From assembly GCA_021371935.1 (NCBI GenBank), contig JAJFVF010000005.1:33222-97221 (forward strand): DNA of 64,000 nucleotides. Reading direction: 5' to 3'. Position 1 is the first letter of the stretch. Each line of letters opens with the position of its first letter. The DNA comes from a bacterium. GTDB lineage: Bacteria > Armatimonadota > UBA5829. The translations under genes and the position numbers were made by a program. Shown in pieces: positions 1-64,000 of the stretch. The notes below the pieces were generated by a model that searched no databases, had not been told where the DNA came from, and saw only the letters and a list, made by a program, of their open reading frames with translations.

Positions 1-747
1 GAGATCGGTCTCATAATCGCTGGGCATCCCACTGAGCACAGTAATAGTACGCTCGAACCCCATCCCGGTATCAATATTCTTCGTAGGAAGCGGCTTCATC
101 GTGCCGTCCTCCTGGCGGTCGAACTGCTGGAAAACCAGGTTCCAAATCTCGACAAATCGGCTGGAGTCGTGCGCTATTGACCATGCCGGATCCTCTGGCG
201 GGCCGAGTTCGGGCTTGGTATCAAAAAATATCTCATTGCATGGGCCGCATGGGCCGTTCGGCCCCTTGCTGGGAGCATCAGCGGGCCAATAGTTCTTATC
301 CTCGCCAAGCCTCACGACCCTATTCGCCGAAAAGCCGATCTCTTTGATCCACACATCAGCAGCTTCATCATCATCGATATAAATGCTGGTCCAAAGGCGC
401 TCTGGATTTATCTTCAACGTCTCGGTCAGAAACTCCCATGCCCAGTGGATGGCGTCACGCTTGAAATAATCTCCGAAGCTGAAGTTGCCGAGCATCTCGA
501 AGAAAGTATGATGAAAAGCGTCGCCGACCTCGTCTATATCGTCCGTGCGCATACATTTCTGCGATGTCACGATCCTGCCAGCAGGCGGCACCCTTTCGCC
601 CACAAAATAGGGCTTGAACTGCACCATCCCGGCGGATGTGTAGAGCAGGCTTGGATCATCAGGCACAAGGGAATCGCTTGCATGGATCAAGTGACCCTTG
701 CTCTCGAAAAATTTCAGGTATTTGGTTCTGAGTTCACTACTAAGCAT
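1..747 (-). CDS. alaS: Alanyl-tRNA synthetase, N-terminal part (runs off left edge)
   Basis: Class II aminoacyl-tRNA synthetase that charges tRNA-Ala in the cytoplasm. The 249 visible residues begin [19 protein letters not shown], the classic AlaRS start. They include the motif 2 region [17 protein letters not shown] and the segment [16 protein letters not shown], both hallmarks of the catalytic core. The start ATG at 747 fits the family's N-terminus exactly. The remaining roughly 630 residues (rest of the core, editing and C-Ala domains) lie outside the window. A sigma-70 promoter sits about 80 bases upstream. The gene is monocistronic at this end, since hicB stops before the promoter. Confidence 0.96.
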
Positions 748-824
748 GAGTTGTTTTCCAGTTTTTTAGTTATGGGTTCGTGAGTTGTGGATTATGGGTT
801 GCGAGTTCTTTCCAGGGTGACAGA

Positions 825-853
825 ATATAAACACCACTCTTATAGCTTGTCAG
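825..853 (-). promoter_or_regulatory. Sigma-70 promoter of alaS
   Basis: On the minus strand CTGACA (853-848) and TTATAT (830-825) are separated by 17 bases, ahead of alaS. The leader that follows contains two imperfect copies of a motif around ATGGGTT-GAGTT. No T-box or riboswitch was recognised in it. Confidence 0.55.
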
Positions 854-902
854 CTTTGATTGGAATCCTTGGTAGGCCCATTTTTCCTTTTCAGATATAG
901 GC

Positions 903-1118
903 TTATGCCGCCACGCTCACATGACCTGTCTCTGAACTCGGCTCGGGCACTGGCATTCCACTTGCTTTCAATCCTTCAATGTGAAACTCAAGCGCTTCCC
1001 TGAAGTTGTTCTCCACTTCGTAGCGTGTTTTGCCTGTGGCCATGCACCCAGGTACATCCGGTGAATAAGCCGACCAGTTATTTTCCGTGTGCTCATAGAC
1101 AACAATATACTCTTTCAT
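903..1118 (-). CDS. hicB: HicB-family antitoxin
   Basis: Small 71-residue protein with the HicB RNase H-like fold signature: YIVVYEHTENNWSAYSPDVPG, then TGKTRYEVENNFREALEFHIE. In HicAB modules HicB neutralises the HicA mRNA interferase and often represses the operon. This copy is short and lacks an obvious C-terminal DNA-binding (RHH or HTH) extension. It overlaps the hicA stop by four bases (ATGA), the usual toxin-first order with translational coupling. It ends a run of tightly spaced genes that begins at the pfkB-type kinase. Confidence 0.88.
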   Translation of the reverse strand: MKEYIVVYEHTENNWSAYSPDVPGCMATGKTRYEVENNFREALEFHIEGLKASGMPVPEPSSETGHVSVAA

Positions 1119-1309
1119 CGTTTGTTCCCTATCTGTGCCTGCTTGAAAATATTGTTAAGTGTGCCTATAGGCACATCATCTGATGGATGGCCGTGTACGG
1201 TAACCAATCCAGGTTTAGCTGGGTGTTTGAATTGTCTGTGGCTCCCACGGGTTCGGTCAATATACCAGCCATTCTGCTCAAGTTGCTTAATCAGATCGCG
1301 TACTTTCAT
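1115..1309 (-). CDS. hicA: HicA-family mRNA interferase toxin
   Basis: The 64-residue protein has the HicA dsRBD-like fold: MKVRDLIKQLEQNGWYIDRTRGSH, then RQFKHPAKPGLVTVHGHP. The catalytic His of the family is expected in GSHRQF, and that His is present. HicA proteins cleave mRNA when not bound by HicB. The full usual length is retained, so the module is probably intact. It sits 10 bases after the GNAT gene and overlaps hicB by four bases. Confidence 0.9.
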   Translation of the reverse strand: MKVRDLIKQLEQNGWYIDRTRGSHRQFKHPAKPGLVTVHGHPSDDVPIGTLNNIFKQAQIGNKR

Positions 1310-1319
1310 AATCTCTGGC

Positions 1320-1799
1320 TCAGGTAGACTTCTTATTCAAATCCAGCCTTGCAATAAACTCGCCCTGGAGCATCTGACCTGTCCGCTTGAAGCCTGCGCT
1401 CATATACAGCGCATGCGCCACGAAGTTCTCAGGGCGGTAACCGACAAAAATCTCATCGCAGTCAGGCAACTCACCCATAATTTCGATCAGCTTTATCAAA
1501 GCCGCTTTGCCGAAGCCGCACCTCTGGTGATCGACGTCTATCATCAATCTGTATATCCAATACTTGCCGTCATCCGGGTCCAGGCCATACATCGCAAAGC
1601 CGACTATCTCATCACCATGAAAAACAGCAAGCTGAACAAATGTAGGCTCAGCCTTAAACTCACGGACTTTATAGAAGTTGGGAGCTACAAGCCCACCCTG
1701 CTCCAACTTGAATGCAAGGTTCATAACCTCAGGCCATGAATCCTTGGTGACCTCTTTAAGCTCCACATCAACCATTACACGCGATCCTGCTGCGCTCAT
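1320..1799 (-). CDS. GNAT-family N-acetyltransferase
   Basis: A 159-residue acyl-CoA-dependent acetyltransferase. The pyrophosphate-binding motif A appears as IDVDHQRCGFGKAALIKLIE, preceded by GDEIVGFAMYGLDPDDGKYWIYRLM. The C-terminal YRPENFVAHALYMSAGFKRTG is the Tyr-containing motif B. The overall layout resembles spermidine/polyamine acetyltransferases (BltD/SpeG type), but substrate cannot be decided from sequence. The chosen start (ATG at 1799) overlaps the tautomerase stop by four bases; a longer frame to 1919 would run through the tautomerase gene. Part of a five-gene minus-strand run. Confidence 0.85.
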   Translation of the reverse strand: MSAAGSRVMVDVELKEVTKDSWPEVMNLAFKLEQGGLVAPNFYKVREFKAEPTFVQLAVFHGDEIVGFAMYGLDPDDGKYWIYRLMIDVDHQRCGFGKAALIKLIEIMGELPDCDEIFVGYRPENFVAHALYMSAGFKRTGQMLQGEFIARLDLNKKST

Positions 1800-2029
1800 T
1801 TGTCTTTGACTTCTCCAACTCCCTGCATACCACATCCTTCCCCAAAGATGTCTGCATGTAACTTGCCGCCGCTGGCCCAGCTCTGCCGGTCCAACTCTTC
1901 TATGAACACGGTTACCCACTCCTGCTTTACATCGAGTGTCGATACGACCGCATCCGTAACTGCACGAACCAGTTTGCGCTTGGTCTCGATATTACGACCT
2001 TTTGCGATATTGATCGTGACAACCGGCAT
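1796..2029 (-). CDS. 4-oxalocrotonate tautomerase family protein
   Basis: The 77-residue enzyme starts MPVVTINIAKGRNIETKRKL. After Met removal the N-terminal Pro is the catalytic general base of the tautomerase superfamily, and the Arg in GRNIE matches the conserved Arg-11 region. The C-terminal part (EELDRQSWASGGKLHADI) matches small 4-OT homologues. Members ketonise 2-hydroxymuconate-type enols or have unknown roles. It is 3 bases from the kinase gene and overlaps the GNAT gene, so it is co-transcribed. Its physiological substrate is unknown. Confidence 0.88.
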   Translation of the reverse strand: MPVVTINIAKGRNIETKRKLVRAVTDAVVSTLDVKQEWVTVFIEELDRQSWASGGKLHADIFGEGCGMQGVGEVKDK

Positions 2030-2032
2030 TGC

Positions 2033-2968
2033 TTAGGCTTCCCGTTCGGCAATAAACTTTTCGATTGCGGCCTGATCCTTTATTCCATCTGTTGCGCCGA
2101 GAGCCGTCACACAAAATGCACCCGTCGCATTGGCAAACCTGCCCGTGCGCTCCATGTCCCAACCATTCGCCAGACCGGCAAGGAAACCTGCCGCGAATGC
2201 ATCGCCCGCACCCGTGGCATCAACCGCATCTACACGGTATATAGGGATTCGCACTTCCCCATCCGCACTCTTTATATAACAGCCGTCGCTGCCCATCTTG
2301 AGCGCGACCGTACCGACACCCCTATCCACCAATGCCTTAGCTACATCCGAGGGGTCATGTTTGCCGGTGACCATACGCGCCTCTTCTATGCTCGGCACCG
2401 CATAATCGACATACTCCAGGCAAGGTTCCAGCAATTTCATCCACTGACCCTTGGAGTCCCAAGCAGTGTCCAGCGCAGTTGTAACTCCAAGCCCCTTGGC
2501 CTTCTTGAGCACATTGGCCGTCGGCTGACCGTCGAACCCGGGCATCAAAAATGAACCGGCAATGTGCAGTATTTTCGAGTCTTTCACCACATCCCAGTTC
2601 ACATCATCTTCGGAAAGGGTTGCGTTGGCACCCAGATAATGAATAAAACTGCGCTCGCCATCGCCGTGGACCATGACCATGGTCGCAGAGGTGGCAACAG
2701 ACTTATCTCGGGCAACTCCGCTTGTGTTGACCCCACTTTTTTCTAGCAGGTTCACCATGAAATCGCCGAAACCATCCATCCCGACCTTGCCGATCACCGC
2801 AGTCTTGACGCCTATCTTTGCCAGGCCGATACCGGTATTGTTCGCGCAGCCGCCGCCATGAAGCTCCATCCTATCAACCAGGCTCAGCTTCCCTCTCTCG
2901 GGCAGACTCTCCACCGGCTTGCCTATTACATCAGCCACTAATATGCCTAAACACGTCACATCAAACAT
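2033..2968 (-). CDS. PfkB-family carbohydrate kinase
   Basis: A 311-residue ribokinase-fold sugar kinase. The N-terminal signature is LHGGGCANNTGIGLAKIGV. The C-terminal signature DATGAGDAFAAGFLAGLANG carries the catalytic Asp and anion hole. The start is set at MFDVTCLGILVADVI (2968), where ribokinase-like proteins begin; a frame extending to 2983 adds only five residues. Substrate may be a hexose, ribose or nucleoside. Possibly first in the run with the tautomerase, GNAT and hicAB. Confidence 0.9.
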   Translation of the reverse strand: MFDVTCLGILVADVIGKPVESLPERGKLSLVDRMELHGGGCANNTGIGLAKIGVKTAVIGKVGMDGFGDFMVNLLEKSGVNTSGVARDKSVATSATMVMVHGDGERSFIHYLGANATLSEDDVNWDVVKDSKILHIAGSFLMPGFDGQPTANVLKKAKGLGVTTALDTAWDSKGQWMKLLEPCLEYVDYAVPSIEEARMVTGKHDPSDVAKALVDRGVGTVALKMGSDGCYIKSADGEVRIPIYRVDAVDATGAGDAFAAGFLAGLANGWDMERTGRFANATGAFCVTALGATDGIKDQAAIEKFIAEREA

Positions 2969-3045
2969 TAGCACAGCCCCCAATTCGGGATTTAGTATTT
3001 AAGATTTTTATTTGATATTCGCCTACAGGTAGGAGGACGCCGTAA

Positions 3046-3828
3046 TTATTTGTTTGGCCAATTATCCTCCACAACTTCCGGCTCCTGCTCAACGATGCCA
3101 TACTTGACGAAGAGTTCGCGCAAAGCATGGGTGACAAGGAACGCGGAGGCCCCTAAAAACAGGAACGCGATCCCAATAAACATGGGGACTACGCAGAGCA
3201 CTGCAAACGCGATTATAACAAGAAAGAGCCCTACTGTAAAGCCGGGATTGTCCGCCAAAAGCAGGAATGACTTGCGTAAAATCACCCTCACACTCGGATT
3301 CGATTCCAACAAAAATTGACTGGCAAGCAGCGGCAGATGATAGACCAACATTAACAGCCACGTGAAAGTGGCATATCCGATCAAAATGGCTGGCACCGCG
3401 AAGATAAAAGTATGCCTGCTGCCGATCATCACAAAAAAGAAAATGAAATCCGCCACAAGGACAACAGTGATAATCGTGTCGATTATAAACATCTTCAGTG
3501 CGGGCTTGATGAGCTTGCGTATGCCGTCTAGTGTGTCCAGCAATATGGGATGCTGCCGATATGCAGACATACCGGCAAAATAATTAACACCTACAGCGCA
3601 TAAGTAGGCGATAAAAACAGCAGGCAGCATTGATAATATTTTCACCACATTTGGTGTGCCTATAGACCGCCAGACAAATGACATAAGACCCGCAATCAGG
3701 GTCGTCAATACAAATGTGGTAAACGTCATGAATACAACATAGCCCAGGTGGTCATACGCGTCAATGAAACCCTTGCGTATAGCTCTGAATAGGCTCGGAC
3801 GCATGGGAGTGATGTTATCATTATTCAT
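3046..3828 (-). CDS. Polytopic membrane protein of unknown function
   Basis: The 260-residue protein has about six hydrophobic segments. They lie near residues 28-52, 62-84, 110-135, 145-170, 195-215 and 215-238. The layout resembles DUF624/YesL-like proteins, but I cannot confirm the family. No enzymatic motifs are visible. It ends with a charged tail (EQEPEVVEDNWPNK). It is divergent from the sigma/polymerase pair, with only 95 bases between the two start codons. No Shine-Dalgarno precedes the ATG, and a TATAAT box ends 7 bases upstream, so the transcript may be leaderless. Confidence 0.7.
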   Translation of the reverse strand: MNNDNITPMRPSLFRAIRKGFIDAYDHLGYVVFMTFTTFVLTTLIAGLMSFVWRSIGTPNVVKILSMLPAVFIAYLCAVGVNYFAGMSAYRQHPILLDTLDGIRKLIKPALKMFIIDTIITVVLVADFIFFFVMIGSRHTFIFAVPAILIGYATFTWLLMLVYHLPLLASQFLLESNPSVRVILRKSFLLLADNPGFTVGLFLVIIAFAVLCVVPMFIGIAFLFLGASAFLVTHALRELFVKYGIVEQEPEVVEDNWPNK

Positions 3829-3834
3829 ACAAGT

Positions 3835-3863
3835 ATTATACAGTATGAGGACAGACTCGGAAA
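3835..3863 (-). promoter_or_regulatory. Candidate promoter of the membrane protein gene (leaderless)
   Basis: On the minus strand TATAAT occupies 3840-3835, with a weak -35 (TTTCCG) 17 bases upstream. The predicted start falls on or next to the ATG at 3828, which has no ribosome binding site. Confidence 0.4.
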
Positions 3864-3876
3864 TGCGATTTCTGAT

Positions 3877-3904
3877 GAACCTTTGCCTGGTGTGCGGTGT
3901 CTTG
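3877..3904 (+). promoter_or_regulatory. Candidate ECF-type promoter upstream of the sigma/polymerase pair
   Basis: GAACCT (3877-3882) and GTCTTG (3899-3904) are 16 bases apart. This matches the general ECF pattern (GAACTT-N16-TCTGA-like in the sigma-E family). It would give a very short leader that still contains the GGAGGG of the sigma gene. Autoregulation by the encoded sigma factor is inferred, not shown. Confidence 0.4.
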
Positions 3905-3923
3905 AGTTATGGAGGGCGTTTTG

Positions 3924-4520
3924 ATGCGGTCCGATATGGATCTTCTGCAGGCGATACAACAGCAAGACACTGACGCGTTCGAGGTATTTTTCGAGCGCCA
4001 TCGCGAGCGTGTCCGGCTTCATATCAGCAAAATCCTTCGCAATCCGGATGCGACAGAGGATGTTTTGCAGGAGACGTTCCTGAGAGTATGGCAGCACGCC
4101 GACCAATGGGACCACAGCGGCGCATGCATATCCTGGCTGCTTAAAATAGCCACAAATCTCGCGCTCAACAGCCTGCGATCATGGCGGCGAAAAAGGGAAG
4201 TGCCGCTGGAAGGACACAGCTCTACCGGTGAGCAGGAAAACTCTTCAGTCCCCGAGTGGATGGTGGATGAAGCGACTATTGGACCCGAAGAAGCTCTGGA
4301 GATATCGGAGCGGTTGGCAATGGCCAGGCGGTTGGTAGACGATCTGCCGGAAGAAAAACGTGAAGTGATCCGGCTTGTGCACGAGTCGGATATGGGAATC
4401 GGCGAAGCTGCGCAGACTCTGGGAATACCGGAAGGGACAATCAAATCGCGCCTTCATAATGCACGCAAACATCTTGCCCGGCAATGGGACAAGATATGCT
4501 CCGAATGGGAGGAACTCTGA
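3924..4520 (+). CDS. ECF-type RNA polymerase sigma factor coupled to the fused polymerase
   Basis: A 198-residue sigma factor with region 2 (about residues 4-80: AFEVFFERHRERVRLHI, then DATEDVLQETFLRVWQHAD) and region 4 (about 135-190: LPEEKREVIRLVHESDMGIG, then GIPEGTIKSRLHNARKHL). There is no region 1.1 or 3, as in group 4 sigma factors. The start at 3924 is chosen because GGAGGG (3911-3916) lies 7 bases upstream; an ATG at 3909 precedes that site. No anti-sigma gene adjoins it. Instead its stop codon overlaps the start of the fused RNA-polymerase-like gene (TGATG), so the two products are probably made together. Inference: it is the dedicated specificity factor of that enzyme. Confidence 0.92.
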   Translation: MRSDMDLLQAIQQQDTDAFEVFFERHRERVRLHISKILRNPDATEDVLQETFLRVWQHADQWDHSGACISWLLKIATNLALNSLRSWRRKREVPLEGHSSTGEQENSSVPEWMVDEATIGPEEALEISERLAMARRLVDDLPEEKREVIRLVHESDMGIGEAAQTLGIPEGTIKSRLHNARKHLARQWDKICSEWEEL

Positions 4521-7500
4521 TGCAAGGCTCATACACAGCACCATGGCATAAAGCATCTTTCGATCACTTTGTGAATCAAAAACTACCGGAACTGCTCGCT
4601 GCAAAGCTTCCTCTTGCCGGATATAATGCCGAACAAGTGGATGATTACACATGTCGTGTGACAATTTCAATAGATGCAAACGATAACGAATTCAATGTGA
4701 TATATGACATACTCAGCCCAGACAATGAGGGGATTTTTCGAGTTGACGACAGGCCGCGAGTGGTGGTGCCGATTGCATCATCCGCTCACCTGGATAAAGC
4801 CGAGATCAAATGCGTCGGTGAGCAGCTATATGACTATATTGAGGAGCGTATTGGAGAAACCGGACACGATACGCCCCCACCGGATGAGGATTTTATACGC
4901 ACAATACTGCCTCTGGATATGTGGGTCCGCAGCCTTATAACATCCGCGGATGGTGACTACGACCACTGGGCGACTGGGCAAGCTCAGGATACAACCAACT
5001 GGCTGGCTGCAATAGCCCATCTAAGGCGAATTTTGATCGAAGACATAGAGGATGTCGTGACTCCGAGCCAGTTTGGCCGGGTATGCCCGTTCCAAACACC
5101 GGAAGGCCCCAACATCGGCCATATCTTCAGTATGGCTCTGGGAGCACGGATTGAAAACGGCAAAATCGAGATATTCGACAACTGCCCAAGCGCGAAGCTG
5201 GGACTCTCGGCATCCACAGTCCCTCTGCTTGAACATAACAATCCTGTCCACCAGTTGATGGGGGTCAACATGATGCGGCAGTGGATTCCGCCGATCAACC
5301 CGGAACAGGCAATGGTGCAAACAAGTAATGAGCCGGACGTGCCCGATTTCTGGTGCGGATACAACCTGCTTACTGCGTTCATCTTCTGGGGACCAGAGAC
5401 ATACGAAGACGGCATTATAATCAGCGAATCAGCAGCCAAGCGAATGCATTATGATATACCCGTAGAGGTCGGAGATAAATTCAGTAACCGGCATGGCGCA
5501 AAGGGTGTGATCGGAAACATATTGCCGGATGACGAGATGCCGCATATGACGGACGGCACGCCTGTCGAACTGGTCTTCAGTTTTTGCGGAATCGATAAAC
5601 GCCTTAACTTCGGTCAGATCCGTGAAGCCCTCCTCGGCAGGATCGCGTATGCTGAAGGCAAGCCCATTATTGCGCCGCCGTTTGAAGGACCGTCCGAATC
5701 AGAGCTTAAAGAGCGCCTGGCAAAATCCGGGCTGCCCGATGATGGTATGGAGACCTTAACCAACGGCAAGGATGGTGAGCAACTTGCGCGCCGGAGCACT
5801 GTGGGATGGGTCTACTGGGGCCGGACCGTTCATATCGCATCCTATAAGATTCATTATGCCGTCAGCCCAGACGAACGGCTCAATCTGCAGGGCGAGTATG
5901 AATATCACGCTATGCGAGATATCGGAGCATATGCTAATATCGCTGAGACATACAACTTGCGATCTGTGGAGCGTGAAGACAGCCACACACTAGCAAAACG
6001 GGCAGCCGAGCACACCGTCGAATTGCCCGGACCGACAACACCTATGTTCGACAGGCTCAAAAAACACTTGAATGCGACAGGCATAAGCGCCGATTTCACC
6101 GGAAACAGTGTTGAGTTTAAAAAAACAGGCATTGAGGGTGACAGGCTCAACCTGGCATGCGCAGTCAGAGACCCATGGTCGGCTGGGCATGAGGTAACTG
6201 AAGTCGGTGTAATCGAAAACATTCCAGAATATCAATCACTGGTAGATATCAATGATAAGATGAGGCGTCTGCTGGCAACCAAAGCACCTGATAGTCTCAA
6301 GAGTAAGCTGAAAGCTGATTTGGAAACAGCAATAGAAGATTACTTCGATGCGCTCATATCTCACAAACAGATGTGCTTTTTTAATCAGGTGCTATTTAGT
6401 GGCAGAACAGTCCTATCGCCCGCTTCAGACCTGCATGCAGACCAGGTCGGTATACCGGATGAAATGGCTCGGGCGCTCTTTGGACCATTTGTGGAAAAGA
6501 AGACCTGCAAGCCTCTGAAGGATATGAAGGATGATGAGGCGTCACAAACCATAGACGAGATCATGGCGGACTCATGGCTAATTATAAATCGAGCGCCAAC
6601 GTTTATGCCTACCTGTCTGCTGGCTTTTCATCCCATCCGAGTGCCGGGTAGATCGATCCGCCTGCACCAGATCGCATGTATGCTCCTAAACAGCGACAAT
6701 GACGGCGACCAGGCTGCCGTCTTCCTTCCGCTTACAGATGAAGCTCAGCGCGAAGCAGGTGAACTGATGTCGATAGCAGGTCACTTGAGGCGTGATCACT
6801 CGCTGATAAGATGGATCAGCCCGACAAATGAAGCCATGTGGGGACTTGCCCAGCTAAGCCGAAGCACAGCGGGTCTGGACAAGATCGAAACAATAATCGG
6901 AGCCGAAATCGGCACTACCGGGTGCTTAATAACCAGAGACAAGGTTATAAGTGCGCTCAGCAAGTTACTCGGACGAGATGGAGTTGATGCTGCTATATCG
7001 GCCTGCGAGCAGCTTATGCGATTGGGATTTGAAGTATGCAAATCATCGGGCGCATCACTGAGCCCGTTTGCCGGATCGAGTCTGAAAAATGGGACTGAAG
7101 TCGACAAGGTCACTGAACTGATAGAGTCCGACACCGATTTCGACTCTGATGACATAGGTCCCCAACTTATCTCTGCAAAGAGCGGGGCTCGCAGTTCGGT
7201 GGAAAGTATCCGAAAACTCATTGGACCCTATGGACAGGCAACAGATGCATCAAACAGCAGTGTTTATATTTCAGGCGGGTTCAGAGATGGTATGAAGCTG
7301 GATCAAATATGGACGTTAGTCGGCGATACACGCAAGAAACTATCACAAGTTGCGCAGACGCTTCAGATCCACTATGTCTACGGTGCACAGGAGCTTAAAC
7401 TCGCGCAAGGTTATGGCGTGCTGGCAAGGGCGATGCGGTCCGAAAAACCTGGAGTGGTTTTTGCAAATGCAGCCGTCCGCAATGAAACAGACCCGCTGGC

Positions 7501-7543
7501 AGATATAGACAGCAGGCTGTTTGTAGGGCTGCAAACCCCATAG
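4520..7543 (+). CDS. Miniature single-chain RNA polymerase: fused beta and beta' catalytic cores
   Basis: A 1007-residue protein joining both double-psi beta-barrel halves of multisubunit RNA polymerase. Beta part: ATGQAQDTTNWLAAIAHLRR, then TPSQFGRVCPFQTPEGPNIG (from 181), YEDGIIISES (295-304), and GDKFSNRHGAKG, whose K320 and K328 match the two active-site lysines of E. coli beta (1065 and 1073, same spacing). Next come GTPVELVF and RLNFGQIREALLG, then a C-terminal clamp-like HAMRDIGAYANIAETYNLRS. Beta' part: a shortened clamp-helix-like stretch (DINDKMRRLLATKAPDS), GRTVLSPASDLHADQVGIP (628 on), INRAPTFMP, and NSDNDGDQ (724-731) with the three Mg-binding Asp at 726, 728 and 730. It ends with F-loop SGARSSVESIRKL (888 on) and bridge helix GGFRDGMKLDQIW (919 on). 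The beta lobes, trigger loop, jaw and beta' C-terminus appear absent. Start at 4520 has GGGAGGA upstream and overlaps the sigma stop. Confidence 0.9.
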   Translation: MQGSYTAPWHKASFDHFVNQKLPELLAAKLPLAGYNAEQVDDYTCRVTISIDANDNEFNVIYDILSPDNEGIFRVDDRPRVVVPIASSAHLDKAEIKCVGEQLYDYIEERIGETGHDTPPPDEDFIRTILPLDMWVRSLITSADGDYDHWATGQAQDTTNWLAAIAHLRRILIEDIEDVVTPSQFGRVCPFQTPEGPNIGHIFSMALGARIENGKIEIFDNCPSAKLGLSASTVPLLEHNNPVHQLMGVNMMRQWIPPINPEQAMVQTSNEPDVPDFWCGYNLLTAFIFWGPETYEDGIIISESAAKRMHYDIPVEVGDKFSNRHGAKGVIGNILPDDEMPHMTDGTPVELVFSFCGIDKRLNFGQIREALLGRIAYAEGKPIIAPPFEGPSESELKERLAKSGLPDDGMETLTNGKDGEQLARRSTVGWVYWGRTVHIASYKIHYAVSPDERLNLQGEYEYHAMRDIGAYANIAETYNLRSVEREDSHTLAKRAAEHTVELPGPTTPMFDRLKKHLNATGISADFTGNSVEFKKTGIEGDRLNLACAVRDPWSAGHEVTEVGVIENIPEYQSLVDINDKMRRLLATKAPDSLKSKLKADLETAIEDYFDALISHKQMCFFNQVLFSGRTVLSPASDLHADQVGIPDEMARALFGPFVEKKTCKPLKDMKDDEASQTIDEIMADSWLIINRAPTFMPTCLLAFHPIRVPGRSIRLHQIACMLLNSDNDGDQAAVFLPLTDEAQREAGELMSIAGHLRRDHSLIRWISPTNEAMWGLAQLSRSTAGLDKIETIIGAEIGTTGCLITRDKVISALSKLLGRDGVDAAISACEQLMRLGFEVCKSSGASLSPFAGSSLKNGTEVDKVTELIESDTDFDSDDIGPQLISAKSGARSSVESIRKLIGPYGQATDASNSSVYISGGFRDGMKLDQIWTLVGDTRKKLSQVAQTLQIHYVYGAQELKLAQGYGVLARAMRSEKPGVVFANAAVRNETDPLADIDSRLFVGLQTP

Positions 7544-7552
7544 TAATTTCAC

Positions 7553-7580
7553 GCCCCACGCAACTTCCTCGGCGTGGGGC
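7553..7580 (+). terminator. Hairpin after the fused polymerase gene
   Basis: GCCCCACGC (7553-7561) pairs perfectly with GCGTGGGGC (7572-7580). It lies 10 bases after the stop codon and has no strong T-run, so it is a terminator or mRNA-stabilising stem. Confidence 0.55.
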
Positions 7581-7635
7581 AAACATCTATCACACATCTC
7601 ATTTGATCATCCCACATAGATTTTCAAAGTATGTA

Positions 7636-7664
7636 TTGACGACACTGCTGCCTTGCAATATAAT
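7636..7664 (+). promoter_or_regulatory. Strong sigma-70 promoter for the zinc-ribbon gene
   Basis: TTGACG (7636-7641), 17 bases, then TATAAT (7659-7664). It separates the following gene from the polymerase operon. Confidence 0.7.
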
Positions 7665-7727
7665 TTTGGGGTATAAAGTGGTAAATTGTGGTATATAGGG
7701 ATACCATTGCACCAAAGGAGCTCCGAA

Positions 7728-8351
7728 ATGCCCGCCAAATCAGAGAAAATGGATACAGTTCGGGAAATTTGCGTTGATCCCAAACCAAATGGCCTTAGAG
7801 CAGTTTATCTGGTCGAAACACGCTCAGAAAATGAAGAGCGAGAAATTGCCAGACTCTTTTCCGAACTGGAACCCGAACTTATGATCAGGCAGCTATCAAA
7901 AGGAAGACTCGTCAGCTATGTCGTACAGGCACATGAATCAAATGCAAGTATGCTCAATGAAATCGAAGATGTTCTGAAAAACAACTATGCATTTGTCGTT
8001 ACCCAGAGATCGTTTGATGAACTAAGCTGCCGCATCATAAAAGAACTTGCAAGGCATACGGGAAGTAGACTCCTGCCGATTCCGAAATGCAATATCTGTG
8101 GCAATGTGGACCCATTTCCAACTACCACCGTCAACCTCTCTGATAATGATGGGGGTGTGCTGGCAACCAGGAGTTATTGCGCAAGATGCACGGCAGAAGC
8201 AGCCGCAGCCGGCAACAAGGTAAACAACATAGAATTTATTAAGTCCCTGCTGGCGGCAGATGAGCATAATTTCGATGGGATCAAACACGCCAGACTTGTT
8301 CGACATCCATCACGCAAACGACCTATACGATATCGCGTATTTGATATTTAG
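7728..8351 (+). CDS. Unrecognised protein with C-terminal zinc ribbon
   Basis: The 207-residue protein belongs to no family I recognise. Residues 1-110 are mixed alpha/beta, with the segment RSENEEREIARLFSELEPEL. The C-terminal half has two CxxC pairs, CNIC (121-124) and CARC (151-154), 26 residues apart, which would hold one zinc. The tail is basic (RLVRHPSRKRPIRYRVFDI). The start at 7728 has AAAGGAG at proper spacing; a frame to 7686 lacks one. It has its own near-consensus promoter, so co-regulation with the fused polymerase is not implied by the DNA. A role in nucleic-acid binding is possible from the zinc ribbon and basic tail. Confidence 0.72.
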   Translation: MPAKSEKMDTVREICVDPKPNGLRAVYLVETRSENEEREIARLFSELEPELMIRQLSKGRLVSYVVQAHESNASMLNEIEDVLKNNYAFVVTQRSFDELSCRIIKELARHTGSRLLPIPKCNICGNVDPFPTTTVNLSDNDGGVLATRSYCARCTAEAAAAGNKVNNIEFIKSLLAADEHNFDGIKHARLVRHPSRKRPIRYRVFDI

Positions 8352-8380
8352 AATTTTATATTTTAGATTTGGGAATTAGA

Positions 8381-8806
8381 TTGTTTTCAGGCGCATACGA
8401 ACATACAGTAGATGATAAAGGACGAACCGTCATTCCTGCGCGCTTCCGGCAAAAGCTGGGTGAGCGATTCGTAATGACAAAAGGTCTGCACGGCTGTTTG
8501 TGGGTGTTTCCTGAAAATACTTGGACGCAAATTCAACAAAAACTCACACCTAAAACGCTCCTGGACGAACGAGGAGTCAAGCTCGAACGATATTTCCTGG
8601 GCGCAGCATGTGAGTGTACGCCCGACAGGCAGGGCCGCGTGCCGATGTCTTCGATCTTAATGAACCACGCCGGCATAAAGACCGGCGATGCGATTTCAAT
8701 AATCGGATTGAGCGATAAAGTCGAAATATGGAGCACGTCCAGATGGGATGAGTTTAATGCAGGATTGACCGACGATGTTATCGCGGAACTGGGCAGGGAT
8801 GCCTAG
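8381..8806 (+). CDS. mraZ: MraZ transcriptional regulator
   Basis: A 141-residue double AbrB/SpoVT-type DNA-binding protein. Both halves show the DxxGR pattern: MFSGAYEHTVDDKGRTVIPA at the N-terminus and CTPDRQGRVPMSS in the second repeat. MraZ normally heads the dcw cluster and represses it by binding GTG repeats. Here no mraW/rsmH, ftsL or murE follows; instead there are hairpins and a convergent dedA gene. The TTG at 8381 is chosen because MF(S/M)G is where the family begins; another TTG at 8369 adds four residues. The Shine-Dalgarno is weak. Confidence 0.9.
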   Translation: MFSGAYEHTVDDKGRTVIPARFRQKLGERFVMTKGLHGCLWVFPENTWTQIQQKLTPKTLLDERGVKLERYFLGAACECTPDRQGRVPMSSILMNHAGIKTGDAISIIGLSDKVEIWSTSRWDEFNAGLTDDVIAELGRDA

Positions 8807-8807
8807 C

Positions 8808-8878
8808 GCGCATTATTCACGAGAAACGTGAATGATGCGCGGCCCGGACCCGAAATAGCTCGACGAGCATAATTCGGG
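8808..8878. repeat. Bipartite palindromic repeat, copy 1
   Basis: Two consecutive hairpins. Stem 1 is GCGCATTATTCAC (8808-8820) with GTGAATGATGCGC (8828-8840). Stem 2 has CCCGAA (8849-8854) with TTCGGG (8873-8878) plus inner pairing. The same order of hairpins, with the same 7-base first loop, occurs at 42355-42424. Confidence 0.65.
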
Positions 8879-8909
8879 CTAGAACCCGTGATACTCGCAC
8901 CAAGGCAAG

Positions 8910-8946
8910 AAAAACAGCCGGAGGCAGGGATGCCCCGGCTGTTTTT
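8910..8946. terminator. Bidirectional terminator between mraZ and dedA
   Basis: AAAAACAGCCGG (8910-8921) pairs with CCGGCTGTTTTT (8935-8946). It gives a U-tract in both directions, fitting convergent genes. The loop holds a GGCAGGGATGCC core like the REP-like hairpins at 20255-20379. Confidence 0.85.
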
Positions 8947-8955
8947 CCTTAAAAC

Positions 8956-9600
8956 TTATGATTGCGTCTTTTTCCGATATTCCTTTTCGCTCTTGATATG
9001 GTGATAAACATACAGCACTATAAGGATCACTATTACAGCCAGAATTGCAGTGTCTGCTTTATGAAAATAGGGTTTTAGCGTGGTATCCCACTGTGGTCCC
9101 AAGGCTTTGCCAACCCATGCGAGAGCAATACACCAAGGCAGCGAACCAAGGAAAGTATATAGGATGAACCGCCAGAATTTCATTCCTGATATCCCGGCGG
9201 GAAATGAAATGAACGTCCGAACTACCGGCATCAGACGGCTGAAAAATATAGCAGCATCGCCATATCTTGCAAACCACGCATCCGCTTTATCCAGGTCTTT
9301 GTGGCGGATGAGTATATAGCGGCCGTACTTCTCGATAAACGGCCTGCCGCCGTATTTACCTGCCCAATACGCCACCATCGACCCCCATACACACCCGAGC
9401 GCACCTGCCACACCCATACCCCAGATGCTGAACTGCGACGGGTCCTTAAAGACCAGATATCCACCATAGGGCATAATAATCTCACTTGGCAAAGGTATGC
9501 AGGCACTCTCGATACCCATCATTATCATAATGCCGTAGTAACCGAGTGCCTCGATATTCGTTGTGGTCCATTGTGTTATTGCGTGGAGTATTGACTGCAA
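8956..9600 (-). CDS. DedA-family membrane protein
   Basis: About 214 residues in the inner membrane, with the DedA/VTT core GIESACIPLPSEIIMPYGGY followed by FFSRLMPVVRTFISFPAG. The latter carries the conserved R and the xRxxPxxRxxxxxxAG pattern. DedA proteins are proposed lipid scramblases or flippases linked to membrane-potential homeostasis and undecaprenyl-phosphate recycling. Four to five transmembrane segments are visible and the tail is basic (KSEKEYRKKTQS). Start set at a TTG (9600) preceded by AGGGGA; the frame extends to 9675 but those residues look non-coding. Convergent with mraZ. Confidence 0.9.
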   Translation of the reverse strand: MQSILHAITQWTTTNIEALGYYGIMIMMGIESACIPLPSEIIMPYGGYLVFKDPSQFSIWGMGVAGALGCVWGSMVAYWAGKYGGRPFIEKYGRYILIRHKDLDKADAWFARYGDAAIFFSRLMPVVRTFISFPAGISGMKFWRFILYTFLGSLPWCIALAWVGKALGPQWDTTLKPYFHKADTAILAVIVILIVLYVYHHIKSEKEYRKKTQS

Positions 9601-9825
9601 TTGATTCCCCTGTTTGAAGTAGATTGATAAATTATACCATTTATCCTTGTGCATATCGATGCGAGGGTATAACATGATGACGGCTCTCTATGCTCTACAC
9701 CGCGGAGACAGTCCGCGTACAGATGATTCGGGTGCTCGCTCGGGTCATTTCAGTCTGGTTTCCTTCGCAGTGCACATGGGGTAAGTTTTGGCGAGTGTTA
9801 AATCTCGCGAAAGGAGACCGTCGAG

Positions 9826-11358
9826 TTGTCTAGAATAAGAAAAGTCACGTTTGTTGAACCTAAACCGCCGGGCTATCATGTCTACTCGGGCATAGCGCTG
9901 CCCAGGCTCGGCCTGCCTCTGATGGGCGCTATGCTTAAAAATAAAGGCATAGACGTGTCCATATACTGCCAGGATATTCAGGATGTGGACTACACTGATC
10001 TGCTCTCGTCAGATATGATAGGCATATCCACCACAACTTCCACCGCACCTGAAGGCTACAAAATTGCCCAGTTGGCTAAAGAAGCCGGGATACCGGTCGT
10101 AGTCGGAGGATCGCATGTGACTTTTCTCGCTGAAGAAGCACTTCAGCACGCAGACTATTGCGTAAGGGGCGAAGGCGAATATGCGATGGTTGAGCTGGTG
10201 GAGGCTTTGGACAACGGCTCAGGACTGGCTAATGTTGCGGGTCTGTCATACAAGGTAGGCAATGAGATCAGGCATAACCCTGCAAGACCGCTGGTTTGTG
10301 ACCTGGATGCGCTGCCGTTCCCGGACCTCTCGCTCATCAAAGGGCATGAAAAGATCAAAATTACACCAATTGCAACCTCGCGAGGATGTCCATTCGACTG
10401 CAGCTTCTGCTCGGTCACCAAAATGTTCGGCAGGAAATACCGCGAACGCAGCATCGCAAACGTAGTAGAAGAAATAGAGCAGCTTGAACCCAAAAGTATT
10501 TTTTACTATGACGACAACTTCACGGCGGACCGTGAACGCACGAAAGTGCTGCTCGACACCCTTCTTTCAAAAGGGATCACGCCAAAATGGACGGCTCAGG
10601 CGCGGGTGGATGTGGTAAAAGACAAAGATCTGCTCAAGCTGATGAAACGCTCGAACTGCAGTATGCTCTATATAGGTTTCGAGTCGGTGAACCCGGCCAC
10701 ACTCAAAGAATATAACAAGCGGCAATCTGTGGAAGAGATAGCTGAATCAATACGGATACTGCATCATTATGGGATCATGACGCACGGAATGTTCGTCTTC
10801 GGGGCTGAGAATGATGACGCTCAGAGTCTGCGGACAACACTCAACTTCGCCCTCAAAAACAACATAGACACAACTCAGTTCATGATCCTCACCCCTCTGC
10901 CGGGCACGCCGTATTATGACAAGATGGTCAGTGAAGATCGGCTGCTCACAAGGGACTGGCAGCTCTACGACGGACAGCACGTCGTCTATCAGCCAGTAAA
11001 GATGAGCCCTTATGAACTCCAGAAAGAGACATTCAAGGTCATGAAGCGCTTTTACAGTCTGCGAGAGTGTGTTAAAATGCTCTGTGGACTGGAAACGCTC
11101 AAGTTTACGTTCAAAATCAACTTGAGCATACTCAGCGGAAAATGGGACTGGGCAAAAAAGCAGATATATAACCGCGCATGGAAATGTTTCTATCGCGCGT
11201 ACGGACATAAGCTGATCCGCCGCTGGGAAGAAGCCAACAAAGACTTCGGAGAAAGGGTTAAGGCGCTGGCTGAAAGGGCGCGCGCACTGCGTGCGGCGAA
11301 GATGACCTCGCCAAAAAAGTTGATTGATGTCTACCAGGTTAAACAAGATAAAAGCTGA
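9826..11358 (+). CDS. B12-binding-domain radical SAM protein
   Basis: A 510-residue enzyme. An N-terminal cobalamin-binding domain (residues 1-140: GLPLMGAMLKNKGIDVSIYC, VVVGGSHVTFLAEEAL, CVRGEGEYAMVEL) lacks the DxHxxG motif, as in many class B proteins. The radical SAM cluster motif CPFDCSFC has C188, C192 and C195. It is followed by YYDDNFTADRERTKVLLDTL and GFESVNPATLKEYNKRQ. The 120-residue helical C-terminus is basic. Relatives act on lipids, hopanoids, tetrapyrroles and natural products; the substrate here is unknown. TTG start with AAAGGAG at 9810-9816. galK overlaps its end by 32 bases, so the pair is co-transcribed. Confidence 0.88.
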   Translation: MSRIRKVTFVEPKPPGYHVYSGIALPRLGLPLMGAMLKNKGIDVSIYCQDIQDVDYTDLLSSDMIGISTTTSTAPEGYKIAQLAKEAGIPVVVGGSHVTFLAEEALQHADYCVRGEGEYAMVELVEALDNGSGLANVAGLSYKVGNEIRHNPARPLVCDLDALPFPDLSLIKGHEKIKITPIATSRGCPFDCSFCSVTKMFGRKYRERSIANVVEEIEQLEPKSIFYYDDNFTADRERTKVLLDTLLSKGITPKWTAQARVDVVKDKDLLKLMKRSNCSMLYIGFESVNPATLKEYNKRQSVEEIAESIRILHHYGIMTHGMFVFGAENDDAQSLRTTLNFALKNNIDTTQFMILTPLPGTPYYDKMVSEDRLLTRDWQLYDGQHVVYQPVKMSPYELQKETFKVMKRFYSLRECVKMLCGLETLKFTFKINLSILSGKWDWAKKQIYNRAWKCFYRAYGHKLIRRWEEANKDFGERVKALAERARALRAAKMTSPKKLIDVYQVKQDKS

Positions 11359-12490
11359 TTTCGAGCGGCTGTACGGCTCTTCACCAACAATAATTGTAAA
11401 GGCTCCCGGCAGAGTCGATCTGATGGGTAATCATACTGACTATAATGGCGGGTTCGTGCTGCCGGTGGCTGTGAACCTCGATGTGATTGCAGCAGGGCGG
11501 CTTCGAGATGATGGGACGGTTTCGGTATACTCACAAAATTTTGAAGCAGAGTCAAAATTTTCGCTCAACGATATCGTCCATGATGATGTAAACACATGGA
11601 GCAACTATGTGCGTGGGGTGGTGCTTTTTCTGCAGGAAGCGGGTATCGAACTGCGCGGCGCAGATATCGTGATGCACGGAAATGTGCCGATAGGCTCGGG
11701 AATGTCCAGCTCGGCAGCTATCGAGATGGCGACCGGCTTCCTGTTCCAGAGCCTGCTTGGGTTCGACCTTGGCGGACCGGAAATGGCATTGATCGGCCAG
11801 AAGGCTGAGAACAAGTTCGTAGGAGTCAACACCGGCATCATGGACCAGTTTATCTCGCGGCTGGGTAAAAAAGACCATGCGCTCTTTATCGACTGCCGCA
11901 CCCTGGAATATGATCAGTTTCCACTCGACACATCCAGGGTAAAGATAGTCGTCTGCGACACCATGAAGCGCCGCGGATTGGTTGACAGTGAGTATGATCT
12001 GCGGCGGAGTCAATGTGAGGAAGCATCGAGACTCTTTGCAAAGTGGATTCCAAATGTAACTCAGCTCAGAGATGTCTCGCCCGCCGATTTCGAGAAGTAT
12101 AAGGACAAACTACCGGATGTGGTGCGAAAACGCGCTGAGCATGTGATCTACGAAAACGAGCGTGTGTTGCAGAGCCGGGCTGTGCTCGAAAAGGGTGACT
12201 TCGAGGGCTTCGGAAAGCTGATGAATGCCTCTCACGACTCTGCACGCGATCTGTATGAAGTGAGCTGCGCTGAACTTAACGCGATGGCAGAGGTGTGCCG
12301 CAATGCGCCAGGCTCGCTGTGTAATAGAATGGCCGGAGCAGGATTCGGCGGATGCTCTGTCAGCCTGGTAAAAGATAAATTCGTGGAACAATTTACATCG
12401 GTGGTAGCCGTAGAATATGAAAAGAAGACGGGGCTTGCTCCAAACCTATATATCTGCACTGCAGAAGATGGAGCATGCGTAATAGAGTAA
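11327..12490 (+). CDS. galK: Galactokinase
   Basis: A 387-residue GHMP kinase that phosphorylates galactose at C1 in the Leloir pathway. The galactokinase signature is VDLMGNHTDYNGGFVLPVAV (typically GRxNxIGEHTDYN-GGfVLP). The ATP loop is VPIGSGMSSSAAIEMATGFL, and the C-terminal GHMP motif is NRMAGAGFGGCSVSL. The catalytic Asp is expected in GVNTGIMDQFISRLG, which is intact. Length is typical. The ATG at 11327 lies inside the end of the radical SAM gene. No galT or galE is adjacent. Confidence 0.93.
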   Translation: MSTRLNKIKADFERLYGSSPTIIVKAPGRVDLMGNHTDYNGGFVLPVAVNLDVIAAGRLRDDGTVSVYSQNFEAESKFSLNDIVHDDVNTWSNYVRGVVLFLQEAGIELRGADIVMHGNVPIGSGMSSSAAIEMATGFLFQSLLGFDLGGPEMALIGQKAENKFVGVNTGIMDQFISRLGKKDHALFIDCRTLEYDQFPLDTSRVKIVVCDTMKRRGLVDSEYDLRRSQCEEASRLFAKWIPNVTQLRDVSPADFEKYKDKLPDVVRKRAEHVIYENERVLQSRAVLEKGDFEGFGKLMNASHDSARDLYEVSCAELNAMAEVCRNAPGSLCNRMAGAGFGGCSVSLVKDKFVEQFTSVVAVEYEKKTGLAPNLYICTAEDGACVIE

Positions 12491-12523
12491 ATAGGCATTT
12501 TCTGATAGAGAAGGTGACAAGAC

Positions 12524-13042
12524 GTGAAATGCAAAAAATGCGGTGCTGAGCTTCATGAAGACCAGAAAGTGTGCATAGCATGCGGAACACGCACGATCCG
12601 CGGCGATAATTATGAATATGACAGCCAGGTTGCATGGCGACCGTCAAGAAATATGTGGATCGCGGCAGCAGGCGTAGTGGTGCTTGTAGTCATCGCGATA
12701 ATCCTCAACTCCATGCGCACGGTTCCGCCGAAAGATGTCGCAAATGAATGGTTTAGCGCAATGACCCAGAGAAAAGTCAGGGATGCACGCGAGTTGTCGA
12801 CGCCCCGCTTGGAGGAAGACCTTCAATCACGTGGGATGGATTTGATCGCGATTTCTGAAGAATATTATGGCGACATTACGTCCAGCGGCGGCTCATTTGA
12901 AATCAGCAACCCCAAACCCGCCGGAAAAAATGCGCTCAGTTTCGATGTCTCCATAAACTATAATGATGGTGAACCGACTCGCGGCTATTGCCTTGAAATG
13001 GTTAAAGTGGGACGGCAGTGGCGTGTCGATAAGATAATGTAG
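12524..13042 (+). CDS. Membrane-anchored zinc-ribbon protein with NTF2-like extracellular part
   Basis: The 172-residue protein opens with a rubredoxin-like zinc ribbon, MKCKKCGAELHEDQKVCIAC (two CxxC pairs). One transmembrane helix follows (about 44-63: MWIAAAGVVVLVVIAIILNS). The outer domain of about 105 residues resembles DUF4878/NTF2-like lumenal domains (DVANEWFSAMTQRKVRDARE, ending VGRQWRVDKIM). Such proteins are common and unassigned. GTG start with an AGAAGG site upstream. Convergent with the prepilin gene, only 9 bases apart, with no terminator visible. Confidence 0.75.
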   Translation: MKCKKCGAELHEDQKVCIACGTRTIRGDNYEYDSQVAWRPSRNMWIAAAGVVVLVVIAIILNSMRTVPPKDVANEWFSAMTQRKVRDARELSTPRLEEDLQSRGMDLIAISEEYYGDITSSGGSFEISNPKPAGKNALSFDVSINYNDGEPTRGYCLEMVKVGRQWRVDKIM

Positions 13043-13051
13043 TGTCGCTGC

Positions 13052-13792
13052 TTAATGGCTTCTATTATCGACATACCAGTAATGGCCGTTTGTTTGCCAA
13101 TTATAAATATAGGTCTTGTTAAACCACTTTGCGTGACCATCACAAAAAATGAAGATCGCTCCACCATTGTGCCTGAAATCCGGAGGAACATAAAAGCTGC
13201 CGGAAGTAAGTGCTTTGATGACATCATTAAAGGCGTTCCTTCCAGTGTAGCCGGGGAATAGGTAAGCAATATCGGAATCATCGCTGGACTTGCTGTCACC
13301 AAATGCAATGTGCCTGCTCGCTGATACCAGATCAGATATATTGTAAGGGTCGGGTGTATACATATTGCTGTTTTTGCCGCGGCCGACACCATTAGCCTTG
13401 CCGCCTCCACCGTCACTTGTGTTGTAGCCCCATCCGCCGGTCTTCCTATCGGCATCCGCGCTGTAACCAGCCGTTGTGTCTGCAGTGAAACGCCTGCTTG
13501 GAACAGACGGGCAGGTATATACATCCAGGCTCTTTGTGTATTTGTACAAACCATGCGCCCATGTCAGTGTGCTGTCACCAGGTCTAAACATCCAGCAGAG
13601 CGGGAACTTACCGTTGTGGTCATCCAAATACAAATTTAAGGCCATTCCAAGCTGCCCACCGTGTTTGAGACAGACAGTCTGCCTGGCTTTTTCCTTCGCA
13701 CCGGCAAACACAGGAAACAGTATTGCCGCCAGTATCGCTATGATTGCAATTACTACCAGCAGCTCGATTAACGTAAACCCTCTTTTTCTCAT
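13052..13792 (-). CDS. Type II secretion/pilin-like protein (DUF1559 type)
   Basis: A 246-residue secreted protein with a class III prepilin leader. MRKRG is followed by FTLIELLVVIAIIAILAAIL, with cleavage expected after Gly-5 and Glu at +5. Then comes FPVFAGAKEKARQTVC, typical of pseudopilin-like proteins of Armatimonadota. The C-terminal domain ends with RHNGGAIFIFCDGHAKWF, the H-X9-DG marker of this family. These proteins are usually very numerous in such genomes and have unknown structural roles. ATG at 13792 is preferred over the 13813 extension because it gives a correct leader. It has its own promoter. Confidence 0.9.
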   Translation of the reverse strand: MRKRGFTLIELLVVIAIIAILAAILFPVFAGAKEKARQTVCLKHGGQLGMALNLYLDDHNGKFPLCWMFRPGDSTLTWAHGLYKYTKSLDVYTCPSVPSRRFTADTTAGYSADADRKTGGWGYNTSDGGGGKANGVGRGKNSNMYTPDPYNISDLVSASRHIAFGDSKSSDDSDIAYLFPGYTGRNAFNDVIKALTSGSFYVPPDFRHNGGAIFIFCDGHAKWFNKTYIYNWQTNGHYWYVDNRSH

Positions 13793-13887
13793 CGCAGCAA
13801 ACACCTCTCCCAAGATGACCTAATCAGCATTTCAATCTAAAAAATACCATATGCTATTTTTTAAGCTACATAATGCATGGTATTTGT

Positions 13888-13916
13888 ATTATGCATCCGC
13901 CATGGCAGTTTGTCAA
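13888..13916 (-). promoter_or_regulatory. Sigma-70 promoter of the prepilin-like gene
   Basis: Minus strand TTGACA (13916-13911), 17 bases, CATAAT (13893-13888). The -10 lies within an ATGCAT-N12-ATGCAT inverted repeat that could be an operator. Confidence 0.65.
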
Positions 13917-13963
13917 TAAGTATATTGACGTAATTGCAATATATAGAATTATTGCCTCTTTAC

Positions 13964-13992
13964 TTGCCTGTTTGCGCACTATTATCTACAAT
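13964..13992 (+). promoter_or_regulatory. Sigma-70 promoter of ribF
   Basis: TTGCCT (13964-13969), 17 bases, TACAAT (13987-13992), 57 bases before the ribF start. Confidence 0.5.
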
Positions 13993-14049
13993 AATGTGTG
14001 TTATGGTGGAGCCATCGGTCTGTCAGCTCTGGAGTTTTATGAGGAGTAA

Positions 14050-14973
14050 ATGAGCGTTATATACGGCTTTGACAATGTTGGACGAGAGTCAAATGGACGT
14101 GCGGTTGCAATAGGTGTGTTCGACGGCGTGCACTGGGGACACAGGGCGATCCTGGAAAAGCTGGTGCATACCGCTGGCGAACATGGGATCAAAAGCGCTG
14201 CACTTACATTTGACAAACATCCTGCCGAAATTCTCGCTCCAACTCGTGCTCCGCAGTATATAAACAGCCTCGACCAAAGGATAGAACTCATCGAAGAGAT
14301 GGGTGTCGATGAAGTGATTGTGGCTGAGTTCGACCACACACTCGCAAACCTGACACGCGAAGACTTTGTTGACAAAATTCTCCTGAAAACTCTGCAGACC
14401 AGACAGATTGTGATCGGCTCGAATTTCAGGTTCGGCAAAGACCGTGCCGGAGATATTCGATATCTCAACGAAATATCTTCAGACACAGGCATTGGCATTA
14501 CCGCAGTGTCGGCAGTCATTGTCGACGGCGGACCGGCAAGCAGCACTCGTATTCGTGCGCTTATATCTCGCGGCGATATGCCCGGTGCCACAAAACTTCT
14601 CGGCAGACCGTTCGCACTGCGTGGAGAAGTAGTCACAGGAGAACAGATTGGCCGCACACTCGGCTTTCCGACAGCAAATATACGAACGGCTCCACGTCAA
14701 ATCATACCCGCACGCGGCGTATATGCTGTCGAATCCACTATTTCCAATACCACATATGCCGGAGTATGCAATATCGGCAGCAGGCCCACATTCGGTGGGG
14801 ACAACACCACCGTTGAAGTACACTTCTCTGACTTCGTCGGAGACCTATATGGCAAAAAACTTGATATAACGTTCCTCCGACGCATGCGCGATGAGATAAC
14901 TTTCGACAGTCCTGAAAAACTCGTTGAACAGATCAGAATGGATATAGAAAAAGCACGCGAAAACAGCATCTAA
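14050..14973 (+). CDS. ribF: Bifunctional riboflavin kinase / FAD synthetase
   Basis: The 307-residue enzyme makes FMN and FAD from riboflavin and ATP. The N-terminal adenylyltransferase domain has AIGVFDGVHWGHRAILEKLV with the (G/H)xGH nucleotidyltransferase motif, and IGSNFRFGKDRAGD. The C-terminal kinase domain has FALRGEVVTGEQIGRTLGFP with TAN (PTAN motif), then RGVYAV and GVCNIGSRPTFGGDNTTVEV. The two domains and length are standard. Start ATG at 14050 with GAGGAG just upstream. Usually found near truB/rbfA, but not here. Confidence 0.95.
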   Translation: MSVIYGFDNVGRESNGRAVAIGVFDGVHWGHRAILEKLVHTAGEHGIKSAALTFDKHPAEILAPTRAPQYINSLDQRIELIEEMGVDEVIVAEFDHTLANLTREDFVDKILLKTLQTRQIVIGSNFRFGKDRAGDIRYLNEISSDTGIGITAVSAVIVDGGPASSTRIRALISRGDMPGATKLLGRPFALRGEVVTGEQIGRTLGFPTANIRTAPRQIIPARGVYAVESTISNTTYAGVCNIGSRPTFGGDNTTVEVHFSDFVGDLYGKKLDITFLRRMRDEITFDSPEKLVEQIRMDIEKARENSI

Positions 14974-15103
14974 GTAAATCACTGTTGGTCGCTTGTATAC
15001 CACTATAGTTTTTCACACCAGTAAAACCACATACAAACGTGCAATTTACTAAGTCAGATTTCCACAGGAAATGTGACTCTTTACTGACCGTAAATTGCTT
15101 AGC
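14971..15103. repeat. MITE-like repeat, copy A
   Basis: Begins at the ribF stop with TAAGTAAAT, contains CTTGTAT and ACGTGCAATTTAC (15037-15049), and ends CGTAAATTGCTTAGC (15089-15103). The ends are imperfect inverted repeats (TAAGTAAAT against TAAGCAATTTAC). A second copy with the same landmarks lies at 19760-19857, also starting at a stop codon. Confidence 0.6.
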
Positions 15104-15456
15104 TTAATCTATCACCACACCCCAAAGAATTAAGCCCAACGTTGACAATTAACCTGCATATTTCAGAATGATTGACAAAATACCAGACACAGTCACACAC
15201 GTGCATAATCTTCCACGATACGATGAATGAAATATATTATATTCATCATTGATTCTCTAATGGACGCTTGTTATCATATGCTCATTGATGGGTTAGTCAG
15301 GTTCATATCGAACGGAGGTGAACAGATAATATAGAACAATTACGATTGACATCGTGTTGAATGGATGCATAAATTGCAAAAAATGCAATCTCAATGCCAA
15401 TAAGACCTATCGACCACCCGTCTGGTTTCCTCATTAACTTGAACAGGAGGCAATTG
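15104..15456. other. Intergenic leader with no gene recognised
   Basis: About 350 AT-rich bases before the beta-helix protein. They hold a GGAGGTGA at 15314-15321 with no usable start after it, and AGGAGG at 15445-15450 for the gene at 15457. No riboswitch or RNA gene was recognised. Confidence 0.5.
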
Positions 15457-16461
15457 ATGAAGAACAGATTTAGCTTTTTTGTGTTGGCAGTATGTTTGCT
15501 CATTATTGCGGCAGTGTCGGCTCAGGCATCAGTAATCTATGTAAAGACTGACGGCAGTGACGGAAATGACGGCTCGACATGGGCATTGGCCAAGGCCACC
15601 ATAGGAGGAGCCTTGAGCGTGGCCTCAAGCGGTGATGAGGTGTGGGTCAAAACAGGCACATACTCGCTTTCCACCGCAATACCTACCGGTGTAAAGCTCT
15701 TTGGAGGCTTTGACGGCACGGAAACTTTACTTGACAGCAGAAACTGGGGCAGCAACACTACGACCATCAATAGTGGTTACATTACTGCAACAGTCACCAG
15801 CGGTTCGTCCGCTATCGACGGTTTTATACTGACAGATCTGTCGGGAATCGACCTTACCGGAGATGTCACATTCTCACATAATGAGGTGGTTGACTGCGAT
15901 AATATCGACCCTGTGATCTCTTGTACGGGTGTTGTCAAGCTGGTCAACAACCTTATCTATAACAACAATGGTTATGAGACACGCCACGAGTCAACATGCA
16001 CGATCACTTGTGCCTCCAGCAACGGCGATGCGATTATTGTTAACAACACAATATCGGACAACGGCTTCTCGGATGGTGGTGGAGCTGCCATTTATTGCAC
16101 GGGCACACCAGACATTGCGAACAACATCATAGTATTCCAAGCAGGTAATGGAATCTATGATGCGTCAGCAGGAACACCGACTGTTTCCCATAATTGTGTG
16201 TATGGAAACGCAATCGCTAATTATCAGGGTTTCCCAATCAATTGGCAGCCGGATAATGACATCAATGTAGACCCGGAATTTTGGGACCGGCCTAATGACG
16301 ATTATAGACTCGATAGAGACTCAGTGTGTGAAGAAATGGGCAGCAACAGCTACATTGATTCCTCTAGCGGTCTCCCTGACTATGCGAGAACAAAGGATTT
16401 TTGGCATCATCAGCGCATCGCTACGATTGTCGACATAGGCGCCTTTGAGTCATGGGATTAA
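15457..16461 (+). CDS. Secreted parallel beta-helix repeat protein
   Basis: A 334-residue exported protein. The signal peptide is MKNRFSFFVLAVCLLIIAAV followed by SAQA, with cleavage before SVIYV. The mature part starts VKTDGSDGNDGSTWALAKAT, the DUF1565-like cap of pectin-lyase-fold proteins. Short Asn-rich turns follow, such as NNLIYNNNG, NNTISDNGF and NNIIVFQ, which are beta-helix rungs. The end (DIGAFESWD) is the common closing motif of this group. ATG at 15457 has AGGAGG 6 bases upstream; upstream codons in frame are not part of the protein. Function is probably cell-surface or carbohydrate contact. It has its own terminator. Confidence 0.85.
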   Translation: MKNRFSFFVLAVCLLIIAAVSAQASVIYVKTDGSDGNDGSTWALAKATIGGALSVASSGDEVWVKTGTYSLSTAIPTGVKLFGGFDGTETLLDSRNWGSNTTTINSGYITATVTSGSSAIDGFILTDLSGIDLTGDVTFSHNEVVDCDNIDPVISCTGVVKLVNNLIYNNNGYETRHESTCTITCASSNGDAIIVNNTISDNGFSDGGGAAIYCTGTPDIANNIIVFQAGNGIYDASAGTPTVSHNCVYGNAIANYQGFPINWQPDNDINVDPEFWDRPNDDYRLDRDSVCEEMGSNSYIDSSSGLPDYARTKDFWHHQRIATIVDIGAFESWD

Positions 16462-16492
16462 CGACTTACCCCTAGAATTTTAGTCACTATTA

Positions 16493-16528
16493 GGCTGGCA
16501 TTGACATTCTTATGAGTGTCTGCCAGCC
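16493..16528 (+). terminator. Terminator after the beta-helix gene
   Basis: GGCTGGCA (16493-16500) pairs with TGCCAGCC (16521-16528), with extra inner GACA/TGTC pairing, then TTTACTG. Confidence 0.75.
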
Positions 16529-16642
16529 TTTACTGATTCTATCCCAAAACTATAAGCATAAACCTTGTATCCAAAATGCCAGGCACTGTATAATGATATA
16601 TAATCTGGTAAACATATGACCCGATTTCAAGGAGCAAGGTAG

Positions 16643-17890
16643 ATGTCTGAAGTCGAACTAATCTGCAAAAAGGCTAAAGCCGCTGCGCCATTGCTGGCTT
16701 CAACTGGAACCGCCATAAAAGACAAGGCTCTGATGGCAATGGCCGATGCATTCGAGACCAACAAAGCCGCCATATTTGAGGCGAACAAAAAAGACCTCGC
16801 ATCTGCCGAAAAGGCCGGCATCGGCCAGGCAATGCTCAAACGCCTCGAACTGACCGACAAGAAAATCGTTCAGATGGCTGACGGTGTTCGCCAGATAGCT
16901 GCACTCCGCGACCCGGTGGGCGAGACAATCGACGGATATCTGCGGCCCAACGGTATGGAAGTACGCCGGGTGCGCGTGCCGATAGGCGTAATTGGGATCA
17001 TATATGAGTCAAGACCGAATGTCACTGCCGACGCCGCGGCGATCTGCCTGAAATCCGGCAATGCCGTCATACTTCGAGGCGGCTCTGAAGCGATCAATTC
17101 CAATATGGCTATCGCCAAACTCATTAGCGATGCGATCACCTCAGTCGGCATGCCAGACGGAGCAGTCCAGATAATTACGACTACCGACCGTGCTGCAGCG
17201 CGTGAACTGATGACCATGAAGCCATATGTGGACTGTCTGATACCACGCGGCGGCAAAGGTCTGATAAAGACAGTGATAGAGAATTCGACTATTCCCGTGA
17301 TCGAACACGGAGACGGCAACTGTCATGTATATGTGGACGGCGCCGCGGATATCAAGATGGCCGATGAGATCGTCTTTAACGCAAAGGTTCAGAACCCCAG
17401 TGTGTGCAATGCAATGGAGACTCTGCTGGTGAGCGAACAAATCGCCCCCAAGTTTCTTCCTATTATATGTAAGCGTCTGGCTGATGCAGACGTCGAGGTC
17501 CGCGCAGATGAAAAATCTCGCGCAATCGTGCCGGGACTAATAGAGGCGACCGATGATGACTGGGCTACCGAATATCTCGACCTCATCCTTGCCGTAAAAA
17601 TTGTATCGGGGGTTGACGAAGCGATCGAGCATATAGACAAATATGGCAGCAGGCATACCGAAGCGATTGTGACAGAAGACTATAGTGCGGCGCGCAAATT
17701 TACAAACCGGATCGACGCGGCGGCGGTGTTCGTCAATGTCTCCACGCGCTTTACGGATGGATATGAATTCGGCAAGGGAGCCGAGATGGGTATCAGTACT
17801 CAAAAGCTACATGCTCGCGGACCAATGGGTATCGAGGAGATGACGACGTATAAGTATATAGTGACGGGCAATGGACAACTCAGAGGATAA
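16643..17890 (+). CDS. proA: Glutamate-5-semialdehyde dehydrogenase
   Basis: The 415-residue NADPH-dependent enzyme converts gamma-glutamyl phosphate to glutamate semialdehyde in proline synthesis. Recognisable blocks are RRVRVPIGVIGIIYESRPNV, CLKSGNAVILRGGSEAINSN and DCLIPRGGKGLIKTVIENS. The catalytic Cys lies in KVQNPSVCNAMETLLV. The closing block is FGKGAEMGISTQKLHARGPM. Length is normal and the start has AAGGAG upstream. proB is not adjacent. The 3' end overlaps nadD by 20 bases, making proA-nadD-LCP an operon. Confidence 0.96.
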   Translation: MSEVELICKKAKAAAPLLASTGTAIKDKALMAMADAFETNKAAIFEANKKDLASAEKAGIGQAMLKRLELTDKKIVQMADGVRQIAALRDPVGETIDGYLRPNGMEVRRVRVPIGVIGIIYESRPNVTADAAAICLKSGNAVILRGGSEAINSNMAIAKLISDAITSVGMPDGAVQIITTTDRAAARELMTMKPYVDCLIPRGGKGLIKTVIENSTIPVIEHGDGNCHVYVDGAADIKMADEIVFNAKVQNPSVCNAMETLLVSEQIAPKFLPIICKRLADADVEVRADEKSRAIVPGLIEATDDDWATEYLDLILAVKIVSGVDEAIEHIDKYGSRHTEAIVTEDYSAARKFTNRIDAAAVFVNVSTRFTDGYEFGKGAEMGISTQKLHARGPMGIEEMTTYKYIVTGNGQLRG

Positions 17891-18518
17891 AGCCATCTTC
17901 CATCACCCATCACCCGGCATCCGACACCTGGGAGTAATGGGAGGCACGTTCGACCCGATCCATTACGGTCACCTGATACTTGCGGAACAGGCAAGAGAGA
18001 GGTTCGACCTGGATAAAGTGCTGTTTATCACGGCGTCAGACCCGCCCAATAAGTCGGGGAATGATATAGCTCCGGCTCTTGCGAGGCACAAAATGGCGTA
18101 TCTTGCCGTAAAAGATAATGCGAGCTTCGAGTGCTCGACGATAGAAATCGAGCGCGGCGGAACGTCTTATACGATAGATACGTTATTACAACTGAAACAG
18201 CTCTATGGCGAAAATGTCGACATCCATCTGCTGCTTGGAGCCGATGAAGCGGCAATGCTTATGAGCTGGCGCGACCCATACGGCATTCAAGAACTGGCCA
18301 AGATTGTGGTGGCGAATAGACCCGGTCAGGAAGTCGAAGACGTGCTCAGACTCCTGCCTGAAAACTTCGCGATCAATATCGAGCCGCTGAAGATGCCCGG
18401 TGTGGACATATCGTCCACCGATCTGCGCGAGAGAGTGCGATCAGGTAAGTCGATCAAATATCTGGTGCCTGAGTCGGTGGAAAACTACATCATGAATAAT
18501 GGTTTGTACAGGGGGTAA
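17871..18518 (+). CDS. nadD: Nicotinate-nucleotide adenylyltransferase
   Basis: A 215-residue NaMN adenylyltransferase of NAD synthesis. The nucleotidyltransferase motif is GGTFDPIHYGHLILAEQARE, the middle block is LLLGADEAAMLMSW, and the closing ISxTxIR-like motif is VDISSTDLRERV. The start inside proA adds about 18 residues before the usual beginning (LGVMGGTF); a start at the internal ATG before GGTF would remove the first strand, so the longer form is preferred. It is followed after 2 bases by the LCP gene. The nadD-LCP-rsfS order is common in bacteria. Confidence 0.94.
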   Translation: MDNSEDKAIFHHPSPGIRHLGVMGGTFDPIHYGHLILAEQARERFDLDKVLFITASDPPNKSGNDIAPALARHKMAYLAVKDNASFECSTIEIERGGTSYTIDTLLQLKQLYGENVDIHLLLGADEAAMLMSWRDPYGIQELAKIVVANRPGQEVEDVLRLLPENFAINIEPLKMPGVDISSTDLRERVRSGKSIKYLVPESVENYIMNNGLYRG

Positions 18519-18520
18519 GG

Positions 18521-19762
18521 ATGCGAGGCACATCCTTTTGGATTATTGCCCTGGTTGTTGTTGTTGGAGCCGCGTTGGGTATTGCCGGAGGGAGTTTCCT
18601 GGCCGTCATGCTTCCGTCCATGCGAGCGACAGGAACCGGCTGGGAGTCACTGCTGAACGGTCCTTTCGGCAATAAACGTCAGGTCAGAATATTGATGATC
18701 GGTGAGGACGACACCTCAAAGCGCAACTCGAACGGCTATGGATTGTCGGACACGCTGGTGGTGATGGCTATCGACACAAAGACCAAGGAAGTGCGGGCGA
18801 TATCTATTCCTCGCGATACAATGGTCGACATCCCCGGACATGGCACATGCAAGATCAACTCGGCCAATGTTCACGGCGGTCCTACACTGGCTATGCAGAC
18901 CGTCCAGAACCTTTTGGGCGTTCCCATCGACTATTACGTTATGACCAATACCTCCGGCCTGCGGGGACTTGTGGAACTGGTGGGTGGTGTGTATATAGTC
19001 ATCGATAAGGATATGCATTACACTGACCGCCATGGCGGACTGTATATCAACCTGCATGCCAGCCCGAATAAGCAGCTTTTGAATGGTAAGCAAGCTGAAG
19101 GCTATGTGCGGTTCAGGCATGACGCAACCGGCGACAGCGGCTATAAGATGAAAGACGGCAAGATGGTCCCGGCTGGTCGGATCGTGCGACAACAGTACTT
19201 TATGCGTGCGCTTGCAAACCGAGTCCTGAGCATCCCGACCAAGCGCGGCCGAGCCGACGTTTTGCGTAAGGCTTACGAAAAGAAATACATAATGAGCAAC
19301 CTCAACTTGACCGACTGGGACGGCCTGGCCGACTTCTTGAAAGACTTCAAGCCCGAAGAGATGGTCATGAACGTGCTGCCGGGGCATCCACAAAACATTA
19401 ACGGCGCGAGCTATTGGGTTGCCGACATGAACGAGGCTCAAGAAGTAATATCTTATAATCTGCTCTTCCTTGGCAGCAAAAAAGGAGACGAGCCGAAGGT
19501 CGAAGTCCTCAACGGCTCCGGCATAACGGGAGCCGCCCGCAAGGCTGCAGAAAAGCTGCAGAACGCGGGATTTGATGTGACCAGGACGGATAATGCGCCC
19601 AGTTCCGATTATCCCGAAAGCTGCGTTATCGCCCATAAAGGCAAGACCGAACCGGTCCAACGAATCGCTAAACTGATGAACTGCACCGACATTCGAGAAG
19701 AGGCAAAAACCGATGGCGAGGCGGATGTGACCGTCATTGTCGGAAGAAATTACAGCGACTAA
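18521..19762 (+). CDS. LytR-CpsA-Psr (LCP) family protein with LytR_C domain
   Basis: A 413-residue envelope protein. It has one N-terminal transmembrane anchor (about 5-30: IIALVVVVGAALGIAGGSFL). The LCP catalytic domain has SDTLVVMAIDTKTKEVRAIS with IPRDT, then KINSANVHGGPTLAMQTVQN, and the conserved Arg block YVRFRHDATGDSGYK. The C-terminal LytR_C domain (about 325-410) has VEVLNGSGITGAARKAAEKL. LCP enzymes transfer glycopolymers from lipid carriers to peptidoglycan. It lies 2 bases after nadD, and the MITE-like repeat begins at its stop codon. Confidence 0.9.
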   Translation: MRGTSFWIIALVVVVGAALGIAGGSFLAVMLPSMRATGTGWESLLNGPFGNKRQVRILMIGEDDTSKRNSNGYGLSDTLVVMAIDTKTKEVRAISIPRDTMVDIPGHGTCKINSANVHGGPTLAMQTVQNLLGVPIDYYVMTNTSGLRGLVELVGGVYIVIDKDMHYTDRHGGLYINLHASPNKQLLNGKQAEGYVRFRHDATGDSGYKMKDGKMVPAGRIVRQQYFMRALANRVLSIPTKRGRADVLRKAYEKKYIMSNLNLTDWDGLADFLKDFKPEEMVMNVLPGHPQNINGASYWVADMNEAQEVISYNLLFLGSKKGDEPKVEVLNGSGITGAARKAAEKLQNAGFDVTRTDNAPSSDYPESCVIAHKGKTEPVQRIAKLMNCTDIREEAKTDGEADVTVIVGRNYSD

Positions 19763-19857
19763 GTAAATACGGCCTTGAACTTGTATCAAAGAATATGCTT
19801 CTAGTATACCGAAATCTAGGCCAAGACGTGCAATTTACCTGGCGTAAATTGCTTAGC
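19760..19857. repeat. MITE-like repeat, copy B
   Basis: Starts TAAGTAAAT at the LCP stop and ends CGTAAATTGCTTAGC. Near its end GCAATTTAC (19830-19838) and GTAAATTGC (19844-19852) make a 9-bp stem with a 5-base loop. It is shorter than copy A, which has about 40 extra bases between these arms. The rsfS ribosome binding site follows immediately. Confidence 0.6.
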
Positions 19858-19871
19858 AAGGAGTCATAACT

Positions 19872-20222
19872 ATCGAGACACAAGAAAAGCTGGACATAGT
19901 CCTTAGAATTCTCTCAGAAAAGAAAGCCGAAAATATTGAGGTCATGGAGGTCGGCAAGAGAACACTGCTGGCCGACTATTTCGTGGTCTGCAGCGGCACA
20001 TCCAACACCCATATCAAGGCTATCGCGGACGGACTTCTGGTCGACGGCAAACAGGCCGGTCTGCGCAAGGACCATGCCGAGGGTTATGCTCAGGCGAAGT
20101 GGGTGCTGGTTGACTATGGAGATGTCATCGTGCATATATTCGCAGCCGAAGAGCGCGAGTATTATGACATAGAATCACTCTGGAAAGAAGCCGCGGTCAA
20201 GCTGGAGCGAGAGACTCAGTAG
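19872..20222 (+). CDS. rsfS: Ribosomal silencing factor RsfS, apparently with an ATC start
   Basis: The product binds ribosomal protein L14 and blocks subunit joining in slow growth. The family core is complete: EKLDIVLRILSEKKAENIEV, KRTLLADYFVVCSGTSNTHI, LRKDHAEGYAQAKWVLVDYG and VIVHIFAAEEREYYDIESLW. Between the in-frame stop at 19854 and the ATG at 19944 there is no ATG, GTG or TTG. An ATG start at 19944 would delete the conserved first helix and give only 92 residues. AAGGAG at 19858-19863 is 8 bases from ATC at 19872, giving 116 residues, the normal length. Hence ATC (or ATA at 19866) is the likely start, unless a base error exists. Confidence 0.88.
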   Translation: METQEKLDIVLRILSEKKAENIEVMEVGKRTLLADYFVVCSGTSNTHIKAIADGLLVDGKQAGLRKDHAEGYAQAKWVLVDYGDVIVHIFAAEEREYYDIESLWKEAAVKLERETQ

Positions 20223-20254
20223 GCCATAAATATGAAAAAAAGCAGCAGTGGATC

Positions 20255-20379
20255 GTCCGGGGTATTCTTGCCCCGGACACACTTGTTCAGGGCATTCCTG
20301 CCCTGATTCTTTGCAATGCGCAAATGCAGCAGGCAAGAATGCCCGTGAAGACAGGTCGGAGGCAGGAATACCTCCGACC
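20255..20379. repeat. Cluster of REP-like hairpins
   Basis: Three perfect hairpins: GTCCGGGG/CCCCGGAC (20255-20278), TCAGGGC/GCCCTGA (20287-20306) and GGTCGGAGG/CCTCCGACC (20354-20379). A GGCAAGAATGCC palindrome-like core lies between them (20332-20343). All share a GG(C/T)ATTC(C/T)TGCC core on one strand or the other. The last hairpin runs close to the ribosome binding site of the next gene. Confidence 0.6.
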
Positions 20380-20393
20380 ATCGGGAAAGAGAC

Positions 20394-21065
20394 ATGGAAA
20401 TCAAACAGCAGGCAGAATTTGATCGGTTGATGACAGCCGCGCATGTCCACCGGCGCAGAGGCGACTATGATGAGGCCGAGCGCACTATAAAGCAGGCTCT
20501 GGAAATATCACCCGATGACCTGGATGCACGGGAGTTTGCCGCCGATATGCTGTTTGCTCGGGGCAAGCTGGAAGAGGCTGTCGAGGCGTATAAGGCCATT
20601 ATGTCTGCTGATAAGTCGCGGGCATCGGCCGAGGAAAAATACGCGAAAACAATACTGCAGATAGCCGAAGGCAAACGTCAGCAAGACCTGCTGAAAGATA
20701 TGCTGGAAAACCCCAAGAAATATCGCAGCAGACAACCGGCGCGCAGTCCGGCTGTGGCCGCCATACTTTCGATCGCTCCAGGGTTCGGACAGATATATAA
20801 CGGCCAGTTCGTCAGGGGTGTCGTGATCTTTGTTGTCACCATGGTTTTCTGGCTGTTTTTCTATCTGCTCACACCCGATGTGAGCACGTTTCCCACTGAT
20901 AAACGACTCACTGCATTTATTCAAAACCTCCCACCACTCGCTGTTGTCTTTGCGCTTGTGGCCGTCTTCTTGCAGGTGTATGCATTCGTAGACGCCCCTG
21001 TTTGCGCCAGCAAACAGAAAGAAGAACAAAACGCCCAGAACCAGAATCGGTCGGAACCCGATTAA
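20394..21065 (+). CDS. TPR protein with two transmembrane segments
   Basis: The 223-residue protein has about two tetratricopeptide repeats in residues 5-75 (HVHRRRGDYDEAERTIKQAL, FARGKLEEAVEAYKAIM). A DUF5683/TM2-like membrane part follows: AILSIAPGFGQIYNGQFVRG, then two hydrophobic helices (about 143-163 and 180-205). It ends in a charged Gln/Asn tail. The PGxGQxYNG motif is common in small membrane proteins of unknown role. GAAAGAG precedes the start. The glycosidase gene starts 3 bases after its stop, so they are an operon. Confidence 0.72.
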   Translation: MEIKQQAEFDRLMTAAHVHRRRGDYDEAERTIKQALEISPDDLDAREFAADMLFARGKLEEAVEAYKAIMSADKSRASAEEKYAKTILQIAEGKRQQDLLKDMLENPKKYRSRQPARSPAVAAILSIAPGFGQIYNGQFVRGVVIFVVTMVFWLFFYLLTPDVSTFPTDKRLTAFIQNLPPLAVVFALVAVFLQVYAFVDAPVCASKQKEEQNAQNQNRSEPD

Positions 21066-21068
21066 ATC

Positions 21069-23282
21069 ATGCCATTACGCCGCTGGATCAAATATTTATC
21101 CGCAGTCATATTCCTTTTCGGCATTGCTGCGCTTTTGTATGTGAAGCTCAATATATCGCCCAGGCAGTCACTGTTTGCAGACTTCGTCCCATCAGCAGAT
21201 GGCAAGATATGGAGTGTGATAGGCAGCACAGATTCGCCAAAAGAAGCATATGTCGGCATGGACGGCTCTCTCCAGAGCGGCCGGACCGACTATGCCATAT
21301 ATTGGTATCTCTATGACAGAAACTCGCACAGCCTGCTCAAGCCCAAACATATACGCAGGTCTCTGCTGGACGGCCACTTGCCCTGCCCTATCGTTGAATG
21401 GACTGAAAAAGGCATCAATACAAAGATCACGTCGTTTGTGGACGCGGAGGATATCTGCTTCTCGGCCATAACTATCAAGAACACCACCCGGCAGGATCGC
21501 TCGCTCAATGTATTCATGGCGGCGCTGCCATATGGCGTGACGGGCAGGATGCAGAGCGCAAAGAGCATCGAATACAACAGCCGTGAAAACGCTCTTGAGA
21601 TCGATTCGCAAAGAATATATTGTGATAGTCGGCCGAAGGGCTTCGGAGCCGTCATATCATCGCAACAAGACAACAGACTGATAGATATAACCGGCTATAT
21701 AGCAAACGGCGCTCTGCCCAGATACGGCTCTCATAAAACACACAGAAAATCTCAGGTGATATCAGGGGCGATAGGGTATGAGATAACCCTCAAACCCGGC
21801 AGTGCACGCACGTTTACATTCAAAACACCTGTATCGAACAGATTTGGCTCGGCAGGAGAAACGTCCTCCCATTGGGATAAAGCAATGCAGTCGTTCAGAA
21901 AAGAATGGGGGAAACAGCTATATCATGTGAAGCTGTCTCTGCCCGACAAACGATATGCCGACTGTTTCTATGCAAGCCTGGCATATCTGATGATCCTGAG
22001 TGATGACGGCGCGCCGAGGCCGGGTTCGGCTATATACGGACCGTTCTGGGTGCGCGACAACGCATATATTGTCGACGCATATTACTTCGCCGGTCGGCAG
22101 GATCTGGCTGCACAAAGCCTGGAACAGCTATACAAAATGCAGCTTCCAAATGGCGGATTTCGACCGCATACCGGCACCGGAGGCGACAGCGAATATGACG
22201 CCCCGGGTCAGGCTATTTACACGCTCGTTGGGCACTATCGCCGCACAGGTGATATTGATAGCCTGCGCAGAGCATGGCCTGCAATCAAGTCTGCAGCACG
22301 GTATATCAACGGACTACGCATGGATCGAGATGGGATACTGCCGCCGTCCATGTCAGCGGAAGACCTTGGTTCGGAAAAGCAGCAGCACTATTGGGACGAT
22401 TTCTGGGCTGTGCGCGGCCTGCTGGATGCCTCATATGCAGCCGAAACCCTGGGTTATTATGATGATGCAAAACAGATCGGCAAGGCTGCCCAATCACTGA
22501 TGGATGCGACCTGGACCAGCATTCGCAAGTCGGCTAAGCAGCACTCGCTTGACTATATCCCAAACGGACCCCAGGACCTGACAAGCTCGGCTATGGCTAG
22601 GGGGACATCGTGCGGAATATGGCCGACTGGAGTGTTGGAGCCGTCAGACCCGTTCGTTCGCTCTTCATTCGATATATACTGGAAAAAGTGGATCGGACCG
22701 CACAACGGAGGCTTCGAGCACAAAGGTGAGTTCTGGCCATACGCGGGCATGGATATGGCGATGGATTACCTGATTCTGGGTGAATATGGACGCTCGGCAT
22801 CCATTCTGCGGTGGAGTATCAATCATGATCCGACCAAAGGGTTCTATTCCTGGCCGGAGGGCATGAATATGAAGAATCTGACCCTAGCTGCAGGAGATAT
22901 GCCCCATGGCTGGATGTGTGCTTCATATATTAGCCTGATACGCAATATGCTGGTGCGTGAATCGGTAGATGGAATATTGATCGCATCGGGCGTGCCGCAA
23001 GAATGGCTCGAACCCGGTCGACAAATAAAGATAGCCGACTTTCCAGTATCAGACGGAAGAGTGACGTATTCGCTGAGCGCATCTAAAAATGCTATCGACA
23101 TAGACCTGGACTGCACTACGAAAGTAAAAACATGCCGGATGATCCTGCCTAAATCAATAAAAGTAACCGCCCTGGTTGTCGATGGACACCGCATCAGTTC
23201 GTTTTCGGCCAATGAATGCGCTTTTTTAGCCTCTGCACACCGCATCACAATCAAAATCAACAACAAATCGCAAAATTTATGA
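21069..23282 (+). CDS. Membrane-anchored (alpha/alpha)6-barrel glycosidase
   Basis: A 737-residue protein with an N-terminal signal anchor (RWIKYLSAVIFLFGIAALLY). An N-terminal beta-sandwich (about 35-270) precedes a six-hairpin catalytic domain (about 290-640). Active-site-like blocks are YGPFWVRDNAYIVDAYYFAG, QLPNGGFRPHTGTGGDSEYD, and HKGEFWPYAGMDMAMDYLIL. A C-terminal beta domain closes it. The organisation resembles GH15/GH63/GH65-like glucoamylase-type enzymes, but I cannot assign the family or linkage. It probably acts outside the membrane. Three bases after the TPR gene. Confidence 0.75.
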   Translation: MPLRRWIKYLSAVIFLFGIAALLYVKLNISPRQSLFADFVPSADGKIWSVIGSTDSPKEAYVGMDGSLQSGRTDYAIYWYLYDRNSHSLLKPKHIRRSLLDGHLPCPIVEWTEKGINTKITSFVDAEDICFSAITIKNTTRQDRSLNVFMAALPYGVTGRMQSAKSIEYNSRENALEIDSQRIYCDSRPKGFGAVISSQQDNRLIDITGYIANGALPRYGSHKTHRKSQVISGAIGYEITLKPGSARTFTFKTPVSNRFGSAGETSSHWDKAMQSFRKEWGKQLYHVKLSLPDKRYADCFYASLAYLMILSDDGAPRPGSAIYGPFWVRDNAYIVDAYYFAGRQDLAAQSLEQLYKMQLPNGGFRPHTGTGGDSEYDAPGQAIYTLVGHYRRTGDIDSLRRAWPAIKSAARYINGLRMDRDGILPPSMSAEDLGSEKQQHYWDDFWAVRGLLDASYAAETLGYYDDAKQIGKAAQSLMDATWTSIRKSAKQHSLDYIPNGPQDLTSSAMARGTSCGIWPTGVLEPSDPFVRSSFDIYWKKWIGPHNGGFEHKGEFWPYAGMDMAMDYLILGEYGRSASILRWSINHDPTKGFYSWPEGMNMKNLTLAAGDMPHGWMCASYISLIRNMLVRESVDGILIASGVPQEWLEPGRQIKIADFPVSDGRVTYSLSASKNAIDIDLDCTTKVKTCRMILPKSIKVTALVVDGHRISSFSANECAFLASAHRITIKINNKSQNL

Positions 23283-23341
23283 AATCAAGGCTCTTGTATT
23301 GCGTCTAATAAATTGTATACGCAATGAGGAGGGCAATCGAA

Positions 23342-24355
23342 ATGTCTACACGAAGTTTCATTCATCCGACTCGCTTTATGCAGGCAATATTAATCCTGTC
23401 ACTCTGTTTCATACTGACTGGAAGCACATTTGCCGCCCGCTCAAATAACCAGGATCGCGGCAAAAATGACAAGCCAAGCGTCTCAAAGCGCGTAACCGAC
23501 AACAAAGACAGCGCAAAGCCGGATAAGGCCAGTGACAACAAACGCACACAAGACAACAATCGCGACAAAGGTGATGCACGCGACACAAAGTCTGATCGCC
23601 CCTCCAAACCGGCGACGGACAATAAAAAACCAAATCAACCCGACAAACGAGTGAATGATCGAGATAAGAACGCATCTCGTGACCGCGATAGAGACCGTGA
23701 TCGAGACCGATATATCAGCAGACCGCAAAATTCTAAAACACTGGTCCGCCGTGAGATCGCGGTTCAATGCCGGTACCCGTCAAAGCCTAATTATAGACCT
23801 GCTCACTATACACATTGGGTATTTGATATCAGAAGCACGCCAAGCTGCAGAAAGTCGGTCTATTTCTACTTCGGATACCTGCCGTATGTGAGCACGGCGC
23901 GTGTATATGTCGACCCGTACATATATGTTGAATATCGCTCTGCGCCGGTCATCATCAGCAATGGTTACTACCTATACAGGCAGCACACGACGCAGTTGGA
24001 TGATGCTCTTGCCGATATCCGCAGTGCATGGCTTGATGGTAGAGTGGACCTTATAAAGAGGCATATCTCCTCGTCTATGAGGATTGCAGTCCTGCTGGAC
24101 GGCAAATATGACTACTCGGTCGACTCTGACGATTATGCAGATATGACAAATGATGCAATCGACCAAATGAATACGGTCGGGTTTGTGTGGGAGTCGGTGA
24201 GGCAGCGCACAGACGGCAATTACACCGCATCCGCCAAGCATACATATATAGATGACTCCGGTCAGCAAAAGTCAGTCTACGTAAGCTATACTCTCGACAG
24301 GTATTACGATATAGTTGAGGTAGGCTCTTCCGAAACATCCCTGAACTATTATTGA
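23342..24355 (+). CDS. Exported protein with long charged low-complexity linker
   Basis: A 337-residue secreted protein with a signal peptide (AILILSLCFILTGSTFA). A 95-residue region rich in Asp, Lys, Asn and Arg follows, ending in a DRDRDRDRDRD run, and then a structured domain from about 130. The domain is Tyr-rich (VYFYFGYLPYVSTARVYVDP) and has a helical part (DDALADIRSAWLDGRVDLIK). No family recognised. The disordered linker could bind nucleic acid, polysaccharide or metal. ATG at 23342 is used because GAGGAGGG precedes it; the ATG at 23324 has no site. Confidence 0.72.
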   Translation: MSTRSFIHPTRFMQAILILSLCFILTGSTFAARSNNQDRGKNDKPSVSKRVTDNKDSAKPDKASDNKRTQDNNRDKGDARDTKSDRPSKPATDNKKPNQPDKRVNDRDKNASRDRDRDRDRDRYISRPQNSKTLVRREIAVQCRYPSKPNYRPAHYTHWVFDIRSTPSCRKSVYFYFGYLPYVSTARVYVDPYIYVEYRSAPVIISNGYYLYRQHTTQLDDALADIRSAWLDGRVDLIKRHISSSMRIAVLLDGKYDYSVDSDDYADMTNDAIDQMNTVGFVWESVRQRTDGNYTASAKHTYIDDSGQQKSVYVSYTLDRYYDIVEVGSSETSLNYY

Positions 24356-24373
24356 CCTCAATTGTAGACTTTG

Positions 24374-24400
24374 GGCCGGGATCGAAAGACCCCGGCCTTT
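24374..24400. terminator. Terminator between convergent genes
   Basis: GGCCGGG (24374-24380) pairs with CCCGGCC (24391-24397), followed by TTT on the plus strand. Confidence 0.7.
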
Positions 24401-24446
24401 GTTATCTGTACTCTCGATTGTGGATTTGCCCGGCTGTTTCCATTCT

Positions 24447-27400
24447 CTACTTCTTGACGTAGAGCTTGATAGTCTTTATCTCGCTCTTGCCAAAGTCCAG
24501 AGATATGGAGTTGCCGTTGGCTTGCAGAGCCTTGCCCTGCTCTTCCAGCATGTTCGTCTCCTCAGCCTTTATGATGGACCATTTGGTGGAGAGAACTGCC
24601 TTGGCGGGTTCGTCTTTACTCTCGAACAGCCTTACGATGACTGCTGCGCCGTCACTTGGCTGATCTTCTGCAAATTTCACAGCCGAGATTATCACACTAT
24701 CCGAATCCAGGTTAAGCATCGGTTCACCCGGTTTCAGTGCGCCTGCATGCGCAGGCTCCACTACGCTCACCAGAGGCTGGTTCAACTGCGATGCGCCGCA
24801 TATTGCGCCGGAGTCTTTCCAACTGCCCGCATGCGGGAAGATCGAGTATGTGAAGTGATGCAGCCATTCGTCCGGGTTGTTGTCCGGCTCATATGAAGCT
24901 CTGACAAGCGTGAGAGCCAAAGTATTGCCCTGGGCGCTGTGGCCATATTTGCAATTATTGGCAAGTGTGATGCCTGCTTTGGAATCGGACAAGTCCGCCC
25001 AGCGCAGTGCCGGCACTTCCTGTCCATTTGCCGTGCGCTCGATGGCTCCAAACGGAATTTCATATGCCGCCTTGCTGTCGCCTAGGTATGGAGTAAAGGT
25101 GGTCTTGAGCATGGGTGCGTCGTGCGTTGCACCACCCTTTTCATGCCAGTCGACTTCGGTAACAAAATCGACCCGATCCATACCCATATACACCCTTATC
25201 TGCTGGGTCAGGCTGGAACTGAGGAACTTATGCTTCACCTCGATGGCTGCTGCGACCGGTCCGCTCTCCACCACTTTGACCTCGGCGCCGGATATCAGAC
25301 TGTCCACCCTGGTGATGTCGCCGATATTCCATGCGGACATTGGGTGCGGCTGCTCAAAGTATATCATGAATCTGTTGAGCATACCGGCATTGACTTTACC
25401 CTCAGGTCCCCAGCCCTGCTTGGGCTGAGCAAACTCGATATTATCCTTCTTGAGCAGCAGTGAACTGACTGCCCCTGAGTTCGGATTGATACTGACTTTG
25501 ATGAGATCGTTCTCAACATTCAGTTCGGCCTCATCGGCCTTAATATCGGTGTCGGCCTTTTCATCAACAATTGAATAGACCTTGCAGCCAAGCGACGGCA
25601 CGTCCTTTGCGACGAACACAAGTTTGCCATCGAGGATTTGAGCCGGGAATAGTTTGCCGGATTCGTCCTTGACCGAGACATTCGTCAGGTCTTTGCCTAT
25701 CGACTTAATATCTACCTCCACCAGATCCGTGCGATCCCAGGCAAGCTGGTTGATGACCACAACCTTAGGCTCACCAGATCCAGTATCGACCCTGCTTGCA
25801 AACTTGGAGGCGGAATCGGATATTATCGACATCAAGGAATCATGCGAGGGCTTGAGAGTCTCGGCGGCCTCTCTATAGGTCGAGCCTATGGCGCACCCGC
25901 AGAGTATGTCATGGAACTGATGGAAACACTGGTTCTTCCATGCATCGGCCAGTGTCTTGATCGGATAATCAAGACCAGCATCAATTGAAGCCAAGGCAGC
26001 AAGAGTCTCAGCAGTAAGCAGACTCGTCTCACCATATCTGTTGAGCCACTTGATATCGCCATGACTGCTGTAGCAGCCCTCAAAGATCGTATTAAGCTCA
26101 TCTTCGACTACAGGCAGTTTCGCGCCGGAAGCCTTTATTTTCTCTGAGAAGTTGACAAAGCTGTTCATCTTTGTCTTCGGAAAAAATGGAGTCTTGCCGA
26201 GTTCTATGCCCCGCTCGATATCCTTTGCGGTAGCCGACCCGCCGTGATCGCCAGTGCCGTAGACTTTGAGACCAGACTTAACGCCGATCTGATCATTCAC
26301 CCGCTTTATCGACTCAAGGAAAATCCAGGGCGAAAGATCCCCGCCATAGCCATAGTCATTATATGCCTGCACCTGCGAGCCGTCGGGAGACTGCCACAGA
26401 AACGCCGAGTAGCCCTTGCCTGCACGGCAGAAGTAGTAATAATCTATGCCGCTCTTTTTGAGAATCTGAGGATATGTGGCCGGATGACCGAACGTGTCCG
26501 GCTCCCAGCATACTCTCGGCTCTATATTAAAATTCTCGCGCAGGTAGCGCTTGGAGTGGAGTATCTGCCTGATAAGAGTCTCGCCCATAGCAGTGTTGAG
26601 ATCACCCTCGACCCAAGTGCTGGCCGTCACTTCCCACTTGCCCTGAGCAATGCGTTCCTTGATGCGCTCGAAGACGTCAGGGTGATAGTCCTGCATAGCT
26701 TTATAGACAGCCACCTGGCTCTGCGAAAACACAAAGTCATCATAGCGGCTCATCAAAGAATCCATAGCTGAAAAATCTCGCTTGCAGAGATCGACAGTTT
26801 CGTTCCACGGCCAGAGCCAGTTCATATCAATGTGCGAATGTGCGATGAGATCGATCTCAAATTTCTTTGCATCGGCGTCAAAAGGCATCAGGATGTCTAC
26901 TGCACTCTTCACGCATTCACTCCAGCGCGACCAGTCGTTGTTTTCAAGGGCATCAAGGTCTATCGCATCCACCGCTTTTTGAAGCAGAGACTCTTTTTCG
27001 GTAGTAGGAGCAGACTGAGTATAGTATTTGCACAGCTCGAGCTGCCCGACAAACATATCCATCTCACAGCCGACTTTGTCCAGCGATTCAATTCTTAAGA
27101 ACGTATCCAGGAAAGCCCCGAAACCATCACCGCTCTTGGCCTTGACGGCGAAGAGCAGCTTTTCGCCGGGCTTGCAACTATCCAGCACCTTAAGCTCTAT
27201 TGCTCTTGTGTCCGACCAGAACGGCTCATGATAGATACGCTTACCATTGAGGAATATAGTGGAGCCAATTGGAAATATGAAGATGAAATCCGCAGACGAA
27301 CCTGCAAGACCGATACCGCAGACTTCCTCCGGCAAAATGACCTCTTTCCAGAACCACGCATCACCGCGCGCAGATGACCATGTGTACCCGCTATTGGCAA

Positions 27401-27551
27401 TCTCATGTTCACCCGCAAAGAGAGCCTCGCATGGCTCATCGAAACCATCAACAATCTTGTGGGACCACCCTCTCAAGGCCTCGACCTGTACAAGAGCCTC
27501 TTTTTTGTCTTTAATCGATTGAATTGTTCGATCTAAACTGCTATAGTCCAT
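24447..27551 (-). CDS. Alpha-mannosidase, GH38 family
   Basis: A 1034-residue retaining alpha-mannosidase. The zinc site is visible as IAHSHIDMNWLWPWNETVDL (His-x-Asp), and the nucleophile region as CWEPDTFGHPATYPQILKKS. A further His block is FHQFHDILCGC. The GH38 middle helical and C-terminal beta domains run from about 560 to the end. No signal peptide is present, so it is cytoplasmic and would degrade imported mannosides or glycan fragments. ATG at 27551 is preceded by AGAGAGGAAA. It is divergent from the isomerase/kinase pair across 200 bases, suggesting shared control. Confidence 0.93.
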   Translation of the reverse strand: MDYSSLDRTIQSIKDKKEALVQVEALRGWSHKIVDGFDEPCEALFAGEHEIANSGYTWSSARGDAWFWKEVILPEEVCGIGLAGSSADFIFIFPIGSTIFLNGKRIYHEPFWSDTRAIELKVLDSCKPGEKLLFAVKAKSGDGFGAFLDTFLRIESLDKVGCEMDMFVGQLELCKYYTQSAPTTEKESLLQKAVDAIDLDALENNDWSRWSECVKSAVDILMPFDADAKKFEIDLIAHSHIDMNWLWPWNETVDLCKRDFSAMDSLMSRYDDFVFSQSQVAVYKAMQDYHPDVFERIKERIAQGKWEVTASTWVEGDLNTAMGETLIRQILHSKRYLRENFNIEPRVCWEPDTFGHPATYPQILKKSGIDYYYFCRAGKGYSAFLWQSPDGSQVQAYNDYGYGGDLSPWIFLESIKRVNDQIGVKSGLKVYGTGDHGGSATAKDIERGIELGKTPFFPKTKMNSFVNFSEKIKASGAKLPVVEDELNTIFEGCYSSHGDIKWLNRYGETSLLTAETLAALASIDAGLDYPIKTLADAWKNQCFHQFHDILCGCAIGSTYREAAETLKPSHDSLMSIISDSASKFASRVDTGSGEPKVVVINQLAWDRTDLVEVDIKSIGKDLTNVSVKDESGKLFPAQILDGKLVFVAKDVPSLGCKVYSIVDEKADTDIKADEAELNVENDLIKVSINPNSGAVSSLLLKKDNIEFAQPKQGWGPEGKVNAGMLNRFMIYFEQPHPMSAWNIGDITRVDSLISGAEVKVVESGPVAAAIEVKHKFLSSSLTQQIRVYMGMDRVDFVTEVDWHEKGGATHDAPMLKTTFTPYLGDSKAAYEIPFGAIERTANGQEVPALRWADLSDSKAGITLANNCKYGHSAQGNTLALTLVRASYEPDNNPDEWLHHFTYSIFPHAGSWKDSGAICGASQLNQPLVSVVEPAHAGALKPGEPMLNLDSDSVIISAVKFAEDQPSDGAAVIVRLFESKDEPAKAVLSTKWSIIKAEETNMLEEQGKALQANGNSISLDFGKSEIKTIKLYVKK

Positions 27552-27691
27552 CCGTTTCCTCTCTTGGAAATAGCTGAGAACCATGAAAAGCGCTCAGTCA
27601 TATAATTGTTCAATGGTGTCCTAAAACGCACCGTATCGACGCGATCAAACTTGTCCACTTTAGCATTTTGAAAGGCACCGGTCAAGCCAAT

Positions 27692-27720
27692 TTGACACTC
27701 TTTGCAGCATTATCTACTAT
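27692..27720 (+). promoter_or_regulatory. Sigma-70 promoter of the isomerase-kinase operon
   Basis: TTGACA (27692-27697), 17 bases, TACTAT (27715-27720), about 31 bases before the start codon. Confidence 0.75.
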
Positions 27721-27751
27721 ATATTTATAACATTGGCAGAGGAGCAATCAA

Positions 27752-29248
27752 ATGAGAAGCACGCCTATCGGGTTGGTTATGCTCAATGATGAGCGCGAGC
27801 ACGTTTGGACACAGAACGTCAATGAAAATATGGCCGTGGTCGACAAGTGGGCGGCTATTATCCGAAAGGGCATGAGAAATCAGGACGGCAGCGCGCCGGA
27901 AGTGATTACGGCGTCAAAGACTATCACATCGGTCAGAGTGGCTCAGGAAGTCGGAGAAGAACTGGCTCGGGCTAATGTAAAACAGCTTATTATGTGCTAT
28001 AACGTCTGGAACTTCCCCTTCCTCGCCTGGCCTCTGGTAAACAGCCTGGGATCCGATATTCCAATACTCTCGCTGTCTAACAACAACGGCAAATATCCCG
28101 GCAATGTGGGTCTGCTGGCAAGCGACGGTGCTTTGAGGCAGGCAGGCAGGCGTACCCATCGCATAGTCGGTGAGATTGATGACCCGGAAGTCCAGAAAAA
28201 CGTTTTCGCCTGGCTGAGAGCATCACAGGCAGCCACGACCATGAAAAATGAGGTCTATGGTCTCTACGGCGGCCACTCCATGGGTATGGAGACCGGCTAT
28301 TTCCATTTAACCCCCACCCTGAAAGCATTCGGCACGACTTGCTGTCAGATAGACCAATTGCAGCTTGTCGAGACAATGAAAACTATACCTCAAAAAGAGA
28401 TCGAGGCCGGGCTAAAGTGGTTTGAGGAAATGCTCGGCGACCGGCTGCTCTATGACGGCAAGATGCTCACCCCGGAAACCCTGAAGACCCAGATCGGGAT
28501 ATACCTGGCGATGGAGGCTGTCAACAAGGAAAAGGGGTTTGACTTCTGCGGTCTGAAGGGCCAGCGGGAGCTTACGGAATATATATGCTTGGGCGATGTG
28601 CCTGAGATGATAATGAACGACCCATATGATTGGCGTGGACCCAAAGAGCCTACAGTCTGCGCCACTGAAGCTGATTCGTACGCTGCGATAACGATGCAGT
28701 CGCTCAAATATATCAGCGGCGGTCTGCCGACCCTGTTTATGGATGTCCGGCTCTATCACCCAGAACTCGATATCTGGGACTGGTGCAACTCCGGCAATCA
28801 CTCATCATGGTATGCTTCCCGCAGCTATGACCCGAATGAAAACTTCAAGAAAATCACATTCCATCCGGCGCTGGAATTCTATTTCAAGGCTGGGGGCGCA
28901 TCCGTTGAGTTCGATGCAGCGCCAGGCAAGATGACCTTCGCCAGGCTGGGACTGTGGGACGAGAAGCCGTTTATGGCGATAGTGCCCGGCGAAGTTGTGG
29001 ACCTGCCAGCCGAAGAGCGAAAGAGACTCAATGCGCAGACAGACCCGACATGGCCGCATGTGCATGCAAGGCTCGACTGCAGCTTCGACGAATTCCTGTC
29101 TGCTTTCCCGGCTAATCATGCTCATGGTGTCTATGGCGATGTGGTCAAAGAGCTTAACTACTACTGCGAGATAACAGGAATCAGCCCGATAATCCTTGGT
29201 CCGAGACAGTCAGAGAGAATACTGCCCATTTGGGAAAGGGTCAAGTGA
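27752..29248 (+). CDS. L-fucose/L-arabinose isomerase-family enzyme
   Basis: The 498-residue protein has the fucose/arabinose isomerase fold: N-terminal Rossmann-like domains (ANVKQLIMCYNVWNFPFLAW) and the metal-site region YGGHSMGMETGYFHLTPTL. A C-terminal domain with CATEADSYAAITMQSLKYIS and AHGVYGDVVKELNYYCEITG follows. Family members interconvert aldoses and ketoses using Mn. Exact sugar (fucose, arabinose, rhamnose-like) is unclear. Its stop overlaps the start of a ribulokinase-type kinase (TGATG), which is the expected next enzyme. Confidence 0.85.
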   Translation: MRSTPIGLVMLNDEREHVWTQNVNENMAVVDKWAAIIRKGMRNQDGSAPEVITASKTITSVRVAQEVGEELARANVKQLIMCYNVWNFPFLAWPLVNSLGSDIPILSLSNNNGKYPGNVGLLASDGALRQAGRRTHRIVGEIDDPEVQKNVFAWLRASQAATTMKNEVYGLYGGHSMGMETGYFHLTPTLKAFGTTCCQIDQLQLVETMKTIPQKEIEAGLKWFEEMLGDRLLYDGKMLTPETLKTQIGIYLAMEAVNKEKGFDFCGLKGQRELTEYICLGDVPEMIMNDPYDWRGPKEPTVCATEADSYAAITMQSLKYISGGLPTLFMDVRLYHPELDIWDWCNSGNHSSWYASRSYDPNENFKKITFHPALEFYFKAGGASVEFDAAPGKMTFARLGLWDEKPFMAIVPGEVVDLPAEERKRLNAQTDPTWPHVHARLDCSFDEFLSAFPANHAHGVYGDVVKELNYYCEITGISPIILGPRQSERILPIWERVK

Positions 29249-30906
29249 TGAAATACGCCCTGGGAATCGACTTTGGGACACTCTCTGCTCGCGCTCTGCT
29301 GGTGGATGTGGAAACGGGCAATGAGATTGCGACTAGCGTCTGTGACTATCCGAGCGGCGTGATTGACGACGTGTTGCCCACATCAGGCGCAAAGCTGCCG
29401 CCGGACTGGGCACTTCAGGACCCTCGTGATTACCTGACATGCCTTGAAAAAGTCGTACGGAGTGTGATGGCAGATGCAAGCGCAAAGCCTGAGGATGTAG
29501 TCGGGATAGGTCTGGACTTCACAGCGTGCACGATATTGCCCATAGACAAAAATGGCGAGCCGCTGTGCTTCGACCCCAAGTGGGAAAAGAACCCGCATGC
29601 ATGGGTCAAGCTCTGGAAGCACCATGCCGCTCAGCCGGAGGCGAACAAGGTAACTGAAGTTGCCCTGGCACGGGGTGAGACTTTTCTAGACAGATATGGC
29701 GGCAAGGTTAGTTCCGAGTGGTTCTTCCCGAAACTCCTCCAGATACTTGATGAGGCCCCAGAAGTATATGCCGCAGCGGATAAATTCATTGAAGCAGGCG
29801 ATTGGATCGCCATGAAACTTACCGGCGTGGAGGCCAGAAGCGCATGCGCGGCGGGATATAAGTCTATGTGGGACAAACAGGAATGCTTTCCATCAAATGA
29901 CTTCCTGCGCGCGCTGAACCCGCGGATCGAACGCATAATAGATGAGAAAATGAGCCGCAACATCCTGCCTGTCGGAACAAAGGCCGGCGAGCTGACCCCC
30001 ATGATGGCGCAAACTTTGGGGATTGAACCGGGAACGGCTGTGGCGGTATCCGTAATAGATGCCCATGCCGCAATTCCAGCCGCCACTGTCACTAAAGACG
30101 GCACGATGGTGATAATAATGGGCACCAGCAGCTGCCATATCATTCTCGGCAGTCAGCCTAAGTGTGTCGAAGGCATCTCGGGGTATGTCGAGGACGGGGT
30201 CATACCTGGCTACTACGGTTTTGAAGCCGGGCAGTGCTGCGTGGGTGACCACTTCGCATGGTTTGTCGATAATTGCGTCCCGGCATCATATACCAACGAG
30301 GCCAGTTCACGTGGAATGGGCATACACGATCTGCTCATAGAAAAAGCCTCAAGGCTAAAACCCGGCGAAAATGGCTTGATCGCACTGGACTGGTGGAACG
30401 GCAACAGAAGCGTTTTGGTCGACGCAGACCTCACCGGCATGATTGTCGGTATGAAGTTGGACACTAAACCTGAACACATTTATCGAGCGCTGATTGAGGC
30501 GACTGCTTTCGGCACTAAGGTAATCATCGACGCCTTCGAGCGCGACGGCATAGCGGTAGATGAGATCGTCGCCTGTGGAGGTCTGGCGGAGAAAAACCAT
30601 CTGCTGATGCAGATATATGCGGATGTCGCGAACAGAGAGTTCAAGGTGGCGGCATCGGCTCAGACATGCGCGCTAGGCTCGGCCATGTGGGGAGCAGTGG
30701 CAGCAGGCAGAGCAAAAGGCGGTTATGACAATATAACTCAGGCTGCGGAGAAGATGGCGGCTGTAAAGGATATCAGCTACAAGCCCAACCCCAAAAGCCA
30801 TAGTGTATACTCCAGGCTCTTTGCCGAATATATGAAGCTGCACGACTATTTTGGGCGCGGCGAAAACAATGTGATGAAAGTCCTTAAAGACATAAAAGGC
30901 AGCTAA
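29248..30906 (+). CDS. Ribulokinase-type FGGY carbohydrate kinase
   Basis: A 552-residue kinase with the AraB layout. It starts MKYALGIDFGTLSARALLVD (phosphate 1 loop), then GIGLDFTACTILPIDKNGEP, the FGGY-like block GYYGFEAGQCCVGDHFAW, and a C-terminal ATP-binding VDEIVACGGLAEKNHLLMQI. The length and the long insert after residue 40 fit ribulokinases better than xylulokinases or fuculokinases. It phosphorylates the ketose made by the preceding isomerase. The ATG overlaps the isomerase stop by one base; the earlier in-frame codon at 29230 is inside that gene. No epimerase or aldolase gene follows. Confidence 0.88.
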   Translation: MKYALGIDFGTLSARALLVDVETGNEIATSVCDYPSGVIDDVLPTSGAKLPPDWALQDPRDYLTCLEKVVRSVMADASAKPEDVVGIGLDFTACTILPIDKNGEPLCFDPKWEKNPHAWVKLWKHHAAQPEANKVTEVALARGETFLDRYGGKVSSEWFFPKLLQILDEAPEVYAAADKFIEAGDWIAMKLTGVEARSACAAGYKSMWDKQECFPSNDFLRALNPRIERIIDEKMSRNILPVGTKAGELTPMMAQTLGIEPGTAVAVSVIDAHAAIPAATVTKDGTMVIIMGTSSCHIILGSQPKCVEGISGYVEDGVIPGYYGFEAGQCCVGDHFAWFVDNCVPASYTNEASSRGMGIHDLLIEKASRLKPGENGLIALDWWNGNRSVLVDADLTGMIVGMKLDTKPEHIYRALIEATAFGTKVIIDAFERDGIAVDEIVACGGLAEKNHLLMQIYADVANREFKVAASAQTCALGSAMWGAVAAGRAKGGYDNITQAAEKMAAVKDISYKPNPKSHSVYSRLFAEYMKLHDYFGRGENNVMKVLKDIKGS

Positions 30907-30910
30907 TTAA

Positions 30911-30939
30911 TGATGGGCCGGAGAAACCCCGGCCCATCA
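30911..30939. terminator. Bidirectional terminator
   Basis: TGATGGGCCGG (30911-30921) pairs with CCGGCCCATCA (30929-30939). It serves the kinase and the convergent RCC1-repeat gene. Confidence 0.8.
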
Positions 30940-30946
30940 GACTTAT

Positions 30947-33900
30947 TTACTGCTGACCTTTTGTGTAGTTTGTAATCAGTGCGGATGCGCTGGTCAGTGT
31001 CGGAGGATTGGTGGAGGTATCTAGTATTCCTCTGATACTCACAAAGTCATCATCGTCTACACCGGTGACCGCATTATCTGACATTACCACATTTACATTC
31101 ACACTGGACCCATCGTTGATGCTGAAGTGAGTCGAATCGATTACGCTTGCCCGGCCATACAGCCTGAAGATGAACTGCCCACAAGCATCTGCCATTATCG
31201 GGTCATTCAAAGACCTGCCGTTCGCCGCCACAACCATGGCCGTCCTGTAAAACGCGCTTGAATCGGTAGAGGAATTGCCCGCTGCATCCGTTGCAGTTAT
31301 GCACACGTTATGATTGCCTATCTCGGGCAGTGCCGTCATATCACAAATCCATGAATTCGATGCGTATTCTCCGCATATCAATTTATTCTGAAGAGACATT
31401 TCATTTGCAGACGCTGAGGCCACACCCCAGTTATCGACTATAGTGGCATCGACATTCAGTATATCCCCTGCAGCAAACATGCATGGGGTAGTTCCGTATG
31501 GAGTCCTGATGCTGACACCGGATATCACCGGTCCGGTGGTATCAAGAATTATAGTATCACAGACGGGCACTGACTCATTGTCGTCATCGTCTTTGAACTT
31601 GGCATATACGCTTTTAATACCGTCACCATCCGTCAATGTCCAGTTCTTTGTACTACTACATAACTCCCAGTCTCCATATGTAACACCATCATTGCTGAAA
31701 CACATTTGCGAGGCAGTGCTCTCCGATGACATGGCTATGCTCAAGCTTACTGCCGTGGAATTGGTGCAGGCATCTCCCGAGTTTATGGTTATTGAGGCGG
31801 AAGCATCGCCATCGGAAGTGACCATATCAGGCACCTTAGCAGGTGTTATGTGAGATGTAGTGGTGCCATCACCAAGTTGGCCATAATAATTATCGCCCCA
31901 CGTCCATAATGTGCCCTCACAGCCGAGAGCAATGCTGTGATACACACCTGCAGATATTGCCTTTATGTTACTGACGATCGGCACTTGAAATGGAACGGCA
32001 TGAGTATATGTCGTACCATCACCAAGTTGACCGCGTTCATTCCTTCCCCAAGCCCATACTGTGCCGTCATTTTTTAGTGCGAGGTTGAAATAATTATAAC
32101 TCGCACTAATCGCCGTGATTCCTGTAAGACTCTGTATTTTACTTGGTGGATAACTTCCTGTTGTAGTTCCATTGCCAAGCTGACCGTAACTGTTGCGCCC
32201 CCAAGCCCATATGGTACCGTCGCATTTAAGTGCTATGCCGTGATCATTGCCTGCAGATATTGCCACAATTCCACTCAGCCCGAGAACCTGAATGGGGATG
32301 GTGCTATCTTGCAATGTCTCACCGCATAGGTATCCATGGCCCCATGCCCATACAGTGCCGTCGTTCTTGAGCGCAAGAGCATAAAAATAGCCGCATGCAA
32401 CAGCCACTACACCAGTTAAACCAGACACCTGAACCGGATATGATGTGCTTGTTGTTGTACCATTTCCAAGTTGACCGTAGTTATTCTGTCCAAAACCCCA
32501 TACGGTACCGTCGTGCTTTATGACTAAAGTATATCTATTGCCTGCATCAACTGCTATCGCGTCTGTTATTTCCGATTTTTGAACAGGCGACAAAATTGCT
32601 GATGGAAGTAAATTCTGTCCCCATATCCACACCGAACCATCATTTTCAAGCGCGGATGTATGCATGCTCCCTGCCGATACCGCTAAAGTTCCCGTCAAAT
32701 TTTTCGTCATCACCGGACGAGGTCTGCTGGTTGTTGTGCCATCGCCCAGTTGACCATAATTATTCTGCCCCCATGCCCATACAGTGTCATCGCTCTTGAG
32801 CACAGTATTATGGAAAACGCCCGCTGATATAGCCACTACCGGGCATAGGCCTGCTGCTTGAACCGGGGTGTCACTGTTACTTTCACAGTAAATTCCTAGT
32901 TGACCGTAACAGTTGCTTCCCCAAGACCACACGCTGCCGTTATCTTTGAGAGCCGCCATATGTATGCAACCAGCAGCTATTGACTTTACGCCTGTTAAAG
33001 TTGCCACCACAGTCGGTGTAGAAACATAGCAAGATTGACCAGTAAGATCGAAGCCCCATGTCCATACGGTACCGTTGCTTTTTATGGCAGCGCTTATGTC
33101 ATAGCCCGCTGCAATAGCAATTACGCCTGTGAGTCCTATTGCTCTGACGGGGATGCTGCTGTTATCTGTCGTCCCATCACCAAGTTGGCCGCCATTGTTC
33201 ATTCCCCAAGACCACACGGTGCCGTTGCCCTTTAAAGCAACTGTGTGATAGGTACCTGCCGATATGGCAGTCACTCCGGTCAATCCAAGCACTTGAACGG
33301 GAAAAGTACTGTTGATGGTTGTTCCATCACCAAGTTGGCCAAAATAGTTCCAGCCCCATGTCCACACATTACCGTTGCTGTCGAGAGCGACAGAATGTCC
33401 ATAACTTGCAGCTATGTTAGTCACATTTGATAGAGAAGATATTTGAACCGGAGTCATGCTGCCGGCGGTTGTTCCATCACCAAGTTGGCCATAAGCGTTG
33501 TTGCCCCATGCCCACACTCTGCCATCACTATCAAGCGCGAGAGTATGGTAATAACCGGCCGCCACTGCTACCACATTTTCCAGACCTGTGACCTGGACTG
33601 GAGTGCTGCTGGTGGTAATAGTTCCGTCGCCAAGCTGGCCATAATCGTTACGTCCCCAGGACCATACAGTGCCATCGCTCTTCAGAGCAACGCAATGTGC
33701 CTTACCCGCAGCGATTGTAGTGACCTGTGTGAGATTCCGCACCCTTGTTGGATAGTAATGAGATTGGATTGTTGCATCACCAAGCTGACCGCTCTCATTT
33801 GCTCCCCAACCCCATACAGTGCCATCGCCCATAAGGGCTATGGTGAAGTCTTGACCAGCAGCAATCGAGGTGATTTGCGCTCCTAGCACGTATGGGCATG

Positions 33901-33952
33901 CGCACATGATTAGAGCAAAAACAATGAGCAGTATTACCACTTTCCCTTGCAT
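30947..33952 (-). CDS. Secreted RCC1-repeat (double beta-propeller) protein
   Basis: The 1001-residue protein has a signal peptide (MQGKVVILLIVFALIMCACP) and 14 RCC1-type repeats of about 50 residues. Each follows the pattern AISAGxxHxxALKxDGTVWAWG then NxYGQLGDGTT. Fourteen repeats would make two seven-bladed propellers. A cysteine pair (EPWxDACTN-like region near residue 720) and two Ig-like or bacterial Ig domains follow to the C-terminus (SASITINSGDACTNSTAVSL). Function is probably surface binding. The start at 33952 has GGAGG 8 bases upstream; earlier in-frame codons precede that site. Repeats are diverged, not identical. Confidence 0.88.
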   Translation of the reverse strand: MQGKVVILLIVFALIMCACPYVLGAQITSIAAGQDFTIALMGDGTVWGWGANESGQLGDATIQSHYYPTRVRNLTQVTTIAAGKAHCVALKSDGTVWSWGRNDYGQLGDGTITTSSTPVQVTGLENVVAVAAGYYHTLALDSDGRVWAWGNNAYGQLGDGTTAGSMTPVQISSLSNVTNIAASYGHSVALDSNGNVWTWGWNYFGQLGDGTTINSTFPVQVLGLTGVTAISAGTYHTVALKGNGTVWSWGMNNGGQLGDGTTDNSSIPVRAIGLTGVIAIAAGYDISAAIKSNGTVWTWGFDLTGQSCYVSTPTVVATLTGVKSIAAGCIHMAALKDNGSVWSWGSNCYGQLGIYCESNSDTPVQAAGLCPVVAISAGVFHNTVLKSDDTVWAWGQNNYGQLGDGTTTSRPRPVMTKNLTGTLAVSAGSMHTSALENDGSVWIWGQNLLPSAILSPVQKSEITDAIAVDAGNRYTLVIKHDGTVWGFGQNNYGQLGNGTTTSTSYPVQVSGLTGVVAVACGYFYALALKNDGTVWAWGHGYLCGETLQDSTIPIQVLGLSGIVAISAGNDHGIALKCDGTIWAWGRNSYGQLGNGTTTGSYPPSKIQSLTGITAISASYNYFNLALKNDGTVWAWGRNERGQLGDGTTYTHAVPFQVPIVSNIKAISAGVYHSIALGCEGTLWTWGDNYYGQLGDGTTTSHITPAKVPDMVTSDGDASASITINSGDACTNSTAVSLSIAMSSESTASQMCFSNDGVTYGDWELCSSTKNWTLTDGDGIKSVYAKFKDDDDNESVPVCDTIILDTTGPVISGVSIRTPYGTTPCMFAAGDILNVDATIVDNWGVASASANEMSLQNKLICGEYASNSWICDMTALPEIGNHNVCITATDAAGNSSTDSSAFYRTAMVVAANGRSLNDPIMADACGQFIFRLYGRASVIDSTHFSINDGSSVNVNVVMSDNAVTGVDDDDFVSIRGILDTSTNPPTLTSASALITNYTKGQQ

Positions 33953-34029
33953 TTGAGAAACCTCCATTGGGTTACTCACATCTGCTGCCTTTCAGAGTGA
34001 GTGTGGTCTACTGCCCGCTCGCTAACTTA

Positions 34030-34058
34030 TAAATATCCTACAATCGGCACATTGTCAA
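34030..34058 (-). promoter_or_regulatory. Sigma-70 promoter of the RCC1-repeat gene
   Basis: Minus strand TTGACA (34058-34053), 17 bases, TATTTA (34035-34030). Confidence 0.65.
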
Positions 34059-34170
34059 GTATCACGAACTATTTTTTGCTTTATATGCAGCCAGGCGAGC
34101 AAAAGATGACAGGTGATAAAAATAATGAGGTAAGTAAGGATGCAAGAATCGGCTCTCGGTTATTTATCGT

Positions 34171-34932
34171 CTACTCGACATCTTCCGTAATCATGACCTT
34201 GACGCCTCGCTCTTCAAGATTCGCGCGGTCTCGCGGAGAGATGCCGGAATCGGTTACCAGATATTGAACCTGCTGAGGAACCGCAAAACGAGCAAACGAA
34301 CGGCGACTGAACTTGGAACTGTCCGCCACCACTACAACACGAAACGTGGAGCGTATCATTGCCTGCTTCAGTGACGCGGCTTGTAAATCGGCAACATAAA
34401 AACCTTCACGGCTGTCTGCACCGTCACAGTCAACAAATAGGGTGTCAACCGTCAAACCAACAAGCGCCTGTTCTGTCAAAGGTCCAAAGAGACTGGGGCA
34501 GTCGTCTCTGAGAAAACCACCTAGGAGCAGAATTTTGATACGTGAACCGTATAGAGCCTGCGCAACACCCAGAGATGTTGTAGCCAGCGTGATTCCAATC
34601 TCACGGGGCAGCTGAAGGGCTACCTCAAATGAAAATGGACCACTATCCACCATTACGGTTTCCCCGTCACTGACCAGGCTCGTCGCAAGTTTTCCCATCG
34701 CTATGCTTTTGGATGAACCGTCCTGTTCTGGGATCGCACCGCGAAGATAACGCAGCTTGCCGGCAAGTATCGCCCCACCATGATTGCGAATGGCAAGGCC
34801 TTCATCCTCAAGATACGACAAATCTCGTCGAATTGTCATTTGGGAAACGCCAAAACGCTCAGCCAATTCCTGAACGTTTACTTCTTGCTCTGTTGTTAAA
34901 AGCTTACTTATTTCTGTTTGGCGAAGGTTCAT
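34171..34932 (-). CDS. DeoR-family transcriptional regulator
   Basis: A 253-residue repressor. The N-terminal winged helix has VNVQELAERFGVSQMTIRRD and LSYLEDEGLAIRNHGGAIL, the DeoR signature. The C-terminal DeoRC sensor (about 75-245) resembles the ribose/phosphosugar isomerase fold with VVVADSSKFSRRSFARFA. Such regulators respond to phosphorylated sugars and usually control sugar catabolic operons, so the nearby isomerase-kinase operon or mannosidase is a plausible target. The gene stands alone with about 1 kb of non-coding DNA upstream. Start ATG at 34932 fits the family. Confidence 0.9.
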   Translation of the reverse strand: MNLRQTEISKLLTTEQEVNVQELAERFGVSQMTIRRDLSYLEDEGLAIRNHGGAILAGKLRYLRGAIPEQDGSSKSIAMGKLATSLVSDGETVMVDSGPFSFEVALQLPREIGITLATTSLGVAQALYGSRIKILLLGGFLRDDCPSLFGPLTEQALVGLTVDTLFVDCDGADSREGFYVADLQAASLKQAMIRSTFRVVVVADSSKFSRRSFARFAVPQQVQYLVTDSGISPRDRANLEERGVKVMITEDVE

Positions 34933-35962
34933 TTTTGCTGTCTCGTATCAACAACTGGATTGGTTTTCATATACTACATGTTACAGCATTCGTTGCGCAA
35001 CATCATTCTCTTTCTGCCGACAAATGTAACTAAACATTAGAGATGGTTCAGCTTATGGGAATTAATTAAGATCGGTGGGAGCATCACTCTACCAGCACGC
35101 TCATTATCAACTCTTACTGAGCCGTAAATCAGTAAAAAACAGCTAGCTGAATCTAACAATAATAATAGCACTTTTCCATCAATATAACAGCATAGCAGAA
35201 AACAATTTTTAATTGCCCTATACCCAAAGCATCTTGCTGAATATGGCCTTCTGCAATGAAATACATAGCATATAAATAGATGTTGTCAATCTGACAACCT
35301 GCCCATACTACCACATTGCAAGCATATATTTTTGCCAAAATCAGTCGTAAATTAATGGTGCCAGCGTTTGATTAAGTAAACTACTTATGCACTCTAATAG
35401 ATACTGTATTATGTATGACCTCGCATTTTTTGTCAACAGTTCAGTTGACATATAACTACTCACTCTTTGTGAGTATTATTTACTGCGCACAAATCTGGGG
35501 TATCTTTTGCGGAGCGGGTTCCACCACTTATCTTCCGAGATATCACAGCGGGTATTATCGCACGCTCGACAGCATTGTTGCTAGGAGCACATTCACATGC
35601 TCAACGAATGTAAACATCTCCGGCATATACTGACATTATACGCTTACACAGCAGATGCTGCGGAGATCCCTAATCATGCAAGTAAGACTCCACTCGGCTT
35701 GATAGATGGGGTAGCACTACTGTCTTTGCCACCACTAGAGAACATTTTCACAACATCTCGACATCAGCCATTAATGCCTCAACATCTTGTTACTGGCGCA
35801 AAATGATCTCGATCAGCTCTTCTCGCGCCAATCAGTCGTATTCGCTCATATATTAAGTGTACGTCAGACTGCAAAAGTCATGCTTTATCCCCAAAAACAC
35901 TTTCACTTTTTTCAGAACAGAGCAAATACTTAGGAAGAGTGAACTCTTGCGTTGACAGTATT
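34933..35962. other. Gene-poor stretch of about 1 kb
   Basis: Only short reading frames without ribosome binding sites or family resemblance. It is AT-rich in the first 500 bases and includes a small CTCAC/GTGAG stem near 35459-35473 and TAAGTA-N3-TACTTA near 35374. No RNA gene recognised. Confidence 0.5.
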
Positions 35963-35992
35963 GACATGGTTCTTCTGTATTTGCTATACTTT
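35963..35992 (+). promoter_or_regulatory. Promoter of tRNA-Glu
   Basis: TTGACA (35963-35968), 18 bases, TATACT (35987-35992), about 31 bases before the tRNA. Confidence 0.75.
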
Positions 35993-36022
35993 TTGTGCGT
36001 TTCAACGAAATGCACAAGATGT

Positions 36023-36099
36023 GGCCCCGTCGTCTAGTGGTCCAGGATGCATGGTTCTCAGCCATGAGATCGAGGGTTCGAATCCCTTCGGGGCTACCA
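36023..36099 (+). tRNA. tRNA-Glu (anticodon CTC)
   Basis: Cloverleaf with acceptor GGCCCCG/CGGGGCT, D arm GTCTAGTGGTCCAGGA, anticodon stem CATGG/CCATG closing loop TTCTCAG (anticodon CTC) and T arm GAGGGTTCGAATCCCTT. CCA is encoded. The D arm and T8-C9 match bacterial tRNA-Glu. Confidence 0.95.
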
Positions 36100-36105
36100 A
36101 ATGTA

Positions 36106-36143
36106 AAGCGGAAAACTCTCTCAACCGAGGTTTTCCGCTTTTT
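36106..36143 (+). terminator. Rho-independent terminator of tRNA-Glu
   Basis: AAGCGGAAAAC (36106-36116) pairs with GTTTTCCGCTT (36130-36140), followed by TTT. Confidence 0.9.
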
Positions 36144-36250
36144 GCGTGTTTGGGGCTGTGTGCTGACACAACTCATAGGAAACCAGGTTAATCGCTCCAA
36201 TGTCGTCGGACTTGCTGGATGAGTCCCTTGAATGCACCTCACAGCCGGTC

Positions 36251-39200
36251 TTAAGAGTTCATAGTTTCCACAGTTCTCGCATTCTCGTTTCTGTCTCCAT
36301 CAGTGCGTTTGTCCCAATAGGCCGATCCACGGTTCTTAATTTCTTCCAGCGCCATGTACACCGCCGGAAGAACCAGCAATGTGAACAAAGTCGATGTCAC
36401 CAGGCCGCCCACCATTACAATCGCCAGCGGCTTCTCTATCTCTGCTCCGACCCCTCGACTCAAAAGAATCGGTAGAAGCCCTAGGGCGGCGCACGAAGCT
36501 GTCATCAGTTTCGGGCGAAGCCTTTGCACGCTTGCAAGACGGATCGCCTGCTCTTTGGAATGTCCGTCGGCGATGAAATCACTGGTTTGTGTCAGCAACA
36601 CCAGGCTGTTTTGTACCGCAATGCCAAAGAGGGCGATAAACCCAACAGCCGATGAGACATTCAGGCTTTCTCCAGTGATCAACAATGAAGCTACTCCGCC
36701 GATGAACGCGCTTGGGACGGTAGCAAGGATGATCCCGGCGTGTGAAGCTGAGCGCAGTGCGAGAAATAACAGCATGAATACAATAGCGAGCGCGACGGCT
36801 GTTGCGAGCATCAACGACTTCATCGCCCGCTGCTGGTTCTGAAACTGCCCACCGAAGACCACATAGTAATCTGAAGGAAGCCTGACATCTTTAAGACCAT
36901 TCTTAATATCCGATACCACACTGCCGAGATCGCGGCCCTGAATGCTCGCGTCGATGCTGATGCGCCGGTTCATCGCTTCACGCCAGATCACGTTCGGGCC
37001 TTGCGACAGGCTCACGGTCGCGACCTGCGAAAGTGGAATTTGCGAGCCACTGGGAGTATCGACCATCAGGTTCTTGATTGACTCGATATCACCCCTAAGC
37101 TGGTCTGGAAATCTCACAAACACACCATAGCTGCGTTGGTCCTTCCAGACCTGGGTGAGTTCTTCGCCACCGATTGCCAGTCGAACCAGCTCGGAGATAT
37201 TCACGACAGAGACTCCATAGCGCGCGGCTGCCTGCCTGTCTATCTGCACCTGAACCTGCGGAATCCCTGAGGCCTGATCCAGCTTCACATCCGCCACACC
37301 GCGAGTCTTCCTTACAATCCCCTCGATCTGAGAGCCGATCTGGGCGAGAGTCTGAATATCGGGACCGAAGAGCTTGACCTGCAGCGGCGCGGGAGTGCCT
37401 TCCATGCTCTCGTCTATCTTGTTCTGTAGCGGCTGAGTGAATGCAACCGCGACCCCCGGTATTCGCTCGATCTGCTCACGAACTTCCGCCATCAACTCAT
37501 CGGCTGGCTTCGAAAGCTTGTTTTTGGGCTTAAGGTTTACCATCATCTCGCCCGAGTTGACCGGCAGCACGCACCCGATTGCCCGTTCGGAACGGCCGTT
37601 ACGGCGAATCACACTCTCAACATCAGGATTCTTGGCAAGAAGTCGCTCGATCTGACCGGTGATTCTGTTGTTTTCTTCAAGTGAAGTCTCTGGAGGCGTT
37701 ACTGTGGATACGAACCATGCGCCCTCGTCGAGCTTGGGCATGAAGTCCTTACCAACCGCCAATAGCCCAAGGGCAGTCGGTATGAGTAGCCCAAATGCGA
37801 TACCGATAACCTGCCACCGGTGCTGAAGCGCATACTCCAAAGCCGGCACATATCCCCGCTTGATCCACTTTACAAAGCTCACTTCGCCTTCGGGATCGTC
37901 GCCGTCCTTAGGGTGCAAAAACCGAGTGGCGAGCACCGGTGTGAACGTGAGCGAAAGTGCCAGCGCAACCAACATCGCGGCAGCCACCGTCACCGCGAGC
38001 GGTCTGAAGAGAAGCCCTTCGATTCCGCCCATCAGGTAGAGTGGCAGGAAGACCGCTATGATTATGAAAGTGGCGAAGGCTATCGGCCGCCCAACTTCGA
38101 TTGAGGCCTTATGAGCAATAGCTTCCTTTGTATGGGCATCATTCAGATTTCCACGGTTTTTGTGGAACCGGTGGTAGATATTTTCCACCATAATGATCGA
38201 AGCGTCGACCATGATCCCGACGGCAATAGCCAGCCCACCGAGTGACATCGTGTTCAGCCCGACGCCGAGCTGCCTCATCAGAATGCCTGCGATCATAACC
38301 GAAAGCGGGAGCGAAGCGGCGACAATGAGCGTGCTGCGGAAGTGTCCCAGGAACACTAATAGCACAAGAATAACCAGCACCGCTCCTACCAATATTGCAC
38401 GCGTCACACTCGAAAGCGAGTGCGAAATCAGATGAGTCTGATCGTAGTAAGGGGTCAAATGGACGCTTTTGGGCAGGGACGAGCGCATTTCCTCGATTGC
38501 CTTTTCTACGCCCTCGACGACAGTCATCGTATCCGCATTGGGCTGCTTGATCACAAGCGCGACCACGGTCTCCTTGCCGTTTTTGCTGGCGATACCCCTG
38601 CGGATGGCGGTTCCGTCCACCACATCCGCGACATCACGAACAAACAGCGGTACGCCATTGCGCTCGGTTATTACCGTGTCCCTGATATCGTCAATTGAGT
38701 TGAGCCTGCCGATGCCGCGCACGGTATACTCGGTCGGACCGGTGCTGATGAAGCCTCCGGCGGCGTTTTCGTTGCTGCTTTTGAGCGCTTCCTCGAACTC
38801 GGCGAGCTTCACGTTGTGCGAGCGCAGTTTCGCAGGCTCTATTGTTACTCTGTACTGGCGCATGCGACCGCCGGTGTTGAGCACTTCGGCGACACCTGGA
38901 ACCGTAAGCAGGTTATAGCGAATCTGCCACTCTGCGATCTCGCGCAGTTCGGTAGGAGGCAGGTCGCCCTCGATGGCAAGCTCGTAGACTTCCGCCAGGC
39001 GAGTCGTTGCGCTGGAAAGGTTCGGCGGTTCAGTGCCAGCAGGAAGTTGGGCGGCAACCTGGCTCATTCGCTCGGTCACAAATTGCCTCGCGCGCCAGAA
39101 TTCGGTCTCGATGTCGAACTCTACTACCACCGAGGAAAGACCCTGGGTGGTCTGGGAACGAATCCGTCGCACTCCCGGCAGGCCATTCATAGCCGACTCC

Positions 39201-39427
39201 ATCGGCCGGGTAATCATAGTCTCGATTTCTTCCGGAGCCATGGCCTCGTTTTCTGTCACGATGGTGAAGACCGGAATGGTGATGTCGGGGTAGACGTTGC
39301 GAGGCATCTGGTTGTATGCCGATATGCCGAAAACCAGTGCGAGCCCCACCAGCATCAAAACGACTGCCTTCTGCCGGAACGAGGCATGTATGATTCTGTC
39401 GATCAGACTTCCATGTGATGAATCCAT
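36251..39427 (-). CDS. CusA/CzcA-family heavy-metal RND efflux pump
   Basis: A 1058-residue inner-membrane proton antiporter of a tripartite metal efflux system. Typical RND features are seen: the first helix (AVVLMLVGLALVFGISAYNQ), a large periplasmic domain, the TM4 proton relay region GLAIAVGIMVDASIIMVENI with the conserved Asp, and the second half starting WQVIGIAFGLLIPTALGLLA. Substrate could be Cu/Ag or Zn/Co/Cd; the periplasmic Met triad of CusA cannot be judged by eye. Start at 39427 has TTGGAG upstream. About 100 bases separate it from the adaptor gene, with an AACCGCC/GGCGGTT hairpin at 39510-39526. Confidence 0.92.
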   Translation of the reverse strand: MDSSHGSLIDRIIHASFRQKAVVLMLVGLALVFGISAYNQMPRNVYPDITIPVFTIVTENEAMAPEEIETMITRPMESAMNGLPGVRRIRSQTTQGLSSVVVEFDIETEFWRARQFVTERMSQVAAQLPAGTEPPNLSSATTRLAEVYELAIEGDLPPTELREIAEWQIRYNLLTVPGVAEVLNTGGRMRQYRVTIEPAKLRSHNVKLAEFEEALKSSNENAAGGFISTGPTEYTVRGIGRLNSIDDIRDTVITERNGVPLFVRDVADVVDGTAIRRGIASKNGKETVVALVIKQPNADTMTVVEGVEKAIEEMRSSLPKSVHLTPYYDQTHLISHSLSSVTRAILVGAVLVILVLLVFLGHFRSTLIVAASLPLSVMIAGILMRQLGVGLNTMSLGGLAIAVGIMVDASIIMVENIYHRFHKNRGNLNDAHTKEAIAHKASIEVGRPIAFATFIIIAVFLPLYLMGGIEGLLFRPLAVTVAAAMLVALALSLTFTPVLATRFLHPKDGDDPEGEVSFVKWIKRGYVPALEYALQHRWQVIGIAFGLLIPTALGLLAVGKDFMPKLDEGAWFVSTVTPPETSLEENNRITGQIERLLAKNPDVESVIRRNGRSERAIGCVLPVNSGEMMVNLKPKNKLSKPADELMAEVREQIERIPGVAVAFTQPLQNKIDESMEGTPAPLQVKLFGPDIQTLAQIGSQIEGIVRKTRGVADVKLDQASGIPQVQVQIDRQAAARYGVSVVNISELVRLAIGGEELTQVWKDQRSYGVFVRFPDQLRGDIESIKNLMVDTPSGSQIPLSQVATVSLSQGPNVIWREAMNRRISIDASIQGRDLGSVVSDIKNGLKDVRLPSDYYVVFGGQFQNQQRAMKSLMLATAVALAIVFMLLFLALRSASHAGIILATVPSAFIGGVASLLITGESLNVSSAVGFIALFGIAVQNSLVLLTQTSDFIADGHSKEQAIRLASVQRLRPKLMTASCAALGLLPILLSRGVGAEIEKPLAIVMVGGLVTSTLFTLLVLPAVYMALEEIKNRGSAYWDKRTDGDRNENARTVETMNS

Positions 39428-39528
39428 CTTTATCTCCAAGAATAGCATCAATCTTCAGACGACAAACAAGCTTACAACTGATATAAGCTTTTTAAGCTAA
39501 ACAAGCGGGCAACCGCCATAGGCGGTTC

Positions 39529-41073
39529 CTAGTGATCCGTGCATCCGGCTTCGAGCTTGCCGGAACTCATGGCGGTCTTAATCTGATACGCCCCGGTGGT
39601 GACAACGGGCGTCCCCGGCTCAAGGCCGCTGAGTATCTCTATACGATTGCCGCGCATCTGACCTGTCTTGACAATGAGCTTGTCATAGGCCCCGCAAGCG
39701 TTGGTTCCGGCTTTCTTATCTTCCGGGCACTCCATGCACGGCGTATAGACTATCTTGCTGCCCGAATCGTCCAATACGGCATCTTTGGCTACGAGCACTG
39801 TTTGCCCTCGTTTCGATATAAGCAGGTTCATCCGAGCGAACATTTCGCCGCGCAGCAGACCCTGAGAGTTGGTGACGATGCAGCGCACTTTTGCAGTCCG
39901 TGATTCGGCGCTGAGAATGTCGCTGATGGAGTCGACTTTGCCGGAAAACGTCCTGTCCGGGTAGGAATCCACTCTGATTTCGACAGACTGTCCCTTATGC
40001 ACCCTCGATAAATCCTTCTCATACACATCACCTTCAACCCAGACTTGGGAAAGGTTCGCGACAGTAAAGAGCACATCGGATGGACTCACCGTCTCACCGA
40101 CATTTGTGTTGCGCGCGACTATCCGTCCGCTTATTGGTGAGGTTACGGCGATGGTGTCGCCCGAGCCGGTGGGTGAGGCTCCCAGCACGCGTATCTTATC
40201 CGATGCGGATTGCAGCTCTATGCGCGCAGAATCGACTTCCGCCTTCGCGCTCTGCAGTGATCTCAAATCCACCACGCGGCTCTTCTGGACTTTTGTCTCG
40301 CGGGTAAGATATTGCTTGGATATCTCCAGCTTAGACTCAGCTTTTTCGACACGTGTCTGAGCTTGATCCACTTTTGACCTTGCCATATCCACCGACGCCG
40401 AGTCGCGCTTATACTCCGCCTCGGCAGTCTCCAAGTCCTGTTTGGAGACGATTTTGTCGGCGTAGAGGTCCTTCGCACGCTCAAAACGCGCCTTACACTG
40501 GGCCAGTTCGCTTTCTTCACGGGTGACCTCGCTCTTTGCCTGTGCAAGTTCACTTTTGGCGTCTGCCACTTCACCCTGTGACGCTAGGACGTCTGCTCGC
40601 GCCTCCTCCACCGGGCGCATGCTTGCCGCGCCCAGCTTTGCAACCTGGGTCTCGCGCTCATAGTATTTACGTGCGGCTGATAGTTTGGCGACGGCCTGCC
40701 TATATGCCGCTCTTGCTTCGGCCAACTCTACACTGGAAATCACAGCCAGAACCTGTCTCCGGCTGACGACGCTGCCGACTGTGCCATGCGCCCCAACTAC
40801 CTTGCCCTCGATCCGCGAGCTTATCTTCACGAGCCTGTCCGGTGGAACGGTGACTTTGCCGGTGACTGAGACGGATTCCCATCCTTCGCCTGCCGCAGCA
40901 GGCTCGATCTTAAGCCCGGCTATCTCAAGTTTCTGACCACCGGATTCTTCATTATGCTCTTCGTGTGTGGACGCATTTGACTCAGCGGAAGCGTTCTTTC
41001 TCATTAATGTGTATGTAATTCCGGCAGAAGCGAATGCAACAGCCAGAAGTATAAACAGATAGTGTATCTTCAC
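39529..41073 (-). CDS. RND efflux membrane-fusion (adaptor) protein, CusB type
   Basis: The 514-residue periplasmic adaptor begins with a membrane anchor (KIHYLFILLAVAFASAGITY). A barrel-sandwich hybrid follows with a long coiled coil (about 130-300, rich in Ala, Glu and Lys). Then come lipoyl-like AVTSPISGRIVARNTNVGET and a beta-barrel domain. An unusual Cys cluster near the C-terminus, YTPCMECPEDKKAGTNACGA, may bind metal. GTG start at 41073, with GGAGG upstream, overlaps the end of the outer-membrane factor gene, so translation is coupled. His-Glu-rich THEEHNEESG near the N-terminus could also bind metal. Confidence 0.88.
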   Translation of the reverse strand: MKIHYLFILLAVAFASAGITYTLMRKNASAESNASTHEEHNEESGGQKLEIAGLKIEPAAAGEGWESVSVTGKVTVPPDRLVKISSRIEGKVVGAHGTVGSVVSRRQVLAVISSVELAEARAAYRQAVAKLSAARKYYERETQVAKLGAASMRPVEEARADVLASQGEVADAKSELAQAKSEVTREESELAQCKARFERAKDLYADKIVSKQDLETAEAEYKRDSASVDMARSKVDQAQTRVEKAESKLEISKQYLTRETKVQKSRVVDLRSLQSAKAEVDSARIELQSASDKIRVLGASPTGSGDTIAVTSPISGRIVARNTNVGETVSPSDVLFTVANLSQVWVEGDVYEKDLSRVHKGQSVEIRVDSYPDRTFSGKVDSISDILSAESRTAKVRCIVTNSQGLLRGEMFARMNLLISKRGQTVLVAKDAVLDDSGSKIVYTPCMECPEDKKAGTNACGAYDKLIVKTGQMRGNRIEILSGLEPGTPVVTTGAYQIKTAMSSGKLEAGCTDH

Positions 41074-42326
41074 TTGTTTGCCTCCAGAGTTTTCATTTGT
41101 GAGACGGCGCAGCCCGAAGCCCACTCCAGTTGCGCGAGTGCCTTAGCGTGCTCGGCGAGAGCGGAGTAGTAGTCTGACCTGACGCTCCTGAGCGTCCTTT
41201 GTGCCTCCAAGACTTCGAGGTAGCTGCTGGCGCCTTTTTCGAAACCTTTACGGGCCATTGTCGCCAATTCTTCGGACGTGGTCAGCACACCGCCCTGATA
41301 CTCGCGCACCACTTGCGACGCCGTGTTCACTCGCTGGACAGCCTGCTCAATGTCCAGTGAGATATTGTTTCGAACCGCCTCCACTTGCTTTTCCCTGCTT
41401 CGCGCGGCCAGGCGTGCCCGACGCTCTTCCGCGCGTGCGGAGCCCCAATCCAGCAGTGGCAGATTGATAGCGATTGCCACGCCGTTGTCGCTGTCGTTAT
41501 CGAACGACTCCCTGCGGGCTTGCAAGGCGAGGTCGGGAACACGCAGAAGCTTGGCGGCTTTTATTTGTGCCTGGGCTGAAGTATATTGCGCACATGCAGA
41601 GGCAATTTCAGGACGGCGGGCCAGCGCCGACGTGAGCAGACCCGCGCAGTCGATGCATACATCGTTGAATATGAGAGGCTCGCTCACAGAAAACACATTG
41701 TTGGTCGGACAAGCCATAAGGGTGTTTAGTTCGGCCATCGACTGTTGCAGCCCAAGCTGAGCCTGGGAGAGTTCCTGTCTTGCCCGCGCAAGCTCCACAT
41801 CCATCTTTAGAACCTGTGCTCCCGGCGCGGTGCCGACGTCGTATTGCTTCTGCACAGCAGCGCGGACGGTCTCCAGGTATGTGATATTCTCCTGATTGAG
41901 CTTTACCAATTCCTGAGCCCGGGCAACATCCCAGTAACTTTGGTTTACACGCAATAATATTTCTCGCCGTGTCGTGTCGGAATCGTAGCCGACAGCAGTC
42001 GCTTCAGACGAAGCTATCTGTCCTCGCACTCTTCGACTGCCGTTGATTTCCAGTGGTTGAGAGAACAGCAGAGCTGAATCCGACCCCGCATCGCCGACAA
42101 TAGATGGAGCCACAAGAATCTCCGGATTTGTGAGAGCATTCGCTCCCTTGGCTGATTGTTTGGCCGCATCTGCTGATAACCGACCGGCGGCCACAGTCGG
42201 GTTGTTCTTGATTGCGATATCCAGTGCCTGCTGCAATGATAGGTCTTCTGCCACTACTCCTGACGCAGCAGCCATCACCGCAAAGCAGGCGAACATTATC
42301 CTGCACGCGCGATAGCATACAAACAT
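41070..42326 (-). CDS. TolC-family outer-membrane efflux protein
   Basis: A 418-residue outer-membrane channel subunit. The signal peptide includes IMFACFAVMAAASGVVA, and the mature start EDLSLQQALDIAIKNNPTVA is the classic OEP repeat motif. Two structural repeats are rich in Ala/Gln heptads (about 30-220 and 220-410). It forms the exit duct for the CusA/CusB pair downstream. ATG at 42326 (or 42332) follows AATGAGGAT; the open frame to 42365 crosses an intergenic repeat. It is first of three genes, preceded by that hairpin repeat. Confidence 0.9.
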   Translation of the reverse strand: MFVCYRACRIMFACFAVMAAASGVVAEDLSLQQALDIAIKNNPTVAAGRLSADAAKQSAKGANALTNPEILVAPSIVGDAGSDSALLFSQPLEINGSRRVRGQIASSEATAVGYDSDTTRREILLRVNQSYWDVARAQELVKLNQENITYLETVRAAVQKQYDVGTAPGAQVLKMDVELARARQELSQAQLGLQQSMAELNTLMACPTNNVFSVSEPLIFNDVCIDCAGLLTSALARRPEIASACAQYTSAQAQIKAAKLLRVPDLALQARRESFDNDSDNGVAIAINLPLLDWGSARAEERRARLAARSREKQVEAVRNNISLDIEQAVQRVNTASQVVREYQGGVLTTSEELATMARKGFEKGASSYLEVLEAQRTLRSVRSDYYSALAEHAKALAQLEWASGCAVSQMKTLEANK

Positions 42327-42354
42327 ATCCATATCCTCATTGTTGACTTTACCC

Positions 42355-42424
42355 GCATTATTCACGAGGAACGTGAATAATGCTCTCGGAGACCCGGATT
42401 ATGCGCGAAGTGCATAATCCGGGT
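42355..42424. repeat. Bipartite palindromic repeat, copy 2
   Basis: GCATTATTCAC (42355-42365) pairs with GTGAATAATGC (42373-42383), and ACCCGGATTATGC (42392-42404) with GCATAATCCGGGT (42412-42424). It is the counterpart of 8808-8878, here between the Cys-rich peptide gene and tolC. Confidence 0.7.
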
Positions 42425-42453
42425 TTAGTTGGGTTTGTTAAAACATACTGAGG

Positions 42454-42717
42454 TTACAGAACAGCGACAGGTGGGCGGAAGATGCCATCTGTCGTGACGC
42501 TGGGAGTAGTCACTCTGTGGTTTAATGCAAATGCAGTATATGTGATGTCAGGATTGATCGAGCAGTGCTGGATAATTCCACAGCGACAGGCGTGCACGCA
42601 TGTCCCGCAGCAGTCGCATCCATCACAGCAGTCGCCGTGACAATCTGCGAAGGCCATGCCGCAGGATATGACAAGAATTACCATCGCCAATAATCTGATT
42701 ATCCAAATAGTCTTCAT
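42454..42717 (-). CDS. Small exported cysteine-rich protein
   Basis: The 87-residue protein has a signal peptide (MKTIWIIRLLAMVILVISCG). The mature region has about eight Cys within 25 residues: DCHGDCCDGCDCCGTCVHAC then RCG. The rest is a neutral tail of about 40 residues. No family recognised. The Cys cluster and position ahead of a metal-efflux operon suggest a periplasmic metal-binding or sensing peptide. It could also be secreted. The start ATG at 42717 is the only one in the frame. Confidence 0.6.
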   Translation of the reverse strand: MKTIWIIRLLAMVILVISCGMAFADCHGDCCDGCDCCGTCVHACRCGIIQHCSINPDITYTAFALNHRVTTPSVTTDGIFRPPVAVL

Positions 42718-42746
42718 CGAACGTATTATACCATAGGTTTCAAAAT

Positions 42747-43013
42747 TTAATCGCCGCCGAAAGATTCAAAGATATCCGATATCCACGACTCACGACGCCG
42801 GGGTTGACTTGTTTTCCTGTCAGTGTAGTCACGATGCTCGTGCTCATCATCGTGTTCTTCACGATGGTGACTAGTCCTCTCGCTGGCTATCCGCTTCTGG
42901 TCCAAATCGGAAATCTCTGATTGCGCAGGATCACCCGATGACGCAATTTCGATTATCTTATCGATCTCACCACGATCAAGCCAGACACCCTTGCAGGCTG
43001 GTAAACTACGTAT
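42747..43013 (-). pseudogene. Remnant of a zf-TFIIB-domain protein
   Basis: Minus-strand frame reads SLPACKGVWLDRGEIDKIIE, the second half of a TFIIB-type zinc ribbon (CxxCxGVWLDRGE). A His/Asp/Arg-rich tail follows, ending SDIFESFGGD at a TAA. Such proteins normally start with a first CP(R/V)C pair about 20 residues earlier. Here the frame is closed by a stop at 43016-43014 with no start codon, and only one Cys of the second pair remains (PAC for CPxC). The upstream DNA has no homologous first half in any frame that I can find. It appears to be a decayed gene. Confidence 0.6.
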
Positions 43014-43074
43014 TCACAGATACGCAGCAGAGTGGATCACGGTTCCCATCATATCGAGCCGGTGAATCTGCATT

Positions 43075-43521
43075 TCACAACTCCCTAATGATGATCCGCG
43101 CTGTCTCAAGTGCCACCTCGCCCGTGAACGACACGCATTGTTTCATATGCTCTGCCGATCCGAGTTCCATTCCGTTGGTTAGCACACGGCAACACAGACA
43201 CTTGTGCCTATCCCGGAATATGTCGTGAAGTTCCCTGGAAAGCATCATGCACTTGTTCACTGCTTCGTCCTTGGGCTTCTCTCTCCCGAAGAACATTCCG
43301 AGCGCCATCACGCCGCCTGCAATCGCACCGCACATGCAGCCCGAACCTCCGATTCCTACGGGGAATCCCGAGGCCATGGCTATTGCGCTATCGGGTACCG
43401 GCAAGCCGAACTCGTCTCTAATAGTCTTTACAATGGATTCCGAACAGTAGTAGTCACCATCGCGGTAGTATTGCTCAGCTATAAGTCGAATTCTATCGAG
43501 ATCAAAATTTTTAGGATTCAA
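43075..43521 (-). CDS. C_GCAxxG_C_C family protein
   Basis: The 148-residue redox-like protein is named for its Cys motif. Visible are YYCSESIVKTIRDEFGLP, GGSGCMCGAIAGGVMALGMF (the GCxCGAxxG core), and RHKCLCCRVLTNG. Four or more conserved Cys may hold a metal or cluster, and related proteins are often near metal or redox genes in anaerobes. Function not established. TTG start with GGAGGAG at 9-base spacing. It is downstream of the ABC exporter genes in the same strand run. Confidence 0.85.
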   Translation of the reverse strand: MNPKNFDLDRIRLIAEQYYRDGDYYCSESIVKTIRDEFGLPVPDSAIAMASGFPVGIGGSGCMCGAIAGGVMALGMFFGREKPKDEAVNKCMMLSRELHDIFRDRHKCLCCRVLTNGMELGSAEHMKQCVSFTGEVALETARIIIREL

Positions 43522-43597
43522 GTGTGGTTTCTCCTCCTGATGGTTTTTGAAATGTGGACAGCGATTTGGCGTTATCTGGCGTTCGCTGCCCAGACTT

Positions 43598-44275
43598 TCA
43601 TCCGGCCTGTGCTTCTATCTTGCCGTCTACAAGTTTCTCCACACGACCCGCATGCGCGGCCATTCTTGGGTCATGAGTAACCATGACGATTGTGATGCCC
43701 TCGTCGTTCAGTTCCCTGAGCATGCCGGCCACACTATCGACGGTTGCCGGGTCCAGGTTGCCGGTGGGTTCGTCTGCAAGGATCATAGATGGACTGTTCG
43801 CCAAGGTTCTCGCCAGTGCGACCCGCTGCTGCTGGCCGATGCTGAGTTCCGACGGCTTGTGGTGGAGTCGGTCGCCCAGCCCTACGCGCTCAAGCGTGGA
43901 TTGTGCGATTGCCTCCTGCTCATCACGGCTCTTTCCCGCGATCATCAGAGGCACCTGAGTGTTTTCAAGAGCCGTCAAGTAAGGTATCAGGTTGAACGTC
44001 TGGAAAAGGAAACCTATTTTTGACCGCCTCAGCTCGATCCTGTCGGCGGGTTTCAGATCGTATATGGACGTACCGTCTACCATGACTTTGCCCGACGTAG
44101 GATGTATCAGCCCACCAAGACTTAGGAGCAGCGTCGTCTTACCGCTGCCGCTAGGTCCGACCAGGGCAACATAGTCACCTTTTTTTACGGTGAGATCTAC
44201 ACCCGCAAGGCCGGAGACTTCTTTCTTTCCACGTCCGTAGTGTTTGACCAATGATTGAGTGGCTATGATTGCCAT
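43598..44275 (-). CDS. ABC transporter ATP-binding protein, MacB/LolD type
   Basis: A 225-residue ATPase with Walker A VALVGPSGSGKTTLLLSLGG, the Q-loop FLFQTFNLIPYLTALEN, signature ELSIGQQQRVALARTLANSP, Walker B MILADEPTGNLD and H-loop IVMVTHDPRM. This matches MacB/LolD exporters that act on periplasmic substrates. It is 4 bases from the permease gene, so the pair forms one transporter. The substrate is unknown; the metal/thiol context suggests a role in envelope stress or metal-thiolate handling. Confidence 0.93.
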   Translation of the reverse strand: MAIIATQSLVKHYGRGKKEVSGLAGVDLTVKKGDYVALVGPSGSGKTTLLLSLGGLIHPTSGKVMVDGTSIYDLKPADRIELRRSKIGFLFQTFNLIPYLTALENTQVPLMIAGKSRDEQEAIAQSTLERVGLGDRLHHKPSELSIGQQQRVALARTLANSPSMILADEPTGNLDPATVDSVAGMLRELNDEGITIVMVTHDPRMAAHAGRVEKLVDGKIEAQAG

Positions 44276-44279
44276 AAAG

Positions 44280-45512
44280 CTATACCTCCATCAGAGTAGC
44301 GGCAGGGTCAAGCCCGGCAGCGTTCTTGGCGGGAATCGCCGTTGCCAGTAGACTCAGCGCCACGGATATTAACAGCGCCCATCCGAGAAGCGAAGGAATG
44401 GGAAGCACCGGTATGTGTGCGATACGCGGGCCAAGCAAGACTGCCAGGACTGTGCCGAGCACATATCCGACTATGCCTCCCACGGCACCCAGGATGATTG
44501 CTTTTCCGTAGAATATGGACAGAAGCTGACGAGGGCTCATGCCGATGGCAATAAGCGTCCCGATCTCTTTGCGCCGCTCCTGAACGTTGGCGAACATATA
44601 GTTAGCTATACTCACCCCGCCCACCAGAACGATGATGACAAGGAATACCAGCGAGAATTGGCTCATCATATTATTGGTCTTGAGCTGGGTGCTGGCGATC
44701 TGCGAAACAGTGACCACTCTTGCGTCGGGCAGAGCCTTGTTGAGACCAGTTATGAGACCCTTGGATATTTCCTTGCAGCATCCGACGATCTCAATTGCGC
44801 TAAGTACTCCGCTCTTGCCATACATTTTTTGCACCGTATGAAGATGGGCGAAGACACGCGAATCATCCACTGTGCCCGTCTGCGGCAGCACCTTACGAAC
44901 AGTGAAGTTCGTGTTCTTGATATCGACTGAACTGCCTTTCTTCAATGACAGAATCTGAGCAACGTCGTGGCCGATAATGGCTTCTTGCGGACCAAGGTCT
45001 CTGATGACCTCCTTGCGCACAGCCGCCTTGTCCAGGGATGAGTCGGTATTACCGGTCTTTACTCCGGCAACATCCACAGCGCCGCACCCCATCGGTTTAG
45101 AAAATATATCACTCCCGGTCTGCCATGCAGGTTTGCTCTTGAACTCGTTCTTGGGTAGTATCCCGGTCAGGATAAACCGGCGGTCCTTGAGCTTGATAGG
45201 CATAGTCAGTTTCGGAGAGAGATTGTCGACTCCCTGCAGACCCGAAGCGGTTATCGTGTCCACATAGGATTCGGGCACTTCAGCATCGGCGAAATCTGCG
45301 CTGTAGTAGTCACTTACAGTCGCGGATTTGGGCAGAATCAGCACATTAGCGCCGAGGTTGTCCAGTTCACGAGCTACAGCCTTCTCGGAGTAAAATGTCA
45401 CCGTCTTTATCCCAACGATGACGGTTATTCCCAGAGTGATCGCGATGAAGCTTGTTATCAGTTGGCTCTTACGTTCGCAGAGCTCCTTAAGTATAATGTC
45501 AATTTTTCTCAT
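44280..45512 (-). CDS. ABC transporter permease, FtsX/MacB type
   Basis: A 410-residue permease with one N-terminal transmembrane helix (QLITSFIAITLGITVIVGIK). A periplasmic MacB-PCD domain (about 45-260) follows, then three C-terminal helices. The last part includes NVQERRKEIGTLIAIGMSPR, the coupling helix region of the FtsX family. The periplasmic domain has Cys pairs (GCGAVD, VGCCKE) of uncertain role. The order is arsR, thioredoxin-fold protein, permease, ATPase, all on one strand. Start ATG at 45512 has AAGGATG near. Confidence 0.88.
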   Translation of the reverse strand: MRKIDIILKELCERKSQLITSFIAITLGITVIVGIKTVTFYSEKAVARELDNLGANVLILPKSATVSDYYSADFADAEVPESYVDTITASGLQGVDNLSPKLTMPIKLKDRRFILTGILPKNEFKSKPAWQTGSDIFSKPMGCGAVDVAGVKTGNTDSSLDKAAVRKEVIRDLGPQEAIIGHDVAQILSLKKGSSVDIKNTNFTVRKVLPQTGTVDDSRVFAHLHTVQKMYGKSGVLSAIEIVGCCKEISKGLITGLNKALPDARVVTVSQIASTQLKTNNMMSQFSLVFLVIIVLVGGVSIANYMFANVQERRKEIGTLIAIGMSPRQLLSIFYGKAIILGAVGGIVGYVLGTVLAVLLGPRIAHIPVLPIPSLLGWALLISVALSLLATAIPAKNAAGLDPAATLMEV

Positions 45513-45545
45513 GACGCATCCTTATCAAGGCCCTGAAATCCAGGG

Positions 45546-46325
45546 TCACTTGCAACCTCCAGGTCCACAACTGCCACCGCTGCATCCGCCGCCGTTCATC
45601 GACTTCATCAGGCTCGCCATAACGCTCGCCTTGGACACTGTTCCATCGAATTTGCCCAATGTCCTGCCTGGAGGAGCCATAACCACAAGTTGTGCATTGG
45701 CAGAATTAACGATGCCCAATTGCTTCAACAGCTTTGATTCTGACCGATCCGACGAATCTATTTTTACTATCTCCACCGCACCGCCGAGTCTGGAATCGGA
45801 TTTTATGCCACGAGCTGTGGCGAGGCATTCTTTGTTATGCTTTGTCTTGGAGCTTTGCAGACATATTGCTGCGAGCTTGCGATCCTGCATCACTTTGAGC
45901 ACTGCAGCAGTACCTTTGGAGACAAAGGCACTCGATAATTTGGACTTATCGATTTCCCTCGGGAATCCACCAGTGATAGCTCCGTTTGGCGCAATCACAA
46001 GGGTCAGTGGGATCGGCGAACGATCCGCGCCATATCGAGAGACTACCTGACGATTTGCCTTGTCGCCAACGTTTACACTGACGAAATTTGCCCGACTTGC
46101 ATACTTTCCCTGGATTGATTTCACATCAGCCAGCATTGCCTTGCTGGCGCTATCGTTGCTCTTGAAAAACGTAACGAACGCATAACGATTCTGCTTGGCT
46201 GCGGCTCGAATTGCGCTTTCCGCGGGCGGTGTCTTGGCTTCGGCTGTCACACCGAGCATTGTACACGCGACCCCGATGACAACAGCTGCAATTGCAGCAA
46301 GACGCGCTGTTCTTTTGGTCTGCAT
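45546..46325 (-). CDS. Exported thioredoxin-fold protein 1, CxxC lost, Cys/Gly tail
   Basis: The 259-residue protein has a signal peptide (AAIAAVVIGVACTMLGVTAE). A thioredoxin-like domain follows, in which the CxxC position reads FFKSNDSASKAM. The cis-Pro loop is present (RSPIPLTLVIAPNGAITGG). The second half (about 130-240) contains ICLQSSKTKHNKECLA. It ends in GGGCSGGSCGPGGCK. It is paralogous to the two following proteins at 47049 and 47904. Without CxxC, disulfide reductase activity is unlikely, and the tail may bind metal. ATG at 46325 has GGAGG upstream. It lies between arsR and the ABC exporter. Confidence 0.78.
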   Translation of the reverse strand: MQTKRTARLAAIAAVVIGVACTMLGVTAEAKTPPAESAIRAAAKQNRYAFVTFFKSNDSASKAMLADVKSIQGKYASRANFVSVNVGDKANRQVVSRYGADRSPIPLTLVIAPNGAITGGFPREIDKSKLSSAFVSKGTAAVLKVMQDRKLAAICLQSSKTKHNKECLATARGIKSDSRLGGAVEIVKIDSSDRSESKLLKQLGIVNSANAQLVVMAPPGRTLGKFDGTVSKASVMASLMKSMNGGGCSGGSCGPGGCK

Positions 46326-46367
46326 TAAGAATTCCTCCATAGCATCATAGTTGCAAACTGTTTCAAT

Positions 46368-46784
46368 CTAGCACTCCCCAGCCGCTCCAGTCCTCCTCTT
46401 GCATGCCGTAGTCTCACAACATGCGGGTTCGGTTTTCTCCGGCCACTTGTTCAAGTCGAATACGTTATCGAAATCGGCGCGGAACTGCTTCATGGCTTTG
46501 CGGTCCAGAGAGTAGTAAGTCCACTTCCCTTCCTTTCGGGAAGTGATGAGCTTTGCCTGCTTCAAAGTCTTCAAATGAAATGATACGTTGGACTGAGTGA
46601 GATCAAGCGCCGGCGTGAACTCACATACACACATTTCACCACGAGTCATAAGCAAGTAGACTATGTGCAGCCGAGTTAGGTCCGCAAGTGCTTTGAACCC
46701 ATCGGCGAGACAACAAAGGCTACTATCGTCACAGAGTATAGCTTTATCCCCTGTCGGGGCTTGAAACCGCTCTTGAATAGACAC
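46368..46784 (-). CDS. ArsR/SmtB-family repressor 1
   Basis: A 138-residue winged-helix metalloregulator. The alpha-3 metal-site region MTRGEMCVCEFTPALDLTQS has CVC, the As(III)-binding motif (ELCVCDL-like). The HTH segment SNVSFHLKTLKQAKLITSRK follows. Extra Cys pairs occur at the N-terminus (LCDDSSLCCLADG) and C-terminus (EPACCETTACKRR). It probably controls its own operon (thioredoxin-fold 1 and the ABC exporter). GTG start with GAGGAGG. Its closest relative in the window is the repressor at 48817. Confidence 0.9.
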   Translation of the reverse strand: MSIQERFQAPTGDKAILCDDSSLCCLADGFKALADLTRLHIVYLLMTRGEMCVCEFTPALDLTQSNVSFHLKTLKQAKLITSRKEGKWTYYSLDRKAMKQFRADFDNVFDLNKWPEKTEPACCETTACKRRTGAAGEC

Positions 46785-46896
46785 GTTACCTCCTCGGTGA
46801 ATGTCTCATCAACACATCAGGATGCGTTGATGCGTTCTTTCACAATACCCACTGCTACAGAGTTCTACGTGATGGAAAAACGATGAGTTCCTGAAA

Positions 46897-46916
46897 GCAT
46901 CAATAATATTTGATGC
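46897..46916. promoter_or_regulatory. Candidate ArsR operator
   Basis: Perfect inverted repeat GCATCAA-N6-TTGATGC in the gap upstream of ArsR repressor 1. A second, looser pair CATCAAC/GTTGATG lies at 46807-46832, next to its start. Confidence 0.5.
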
Positions 46917-47048
46917 GACACCACCATGGTTATCCAAGGATAATATTCTGGAAACACAGTTGTCTGATCGCGGCCTAGAACTATGAGAGGGCATTGCAAC
47001 CGTAATGCCCCCACCAAATTTGTAATGCTAGCTCGGGGCTGGTTCGCA

Positions 47049-47834
47049 CTATCTGCCACAGCCACCCGAGCCACAACCTCCGCTACCACATGTTCCCCCA
47101 CTGAGCGCTTTTATAAGTGTGGCTGCTATCGAATCGGTCGTGGCGGTCCCGTCAAATGTCCCTATGATTCTGCCTGGAGGGGCAATGACCACCATCTGTG
47201 CGTTCTCTGTGCTGGCATCCACTTTCAAGGTCTGAATGAGTTTTGACTCGGAGCTATCGGATGGATCAATCTTGACGATTTCCAGTGCGTTTTGGAACTG
47301 CGCCCCGTACTTTAATCCTTCAGCCGCTGCAAGACTCTCCTTATTGAGCTTTGTCTTAGAGTTCTGTATGCAGATCGCAGCGAGCTTGCCGTCCTGGAGT
47401 ACTTTCAACACTTCAGCCATCCCGTTCGAGACAAATGCATCGGAGATGTCCGTCTTGTTGATCGCGTTCGGATATCCTGCGGTCACGGCACCGTTGGGAG
47501 CAATGACGAGGGTCAGTGGCATTGGAGCGCGATCTGCGCCATATTTTGTGATGATTTCATTGTGGACAGCGTTGCCAACATCTGCAATGACGAAGTTGGC
47601 GCGACTGGAGTAGTTTGCCTGGAGCTTCTTTGCTTCTTCGAGCATCTTCGTGCTTGCCGCGTCGTTCTGCTTGTAGAATGTCACAATTGCGTAGCGACCC
47701 TGCTTTGCGGCCGCCTGAATAGCAGTTTCAGCGGGAGATGTCTTAGTCGCAGCCATTGCCATAGGCGCTGCGCATACCAATGCAGTGATGACCGCTGCCG
47801 TCATGGCGAATCCGACGATCCTGTTCATTTTCAC
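47049..47834 (-). CDS. Exported thioredoxin-fold protein 2, CxxC lost, Cys/Gly tail
   Basis: A 261-residue paralogue of the proteins at 45546 and 47904. The signal peptide includes ITALVCAAPMAMA. The thioredoxin active site is replaced (FYKQNDAASTKM), while the RAPMPLTLVIAPNGAVTAGY block remains. The tail is GGTCGSGGCGSGGCGR. The central ICIQNSKTKLNKESLA corresponds to ICLQSSKTKHNKECLA in protein 1. GTG start (47834) has GGAGGAAATAACA upstream. It follows protein 3 after 69 bases in the same direction. Confidence 0.76.
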   Translation of the reverse strand: MKMNRIVGFAMTAAVITALVCAAPMAMAATKTSPAETAIQAAAKQGRYAIVTFYKQNDAASTKMLEEAKKLQANYSSRANFVIADVGNAVHNEIITKYGADRAPMPLTLVIAPNGAVTAGYPNAINKTDISDAFVSNGMAEVLKVLQDGKLAAICIQNSKTKLNKESLAAAEGLKYGAQFQNALEIVKIDPSDSSESKLIQTLKVDASTENAQMVVIAPPGRIIGTFDGTATTDSIAATLIKALSGGTCGSGGCGSGGCGR

Positions 47835-47903
47835 TGTTATTTCCTCCAGTTGTGTATATTGATTACGGTTCTAATAGAGAGATTTTGGTCTAGATGCCGT
47901 AGC

Positions 47904-48776
47904 CTACGGTCCGCATCCGCCCGCACCGCAGCTACCTCCGCCACAACCACCGCCCCCCAGCGCACTCTTGAGGGTGGTCATGATAGTGTCCATTGTGTCA
48001 GTACTGGCGAACTTGCCGACCAGCTTGCCGGGCGGGGCGAGTACGAGTAGTTGGGCATCAGTGGAACGAGCATCGATCTTGCATTCCTTGATGAACCTGA
48101 ATTCCGCAGGGTCCGATGGATTGATCTTCACAATCTCAACGGCTCCGCCTAGTTCCGGGGCAGCTTTTAGTTCCTCGGCGGTAGCCAAACTCTTCTTGTT
48201 GTTCTTAGTCCTGGGGCCTTGGATACAGACGGCGGCGAGCTTGCGGTCCTGCAAAACCTTGATTACACTCGCCATTCCATTAGAAACGAAGGCGCTGGAG
48301 AAGTCGGTATTCGTTATCTCACTGGGATAGCCTGCCGTGACTGCTCCATTGGGAGCTATCACGAGGGTTAAGGGTATAGGGGAGCGATCAGCACCATACT
48401 GTAAAACCAACTCTTGCTGGATAGGGCTATCGACATCGACGCTGACGAAGCTGGCGCGGCGAGAGAATTTGGCTTGCACCGGTTTCATTGCTGCTTGCAT
48501 CTTCTTGCTGGCAGCATCGTCTTTCCGGTAAAACGTAACGAACACATAGCGGTCCTTCTTTGCAGCCGCGCTGATTGCTGCGCTTTCGGGCGAAGCCTTT
48601 AGTGCAGGCTCGGGCTTAACCTGAGGTTTTTCGGTCACTGCTGTCGTCGTATCAGTGGTATTGGATGCCTGAACCTCATTCTTATCGATCTTGCTATTTC
48701 TTGTTTTGGCCAGGCCGATTATGACCAATGCAATCACCAGCACGACAACGATATAGATAATCCTGTTCTTCTGCAT
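47904..48776 (-). CDS. Membrane-anchored thioredoxin-fold protein 3, CxxC lost, Cys/Gly tail
   Basis: A 290-residue paralogue with an uncleaved-looking N-terminal anchor (RIIYIVVVLVIALVIIGLAK) and a Thr/Glu/Lys-rich linker. It has FYRKDDAASKKM at the former CxxC, the RSPIPLTLVIAPNGAVTAGY block, and a tail GGGGCGGGSCGAGGCGP. It differs from proteins 1 and 2 in the anchor, so it may hold the fold at the membrane. Start ATG at 48776 (or TTG 48779) has AAGGGGGC. It is downstream of ArsR repressor 2. Confidence 0.74.
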   Translation of the reverse strand: MQKNRIIYIVVVLVIALVIIGLAKTRNSKIDKNEVQASNTTDTTTAVTEKPQVKPEPALKASPESAAISAAAKKDRYVFVTFYRKDDAASKKMQAAMKPVQAKFSRRASFVSVDVDSPIQQELVLQYGADRSPIPLTLVIAPNGAVTAGYPSEITNTDFSSAFVSNGMASVIKVLQDRKLAAVCIQGPRTKNNKKSLATAEELKAAPELGGAVEIVKINPSDPAEFRFIKECKIDARSTDAQLLVLAPPGKLVGKFASTDTMDTIMTTLKSALGGGGCGGGSCGAGGCGP

Positions 48777-48816
48777 CAAGTGATGCCCCCTTTAACCTTA
48801 GTAACGGCTCATCTTA

Positions 48817-49218
48817 TCAGGCCATCGAATGTCGAATATCATCGCAGGTTGTGCACGGCGGTTTCTCCGGCCACTTTTCGAGGTCGAATAGGCTGCTAAA
48901 TTCCGACATGAAGTTCTCATAAGCAGGCCGGTTAAGTGAGTAGTACATCCACTTGCCGGATTTTCTAGCCTTTATGAAGCCGGCATGTTTAAGCGTCTTC
49001 AGGTGGAATGACAGGTTCGACTGAGAGAGACCCAGCGCAGGTAGGCACTCGCAGACGCACATCTCTCCGCATCTCAGCAGCAGGTAGAGAATTTTAAGTC
49101 TATGTGGGTCTCCCAGCGCCTTAAAGCCCTCGGCAAACAGTTCCTCTTTATATGCGTCCAACTCAAGTTCGCCTATGGACACATTCGGATTTACTCTTGT
49201 ATCGTTTGGTAAACTCAC
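48817..49218 (-). CDS. ArsR/SmtB-family repressor 2
   Basis: A 133-residue metalloregulator with the CVC motif (LLRCGEMCVCECLPALGLSQ) and HTH SNLSFHLKTLKHAGFIKARK. The C-terminal Cys pair is CTTC. It is close to repressor 1 and probably duplicated with the adjacent thioredoxin-fold genes. GTG at 49218 is chosen because GGAGAAG lies upstream; the frame extends to 49242. Likely controls proteins 3 and 2 downstream. Confidence 0.88.
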   Translation of the reverse strand: MSLPNDTRVNPNVSIGELELDAYKEELFAEGFKALGDPHRLKILYLLLRCGEMCVCECLPALGLSQSNLSFHLKTLKHAGFIKARKSGKWMYYSLNRPAYENFMSEFSSLFDLEKWPEKPPCTTCDDIRHSMA

Positions 49219-49403
49219 AGATTTCTTCTCCAGTGGCGGCAATCAATTCAACGCAACAAAATGTATTGATAGGTTGCATTCAGTATATGCCGCATGTCTC
49301 TGAAATGTCAATGAGAATAGATTGCTAGTGGCCCGCCACGTATTTCAGCGTCTTTACCCCCGGCAGCTTGGCGTAAAACCAACGATGCTATTGCTATCAA
49401 AGT

Positions 49404-50246
49404 CTAGCTGCGAAGCAATGCTGACAATTCGCCTGGACTACAGCAAATCTCATCATCGACTATCCTGGCAAAGCCATCTGGTTCCGATATGAGAGAGATG
49501 GAAGTAGATAGCGCGCGAACCGCTGACAAGATCGCCAAAATCGGCAGGCTCACTCTCGCTACACCCAATTGCTTTAAGTCGTCGATGGTGAACTCGCGGA
49601 TGTTATACGGCATTCCTGCGGCTATGCTGATCGGCCCGCATATCTCTTTCGCTAGCGTCTTTACTTCATCCAAAGTCGCGGCATAGCAGACAAATGCCAA
49701 GTCAGCGCCGGCATCCAGATACATGTTCGCGCGTTTGATTGCCTCCCTTAGCCCATCATTACGATGCTCATAAGCTCGAAGAGCGTCAGTGCGGGCGTTG
49801 ATAATCATATCCGGATTCTCTTCCGCAATGGCAGCCTTACGAGCGGACTTGATCTTCTCGACCATTAGGTCCGCATCAACGATGTTACACTCGCGGCCAC
49901 GTGAAAGAATCTGGTCCTCGATGTTGATCCCTGCCACACCGGCTCCGATAAACCGGCGCATGGTATCAGCTACTGTATCCGGATCACCGTAGCCATCTTC
50001 CCCATCGGCCATCACCGGAACGCTTACTGAACACGTGATGCGGCGAGTGGCTTCCAGATTCTCCTCCAGACCAAGATCAGTCTCAGCCTGGAGGCAACTC
50101 GCAATGGAAATGCTGCCTCCAGAGCACTGAACCGCCTTGAAGCCCGCCTTTTCAATGATGCGAGCACTGATCGGATCATATGCGTCAGGCATAACCAGCG
50201 TCTCTCCGGCATTCAGCAGCTTGCGAAGCTTTGAACTCCTGTTCAT
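49404..50246 (-). CDS. PEP mutase/isocitrate lyase superfamily enzyme
   Basis: The 280-residue TIM barrel has the family start LLNAGETLVMPDAYDPISAR, the metal-binding block VMADGEDGYGDPDTVADTMR, GVAGINIEDQ, and a lid-loop region SRGRECNIVDADLMV in place of the KKCGH loop of isocitrate and methylisocitrate lyases. So it is not a standard isocitrate lyase. Relatives form or break C-C or C-P bonds (PEP mutase, phosphonopyruvate hydrolase, oxaloacetate hydrolase). Sitting beside arsM and arsN2, it could act on an arsenic analogue; this is speculation. Start at 50246 has GTGAGGAAATG. Confidence 0.85.
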   Translation of the reverse strand: MNRSSKLRKLLNAGETLVMPDAYDPISARIIEKAGFKAVQCSGGSISIASCLQAETDLGLEENLEATRRITCSVSVPVMADGEDGYGDPDTVADTMRRFIGAGVAGINIEDQILSRGRECNIVDADLMVEKIKSARKAAIAEENPDMIINARTDALRAYEHRNDGLREAIKRANMYLDAGADLAFVCYAATLDEVKTLAKEICGPISIAAGMPYNIREFTIDDLKQLGVARVSLPILAILSAVRALSTSISLISEPDGFARIVDDEICCSPGELSALLRS

Positions 50247-50268
50247 CTACATTTCCTCACTTTCCAGT

Positions 50269-51147
50269 CTATCCGCAACAACAGCAACTTTTGGGTTTTG
50301 TGGCTCTGACGAATGCGCTGACGAACGAGCTCGCCAGTTCCGCAATTCCGTCCATGCCAAACTGCTGGATAGCTTCATCCGGCAGTAGGCCGTTTGCATC
50401 TTCTGCGGAGTAGGTCTTCACAATCTCGACGCCGGCATCAGTGAATCCGGCTTTCAGCAGCTTGAGCTTGTATTCATTGATCTCAAGCGCACCAGCAATG
50501 CACCCGGTCCATAGGCCGACATGTTCTTTGACCGCATCCGATACCTGCTTGGTAAGGACGATGTCAGCTACGGCGAATCTGCCGCCGGGTTTCATTACCC
50601 TGAACGCCTCTCGAAGCACCTGATCCTTGTTGGTGGAAAGATTTATAACGCAGTTGCTGATAATCACATCCACTGAAGCATCGGGCAGCGGGATGTTCTC
50701 TATCTCGCCCTTTAAGAACTCGACGTTTGTAATTCCCGATTCAGCCTTGTTCTTCTCAGCAAGCGCAAGCATCTCGTCGGTCATGTCGAGTCCGTAAGCT
50801 TTACCGGTAGGGCCGACTCGCTTTGCCGAAAGCAGCACATCGATACCGCCGCCACTGCCTAGATCGAGGACAACTTCTCCAGGATTGAGATTGGCCAGAG
50901 CCATGGGGTTCGCGCAGCCCATCGACGCAAGCAGCGCCTCGACTGGTATCCCCTGAGTCTCAGCCTCCGAATAAAGGTCACGAGTTATGGCGTCTTTGCT
51001 CGTTCCACTGCCGCAGCAGCTTGTTTCTTTGCGCTCGGCGGCGTTCACCGCAACCTGTCCATATTTCTCTTTTACGAACTCCTTGATGTCATTGCCGTTG
51101 GGAGTGGAACTGCCTCCGCAGCAGCATCCACACTTGTTATCAACCAT
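50269..51147 (-). CDS. arsM: Arsenite methyltransferase
   Basis: A 292-residue SAM-dependent enzyme that methylates As(III). The Rossmann motif is [20 protein letters not shown], followed by [20 protein letters not shown] and [20 protein letters not shown]. The ArsM Cys residues occur in [20 protein letters not shown] and [11 protein letters not shown]. The N-terminus has CGCCCGG and TSCCGSGTS and the end is KPKSCCCCG; these Cys-rich ends are unusual. The start at 51147 has AGGTGAGG upstream. It belongs to the arsenic operon running from arsR3. Confidence 0.92.
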
Positions 51148-51159
51148 TTTATACCTCAC

Positions 51160-51480
51160 CTATTCTTTGATAATATCTACAGAAGCCAGAGCAGGCAGAG
51201 CAAGTCCGGCAGCCACCTGCATCACCTTGAATATCCCACACGGGACGATGCAACCAGCACAGCAGCCTTTGAGCGTCTTACGAACGACCTGATGAATAGC
51301 GCCGTCAAACCCAGCGCCGATTTCAGTGTATCCGTCTACCTGTGGAAAGCCCTCCGCGAGTCGTTTGATGTTTTCGCAGTCGCTTTCAATCTCGAACTTC
51401 ACGTTTTGCATGTCGTCCGATTCAGCAGTGACAGTCGTAGTGAACCCACATACGCCTGCCTTGATTGTAGCCTTTGTCAT
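51160..51480 (-). CDS. DUF6951-type small protein
   Basis: A 106-residue protein of a group I associate with arsenic or methyltransferase neighbourhoods (DUF6951). It starts MTKATIKAGVCGFTTTVTAE, has a middle SDCENIKRLAEGFPQVDGYT, and ends with a CCAGCIVPCGIFKVMQVAAG cluster that may bind metal. Function unknown. The ATG at 51480 follows the CMD gene after 4 bases. The in-frame extension to 51594 overlaps that gene and is not used. Confidence 0.75.
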   Translation of the reverse strand: MTKATIKAGVCGFTTTVTAESDDMQNVKFEIESDCENIKRLAEGFPQVDGYTEIGAGFDGAIHQVVRKTLKGCCAGCIVPCGIFKVMQVAAGLALPALASVDIIKE

Positions 51481-51484
51481 TGAG

Positions 51485-51757
51485 TTACTCTCCACTGCAC
51501 GAACCGCCACTACAGCAGCACGCGCTCGGTGCTTGCTGTTCCTGGGCCATTCCACCCAGCTTCTCATCAGCGTATTTGTCCATGTTCTCGTCACCTTGCT
51601 TGCGTATCATACGTGCTATACTGACGGCATTTCTCATGTCCGAGTCGGATGCGCCAGCTTTCCGCGCTTCCTCCACATGGTAATCGAGGCACGGTTGGCA
51701 TTTCGCCACTACCGAGGCTGCGATTGAAATCAGTTCTCTTGTTTTCGGGTCTAACAT
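51485..51757 (-). CDS. Carboxymuconolactone decarboxylase/AhpD-like protein
   Basis: A 90-residue member of the CMD/AhpD family, with the redox CxxC and proton-relay His in SVVAKCQPCLDYHVEEARKA. The C-terminal tail ACCCSGGSCSGE is a Cys-rich addition that repeats the theme seen in neighbours. Family members reduce peroxidases or decarboxylate. In ars clusters related proteins are often seen. Start at 51757 with AAGGAG; operon with arsM genes. Confidence 0.85.
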   Translation of the reverse strand: MLDPKTRELISIAASVVAKCQPCLDYHVEEARKAGASDSDMRNAVSIARMIRKQGDENMDKYADEKLGGMAQEQQAPSACCCSGGSCSGE

Positions 51758-51784
51758 CGAGCAATCTCCTTGTTATAGATGTTA

Positions 51785-52225
51785 TCATTTGGCACTGTCT
51801 ATGGGAATGCGAAACAACCGCGCGGATACGGGACAAGCCCCACGGAACTCCTCGGATGCCGACAATGCTTCTGGAGCATCTGAGCGTGAAATTTCATCAA
51901 AACATGAGCGGCTGAGCAGATATGGAATCGTCGTGGTCAACGCATAGGCGTCCCGGATTCCGTCGATCTGTGCCTGTTTCAAGATATGTGATATGAGTTG
52001 ACGGCCATACCCTTGTCCGCGCATTGATGGGGCAATCACCAGAGAGCGCAGCAAGGCATCCGGAGGATACGCTTCATATCCCACCGCGCCAACGAGCGTT
52101 CCCTGCGCCTCAAGGACATAGAGATGATCACGATTCTCTGCAATACCGTCAACCGGCAGAGACATCTCTTCAAGCAATGAGATCACTGCGGGCATATCTG
52201 CATCAGTCGCTTTTCGAATAATCAT
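51785..52225 (-). CDS. arsN2: Arsinothricin-type N-acetyltransferase (GNAT)
   Basis: A 146-residue GNAT enzyme with the acetyl-CoA motif VIAPSMRGQGYGRQLISHIL and a middle strand GTLVGAVGYEAYPPDALLRS. The C-terminal block SRSDAPEALSASEEFRGACP with SARLF matches ArsN2, whose relatives acetylate arsinothricin or related aminophosphinates. The name rests on this C-terminal pattern and the ars context. CGGAGG precedes the start. It lies 59 bases after the universal stress gene end. Confidence 0.8.
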   Translation of the reverse strand: MIIRKATDADMPAVISLLEEMSLPVDGIAENRDHLYVLEAQGTLVGAVGYEAYPPDALLRSLVIAPSMRGQGYGRQLISHILKQAQIDGIRDAYALTTTIPYLLSRSCFDEISRSDAPEALSASEEFRGACPVSARLFRIPIDSAK

Positions 52226-52272
52226 ATCGTCCTCCGAGCAAACATAGAGTTTTGCTTGTTACCTGCCTCTGG

Positions 52273-53142
52273 TCAGCGAACTGGTGGAACCAGCAGGACC
52301 GGCGACTGCGAAAGGCGCACCACATTATGCGCTACACTTCCAGCAAAAATGTCCGAGATGAACCCCCGCCCGTGGGTGCCCATCACTACAATCGACGGGC
52401 AGTTGTTTTGAACGTAATCAACAATCTCCTTAGCTGGAGAGCCGTATGGAATCTCTAGATTGACCTCTTCAACACCAAGGTCGTGCAAGCGCAATTCCAT
52501 TCTCTCAAGACGCGAACGGTCTATTGTATTGAATTCCTGCAGCCTGTCCTCGAGATGTGGTCGGATGCGAGAGACATCCTGAACATGCATGAGTGTCATC
52601 TTTCTGCACCCGCTTCTTGCGAACTCTTCGACATACTGGAAAGCTCGTTCCGCATTATCTGAAAAGTCGGTCGCATACAGCACGTGAGAAAGCACATCGG
52701 TTGATACCACCTGGCAGCACTGCGGCTCTTCTTCCAAAATCTGGAGCCTCACGACCAGGACAGGAATCTCCGCCCGGTGCACAACGTCTGTGGCAACACC
52801 GCCCAGCGCAATGTCGCGCGCAAGGCTATGGCCGTGAGAGCCGATGACGATGGCCTTGCAGCCGGTATCAATCGCAAGTCGTGTTATCTCAACGCCGGGG
52901 ACACCAACCGGCGTTTCCACCGAAACTTTAAACCCCTCGGCCTCAAGAGCGGCCTTTTGAGCGTTGAGCCGGGGTGCCGCTTCATCTCTTAGCGCCTCGC
53001 TCAATCCCACTAGATGCTTAACGTAAATTACATAAGTCAGGACTACTTCGCGGCAGCCAAGCACATGCAGGGTGCCGACATATTCCACTACTTTGTCAGA
53101 AGCCACTGACAGATCGGTTGCCAAAAGCACTTTGCTAAACAC
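52273..53142 (-). CDS. Double-domain universal stress protein
   Basis: A 289-residue protein of two UspA domains. Each has a start VLLATDLS / VLYATDFSDNAERAF, and the ATP-binding loops VIGSHGHSLARDIALGGVAT and VMGTHGRGFISDIFAGSVAH (G-x2-G-x9-GS/T pattern). Usp proteins bind ATP and act in stress survival. It sits between ACR3 and arsN2 in the operon. GTG at 53142 is chosen because AAGGAGG lies 8 bases upstream; a start at 53160 adds six residues. Confidence 0.88.
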   Translation of the reverse strand: MFSKVLLATDLSVASDKVVEYVGTLHVLGCREVVLTYVIYVKHLVGLSEALRDEAAPRLNAQKAALEAEGFKVSVETPVGVPGVEITRLAIDTGCKAIVIGSHGHSLARDIALGGVATDVVHRAEIPVLVVRLQILEEEPQCCQVVSTDVLSHVLYATDFSDNAERAFQYVEEFARSGCRKMTLMHVQDVSRIRPHLEDRLQEFNTIDRSRLERMELRLHDLGVEEVNLEIPYGSPAKEIVDYVQNNCPSIVVMGTHGRGFISDIFAGSVAHNVVRLSQSPVLLVPPVR

Positions 53143-53179
53143 TATCTTGGCCTCCTTCACTTCGGTGAGCGCTAATAAG

Positions 53180-54238
53180 CTAACTCACCGTCTGCTGCTT
53201 AAAGTATTTCCTTTGGAAGAACAGGGCAACATTCACCAGTCCAATCAACGCCGGAACTTCGACCAGCGGCCCGATAACCGCCGCAAACGCCTGTCCTGAG
53301 TTGATACCGAAAACTGCCACCGCGACCGCAATGGCAAGTTCAAAGTTGTTGCTTGCCGCAGTGAACGACAGTGTTGCTGTCTTGGGATAATCCGCCCCGA
53401 TCTTCTTGCCCATATAGAAGCTGACCAGGAACATCACGACAAAATAGATCAAGAGCGGAATGGCGATTCTGACAACATCCAATGGCAGCCGCACGATATA
53501 TTCGCCTTTGAGCGAGAACATGACCACAATGGTGAAGAGCAACGCGATCAGAGTGATGGGACTGATCCTCGGGATGAAACGCTTCTCATACCACTCGCGC
53601 CCCTTTGTCTTGAGCCCAACCACTCTGCTCAGGATGCCCGCAATGAACGGGATGCCGAGATAGATGAACACGCTTTTAGCTATCTCGCCAATAGTCACAT
53701 GCACCGTACTCGCCTTCAGTCCGAAAAGAGGTGGGAACACTGTTATGAAGACGTAAGCATAGACCGAGAAGAAGAGCACCTGGAAGATCGAGTTGAACGC
53801 CACAAGGCCAGCCGCATACTCCGTATCACCCTTGGCAAGCTCGTTCCAGACAATCACCATTGCGATGCACCGCGCCAAGCCGATCATAATGAGGCCGACC
53901 ATAAATTCAGGGTAATTCCGCAGGAAGATGATCGCCAGAACAAACATCAGTATCGGGCCCACTATCCAGTTTTGCACAAGTGACAGTGTCAGAATCCGCC
54001 AGTTGCGGAACACCTCGCCAAGCTCCTCATACTTCACCTTAGCAAGCGGCGGGTACATCATCAGAATAAGCCCAATGGCTATTGGGATATTCGTTGTGCC
54101 AACCGAAAAACGGTTCCAGAAACCGGCAGTGCCGGGTACCAAATAGCCTGCTCCCACGCCGATGGCCATCGCCAGGAATATCCACAGCGTGAGATACCTG
54201 TCCAGAAATGAAAGTCTTTTAGTGATTCCTTCGCTCAT
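53180..54238 (-). CDS. acr3: ACR3-family arsenite efflux permease
   Basis: A 352-residue inner-membrane transporter with ten transmembrane helices. Motifs include [40 protein letters not shown] (the conserved Cys of the As(III) site) and [20 protein letters not shown]. It exports As(III) and, in some members, Sb(III). ATG at 54238 lies 1 base after the arsC stop, so arsC and acr3 are coupled. Its terminal region ends near the Usp gene. Confidence 0.95.
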
Positions 54239-54239
54239 A

Positions 54240-54668
54240 CTAATCCTCACCCGTTGTCATCTCATCAATCAATTTCTCTACTCTCGTCTTTACCTGATCC
54301 CGAATCGCCCGAACCTTCTCTATCGGCTGCCCATTTGGATCTTCAAGGCCCCAGTCCTCGGACTCGACAAACACAGCCGGACAGACTGCCCCGCCATGCT
54401 CGACATCATTGAGGTTCACACCGCAGCCCATCGTGATGACCTTGTCTGCTGACTCGACCATCTCCGGTGTCATCACCTTGGGGTAATGGCCGCTCATGTC
54501 GTAGCCGATCTCTTCCATCGCAGCCACGGCTTGCGGGTTGAGAGTTCCGCTAGGTGCGGTTCCTGCTGACTCTGCAATGATCCTGCCATCGCCGAGTTTC
54601 TTCGCGAACGCCTCAGCCATCTGGCTCCGGCCTGAATTGTGTATGCAGACAAACAGAGCTTTTTTCAA
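54240..54668 (-). CDS. arsC: Arsenate reductase, thioredoxin-coupled type
   Basis: A 142-residue enzyme of the low-molecular-weight tyrosine phosphatase fold. The P-loop is [20 protein letters not shown] (CX5R-type, C-x-H-N-S-G-R). A second functional block is [20 protein letters not shown] with Cys, and [20 protein letters not shown] is at the end. It reduces arsenate to arsenite using thioredoxin, and several small thioredoxins are encoded nearby. It follows arsR3 by about 40 bases. Confidence 0.93.
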
Positions 54669-54709
54669 TTGGTTCTCCTCACCAACCGATTTTTAACGTA
54701 TAGGCTAAC

Positions 54710-55018
54710 TTACTTGCAGCAAGGAGTCGGCTGCGCGCTACCCGCTGATGCCTCAGCAAGCGAGACAATCTCCGAAAGAAAAGCCAGCGGACCCTCTTTG
54801 AACACATCGACCTTGAGAGAGTAGTGTATCCACTGACCCTCTTTACGCGCGTTGAGCAATCCCACCTGTTTCAGCTTTGCCATATGATGAGATATGGCGG
54901 GCTGATGCATTCCAAGTTCGTCTACAATACGGCAGACGCACACCTCACCGTGCTGGGCGAGCATCTGAACAATACGAATCCTGGTCGGATCACCAAGCGC
55001 CTTGAATACTGCGTCCAT
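54710..55018 (-). CDS. arsR: ArsR/SmtB-family repressor 3
   Basis: A 102-residue repressor with the standard opening MDAVFKALGDPTRIRIVQML, metal site GEVCVCRIVDELGMHQPAIS and wing NARKEGQWIHYSLKVD. A Cys pair ends it (TPCCK). It is the first gene of the arsC-acr3-Usp-arsN2-arsM run and most likely represses it. Start at 55018 (AGGTGA upstream). Inverted repeats lie just upstream. Confidence 0.93.
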   Translation of the reverse strand: MDAVFKALGDPTRIRIVQMLAQHGEVCVCRIVDELGMHQPAISHHMAKLKQVGLLNARKEGQWIHYSLKVDVFKEGPLAFLSEIVSLAEASAGSAQPTPCCK

Positions 55019-55027
55019 TGTTTCACC

Positions 55028-55053
55028 TATCAGTATATGTGTATATGCTGATA
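55028..55053. promoter_or_regulatory. Candidate operator of ArsR repressor 3
   Basis: TATCAG (55028-55033) pairs with CTGATA (55048-55053), with alternating TATAT/GTATA between. It is 10 bases before the start codon, a usual place for ArsR binding. Confidence 0.5.
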
Positions 55054-55104
55054 TACTATAACTGCCATGCAAGCTGTGTCAACTCCAAATGTATCCGCTA
55101 TGTG

Positions 55105-55536
55105 CTACAGACTGATACTGATCGGCGTAGGCTGACCGAGATTATCGCTCACTGGGCACCGAGCCTCTATCGTCTTCGCCCATTCGCGCAAGATGTCAGG
55201 GCTTGCTGTGGAGTCAATGTCGATTGAGACTCGTATTTCCTTGAAGCCAGGCCGAACATCGGGCTTCTTTCCCAGGTAGGCCAGAGGATCGAGGTTTCCT
55301 TCAACGTGCATCTGCATCGATTGAATATCGAACCCCATCTCTCGTGCGACCAGATGCCCGATAACGTTCAGGCAACCCGCCAGGGCACCGAGAACACACT
55401 CAATCGGATTTGGCCCGGCGTTGGTGCCACCAAGTTTCTCAGGTTCGTCGATACTGAATGTCAGGTCGCGGACATTGACATCCGTGCGTGTCTTGCTTGA
55501 CGATTTTGCCTCTACTGCAATTGTTATATCAGCCAT
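55105..55536 (-). CDS. OsmC-family peroxiredoxin-like protein
   Basis: A 143-residue protein with the OsmC signature NPIECVLGALAGCLNVIGHL and the second Cys in IEARCPVSDNLGQPTPISIS. OsmC/Ohr proteins detoxify organic hydroperoxides or are thiol-dependent reductases. It overlaps the truncated lipoate-ligase-like gene by 13 bases and is last of the redox operon. Family length is normal. Confidence 0.9.
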   Translation of the reverse strand: MADITIAVEAKSSSKTRTDVNVRDLTFSIDEPEKLGGTNAGPNPIECVLGALAGCLNVIGHLVAREMGFDIQSMQMHVEGNLDPLAYLGKKPDVRPGFKEIRVSIDIDSTASPDILREWAKTIEARCPVSDNLGQPTPISISL

Positions 55537-56069
55537 TTCGCATTGCTCCGTTTATGAATATCCAAATACGTCAACTGCCGCTTGCGCGCCTGCGCGTTTC
55601 CCGAGATCTTTAGATCGTCTATCGCCACATTCGATATACCGCGCTGTTGCGCGCTCACTCCGAACTGAGCCAATGTTTTCGTGACCAGTTTCGCGCCACT
55701 CCAAAACATCTTTGACATATCCCAACAGCCGTTGTCCGGCGCAGTATATGAGTAGTTGAATACACCGGGTGTTTGGATTACCGTTCCGCCGCCGGTGATT
55801 CTCTTCACCCAACCGACTCCTCGACGTTTGCACCCGTCCAAATCCAGAAATTTTTCAGGATTGTCGCCGCAGCCCAGGACAGCAGTTGCGTTGCCACCCC
55901 ACCATAAGCGCAAAATACGTCTGCCGGTACTCGTAGCGCATTGAGCAAGCTCTTCATCAACCGCCAGGTTCATCTCGACAGTCGGTTCAGACCACTTGAT
56001 GACCTCTAGGTTCTCCGTCGAACAGATCAATTGAGCACGAGGAGAATCGCCGACATTAGTTTGCCGCAT
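55524..56069 (-). CDS. Lipoate/biotin ligase-family protein, C-terminally truncated
   Basis: A 181-residue protein of the biotin/lipoate A/B ligase family (normally about 240-280). The middle block GWVKRITGGGTVIQTPGVFN matches the RRxxGGGxVxH region, and ISNVAIDDLKISGNAQARKR matches the Lys-containing GNAQ motif. After GNAQARKR the family continues with a HHG(T/S)-type block; here the frame goes on as QLTYLDIHKRSNAKWLI and stops inside the OsmC start. So it is a broken or shortened ligase. It overlaps the CcdA gene end by 14 bases. Confidence 0.7.
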   Translation of the reverse strand: MRQTNVGDSPRAQLICSTENLEVIKWSEPTVEMNLAVDEELAQCATSTGRRILRLWWGGNATAVLGCGDNPEKFLDLDGCKRRGVGWVKRITGGGTVIQTPGVFNYSYTAPDNGCWDMSKMFWSGAKLVTKTLAQFGVSAQQRGISNVAIDDLKISGNAQARKRQLTYLDIHKRSNAKWLI

Positions 56070-56778
56070 AGATTAGATAAACCCCACCCAGCATTACCAG
56101 CACACCGCATATTCGCTTCACGATGTTCGCGCCCTTCGACTTCTCGTTCCAGTGAAGATAACGCTCGACCGCCTCAGTCGAAGTCCCTGCCGCCACAATG
56201 ACCGAGCAGTGCCCAATTCCATAGACGGCAAGCAGCAGCACGGCATATGAGACGTTGGTGGCGGCGACTTTGAATGTCATAGTCAGAACCGGAGCCATAT
56301 ACGCGAATGTGCAAGGTCCGAGAGCAATGCCGAATACAAGCCCCAGAATAAACGATGCAAGAGGTCCTTTTCTCTGCATCCCGACATTTCCAGGGCCGGA
56401 AAAAGGCATCGGTATCGCGCCGACAAGGTGGAGGCCCACGACAAAGAACACGGCGGCAACGGCGTAATTGCCGTATCTGCCGACGTCACCCATCATTCGT
56501 CCCATTGCTGCCGTCACTACGCCGATAGCTGCGATTGTCACCAGGATACCAAGGCCAAATAAGAAAGACAGATTAAACGCCTTTCGCGTGGTTAGATTGC
56601 CTTGGTCACTGATGAACCCGATGATGAGAGGTATGCTCGAAAGGTGACACGGACTCAGGATTACACTCAGTACGCCCCATACAAGAGATGCGCCGAGTGC
56701 AATAGGAGCTGATCCCTCGATTGCTTTGGTAAGTGTTACAAACAATTGCTCCAAATCACTTAACCCCCATTTCCGCAA
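56056..56778 (-). CDS. CcdA-like thiol-disulfide transmembrane protein
   Basis: A 240-residue inner-membrane protein with six helices. The DsbD/CcdA redox Cys are in VILSPCHLSSIPLIIGFISD and GIALGPCTFAYMAPVLTMTF. It carries electrons from cytoplasmic thioredoxin to exported thiol proteins, here presumably the exported thioredoxin and 55-residue Cys peptide just upstream. The start is uncertain: the 5' end lies among TTG codons at 56778, 56754 or 56745. Confidence 0.88.
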   Translation of the reverse strand: MRKWGLSDLEQLFVTLTKAIEGSAPIALGASLVWGVLSVILSPCHLSSIPLIIGFISDQGNLTTRKAFNLSFLFGLGILVTIAAIGVVTAAMGRMMGDVGRYGNYAVAAVFFVVGLHLVGAIPMPFSGPGNVGMQRKGPLASFILGLVFGIALGPCTFAYMAPVLTMTFKVAATNVSYAVLLLAVYGIGHCSVIVAAGTSTEAVERYLHWNEKSKGANIVKRICGVLVMLGGVYLIYAAN

Positions 56779-56787
56779 GTTTCGCGG

Positions 56788-56955
56788 TTATCTGGTGCCT
56801 GAATTGGTGGGCGGCGCGACTGAACATGTTCCTCCGCCGCAGCCACAACCGCCAGTTTCTGGTGCGCCATTATCCTTGGATAACTGAGTTAATGCTATCC
56901 AAAGCGCAAAGACGGCTACTACCAGAATGATTTTTACATAAGGCTTCAAAGCCAT
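56788..56955 (-). CDS. 55-residue membrane-anchored Cys/Gly peptide
   Basis: The frame encodes MALKPYVKIILVVAVFALWI, a single membrane helix, then ALTQLSKDNGAPETGG and a cluster CGCGGGTCS, ending PPTNSGTR. ATG at 56955 has GGAGG four bases upstream. It stands between the exported thioredoxin and CcdA, with 9 bases to the CcdA frame. No family recognised; the Cys cluster suggests a metal-binding or redox-shuttle role in the envelope. Confidence 0.7.
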   Translation of the reverse strand: MALKPYVKIILVVAVFALWIALTQLSKDNGAPETGGCGCGGGTCSVAPPTNSGTR

Positions 56956-56996
56956 TGCCTCCGTTTGCTTGGCATATTTAAGCGTAAGTCCACTAC

Positions 56997-57434
56997 CTAT
57001 TTAGCGGGCTTCTTCGGTTTCGCTGGCTCCTTGAGCTTGACACCGTGGTCCTTGAAAGCTTTTACGATGTCAACCTTGGGAAAGTAGCCTACGTGACGGA
57101 ATATTTCCTTGCCCTTGGCATCGAAGAAGATCTGAGTAGGGATGCTCTGCACTTTGTATTTCTTGGCAGAGTCCGGGTCTTTCCACACATCGATGAACTG
57201 TACGTCGAGCTGGCCCTTATACTCCTTCTTGAGTTCGTCAAGGACCGGGACCATCATCTTGCAGGGAACGCATTTTGTCGCACCGAGATCGAGAAGCTTG
57301 GGAAGTTGCTTCACGGCGGGTTTCGCCGGTTTTTTTGTGTCTTTGTTGTTGACTGCATCGCCCACACTCACAGCAAGCGCGACAACCAACATTACTGTTA
57401 TTGCTACTGAGATTTTGAACCACTTACTCTTCAT
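56997..57434 (-). CDS. Exported thioredoxin-family protein
   Basis: A 145-residue protein with signal peptide (FKISVAITVMLVVALAVSVG) and thioredoxin domain LLDLGATKCVPCKMMVPVLD (CVPC), then KKYKVQSIPTQIFFDAKGKE with the cis-Pro. A Lys/Pro tail follows. It probably receives electrons through CcdA. Start at 57434 has AGGAGG. Confidence 0.92.
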   Translation of the reverse strand: MKSKWFKISVAITVMLVVALAVSVGDAVNNKDTKKPAKPAVKQLPKLLDLGATKCVPCKMMVPVLDELKKEYKGQLDVQFIDVWKDPDSAKKYKVQSIPTQIFFDAKGKEIFRHVGYFPKVDIVKAFKDHGVKLKEPAKPKKPAK

Positions 57435-57438
57435 AACC

Positions 57439-57930
57439 TTATTGCCTCCTGTGTGTTTTATATGCTGATATTAGAGCGGCTTTATAGGCGTCCTCTTCTT
57501 CAGGTTCAATTTGGTGATAGATACGCACGGTCTCAAGCAGCTTATCCCCGCTGGAGTCATCAGCGACAAGGCCGGTCTCGGCCAGATGATCGAATATGAC
57601 ACCAAGCCCTGCGATAATAACCGGCTTTCCGTCGACCTGTAACTCTATGCCAGGTATCGGTTTGGAACAAGCACATTCAGCGCCATCTCCACCATTTTTC
57701 GAACTGCAACAACTGCTGTTCTCGGCGATAATCGCATCGACTGCTTTGGCAATTTCCTCGGAGACCAGCCAAACGGCTTCCTTGTCCTTCTCTGATCGAC
57801 CCTTTGCCGAACGAGCACAGCAGACGCAGTCGCCGTTCAGAATATCCGACACAACAAGCGCCGCGCTGAAATGGTTCGCCGACTTCCAACCCTGCGCTCT
57901 TAACCTGTTCTGACACCAGCACCTTGTCAT
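57439..57930 (-). CDS. DGC-protein 3' frame (after an apparent +1 frameshift)
   Basis: The reading frame codes for the 3' part of the gene whose start lies at 58165 in another frame. Its credible residues begin near SAALVVSDILNGDCVCCARS and include EAVWLVSEEIAKAVDAIIAE, a Cys-rich NSSCCSSKNGGDGAECACSK, and IPGIELQVDGKPVIIAGLGV. It then continues HLAETGLVADDSSGDKLLET to the stop at 57439. The first residues before that (MTRCWCQNRLRAQ) look like shadow sequence of the other frame. Whether it is translated by frameshift or is a decayed gene is unresolved. Confidence 0.55.
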   Translation of the reverse strand: MTRCWCQNRLRAQGWKSANHFSAALVVSDILNGDCVCCARSAKGRSEKDKEAVWLVSEEIAKAVDAIIAENSSCCSSKNGGDGAECACSKPIPGIELQVDGKPVIIAGLGVIFDHLAETGLVADDSSGDKLLETVRIYHQIEPEEEDAYKAALISAYKTHRRQ

Positions 57931-58165
57931 CGACTTTCAGAGTCAGCTTGTTGGCCAGCTTTGACGCGCAGCGAGTTGGGCAGCCGTCAATAACGATGAG
58001 CGAAGCGTCAGCCAGAGCCTTTTCATATCGAGCCGGAGAATTGTTAAGGAGCACAGGGCAGATGATCTCTGCGGCTTGTGTTTCGGACAGCCGCAAATCT
58101 ATCTCCAGCGCAAGCACGCCGACTGCCTTATCCAGACCGTTGCACGGTAAGACAGCGCGTTTCAT
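57677..58165 (-). CDS. DGC-domain putative zinc-binding protein, 5' frame
   Basis: The frame starts MKRAVLPCNGLDKAVGVLAL and contains SLIVIDGCPTRCASKLANKL, the DGC motif (Asp-Gly-Cys-Pro) of a family thought to bind metal. After LEVGEPF near 57870 the frame becomes basic and Trp/Arg-rich (RREQQLLQFEKWWRWR), which is not protein-like. The good sequence continues in the other frame. A single-base insertion or programmed +1 slip at 57840-57885 would join the halves into about 240 residues. Overlaps ferredoxin end by 4 bases. Confidence 0.65.
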   Translation of the reverse strand: MKRAVLPCNGLDKAVGVLALEIDLRLSETQAAEIICPVLLNNSPARYEKALADASLIVIDGCPTRCASKLANKLTLKVDDKVLVSEQVKSAGLEVGEPFQRGACCVGYSERRLRLLCSFGKGSIREGQGSRLAGLRGNCQSSRCDYRREQQLLQFEKWWRWR

Positions 58166-58449
58166 TGCTCGCCTTCTTCCTCGCGGATTCTCTTGATCTC
58201 CGCGATTGTCTCCGGTTTACTTGGAAAAGATATGGCGTCCGGCCCACACGTTTTCGCACATGCCCGGCAGAATACCACACAGTTGTGCGGATTTGCTACA
58301 ACCAGCTTTAGGTCGCCATCTCGCCGCTCGAAAACATGATGCGGACAGAACTTATCGCACTCCATGCAGAAATCGCATTTGGAGTAATCGATGGTTGGAG
58401 CCCAGTCGATCTTCTCTCGCTTTACGCCCATGAAGGTGTCGTCAGCCAT
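58162..58449 (-). CDS. 4Fe-4S dicluster ferredoxin
   Basis: A 95-residue ferredoxin with two cluster motifs, CDFCMECDKFCPHHVF and CVVFCRACAKTCGPDAISFP. It moves low-potential electrons, probably in concert with the HdrA-like protein that overlaps it by 8 bases upstream. The N-terminal 20 residues are additional. It is between the HdrA-like and DGC genes. Confidence 0.9.
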   Translation of the reverse strand: MADDTFMGVKREKIDWAPTIDYSKCDFCMECDKFCPHHVFERRDGDLKLVVANPHNCVVFCRACAKTCGPDAISFPSKPETIAEIKRIREEEGEQ

Positions 58450-58819
58450 CTTGCTCTCCCCCCATCTCGGTGAGCGCCTTCGAGACTTTGTCGACCGCCT
58501 CGTCAGTTGTCATTTCGCGGATGTCCAGTGGGACCATGTCAGTCTTGACATCCATTCCGGCAGCCTCGAAGGCATCACGGAAAAGCTTCATTTGCATGTT
58601 CGGAGCGCATCCGGCTATAACAAGCTTTCGACCTGCCTTCAGCATATCGGCGAGGAAACGGTCACCGTCTTCCTCACAGAGTTGAGGGTGAATGAAGCCG
58701 TATTCCACGGGCAACTCAACCCGCACGCGATTGATGAAGTCCCAGATATCCATTTTCGAGAATCCGGGGCACTTGCCGGTGCAAACGCACATTATCAGAC
58801 CAGGTAGTTCGTTTGACAA
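58442..58819 (-). CDS. Stand-alone HdrA-like N-terminal domain protein
   Basis: The 125-residue protein matches the small N-terminal region of heterodisulfide reductase subunit A and related iron-sulfur proteins. It opens MSNELPGLIMCVCTGKCPGF, has HPQLCEEDGDRFLADMLKAG in the middle, and LVIAGCAPNMQMKLFRDAFE as the conserved CAP block. Cys are in CVC, CTGKC, LC and GCAP. It lacks flavin domains. With the ferredoxin it could form a thiol or disulfide electron relay. TTG start with GGAGG. Confidence 0.82.
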   Translation of the reverse strand: MSNELPGLIMCVCTGKCPGFSKMDIWDFINRVRVELPVEYGFIHPQLCEEDGDRFLADMLKAGRKLVIAGCAPNMQMKLFRDAFEAAGMDVKTDMVPLDIREMTTDEAVDKVSKALTEMGGEQDG

Positions 58820-58831
58820 TGGGAACCTCCT

Positions 58832-59068
58832 CTAGCTAACCAAGAGCTTTCTGATGTCTTCGGGGGAGATGACTCTTCCAGCGGCCTTGACTTCTCCATC
58901 GATCACGAGGCCAGGGGTCATAAGCACGTTGAACTTCATGATTTCCTTGATGTCCTCGACCTTTTCGATCTCGGCTTCCACTCCAGCTTCTTCGACCACT
59001 TTCTTGGTGTTCTCATAAAGAGTCTTGCACTTGGCGCAGCCAATGCCCAATATTTGGATTTTCTTCAT
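58832..59068 (-). CDS. Small redox-active disulfide (thioredoxin-like) protein
   Basis: A 78-residue protein, MKKIQILGIGCAKCKTLYEN, with CAKC. It has the fold of small archaeal/anaerobe glutaredoxin-like proteins (MTH895/TM0996 type). A cis-Pro loop occurs at VLMTPGLVIDGEVKAAGRVI. First gene of the redox operon, right behind the TTGG-N8-CCAA operator. GGAGGATATCA precedes the ATG. Confidence 0.9.
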   Translation of the reverse strand: MKKIQILGIGCAKCKTLYENTKKVVEEAGVEAEIEKVEDIKEIMKFNVLMTPGLVIDGEVKAAGRVISPEDIRKLLVS

Positions 59069-59105
59069 TGATATCCTCCACAACAAAGTCGTACTAGTTG
59101 GTCTG

Positions 59106-59121
59106 TTGGCTAACTAACCAA
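59106..59121. promoter_or_regulatory. TTGG-N8-CCAA operator, site 1
   Basis: TTGG (59106-59109), 8 bases, CCAA (59118-59121), between ArsR repressor 4 and the redox operon starting at 59068. The inner sequence (CTAACTAA) differs from the two other sites. Confidence 0.5.
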
Positions 59122-59177
59122 GTATCCAGTAAAAAAGAAAAGCTCTAACGAGCTCATCTCTTACACATACGTATAGT

Positions 59178-59489
59178 TTATCCGACGAGTTCCATCTTCT
59201 CTTTGGCGTTGGACTTCATCACAGCTTCAACGCAGCCAAAGAAGCTAATGATGCACGGACACCGGAGGCTGTAGAAAACCTGCTGTCCGACTTTACGATC
59301 CTCGACTATTCCAGCCTCTCTCATAAGCGTCAGATGCTTGGAGACAGTGGACATATCGGAGCCGACCAGATCCGTTAGCTCGCAAACACACTTCTCGCCC
59401 TCTACAAGCGCATCCACCATCATAAGTCGACTGGGATGCGCCAATGCCTTTATGATCTTTGCTCTCTCTTCGTATGCTCGTCTATTCAT
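59178..59489 (-). CDS. ArsR/SmtB-family repressor 4
   Basis: A 103-residue repressor with EERAKIIKALAHPSRLMMVD, metal motif LVEGEKCVCELTDLVGSDMS and HTH MSTVSKHLTLMREAGIVEDR. A Cys pair (CPC) follows in RCPCIISFFGC. It is likely to regulate itself, because a palindrome is just upstream, and the flanking genes. Start ATG at 59489. Confidence 0.92.
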   Translation of the reverse strand: MNRRAYEERAKIIKALAHPSRLMMVDALVEGEKCVCELTDLVGSDMSTVSKHLTLMREAGIVEDRKVGQQVFYSLRCPCIISFFGCVEAVMKSNAKEKMELVG

Positions 59490-59506
59490 CTTTGTTTATT
59501 CCTCTA

Positions 59507-59528
59507 TATTTGGTATTATAACCAAATA
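59507..59528. promoter_or_regulatory. TTGG-N8-CCAA operator, site 2 (autoregulatory)
   Basis: Perfect inverted repeat TATTTGGT-N6-ACCAAATA, 18 bases upstream of repressor 4. Confidence 0.65.
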
Positions 59529-59575
59529 CTCCAAATAGCGCAACATCGAAGCCTATCTAGTTTTCGACAGATTGA

Positions 59576-59959
59576 CTACGCCTGCGATCCGTTGAGCTTG
59601 CTGCAACAGATTTCCAAAATCTTGTCTATATCGGCAGGGTCAAGCGTGAAATCGTGGTTCTTCTCAATGCCGAGGTCGGTCACGACCACATACTCGTAGT
59701 CATCCAGACCAGCCTCGTCCATTGTCAGCTTCGCACACGCCACAGGACAACCGTCGATTACAAGAATCTTATCTGACCCGCCAACTGAGGCGACCATTCC
59801 GCTAATGTGACCACCCACTCCAGCTAAGCAGAAGAACCTGCCCTGTTTTTCTATGTCGAGCTTCTTTGCCACCTCGTTCGTTATCTGTCCAACGTTCGAT
59901 GCCCCGGAACACGCAAGAATCAGATTGGTGCTGCCACAGCAGCAGTTGTCTTGTGCCAT
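59576..59959 (-). CDS. DGC-domain putative zinc-binding protein
   Basis: A 127-residue protein, MAQDNCCCGSTNLILACSGA, with GVGGHISGMVASVGGSDKIL and VIDGCPVACAKLTMDEAGLD (the DGCP...C motif). Family members have conserved Cys and are predicted to bind metal. The N-terminal CCCG is like the tails of other proteins in the island. It is related to the frameshifted copy at 57439-58165. AAGGAGATACTGAGA precedes the start. Confidence 0.86.
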   Translation of the reverse strand: MAQDNCCCGSTNLILACSGASNVGQITNEVAKKLDIEKQGRFFCLAGVGGHISGMVASVGGSDKILVIDGCPVACAKLTMDEAGLDDYEYVVVTDLGIEKNHDFTLDPADIDKILEICCSKLNGSQA

Positions 59960-59978
59960 TCTCAGTATCTCCTTTTGG

Positions 59979-60248
59979 TTACTTCTCTAGTTTCTGCTTT
60001 ATACGCAGGAACTCATCCTCGGTGATTTCACCGCTGGCGTACCGGCGCTTCAGGATGTCGATAGGGTCTTCAGCATTGCACATCTGCATCATGCTTTTCA
60101 TCTTGCCGCACATCCTGCCCATCAACTTGGGACCTGCGACCATCATGGTGGTCATCATTGTCGCGCAGAACATCATGCCGCCAAGCACTCCCCAAAGCAA
60201 GTTTCGAGTTTTACCAGTATACTGCTCATCGTGATCGGATCGAATCAT
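59979..60248 (-). CDS. SHOCT-domain small membrane protein
   Basis: An 89-residue protein. One transmembrane helix, GVLGGMMFCATMMTTMMVAG, is very Met-rich; the C-terminal SHOCT motif is DPIDILKRRYASGEITEDEF. Met-rich helices near metal genes may bind Cu or As species, but nothing shows this. It is in front of the DGC protein, with the operator site 3 upstream. Confidence 0.75.
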   Translation of the reverse strand: MIRSDHDEQYTGKTRNLLWGVLGGMMFCATMMTTMMVAGPKLMGRMCGKMKSMMQMCNAEDPIDILKRRYASGEITEDEFLRIKQKLEK

Positions 60249-60309
60249 GGCTACTTGTCACCCCGCTTTTTGTAAGAGTCCCCAAGCATCCAAGTGGAGT
60301 TGTTTTGGT

Positions 60310-60329
60310 ATTTGGCAGTTTAACCAAAT
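60310..60329. promoter_or_regulatory. TTGG-N8-CCAA operator, site 3
   Basis: ATTTGG (60310-60315), 8 bases, CCAAAT (60324-60329), lying between the divergent SHOCT gene (60248) and ferredoxin gene (60397). Half-sites and spacing equal site 2. Confidence 0.6.
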
Positions 60330-60396
60330 TGTGCTAGACTGTCAAGTGGAAATTACACAATGCGACTGGCTCTGCCTGTTCCGATGGAGACATAAG

Positions 60397-60621
60397 TTGA
60401 AGCGAGCGCTGATTGATCCGGCCAAATGCAATAATTGCTCACCATGCCTCGTCGAGCAAGAATGCCCAATGGAAGCTGTTTTTCGTGAGTTACAAGATTC
60501 AAAACCCTGGGTGGACTTCTATCGTTGTGCCGGGTGCATGAAGTGCAAGGCGTTCTGCGCCAATCATGCCATAGAGGAGATAGCACATCCTTGTGATGGT
60601 AAAGGCCGGATGGGCTGGTAG
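60397..60621 (+). CDS. Small 4Fe-4S ferredoxin-like protein
   Basis: A 74-residue protein with two Cys groups: CNNCSPCLVEQECP (4Fe-4S-like) and CAGCMKCKAFCANHAIEE. The TTG at 60397 (LKRALIDPAKC) has GGAGA upstream; the open frame to 60247 is unlikely because it crosses the operator. It is transcribed away from the SHOCT gene and followed by a 58-residue protein, in a short plus-strand operon. Confidence 0.78.
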   Translation: MKRALIDPAKCNNCSPCLVEQECPMEAVFRELQDSKPWVDFYRCAGCMKCKAFCANHAIEEIAHPCDGKGRMGW

Positions 60622-60647
60622 AATTGATCAATTAACGAGAGGACAAT

Positions 60648-60824
60648 ATGGCAACTATTACGCTCACAGAACAAGATATAATGAGGCTCAAAGTCATTAT
60701 GATGGACCAGGACAAGGATGATGCTTACGGGTTCTTGCGTGACCGGATCATGCCGGAGATTCAGAAGCAGGATGGAAAGGCGATGAAGAGCCATTTGGAT
60801 GGCGGTAAGGGGTCGATGTTCTAG
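60648..60824 (+). CDS. 58-residue protein of unknown function
   Basis: The frame reads MATITLTEQDIMRLKVIMMD, QDKDDAYGFLRDRIMPEIQK, QDGKAMKSHLDGGKGSMF. AGAGGA lies 4 bases upstream of the ATG at 60648. It is mostly helical and acidic with a basic end. It follows the ferredoxin gene by 26 bases. No family recognised, though such DUF-like small proteins occur near ferredoxins in anaerobes. Confidence 0.6.
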   Translation: MATITLTEQDIMRLKVIMMDQDKDDAYGFLRDRIMPEIQKQDGKAMKSHLDGGKGSMF

Positions 60825-60967
60825 AAAGAAGTGCTAACAGCAATAAGGAAGGTCCATCCTCGTCCGTACAATCCCTGCGAAAAGGGACGCTACATATGGG
60901 ACAGCGAAGCCGGTCGCTTGTCAGACCTAGATCAACAGCACGACCGGCATACGTTGACACACACAAT

Positions 60968-61210
60968 CTATTTGGTGACTGCGCTCATCATCGCGCTCAC
61001 CAGATCAGGCACCTTGGGTACTCGCCCGCTTGCCACTAATTTATCGTCGATCTTAATGGCGGGAGTAGACATGATACCTGCCTTTGCCATCTCTGCAAGG
61101 TCCTTGACCGTTTCCACATGAGCCTCGACTCCAGCTTGCTTGATGGCTTCCTCCACGGCGGCGATTGCCTTATCTCCGCCACAGCATGATACATACACCT
61201 TGATAACCAT
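60968..61210 (-). CDS. Small thioredoxin-like protein with adjacent Cys pair
   Basis: An 80-residue redox protein, MVIKVYVSCCGGDKAIAAVE, in the same fold as the protein at 58832 but with CC instead of CxxC at the active site. The cis-Pro block is AGIMSTPAIKIDDKLVASGR. It is 28 bases behind the ArsP-type permease gene. ATG at 61210 has GGAGG; the in-frame TTG at 61234 lies before that site. Confidence 0.82.
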   Translation of the reverse strand: MVIKVYVSCCGGDKAIAAVEEAIKQAGVEAHVETVKDLAEMAKAGIMSTPAIKIDDKLVASGRVPKVPDLVSAMMSAVTK

Positions 61211-61237
61211 AAGGGTTCCTCCTTTGTAAAGCATTTG

Positions 61238-62341
61238 CTAGATGAGAAAGTTGAATATGTATCCTACAATCACTATTCCGAGAGCAACGAAACCGACGAA
61301 CAGCCAGATGAGTGGCATCCGGATGACCTTCCGCAACATCACGAGTTCCGGAATCGAGATTCCGATCACCGACATCATGAATGCAAGCGACGTTCCAAGA
61401 GCGGCTCCTTTGGCCAGAACGGCCTGCACTATCGGCATCACACCTACGGCACTTGCATACAACGGCAGGCCAAGAATCACCGCCACCGGTACGTTCCACC
61501 AGGCTTCCTTGCCCATATACTGGCTGACGAATGCCACTGGGATATAGCCGTAGATTGCAGCACCGAGTGCAATTCCACCCACAAGATAGTGCCACGTGCC
61601 TGCGAGTATTTCCTTTACGGCTGTGGTACCAGAATCTACCCGGTCGTTCCAGGTCATAGCACTAGTGACGTCCTGGCTTGGAGTGTCAACTGGACTCTGT
61701 CCAGCACTTGTCTGTAGATCGGCAACCCATGATTCAAGAAACCTCTCCGGTCGCATGCGTGCTATGAGCATTCCTGAGATGACAGCCTTTGTCATCCCAA
61801 GCACAGCATATAGCGTGGCTATCTTCCAACCATACATCCCGTATAGCATCGCTAGCGCCACTTCATTGACGACGGGACAAGATATAAGAAATGACATCGT
61901 GATCCCGAGAGGTATTCCTGACTGCAGGAAACCGAGAAAGAGCGGGATTGCAGAGCAGGAGCAGAAAGGAGTCGGCACTCCAAGTATCGCGGCAAGAACA
62001 TATCCGTAGGTTCCTCTACGACCCGCAATCATCGTACGTATCCGCTCTGGAGTCAGGAACGTGCGCGTGATCCCGACAATAAAGGTAATAAGCACGAGCA
62101 GCATTAGCACCTTCGGCGCGTCGGCCACAAAGAACTCGACAGCGCCGGCAAGGTGACCGCCTTTGGCAAACCCCAATAGAATGTAGGTGAACCATCTCGC
62201 AAACCGGTCTAGCTGAAGATAAAGGAGCGTCCAAGCTGACAATCCCAGCAGCACCCACAGGAATAGCAGACTGCGGCGCATCCCACGCATCTGTTTCGAC
62301 GTCTGTGCGATCTCTTCTCTTTGTTCGTCTACATTACTCAC
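61238..62341 (-). CDS. arsP: ArsP/DUF318-type permease
   Basis: A 367-residue inner-membrane permease with about ten helices. The signature blocks are LGVPTPFCSCSAIPLFLGFL (the CxC in TM4 typical of the ArsP/YraQ family) and GLPLYASAVGVMPIVQAVLA. ArsP exports trivalent organoarsenicals; related members move other metals or are unassigned. The next gene (61210) is a thioredoxin-like protein. GTG at 62341 follows GGGAGG. Confidence 0.82.
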   Translation of the reverse strand: MSNVDEQREEIAQTSKQMRGMRRSLLFLWVLLGLSAWTLLYLQLDRFARWFTYILLGFAKGGHLAGAVEFFVADAPKVLMLLVLITFIVGITRTFLTPERIRTMIAGRRGTYGYVLAAILGVPTPFCSCSAIPLFLGFLQSGIPLGITMSFLISCPVVNEVALAMLYGMYGWKIATLYAVLGMTKAVISGMLIARMRPERFLESWVADLQTSAGQSPVDTPSQDVTSAMTWNDRVDSGTTAVKEILAGTWHYLVGGIALGAAIYGYIPVAFVSQYMGKEAWWNVPVAVILGLPLYASAVGVMPIVQAVLAKGAALGTSLAFMMSVIGISIPELVMLRKVIRMPLIWLFVGFVALGIVIVGYIFNFLI

Positions 62342-62405
62342 GCTGCTACCTCCCGGCAATCAGTCCTGCTGGCATTACAGTTGCTGCTAACAACTACTTT
62401 GCAGG

Positions 62406-62846
62406 CTAATCGCTACTAAATGTTTTGGTAAAGCTTTTCAGTGATGCCAATAATACATCGCACATACCGTCGTCCATGCGCTCAAGTGAAGCGCCGGTCT
62501 TTTGAGCGAACTCTTCGATTATACGCTCCACAAGCTCTCGCCCTGCATTAGTAAGCACGACACAGCATATCCGCTGATCGTCTTCGCTGCGTTCCCGACG
62601 AACATAAAATTTACGCTCAAGGCGATCAACGATCCGTGTTGCACCACTCTTGGTGAAGCCGAGTTGCTGCCCCAGGCTTTGCATAGTGCAAGCATCTGTC
62701 TTAGCCAAAATCCGCAATGCCCGGTATTCTATATAAGAAACGTCCTCGCAGCAATAGCCTTCTGCACCTTGACCGCCGAACCTCCATATTATCTCATCCA
62801 GCAGTTCGACCAGATCTCTCGCCCGCTGTGTATCTACTTCAGACAC
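62406..62846 (-). CDS. MarR-family transcriptional regulator
   Basis: A 146-residue winged-helix regulator, VSEVDTQRARDLVELLDEII, with QQLGFTKSGATRIVDRLERK (recognition helix) and VRRERSEDDQRICCVVLTNA (wing, DxR). Start choice: the sigma-70 -10 ends only 5 bases before the ATG at 62882, so a long leader is impossible. GTG at 62846 with AGAGGAA 7 bases upstream is preferred; ATG at 62876 would be near leaderless. Its target might be the ArsP operon below. Confidence 0.85.
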   Translation of the reverse strand: MSEVDTQRARDLVELLDEIIWRFGGQGAEGYCCEDVSYIEYRALRILAKTDACTMQSLGQQLGFTKSGATRIVDRLERKFYVRRERSEDDQRICCVVLTNAGRELVERIIEEFAQKTGASLERMDDGMCDVLLASLKSFTKTFSSD

Positions 62847-62886
62847 CACGTATTCCTCTTTTCCGTTGGTTGACATCGTCAACCAA

Positions 62887-62915
62887 TAATACTACTAGTG
62901 AAGGCCATTGTCAAC
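62887..62915 (-). promoter_or_regulatory. Sigma-70 promoter of the MarR gene
   Basis: Minus strand TTGACA (62915-62910), 17 bases, TATTAT (62892-62887). A CTAGTAG motif around the spacer could be the repressor site. Confidence 0.7.
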
Positions 62916-63276
62916 AGCTTTGTGCAAGGTCTGTTTCTTGCAGATAGATTCCTTTATTTTCGCAGAGGGTAGAAGTTTTCCAGCTTGAAACATAACGCAA
63001 GCTATAGTGAGGGAATGCCTTATGACTTTATTGTTGTGCTGGTTGATCTGAAAAGTTTGTCCAGCAACATACTGGAATCCAACTGATAGCGCAGCCGCTG
63101 TTTCCTGCCATCACACAATTCTCGTCGTACAAAGTGTCGGTAGTTTTATATATCTACCGACGGATTGTACTGAGTAGCTGCGTACAAAAAAACTGTGCTT
63201 GCCTGCCCGGTCCTGCTGCTCAAGCGCTGAAACGCGTCGATTGCGGCATGCAGGTTCTCATCTTTGCCACAACTCA
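62916..63276. other. Intergenic stretch with a long palindrome
   Basis: No coding region seen. A large hairpin spans 63127-63170: GTACAA and TTGTAC flank GTCGGTAG (63136-63143) and CTACCGAC (63154-63161) with a 10-base AT-rich loop. It could be an operator or a processed RNA stem. Confidence 0.5.
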
Positions 63277-64000
63277 TCAACGCGGCATCAGCGCGAACAC
63301 GCCCCAGCCCAGGTATTCACGCGTGTAAGCAGCGTGGCGCTCGGGTTCCGAGGACAGTTTGGCTCGAACATCTTTCGCAAGCTCGTCGTCGGGATTGGCC
63401 TCAAGCCATCGGCGCATGGTGAGCCATTTGGCCGCCTCGTATCTGTCCCAGCCGTCTTGGTTAGCCAGAACCATTTCAACAACGTCGTAGCCAAGGTGGC
63501 CGAAAGACGCGATAAGTTCTGGAAGCATGAGAAAGTCGGAGATTGAGCCGGCACCACACCTCTTGGCAACATCTTCCGTCGACGGTAACTGCCGCCAGTA
63601 GGGCTCGCCGATGAGGATGATCCCTCCGGTGCGCAGGCTCCGCGCCAGAAGTTCAATAGTGCCGGCGATTCCTCCACCGATCCAAGTGGCACCGACACAG
63701 GCTGCCACACCAACTTTCTCGTCAGAGACGTATCCGGCAGCGTCGCCGTGGATGAATTCGACTTGATCGGCAACGCCGAGTTCTTCAGCGCGGAGTTTCG
63801 CTTGCTCGGTGAACAACTGGCTCATGTCGATGCCGGTGCCGATAATACCGTAATCGCGAGCCCAGGTGCACAGCATCTCCCCCGAACCGCTGCCGAGGTC
63901 GAGCACTCGGGTTCCCGTTTCCAGACGCAACGCCGCGCCGAGAGTGGTGAGCTTTTCGGGTGTGAACGGGTTATGGATGCGGTGAGCGCTTTCCGTGATG
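63277..64000 (-). CDS. SAM-dependent methyltransferase (open at right edge)
   Basis: The 241 residues in the window belong to a class I methyltransferase with motif I VLDLGSGSGEMLCTWARDYG, IDMSQLFTEQAKLRAEELGV as motif II, and a later VGVAACVGATWIGGG segment. The N-terminal part (NPFTPEKLTTLGAALRLETG) continues to the edge and the start lies outside. Its frame reaches base 63999 without a stop. It ends TREYLGWGVFALMPR. Substrate unknown; the fold is shared by many small-molecule enzymes. Confidence 0.85.
   Translation of the reverse strand, partial: ITESAHRIHNPFTPEKLTTLGAALRLETGTRVLDLGSGSGEMLCTWARDYGIIGTGIDMSQLFTEQAKLRAEELGVADQVEFIHGDAAGYVSDEKVGVAACVGATWIGGGIAGTIELLARSLRTGGIILIGEPYWRQLPSTEDVAKRCGAGSISDFLMLPELIASFGHLGYDVVEMVLANQDGWDRYEAAKWLTMRRWLEANPDDELAKDVRAKLSSEPERHAAYTREYLGWGVFALMPR

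What the first reader, a model, noticed from the sequence alone, without database searches (positions are those of the whole stretch)
3924..7543. Two-gene system: ECF sigma factor translationally coupled to a miniature beta/beta' fused RNA polymerase
Seen: one 1007-residue chain carries both the beta and the beta' active-site halves in the same order as rpoB-rpoC, and its ATG overlaps the sigma stop codon. Known: fused rpoB-rpoC proteins of Helicobacter and Wolbachia are full length, while YonO-type phage enzymes are shorter and lack bacterial-type motifs such as TPEGPNIG. This protein is about a third of the usual combined size, keeps bacterial-type motifs and brings its own sigma factor. Inference: an accessory polymerase with dedicated promoters, possibly of mobile origin. 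I know of no described system of exactly this form, but could not search.
Basis: partly seen in the sequence, partly recalled or inferred. Interest (0 to 1): 0.96.

Follow-up and report, generated by a model that had tools for sequence, protein, structure and literature searches.

The report
Miniature RNA polymerase with own sigma
Besides its normal RNA polymerase genes, this bacterium carries a two-gene unit, a sigma factor joined to a one-chain polymerase about a third of the usual size, which recurs side by side in genomes labelled as at least seven bacterial phyla and likely works as a second, self-contained transcription machine that switches on its own genes.

Summary
Window 3924-4520 encodes an ECF sigma factor; 4520-7543 a 1007-residue chain carrying the beta and beta' catalytic barrels; its ATG overlaps the sigma stop. 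It belongs to an unnamed family: all 31 family loci of a named-genome scan, and all 10 carriers among 101 genomes, have an ECF sigma upstream on the same strand; the 91 non-carriers have no sigma of comparable score. Catalytic aspartates and lysines are nearly invariant in 211 aligned rows, dN/dS is about 0.1, and AlphaFold gives a confident RNAP-like model. No beta lobe, flap or trigger loop is detectable; bridge helix and clamp helices, the usual sigma-2 dock, remain. Normal rpoB/rpoC lie elsewhere in the genome.

New here: TGAAC-N15/16-GTGTC precedes the sigma gene in 29 of 39 loci (0.04 expected). In the window's genome this is the only site above noise, so the one predicted target is the operon itself.

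No close relative was found in IMG/VR, phage or plasmid collections; mobile origin is unsupported. Best reading: a chromosomal second holoenzyme that transcribes its own operon. Untested: activity, sigma binding, and which core enzyme uses the promoter. Ten literature searches found no description.

The parts
3876..3901 (+). Predicted autogenous promoter TGAACC-N15-GTGTC (-35 3876-3881, -10 3897-3901)
   Evidence: Strict motif conserved upstream of the linked sigma in 29 of 39 loci; place
3909..3913 (+). Position 7 nt after GTGTC where other members carry GTRRA; here ATGGA, which does not match
   Evidence: GTRRA 6-9 nt after GTGTC in 14 of 29 loci, shuffle mean 0.63, max 5, element chosen after seeing the loci; the window is a miss
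3924..4520 (+). ECF sigma factor gene (ORF can start at 3909; ATG 3924 follows a ribosome-binding-like GGAGG)
   Evidence: Pfam Sigma70_r2 and r4_2; NCBIfam sigma70-ECF superfamily above cut-off
3987..4187 (+). Sigma region 2
   Evidence: Pfam PF04542, residues 27-93 of ORF 3909
4323..4475 (+). Sigma region 4
   Evidence: Pfam PF08281, residues 139-189 of ORF 3909
4520..7543 (+). Single-chain miniature beta-beta' RNA polymerase, 1007 aa
   Evidence: AF2 model pLDDT 91.8, pTM 0.88
4979..5152 (+). Beta fork region with TPEGPNIG (Rpb2_3)
   Evidence: Pfam; aligns to E. coli beta 474-581
5462..5857 (+). Beta barrel part with the GDK and RHGxKG lysines; no flap insert before it
   Evidence: Pfam Rpb2_6; profile aligns to E. 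coli beta 786-823 and 1054-1147 with nearly nothing between
6224..6355 (+). Clamp-helix pair, equivalent of the usual sigma-2 dock (docking itself inferred)
   Evidence: Aligns to E. coli beta' from 266; helices 569-585 and 591-612 in the model
6695..6709 (+). Catalytic triad, here DNDGD
   Evidence: D726 in 209, D728 in 211 and D730 in 211 of 211 aligned rows
7298..7357 (+). Bridge-helix equivalent; the chain ends about 60 residues later, with no trigger-loop match
   Evidence: Aligns up to E. coli beta' 799; helix 927-946 in the model
7553..7580 (+). Strong hairpin just after the stop codon; not a family feature
   Evidence: -19.8 kcal/mol, z -5.0; 7 of 33 loci incl. the window have z below -2 there

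Best explanation
The window encodes an ECF sigma factor and, overlapping its stop codon, a 1007-residue single-chain two-barrel RNA polymerase that keeps the catalytic residues, and the two are predicted to form a dedicated second holoenzyme that would transcribe at least its own operon from a TGAAC-N16-GTGTC promoter. Steps: (1) shown: the pair is encoded together and occurs together. (2) inferred: translational coupling supplies the two near 1:1. (3) inferred: sigma region 2 docks on the retained clamp helices; with no flap, region 4 must be held by another surface or by DNA alone. (4) predicted: the complex opens the conserved promoter and starts about 7 nt after the -10 element. (5) inferred: the two barrels and bridge helix elongate RNA without a trigger loop, as YonO does, so processive but error-prone synthesis is likely. 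(6) inferred: because the only strong site in this genome is its own promoter, the unit is a positive-feedback switch, started by an unknown signal or by leaky host transcription. Other, weaker targets are not excluded.
For: Linkage: all 31 family loci of the named-genome scan (L035-L065) have the sigma upstream on the same strand. 10 of 101 genomes carry the polymerase, and the same 10 give the ten best sigma hits (114-445 bits); the best hit in the other 91 is 89.5 bits. An in-frame start overlaps the sigma stop by 1 or 4 nt in 21 of 39 loci (L039 not judged there). The 38 linked sigmas are one side of a branch against the 20 nearest unlinked ECFs, support 87, not starred (L064 left out); sigma and polymerase distances correlate r 0.91 over 34 loci, Mantel 0 of 2000. 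Activity: triad D 209, 211 and 211 of 211; beta lysines 203 and 208; R361 208 (rows include duplicates). dN/dS about 0.11 and 0.10 against G004. Structure: pLDDT 91.8; the 50 listed Foldseek rows are RNA polymerase entries. Promoter: strict motif in 29 of 39 loci, 27 at spacing 16, simulation mean 0.04, 0 of 33 downstream controls; strict 0 of 20 and relaxed 2 of 20 before unlinked sigmas, against relaxed 37 of 38 before linked ones. The motif was noticed by eye in these same loci before it was counted. In G000 the profile gives 27.1 bits for this site, which helped build it, and 12.4 for the next.
Against: Nothing was tested at the bench. The promoter is of ordinary ECF type: in two relatives without the polymerase (G006, G010) the best profile hit lies before a different ECF sigma, which would have to use the host polymerase. 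Fixed -35/-10 spacing suggests that sigma region 4 is held rigidly, normally by the flap, which this chain lacks. Sigma residues specific to the linked group (13 positions) cluster at 64-71, by recall the -10 recognition loop, and show no clear switch in the core-binding part. The GTRRA start element is absent in the window and found in 14 of 29 loci. The own site tops the profile list in 6 of 8 carriers tested, is second in G034 and is not listed for G041; G003 and G076 were not tested. In 10 carriers the looser pattern finds 22 sites besides 7 own promoters, against 11 control sites, so other targets are possible. A polymerase whose only strong target is itself has no obvious benefit. No complex could be modelled.
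Confidence: 0.6

Rival explanations
1. The sigma works with the host polymerase at this promoter, and the miniature polymerase is a regulator: it mimics the core's clamp helices and sequesters the sigma, an anti-sigma made from a polymerase.
For: ECF genes are often followed by an anti-sigma gene (established knowledge), and here the polymerase takes that place. The promoter is ECF-typical and similar sites occur before another ECF sigma in non-carriers. The flap that normally holds sigma region 4 is missing.
Against: A decoy needs no catalytic centre, yet aspartates, lysines and barrel residues are nearly invariant in 211 rows, and the chain keeps its length of about 1000 aa in the listed relatives.
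Confidence: 0.2
2. The miniature polymerase is active but does not use promoters: like the eukaryotic RNA-silencing polymerases it copies RNA or extends primers, and the sigma only drives its expression.
For: The flapless, trigger-loop-less architecture recalls QDE-1 and YonO (PMC7824862 section 15 part 1 read).
Against: Sequence is much nearer to bacterial beta/beta' than YonO is reported to be (rpoB model E 4.6e-50), the fork and clamp helices remain, and a sigma is adjacent in the loci examined.
Confidence: 0.1
3. The pair is a cargo or remnant of a mobile element or phage and has no host function.
For: Patchy distribution: two of four congeners lack it; phyla are mixed in the polymerase tree, although no starred branch forces this. 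One congener's copy (G003) has an in-frame stop.
Against: No close relative found in IMG/VR, phages or plasmids; the 65 IMG/VR polymerases that could be placed (of 80 loci kept) fall outside the family's clade, support 100; dN/dS about 0.1; some members on megabase contigs. Neighbours were compared with each other but not searched for integrases or transposases.
Confidence: 0.07
4. Assembly chimera or pseudogene.
For: Most named members come from metagenome-assembled genomes.
Against: Same two-gene layout in dozens of assemblies under purifying selection.
Confidence: 0.01

Closest known systems
Canonical bacterial RNA polymerase beta and beta' (rpoB, rpoC)
   Same: Colinear homologous blocks: E. 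coli beta 474-581, 653-707, 786-823, 1054-1147, 1177-1342; beta' 266-513 and 593-799; same catalytic residues
   Different: One chain of about 1000 aa; no detectable beta lobe, flap, rudder, trigger loop or jaw; far below the family cut-offs (170 vs 896 bits)
YonO of B. subtilis prophage SPbeta (PMC5467207: part 1 of the text and passages read)
   Same: Single chain of about 100 kDa with both barrels and the aspartate triad, no trigger-loop homology
   Different: YonO is prophage-encoded, has homology to only a few catalytic residues, and its paper leaves open whether it needs other factors for promoters; this family is bacterial-like in sequence, was not found in phage collections and is sigma-linked
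Natural rpoB-rpoC fusions
   Same: beta then beta' in one chain
   Different: Those are full-length (recalled) and serve as the cell's polymerase; here about 37% of the length beside a normal rpoB/rpoC
ECF sigma factors with GAAC/GTC-type promoters (promoter form recalled)
   Same: Regions 2 and 4, promoter form
   Different: Downstream partner is a polymerase rather than an anti-sigma factor
Jumbo-phage and P23-45 two-barrel polymerases (PMC7824862 section 15 part 1, PMC10770324 section 12 and passages read)
   Same: Accessory two-barrel polymerases
   Different: Phage genes; PMC7824862 reports no sigma in group 1 jumbo phages; the 65 IMG/VR polymerases placed lie outside this family's clade

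Membership tests
Canonical rpoB/rpoC equivalog (NCBIfam PRK00405, rpoC_TIGR) | Score above the curated cut-off | tested here: not met
   170.3 vs 896 and 97.7 vs 963.5 bits
Fused rpoBC equivalog (NCBIfam PRK14844, PRK09603) | Full-length fusion above the curated cut-off | tested here: not met
   164 vs 4632 and 159.8 vs 5372 bits
Two-barrel RNA polymerase superfamily | Two barrels with DxDxD in one and two lysines in the other | tested here: met
   Pfam Rpb2_6 and Rpb1_2, residue counts, fold
YonO-like single-chain polymerases | No recognisable similarity to bacterial beta/beta' beyond catalytic residues | tested here: not met
   rpoB model E 4.6e-50, rpoC model E 4.2e-28
YonO-like single-chain polymerases | No flap insert in the beta barrel and no trigger loop | tested here: met
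   Nothing aligns to E. coli beta 824-1053 or to beta' after 799; a divergent substitute in the C-terminal 45 residues is not excluded
ECF sigma factors | sigma70-ECF superfamily model above cut-off, regions 2 and 4 | tested here: met
   92.3 vs 42.9 bits; Pfam regions 2 and 4
Active DNA-dependent RNA polymerase | Template-directed RNA synthesis | not testable with these tools
   Needs purified protein
Phage or plasmid polymerase | Encoded by phage or plasmid | tested here: not met
   0 of 65 plasmid and 0 of 32 phage records with matches cover 80% of the query in one place; the 80 IMG/VR loci kept match by segments of at most 47% identity and the 65 placed lie outside the clade

The most novel reading that the evidence does not exclude
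Bacterial chromosomes of several phyla carry a complete second transcription system: a minimal, flapless, one-chain RNA polymerase with its own dedicated sigma factor and its own promoter, which transcribes itself independently of the host polymerase and so forms a self-sustaining switch that could keep running when the host enzyme is blocked.
Probability: 0.42. Interest if true: 0.95.

Novelty: new variant of a known kind. Interest (0 to 1): 0.87.

Why it matters
Bacteria are taught as having one RNA polymerase whose specificity is changed by swapping sigma factors. A cell-encoded second polymerase with a private sigma would break that rule, would be an unusually small sigma-compatible core, and would let one ask directly which parts (flap, trigger loop, alpha subunits) sigma-dependent initiation really needs. 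At about 1200 residues in two chains it would also be a natural orthogonal expression system. Where the listed relatives carry a name it is 'hypothetical protein' or a string of Pfam domain names.

Tried and rejected
Mobile element or phage origin: not supported. Chimera: rejected.

A larger regulon: exact TGAACY-N14-GGTGTC occurs once in G000 and once in G004, both before this operon; with up to one mismatch there are 26 sites (reversed-pattern control 14) and 29 (control 31). Of the other 25 in G000, 24 lie inside ORFs of a simple caller and none has a called gene start within 150 bp. For G004 I examined 10 of 29: its own and 9 inside ORFs. With the looser TGAACY-N15-GTGTC in 10 carriers there were 29 sites, 7 of them own promoters, against 11 control sites; four others are intergenic by the caller (G034 C162, G037 C216, G041 C37, G003 C169), with no common theme seen. 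The profile search scored 150 first-look candidates per genome, so weak sites can be missed. In G034 a site before a peptidase-like gene (read from the sequence, untested) scores above the operon's own, 20.4 vs 17.4 bits.

Shared neighbours: apart from sigma and polymerase, no family recurs in more than 6 of 39 loci; the ORF caller was naive, missed the sigma in some loci and the polymerase in L051 and L055 (one search has both). Terminator hairpin: strong in the window, z below -2 in 7 of 33 loci. Sigma-polymerase fusion proteins: none among 211 rows. Defence-system models: none for the polymerase; two weak hits (CARF3--CARF, E 0.0003 and 0.02) to the sigma. VIA-align rows cover mainly residues 1-530, so the beta' half rests on sequence alignment and Foldseek rows.

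Literature: ten searches in an open-access PMC library; their listings show no paper on a sigma-linked miniature polymerase. PMC10770324 compares 23 two-barrel families in a supplement I could not read and mentions 'derivatives with fused DPBB domains' without naming them in the section I read, so this family may be listed there. Passages of PMC7481178 and PMC7281927 were also seen; the single-chain two-barrel enzymes they name are from phages, from linear plasmids of plants and fungi, and the eukaryotic RNA-silencing type. The 2003 paper of Iyer, Koonin and Aravind was not held; the 2012 review by Iyer and Aravind was not looked up.
Full report
What is there. The window (part of a 3.54 Mb, 22-contig genome, 98% complete) holds at 3909/3924-4520 an ECF sigma factor and at 4520-7543 a 1007-residue polymerase-like chain. 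The second gene's ATG shares one base with the first gene's stop. The chain carries Rpb2_3, Rpb2_6 and Rpb1_2 and matches bacterial rpoB and rpoC models far better than chance but far below their cut-offs. The same genome has ordinary rpoB and rpoC ORFs of 1508 and 1457 aa on contig C8. The nearest named relative (P0003, 81% identical) is labelled Armatimonadota.

It is a family. Among 101 genomes (the window's own and 100 relatives), 10 hold a relative that spans nearly the whole query at 39-100% identity, 9 of them without inner stops. Two protein searches each list 120 relatives, 991-1106 aa long, covering at least 98% of the query; both scored only the roughly 8000 candidates sharing most words, so the totals (3285 and 937 at E 0.001 or better) are neither complete nor all family members. 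Labels of the 31: Armatimonadota, Poribacteria, Latescibacterota, Chloroflexota, Hydrogenedentota, Planctomycetota, Myxococcota, Gemmatimonadota and one unnamed. The Gemmatimonadota sigma (L062) groups with Latescibacterota, so I count seven phyla; three of these rest on one labelled contig each in this scan, and Planctomycetota and Hydrogenedentota are also named.

Linkage. All 31 have an ECF sigma ORF upstream on the same strand. In 28 it is the next gene; in L046 and L047 a 597-aa ORF lies between, in L047 tested as an ABC transporter, and in the broken L064 a 396-aa ORF. In the 101 genomes, carriers and the ten top sigma scores coincide: 114-445 bits against at most 89.5 bits in the 91 others. 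An in-frame start codon overlaps the sigma stop by 1 or 4 bases in 21 of 39 loci (31 named, 7 unnamed, the window; L039 not judged). Linked sigmas form one side of a branch against the 20 nearest unlinked ones (support 87, below the star threshold; L064 left out). Sigma and polymerase distances correlate at r 0.91 over 34 loci, as expected of genes inherited together. No other neighbour family recurs in more than 6 of 39 loci.

Anatomy. Profile alignment to E. coli covers beta 474-581, 653-707, 786-823, 1054-1147 and 1177-1342, then beta' 266-513 and 593-799. Residues 1-90 resemble the beta protrusion only weakly by sequence. Not found (domain names by established knowledge): the beta lobe, the flap between 823 and 1054, beta' before 266, most of the rudder, and all of beta' after the bridge helix, including the trigger loop. 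The helix pair 569-585/591-612 corresponds to the clamp helices, where sigma region 2 docks in known holoenzymes (established knowledge); N276, R281 and P288 (E. coli numbering, mapped by hand) are at least 90% conserved, whereas R275 and E295, recalled as sigma contacts, are not. PMC7824862 (section 15, part 1 read) states that the flap binds sigma or TFIIB and is absent in YonO and the RNA-silencing enzymes; a flapless polymerase with a constant sigma neighbour is therefore unexpected. PMC5467207 (part 1 and passages read) shows that YonO is processive, less accurate, and has no trigger-loop homology, so the missing trigger loop does not forbid activity.

Promoter. TGAAC-N14..17-GTGTC lies before the sigma gene in 29 of 39 loci, 27 at spacing 16 and 2 at 15; first-order simulations gave mean 0.04 and maximum 2 in 500; the opposite strand gave 0 of 39 and stretches after the polymerase 0 of 33. 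With [TC]GAAC-N15..16-G[TC]GTC it is 37 of 38 linked sigma genes (L064 left out) and 2 of 20 unlinked ones; the strict form is 0 of 20 unlinked. I saw the motif by eye in these loci before counting it, and near-copies among the Latescibacterota loci inflate the counts. GTRRA follows GTGTC by 6-9 bases in 14 of 29 loci (near-copies, L064 and L048 left out; shuffle mean 0.63, maximum 5; also chosen after seeing the sites), but not in the window. In the window the site is 3876-3901.

Targets. A 26-site profile scores the window's own site 27.1 bits and the next site in its genome 12.4; in G004 it is 23.7 and 12.2 (both own sites helped build the model). Of 8 carriers searched (10 known), the own site is first in 6, second in G034, and not listed for G041. 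Eight non-carrier genomes gave best hits of at most 14.6 bits. In 10 carriers the looser pattern finds 22 sites besides 7 own promoters, against 11 control sites; those looked at share no theme. So the one well supported target is the operon itself, and further targets are possible. Against exclusivity: in G006 and G010, which lack the polymerase, the best site lies before another ECF sigma, so this promoter form can probably be served by the host enzyme.

Origin. On the two barrel segments, 14 members form one clade with support 100, apart from 65 IMG/VR polymerases (of 80 loci kept, those with both segments) and from E. coli and the genome's own rpoB/rpoC; the nearest row is the larger fused polymerase L066 (support 91, not starred). 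Phages, plasmids and IMG/VR gave no close relative. Presence is patchy: of five congeners including the window's genome, two (G001, G002) lack it although 98% and 100% complete.

Verdict. The main open point is which core enzyme uses the promoter.

Noticed in passing
L067:6660-13364 (Poribacteria WJIO01000321.1) and L066:635-6574 (Latescibacterota JACPJE010000260.1): Single polypeptides of 2234 and 1979 aa that join alpha-type domains (RNA_pol_L, RNA_pol_A_bac, in L067 also RNA_pol_L_2), beta and beta': one-chain alpha-beta-beta' polymerases. L067 has an ECF sigma gene divergent from it at 5571-6122; three other neighbours tested are a propeller protein, a DUF4432 protein and a RuBisCO-like protein. 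Possibly a second, larger sigma-associated polymerase kind.
   Followed up: partly
L068:2-3610 and L069:6831-9776 (Latescibacterota SLHA01000007.1, SLHA01000141.1): Two contig-end ORFs of one genome that hit the polymerase with different parts; perhaps one large fused polymerase split by assembly.
   Followed up: no
L046:2683-4476, L047:6165-7958: A 597-aa ORF, in L047 an ABC transporter with membrane and ATPase domains, inserted between the linked sigma and the polymerase.
   Followed up: partly
G003:C318:77-3130 (L007, L151): Same-genus copy only 49% identical and with one in-frame TAA: a decaying or misassembled second lineage of the system within one genus.
   Followed up: no
L298 (G006) and L299 (G010): In genomes without the miniature polymerase, a different ECF sigma gene is preceded by a similar GAAC..GGTGTCTAAT promoter.
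   Followed up: partly
window 7636-8806: Independent sigma-70-like promoter TTGACG-17-TATAAT (7636-7664; no more such sites in the region than in shuffles), then an unknown 221-aa gene with paired cysteines and an MraZ gene; ORFs of 207 and 148 aa sit at the same places in G004 (homology not tested).
   Followed up: partly
window 45546-48779: Three neighbouring genes of 261-291 aa on the minus strand that look like paralogues by eye, with glycine-cysteine-rich C-terminal tails.
   Followed up: no
window 50269-54250 and 61238-62359: Genes that by eye look like an arsenic-resistance set: a cysteine-rich methyltransferase, an ACR3-like transporter and a permease (no family search).
   Followed up: no
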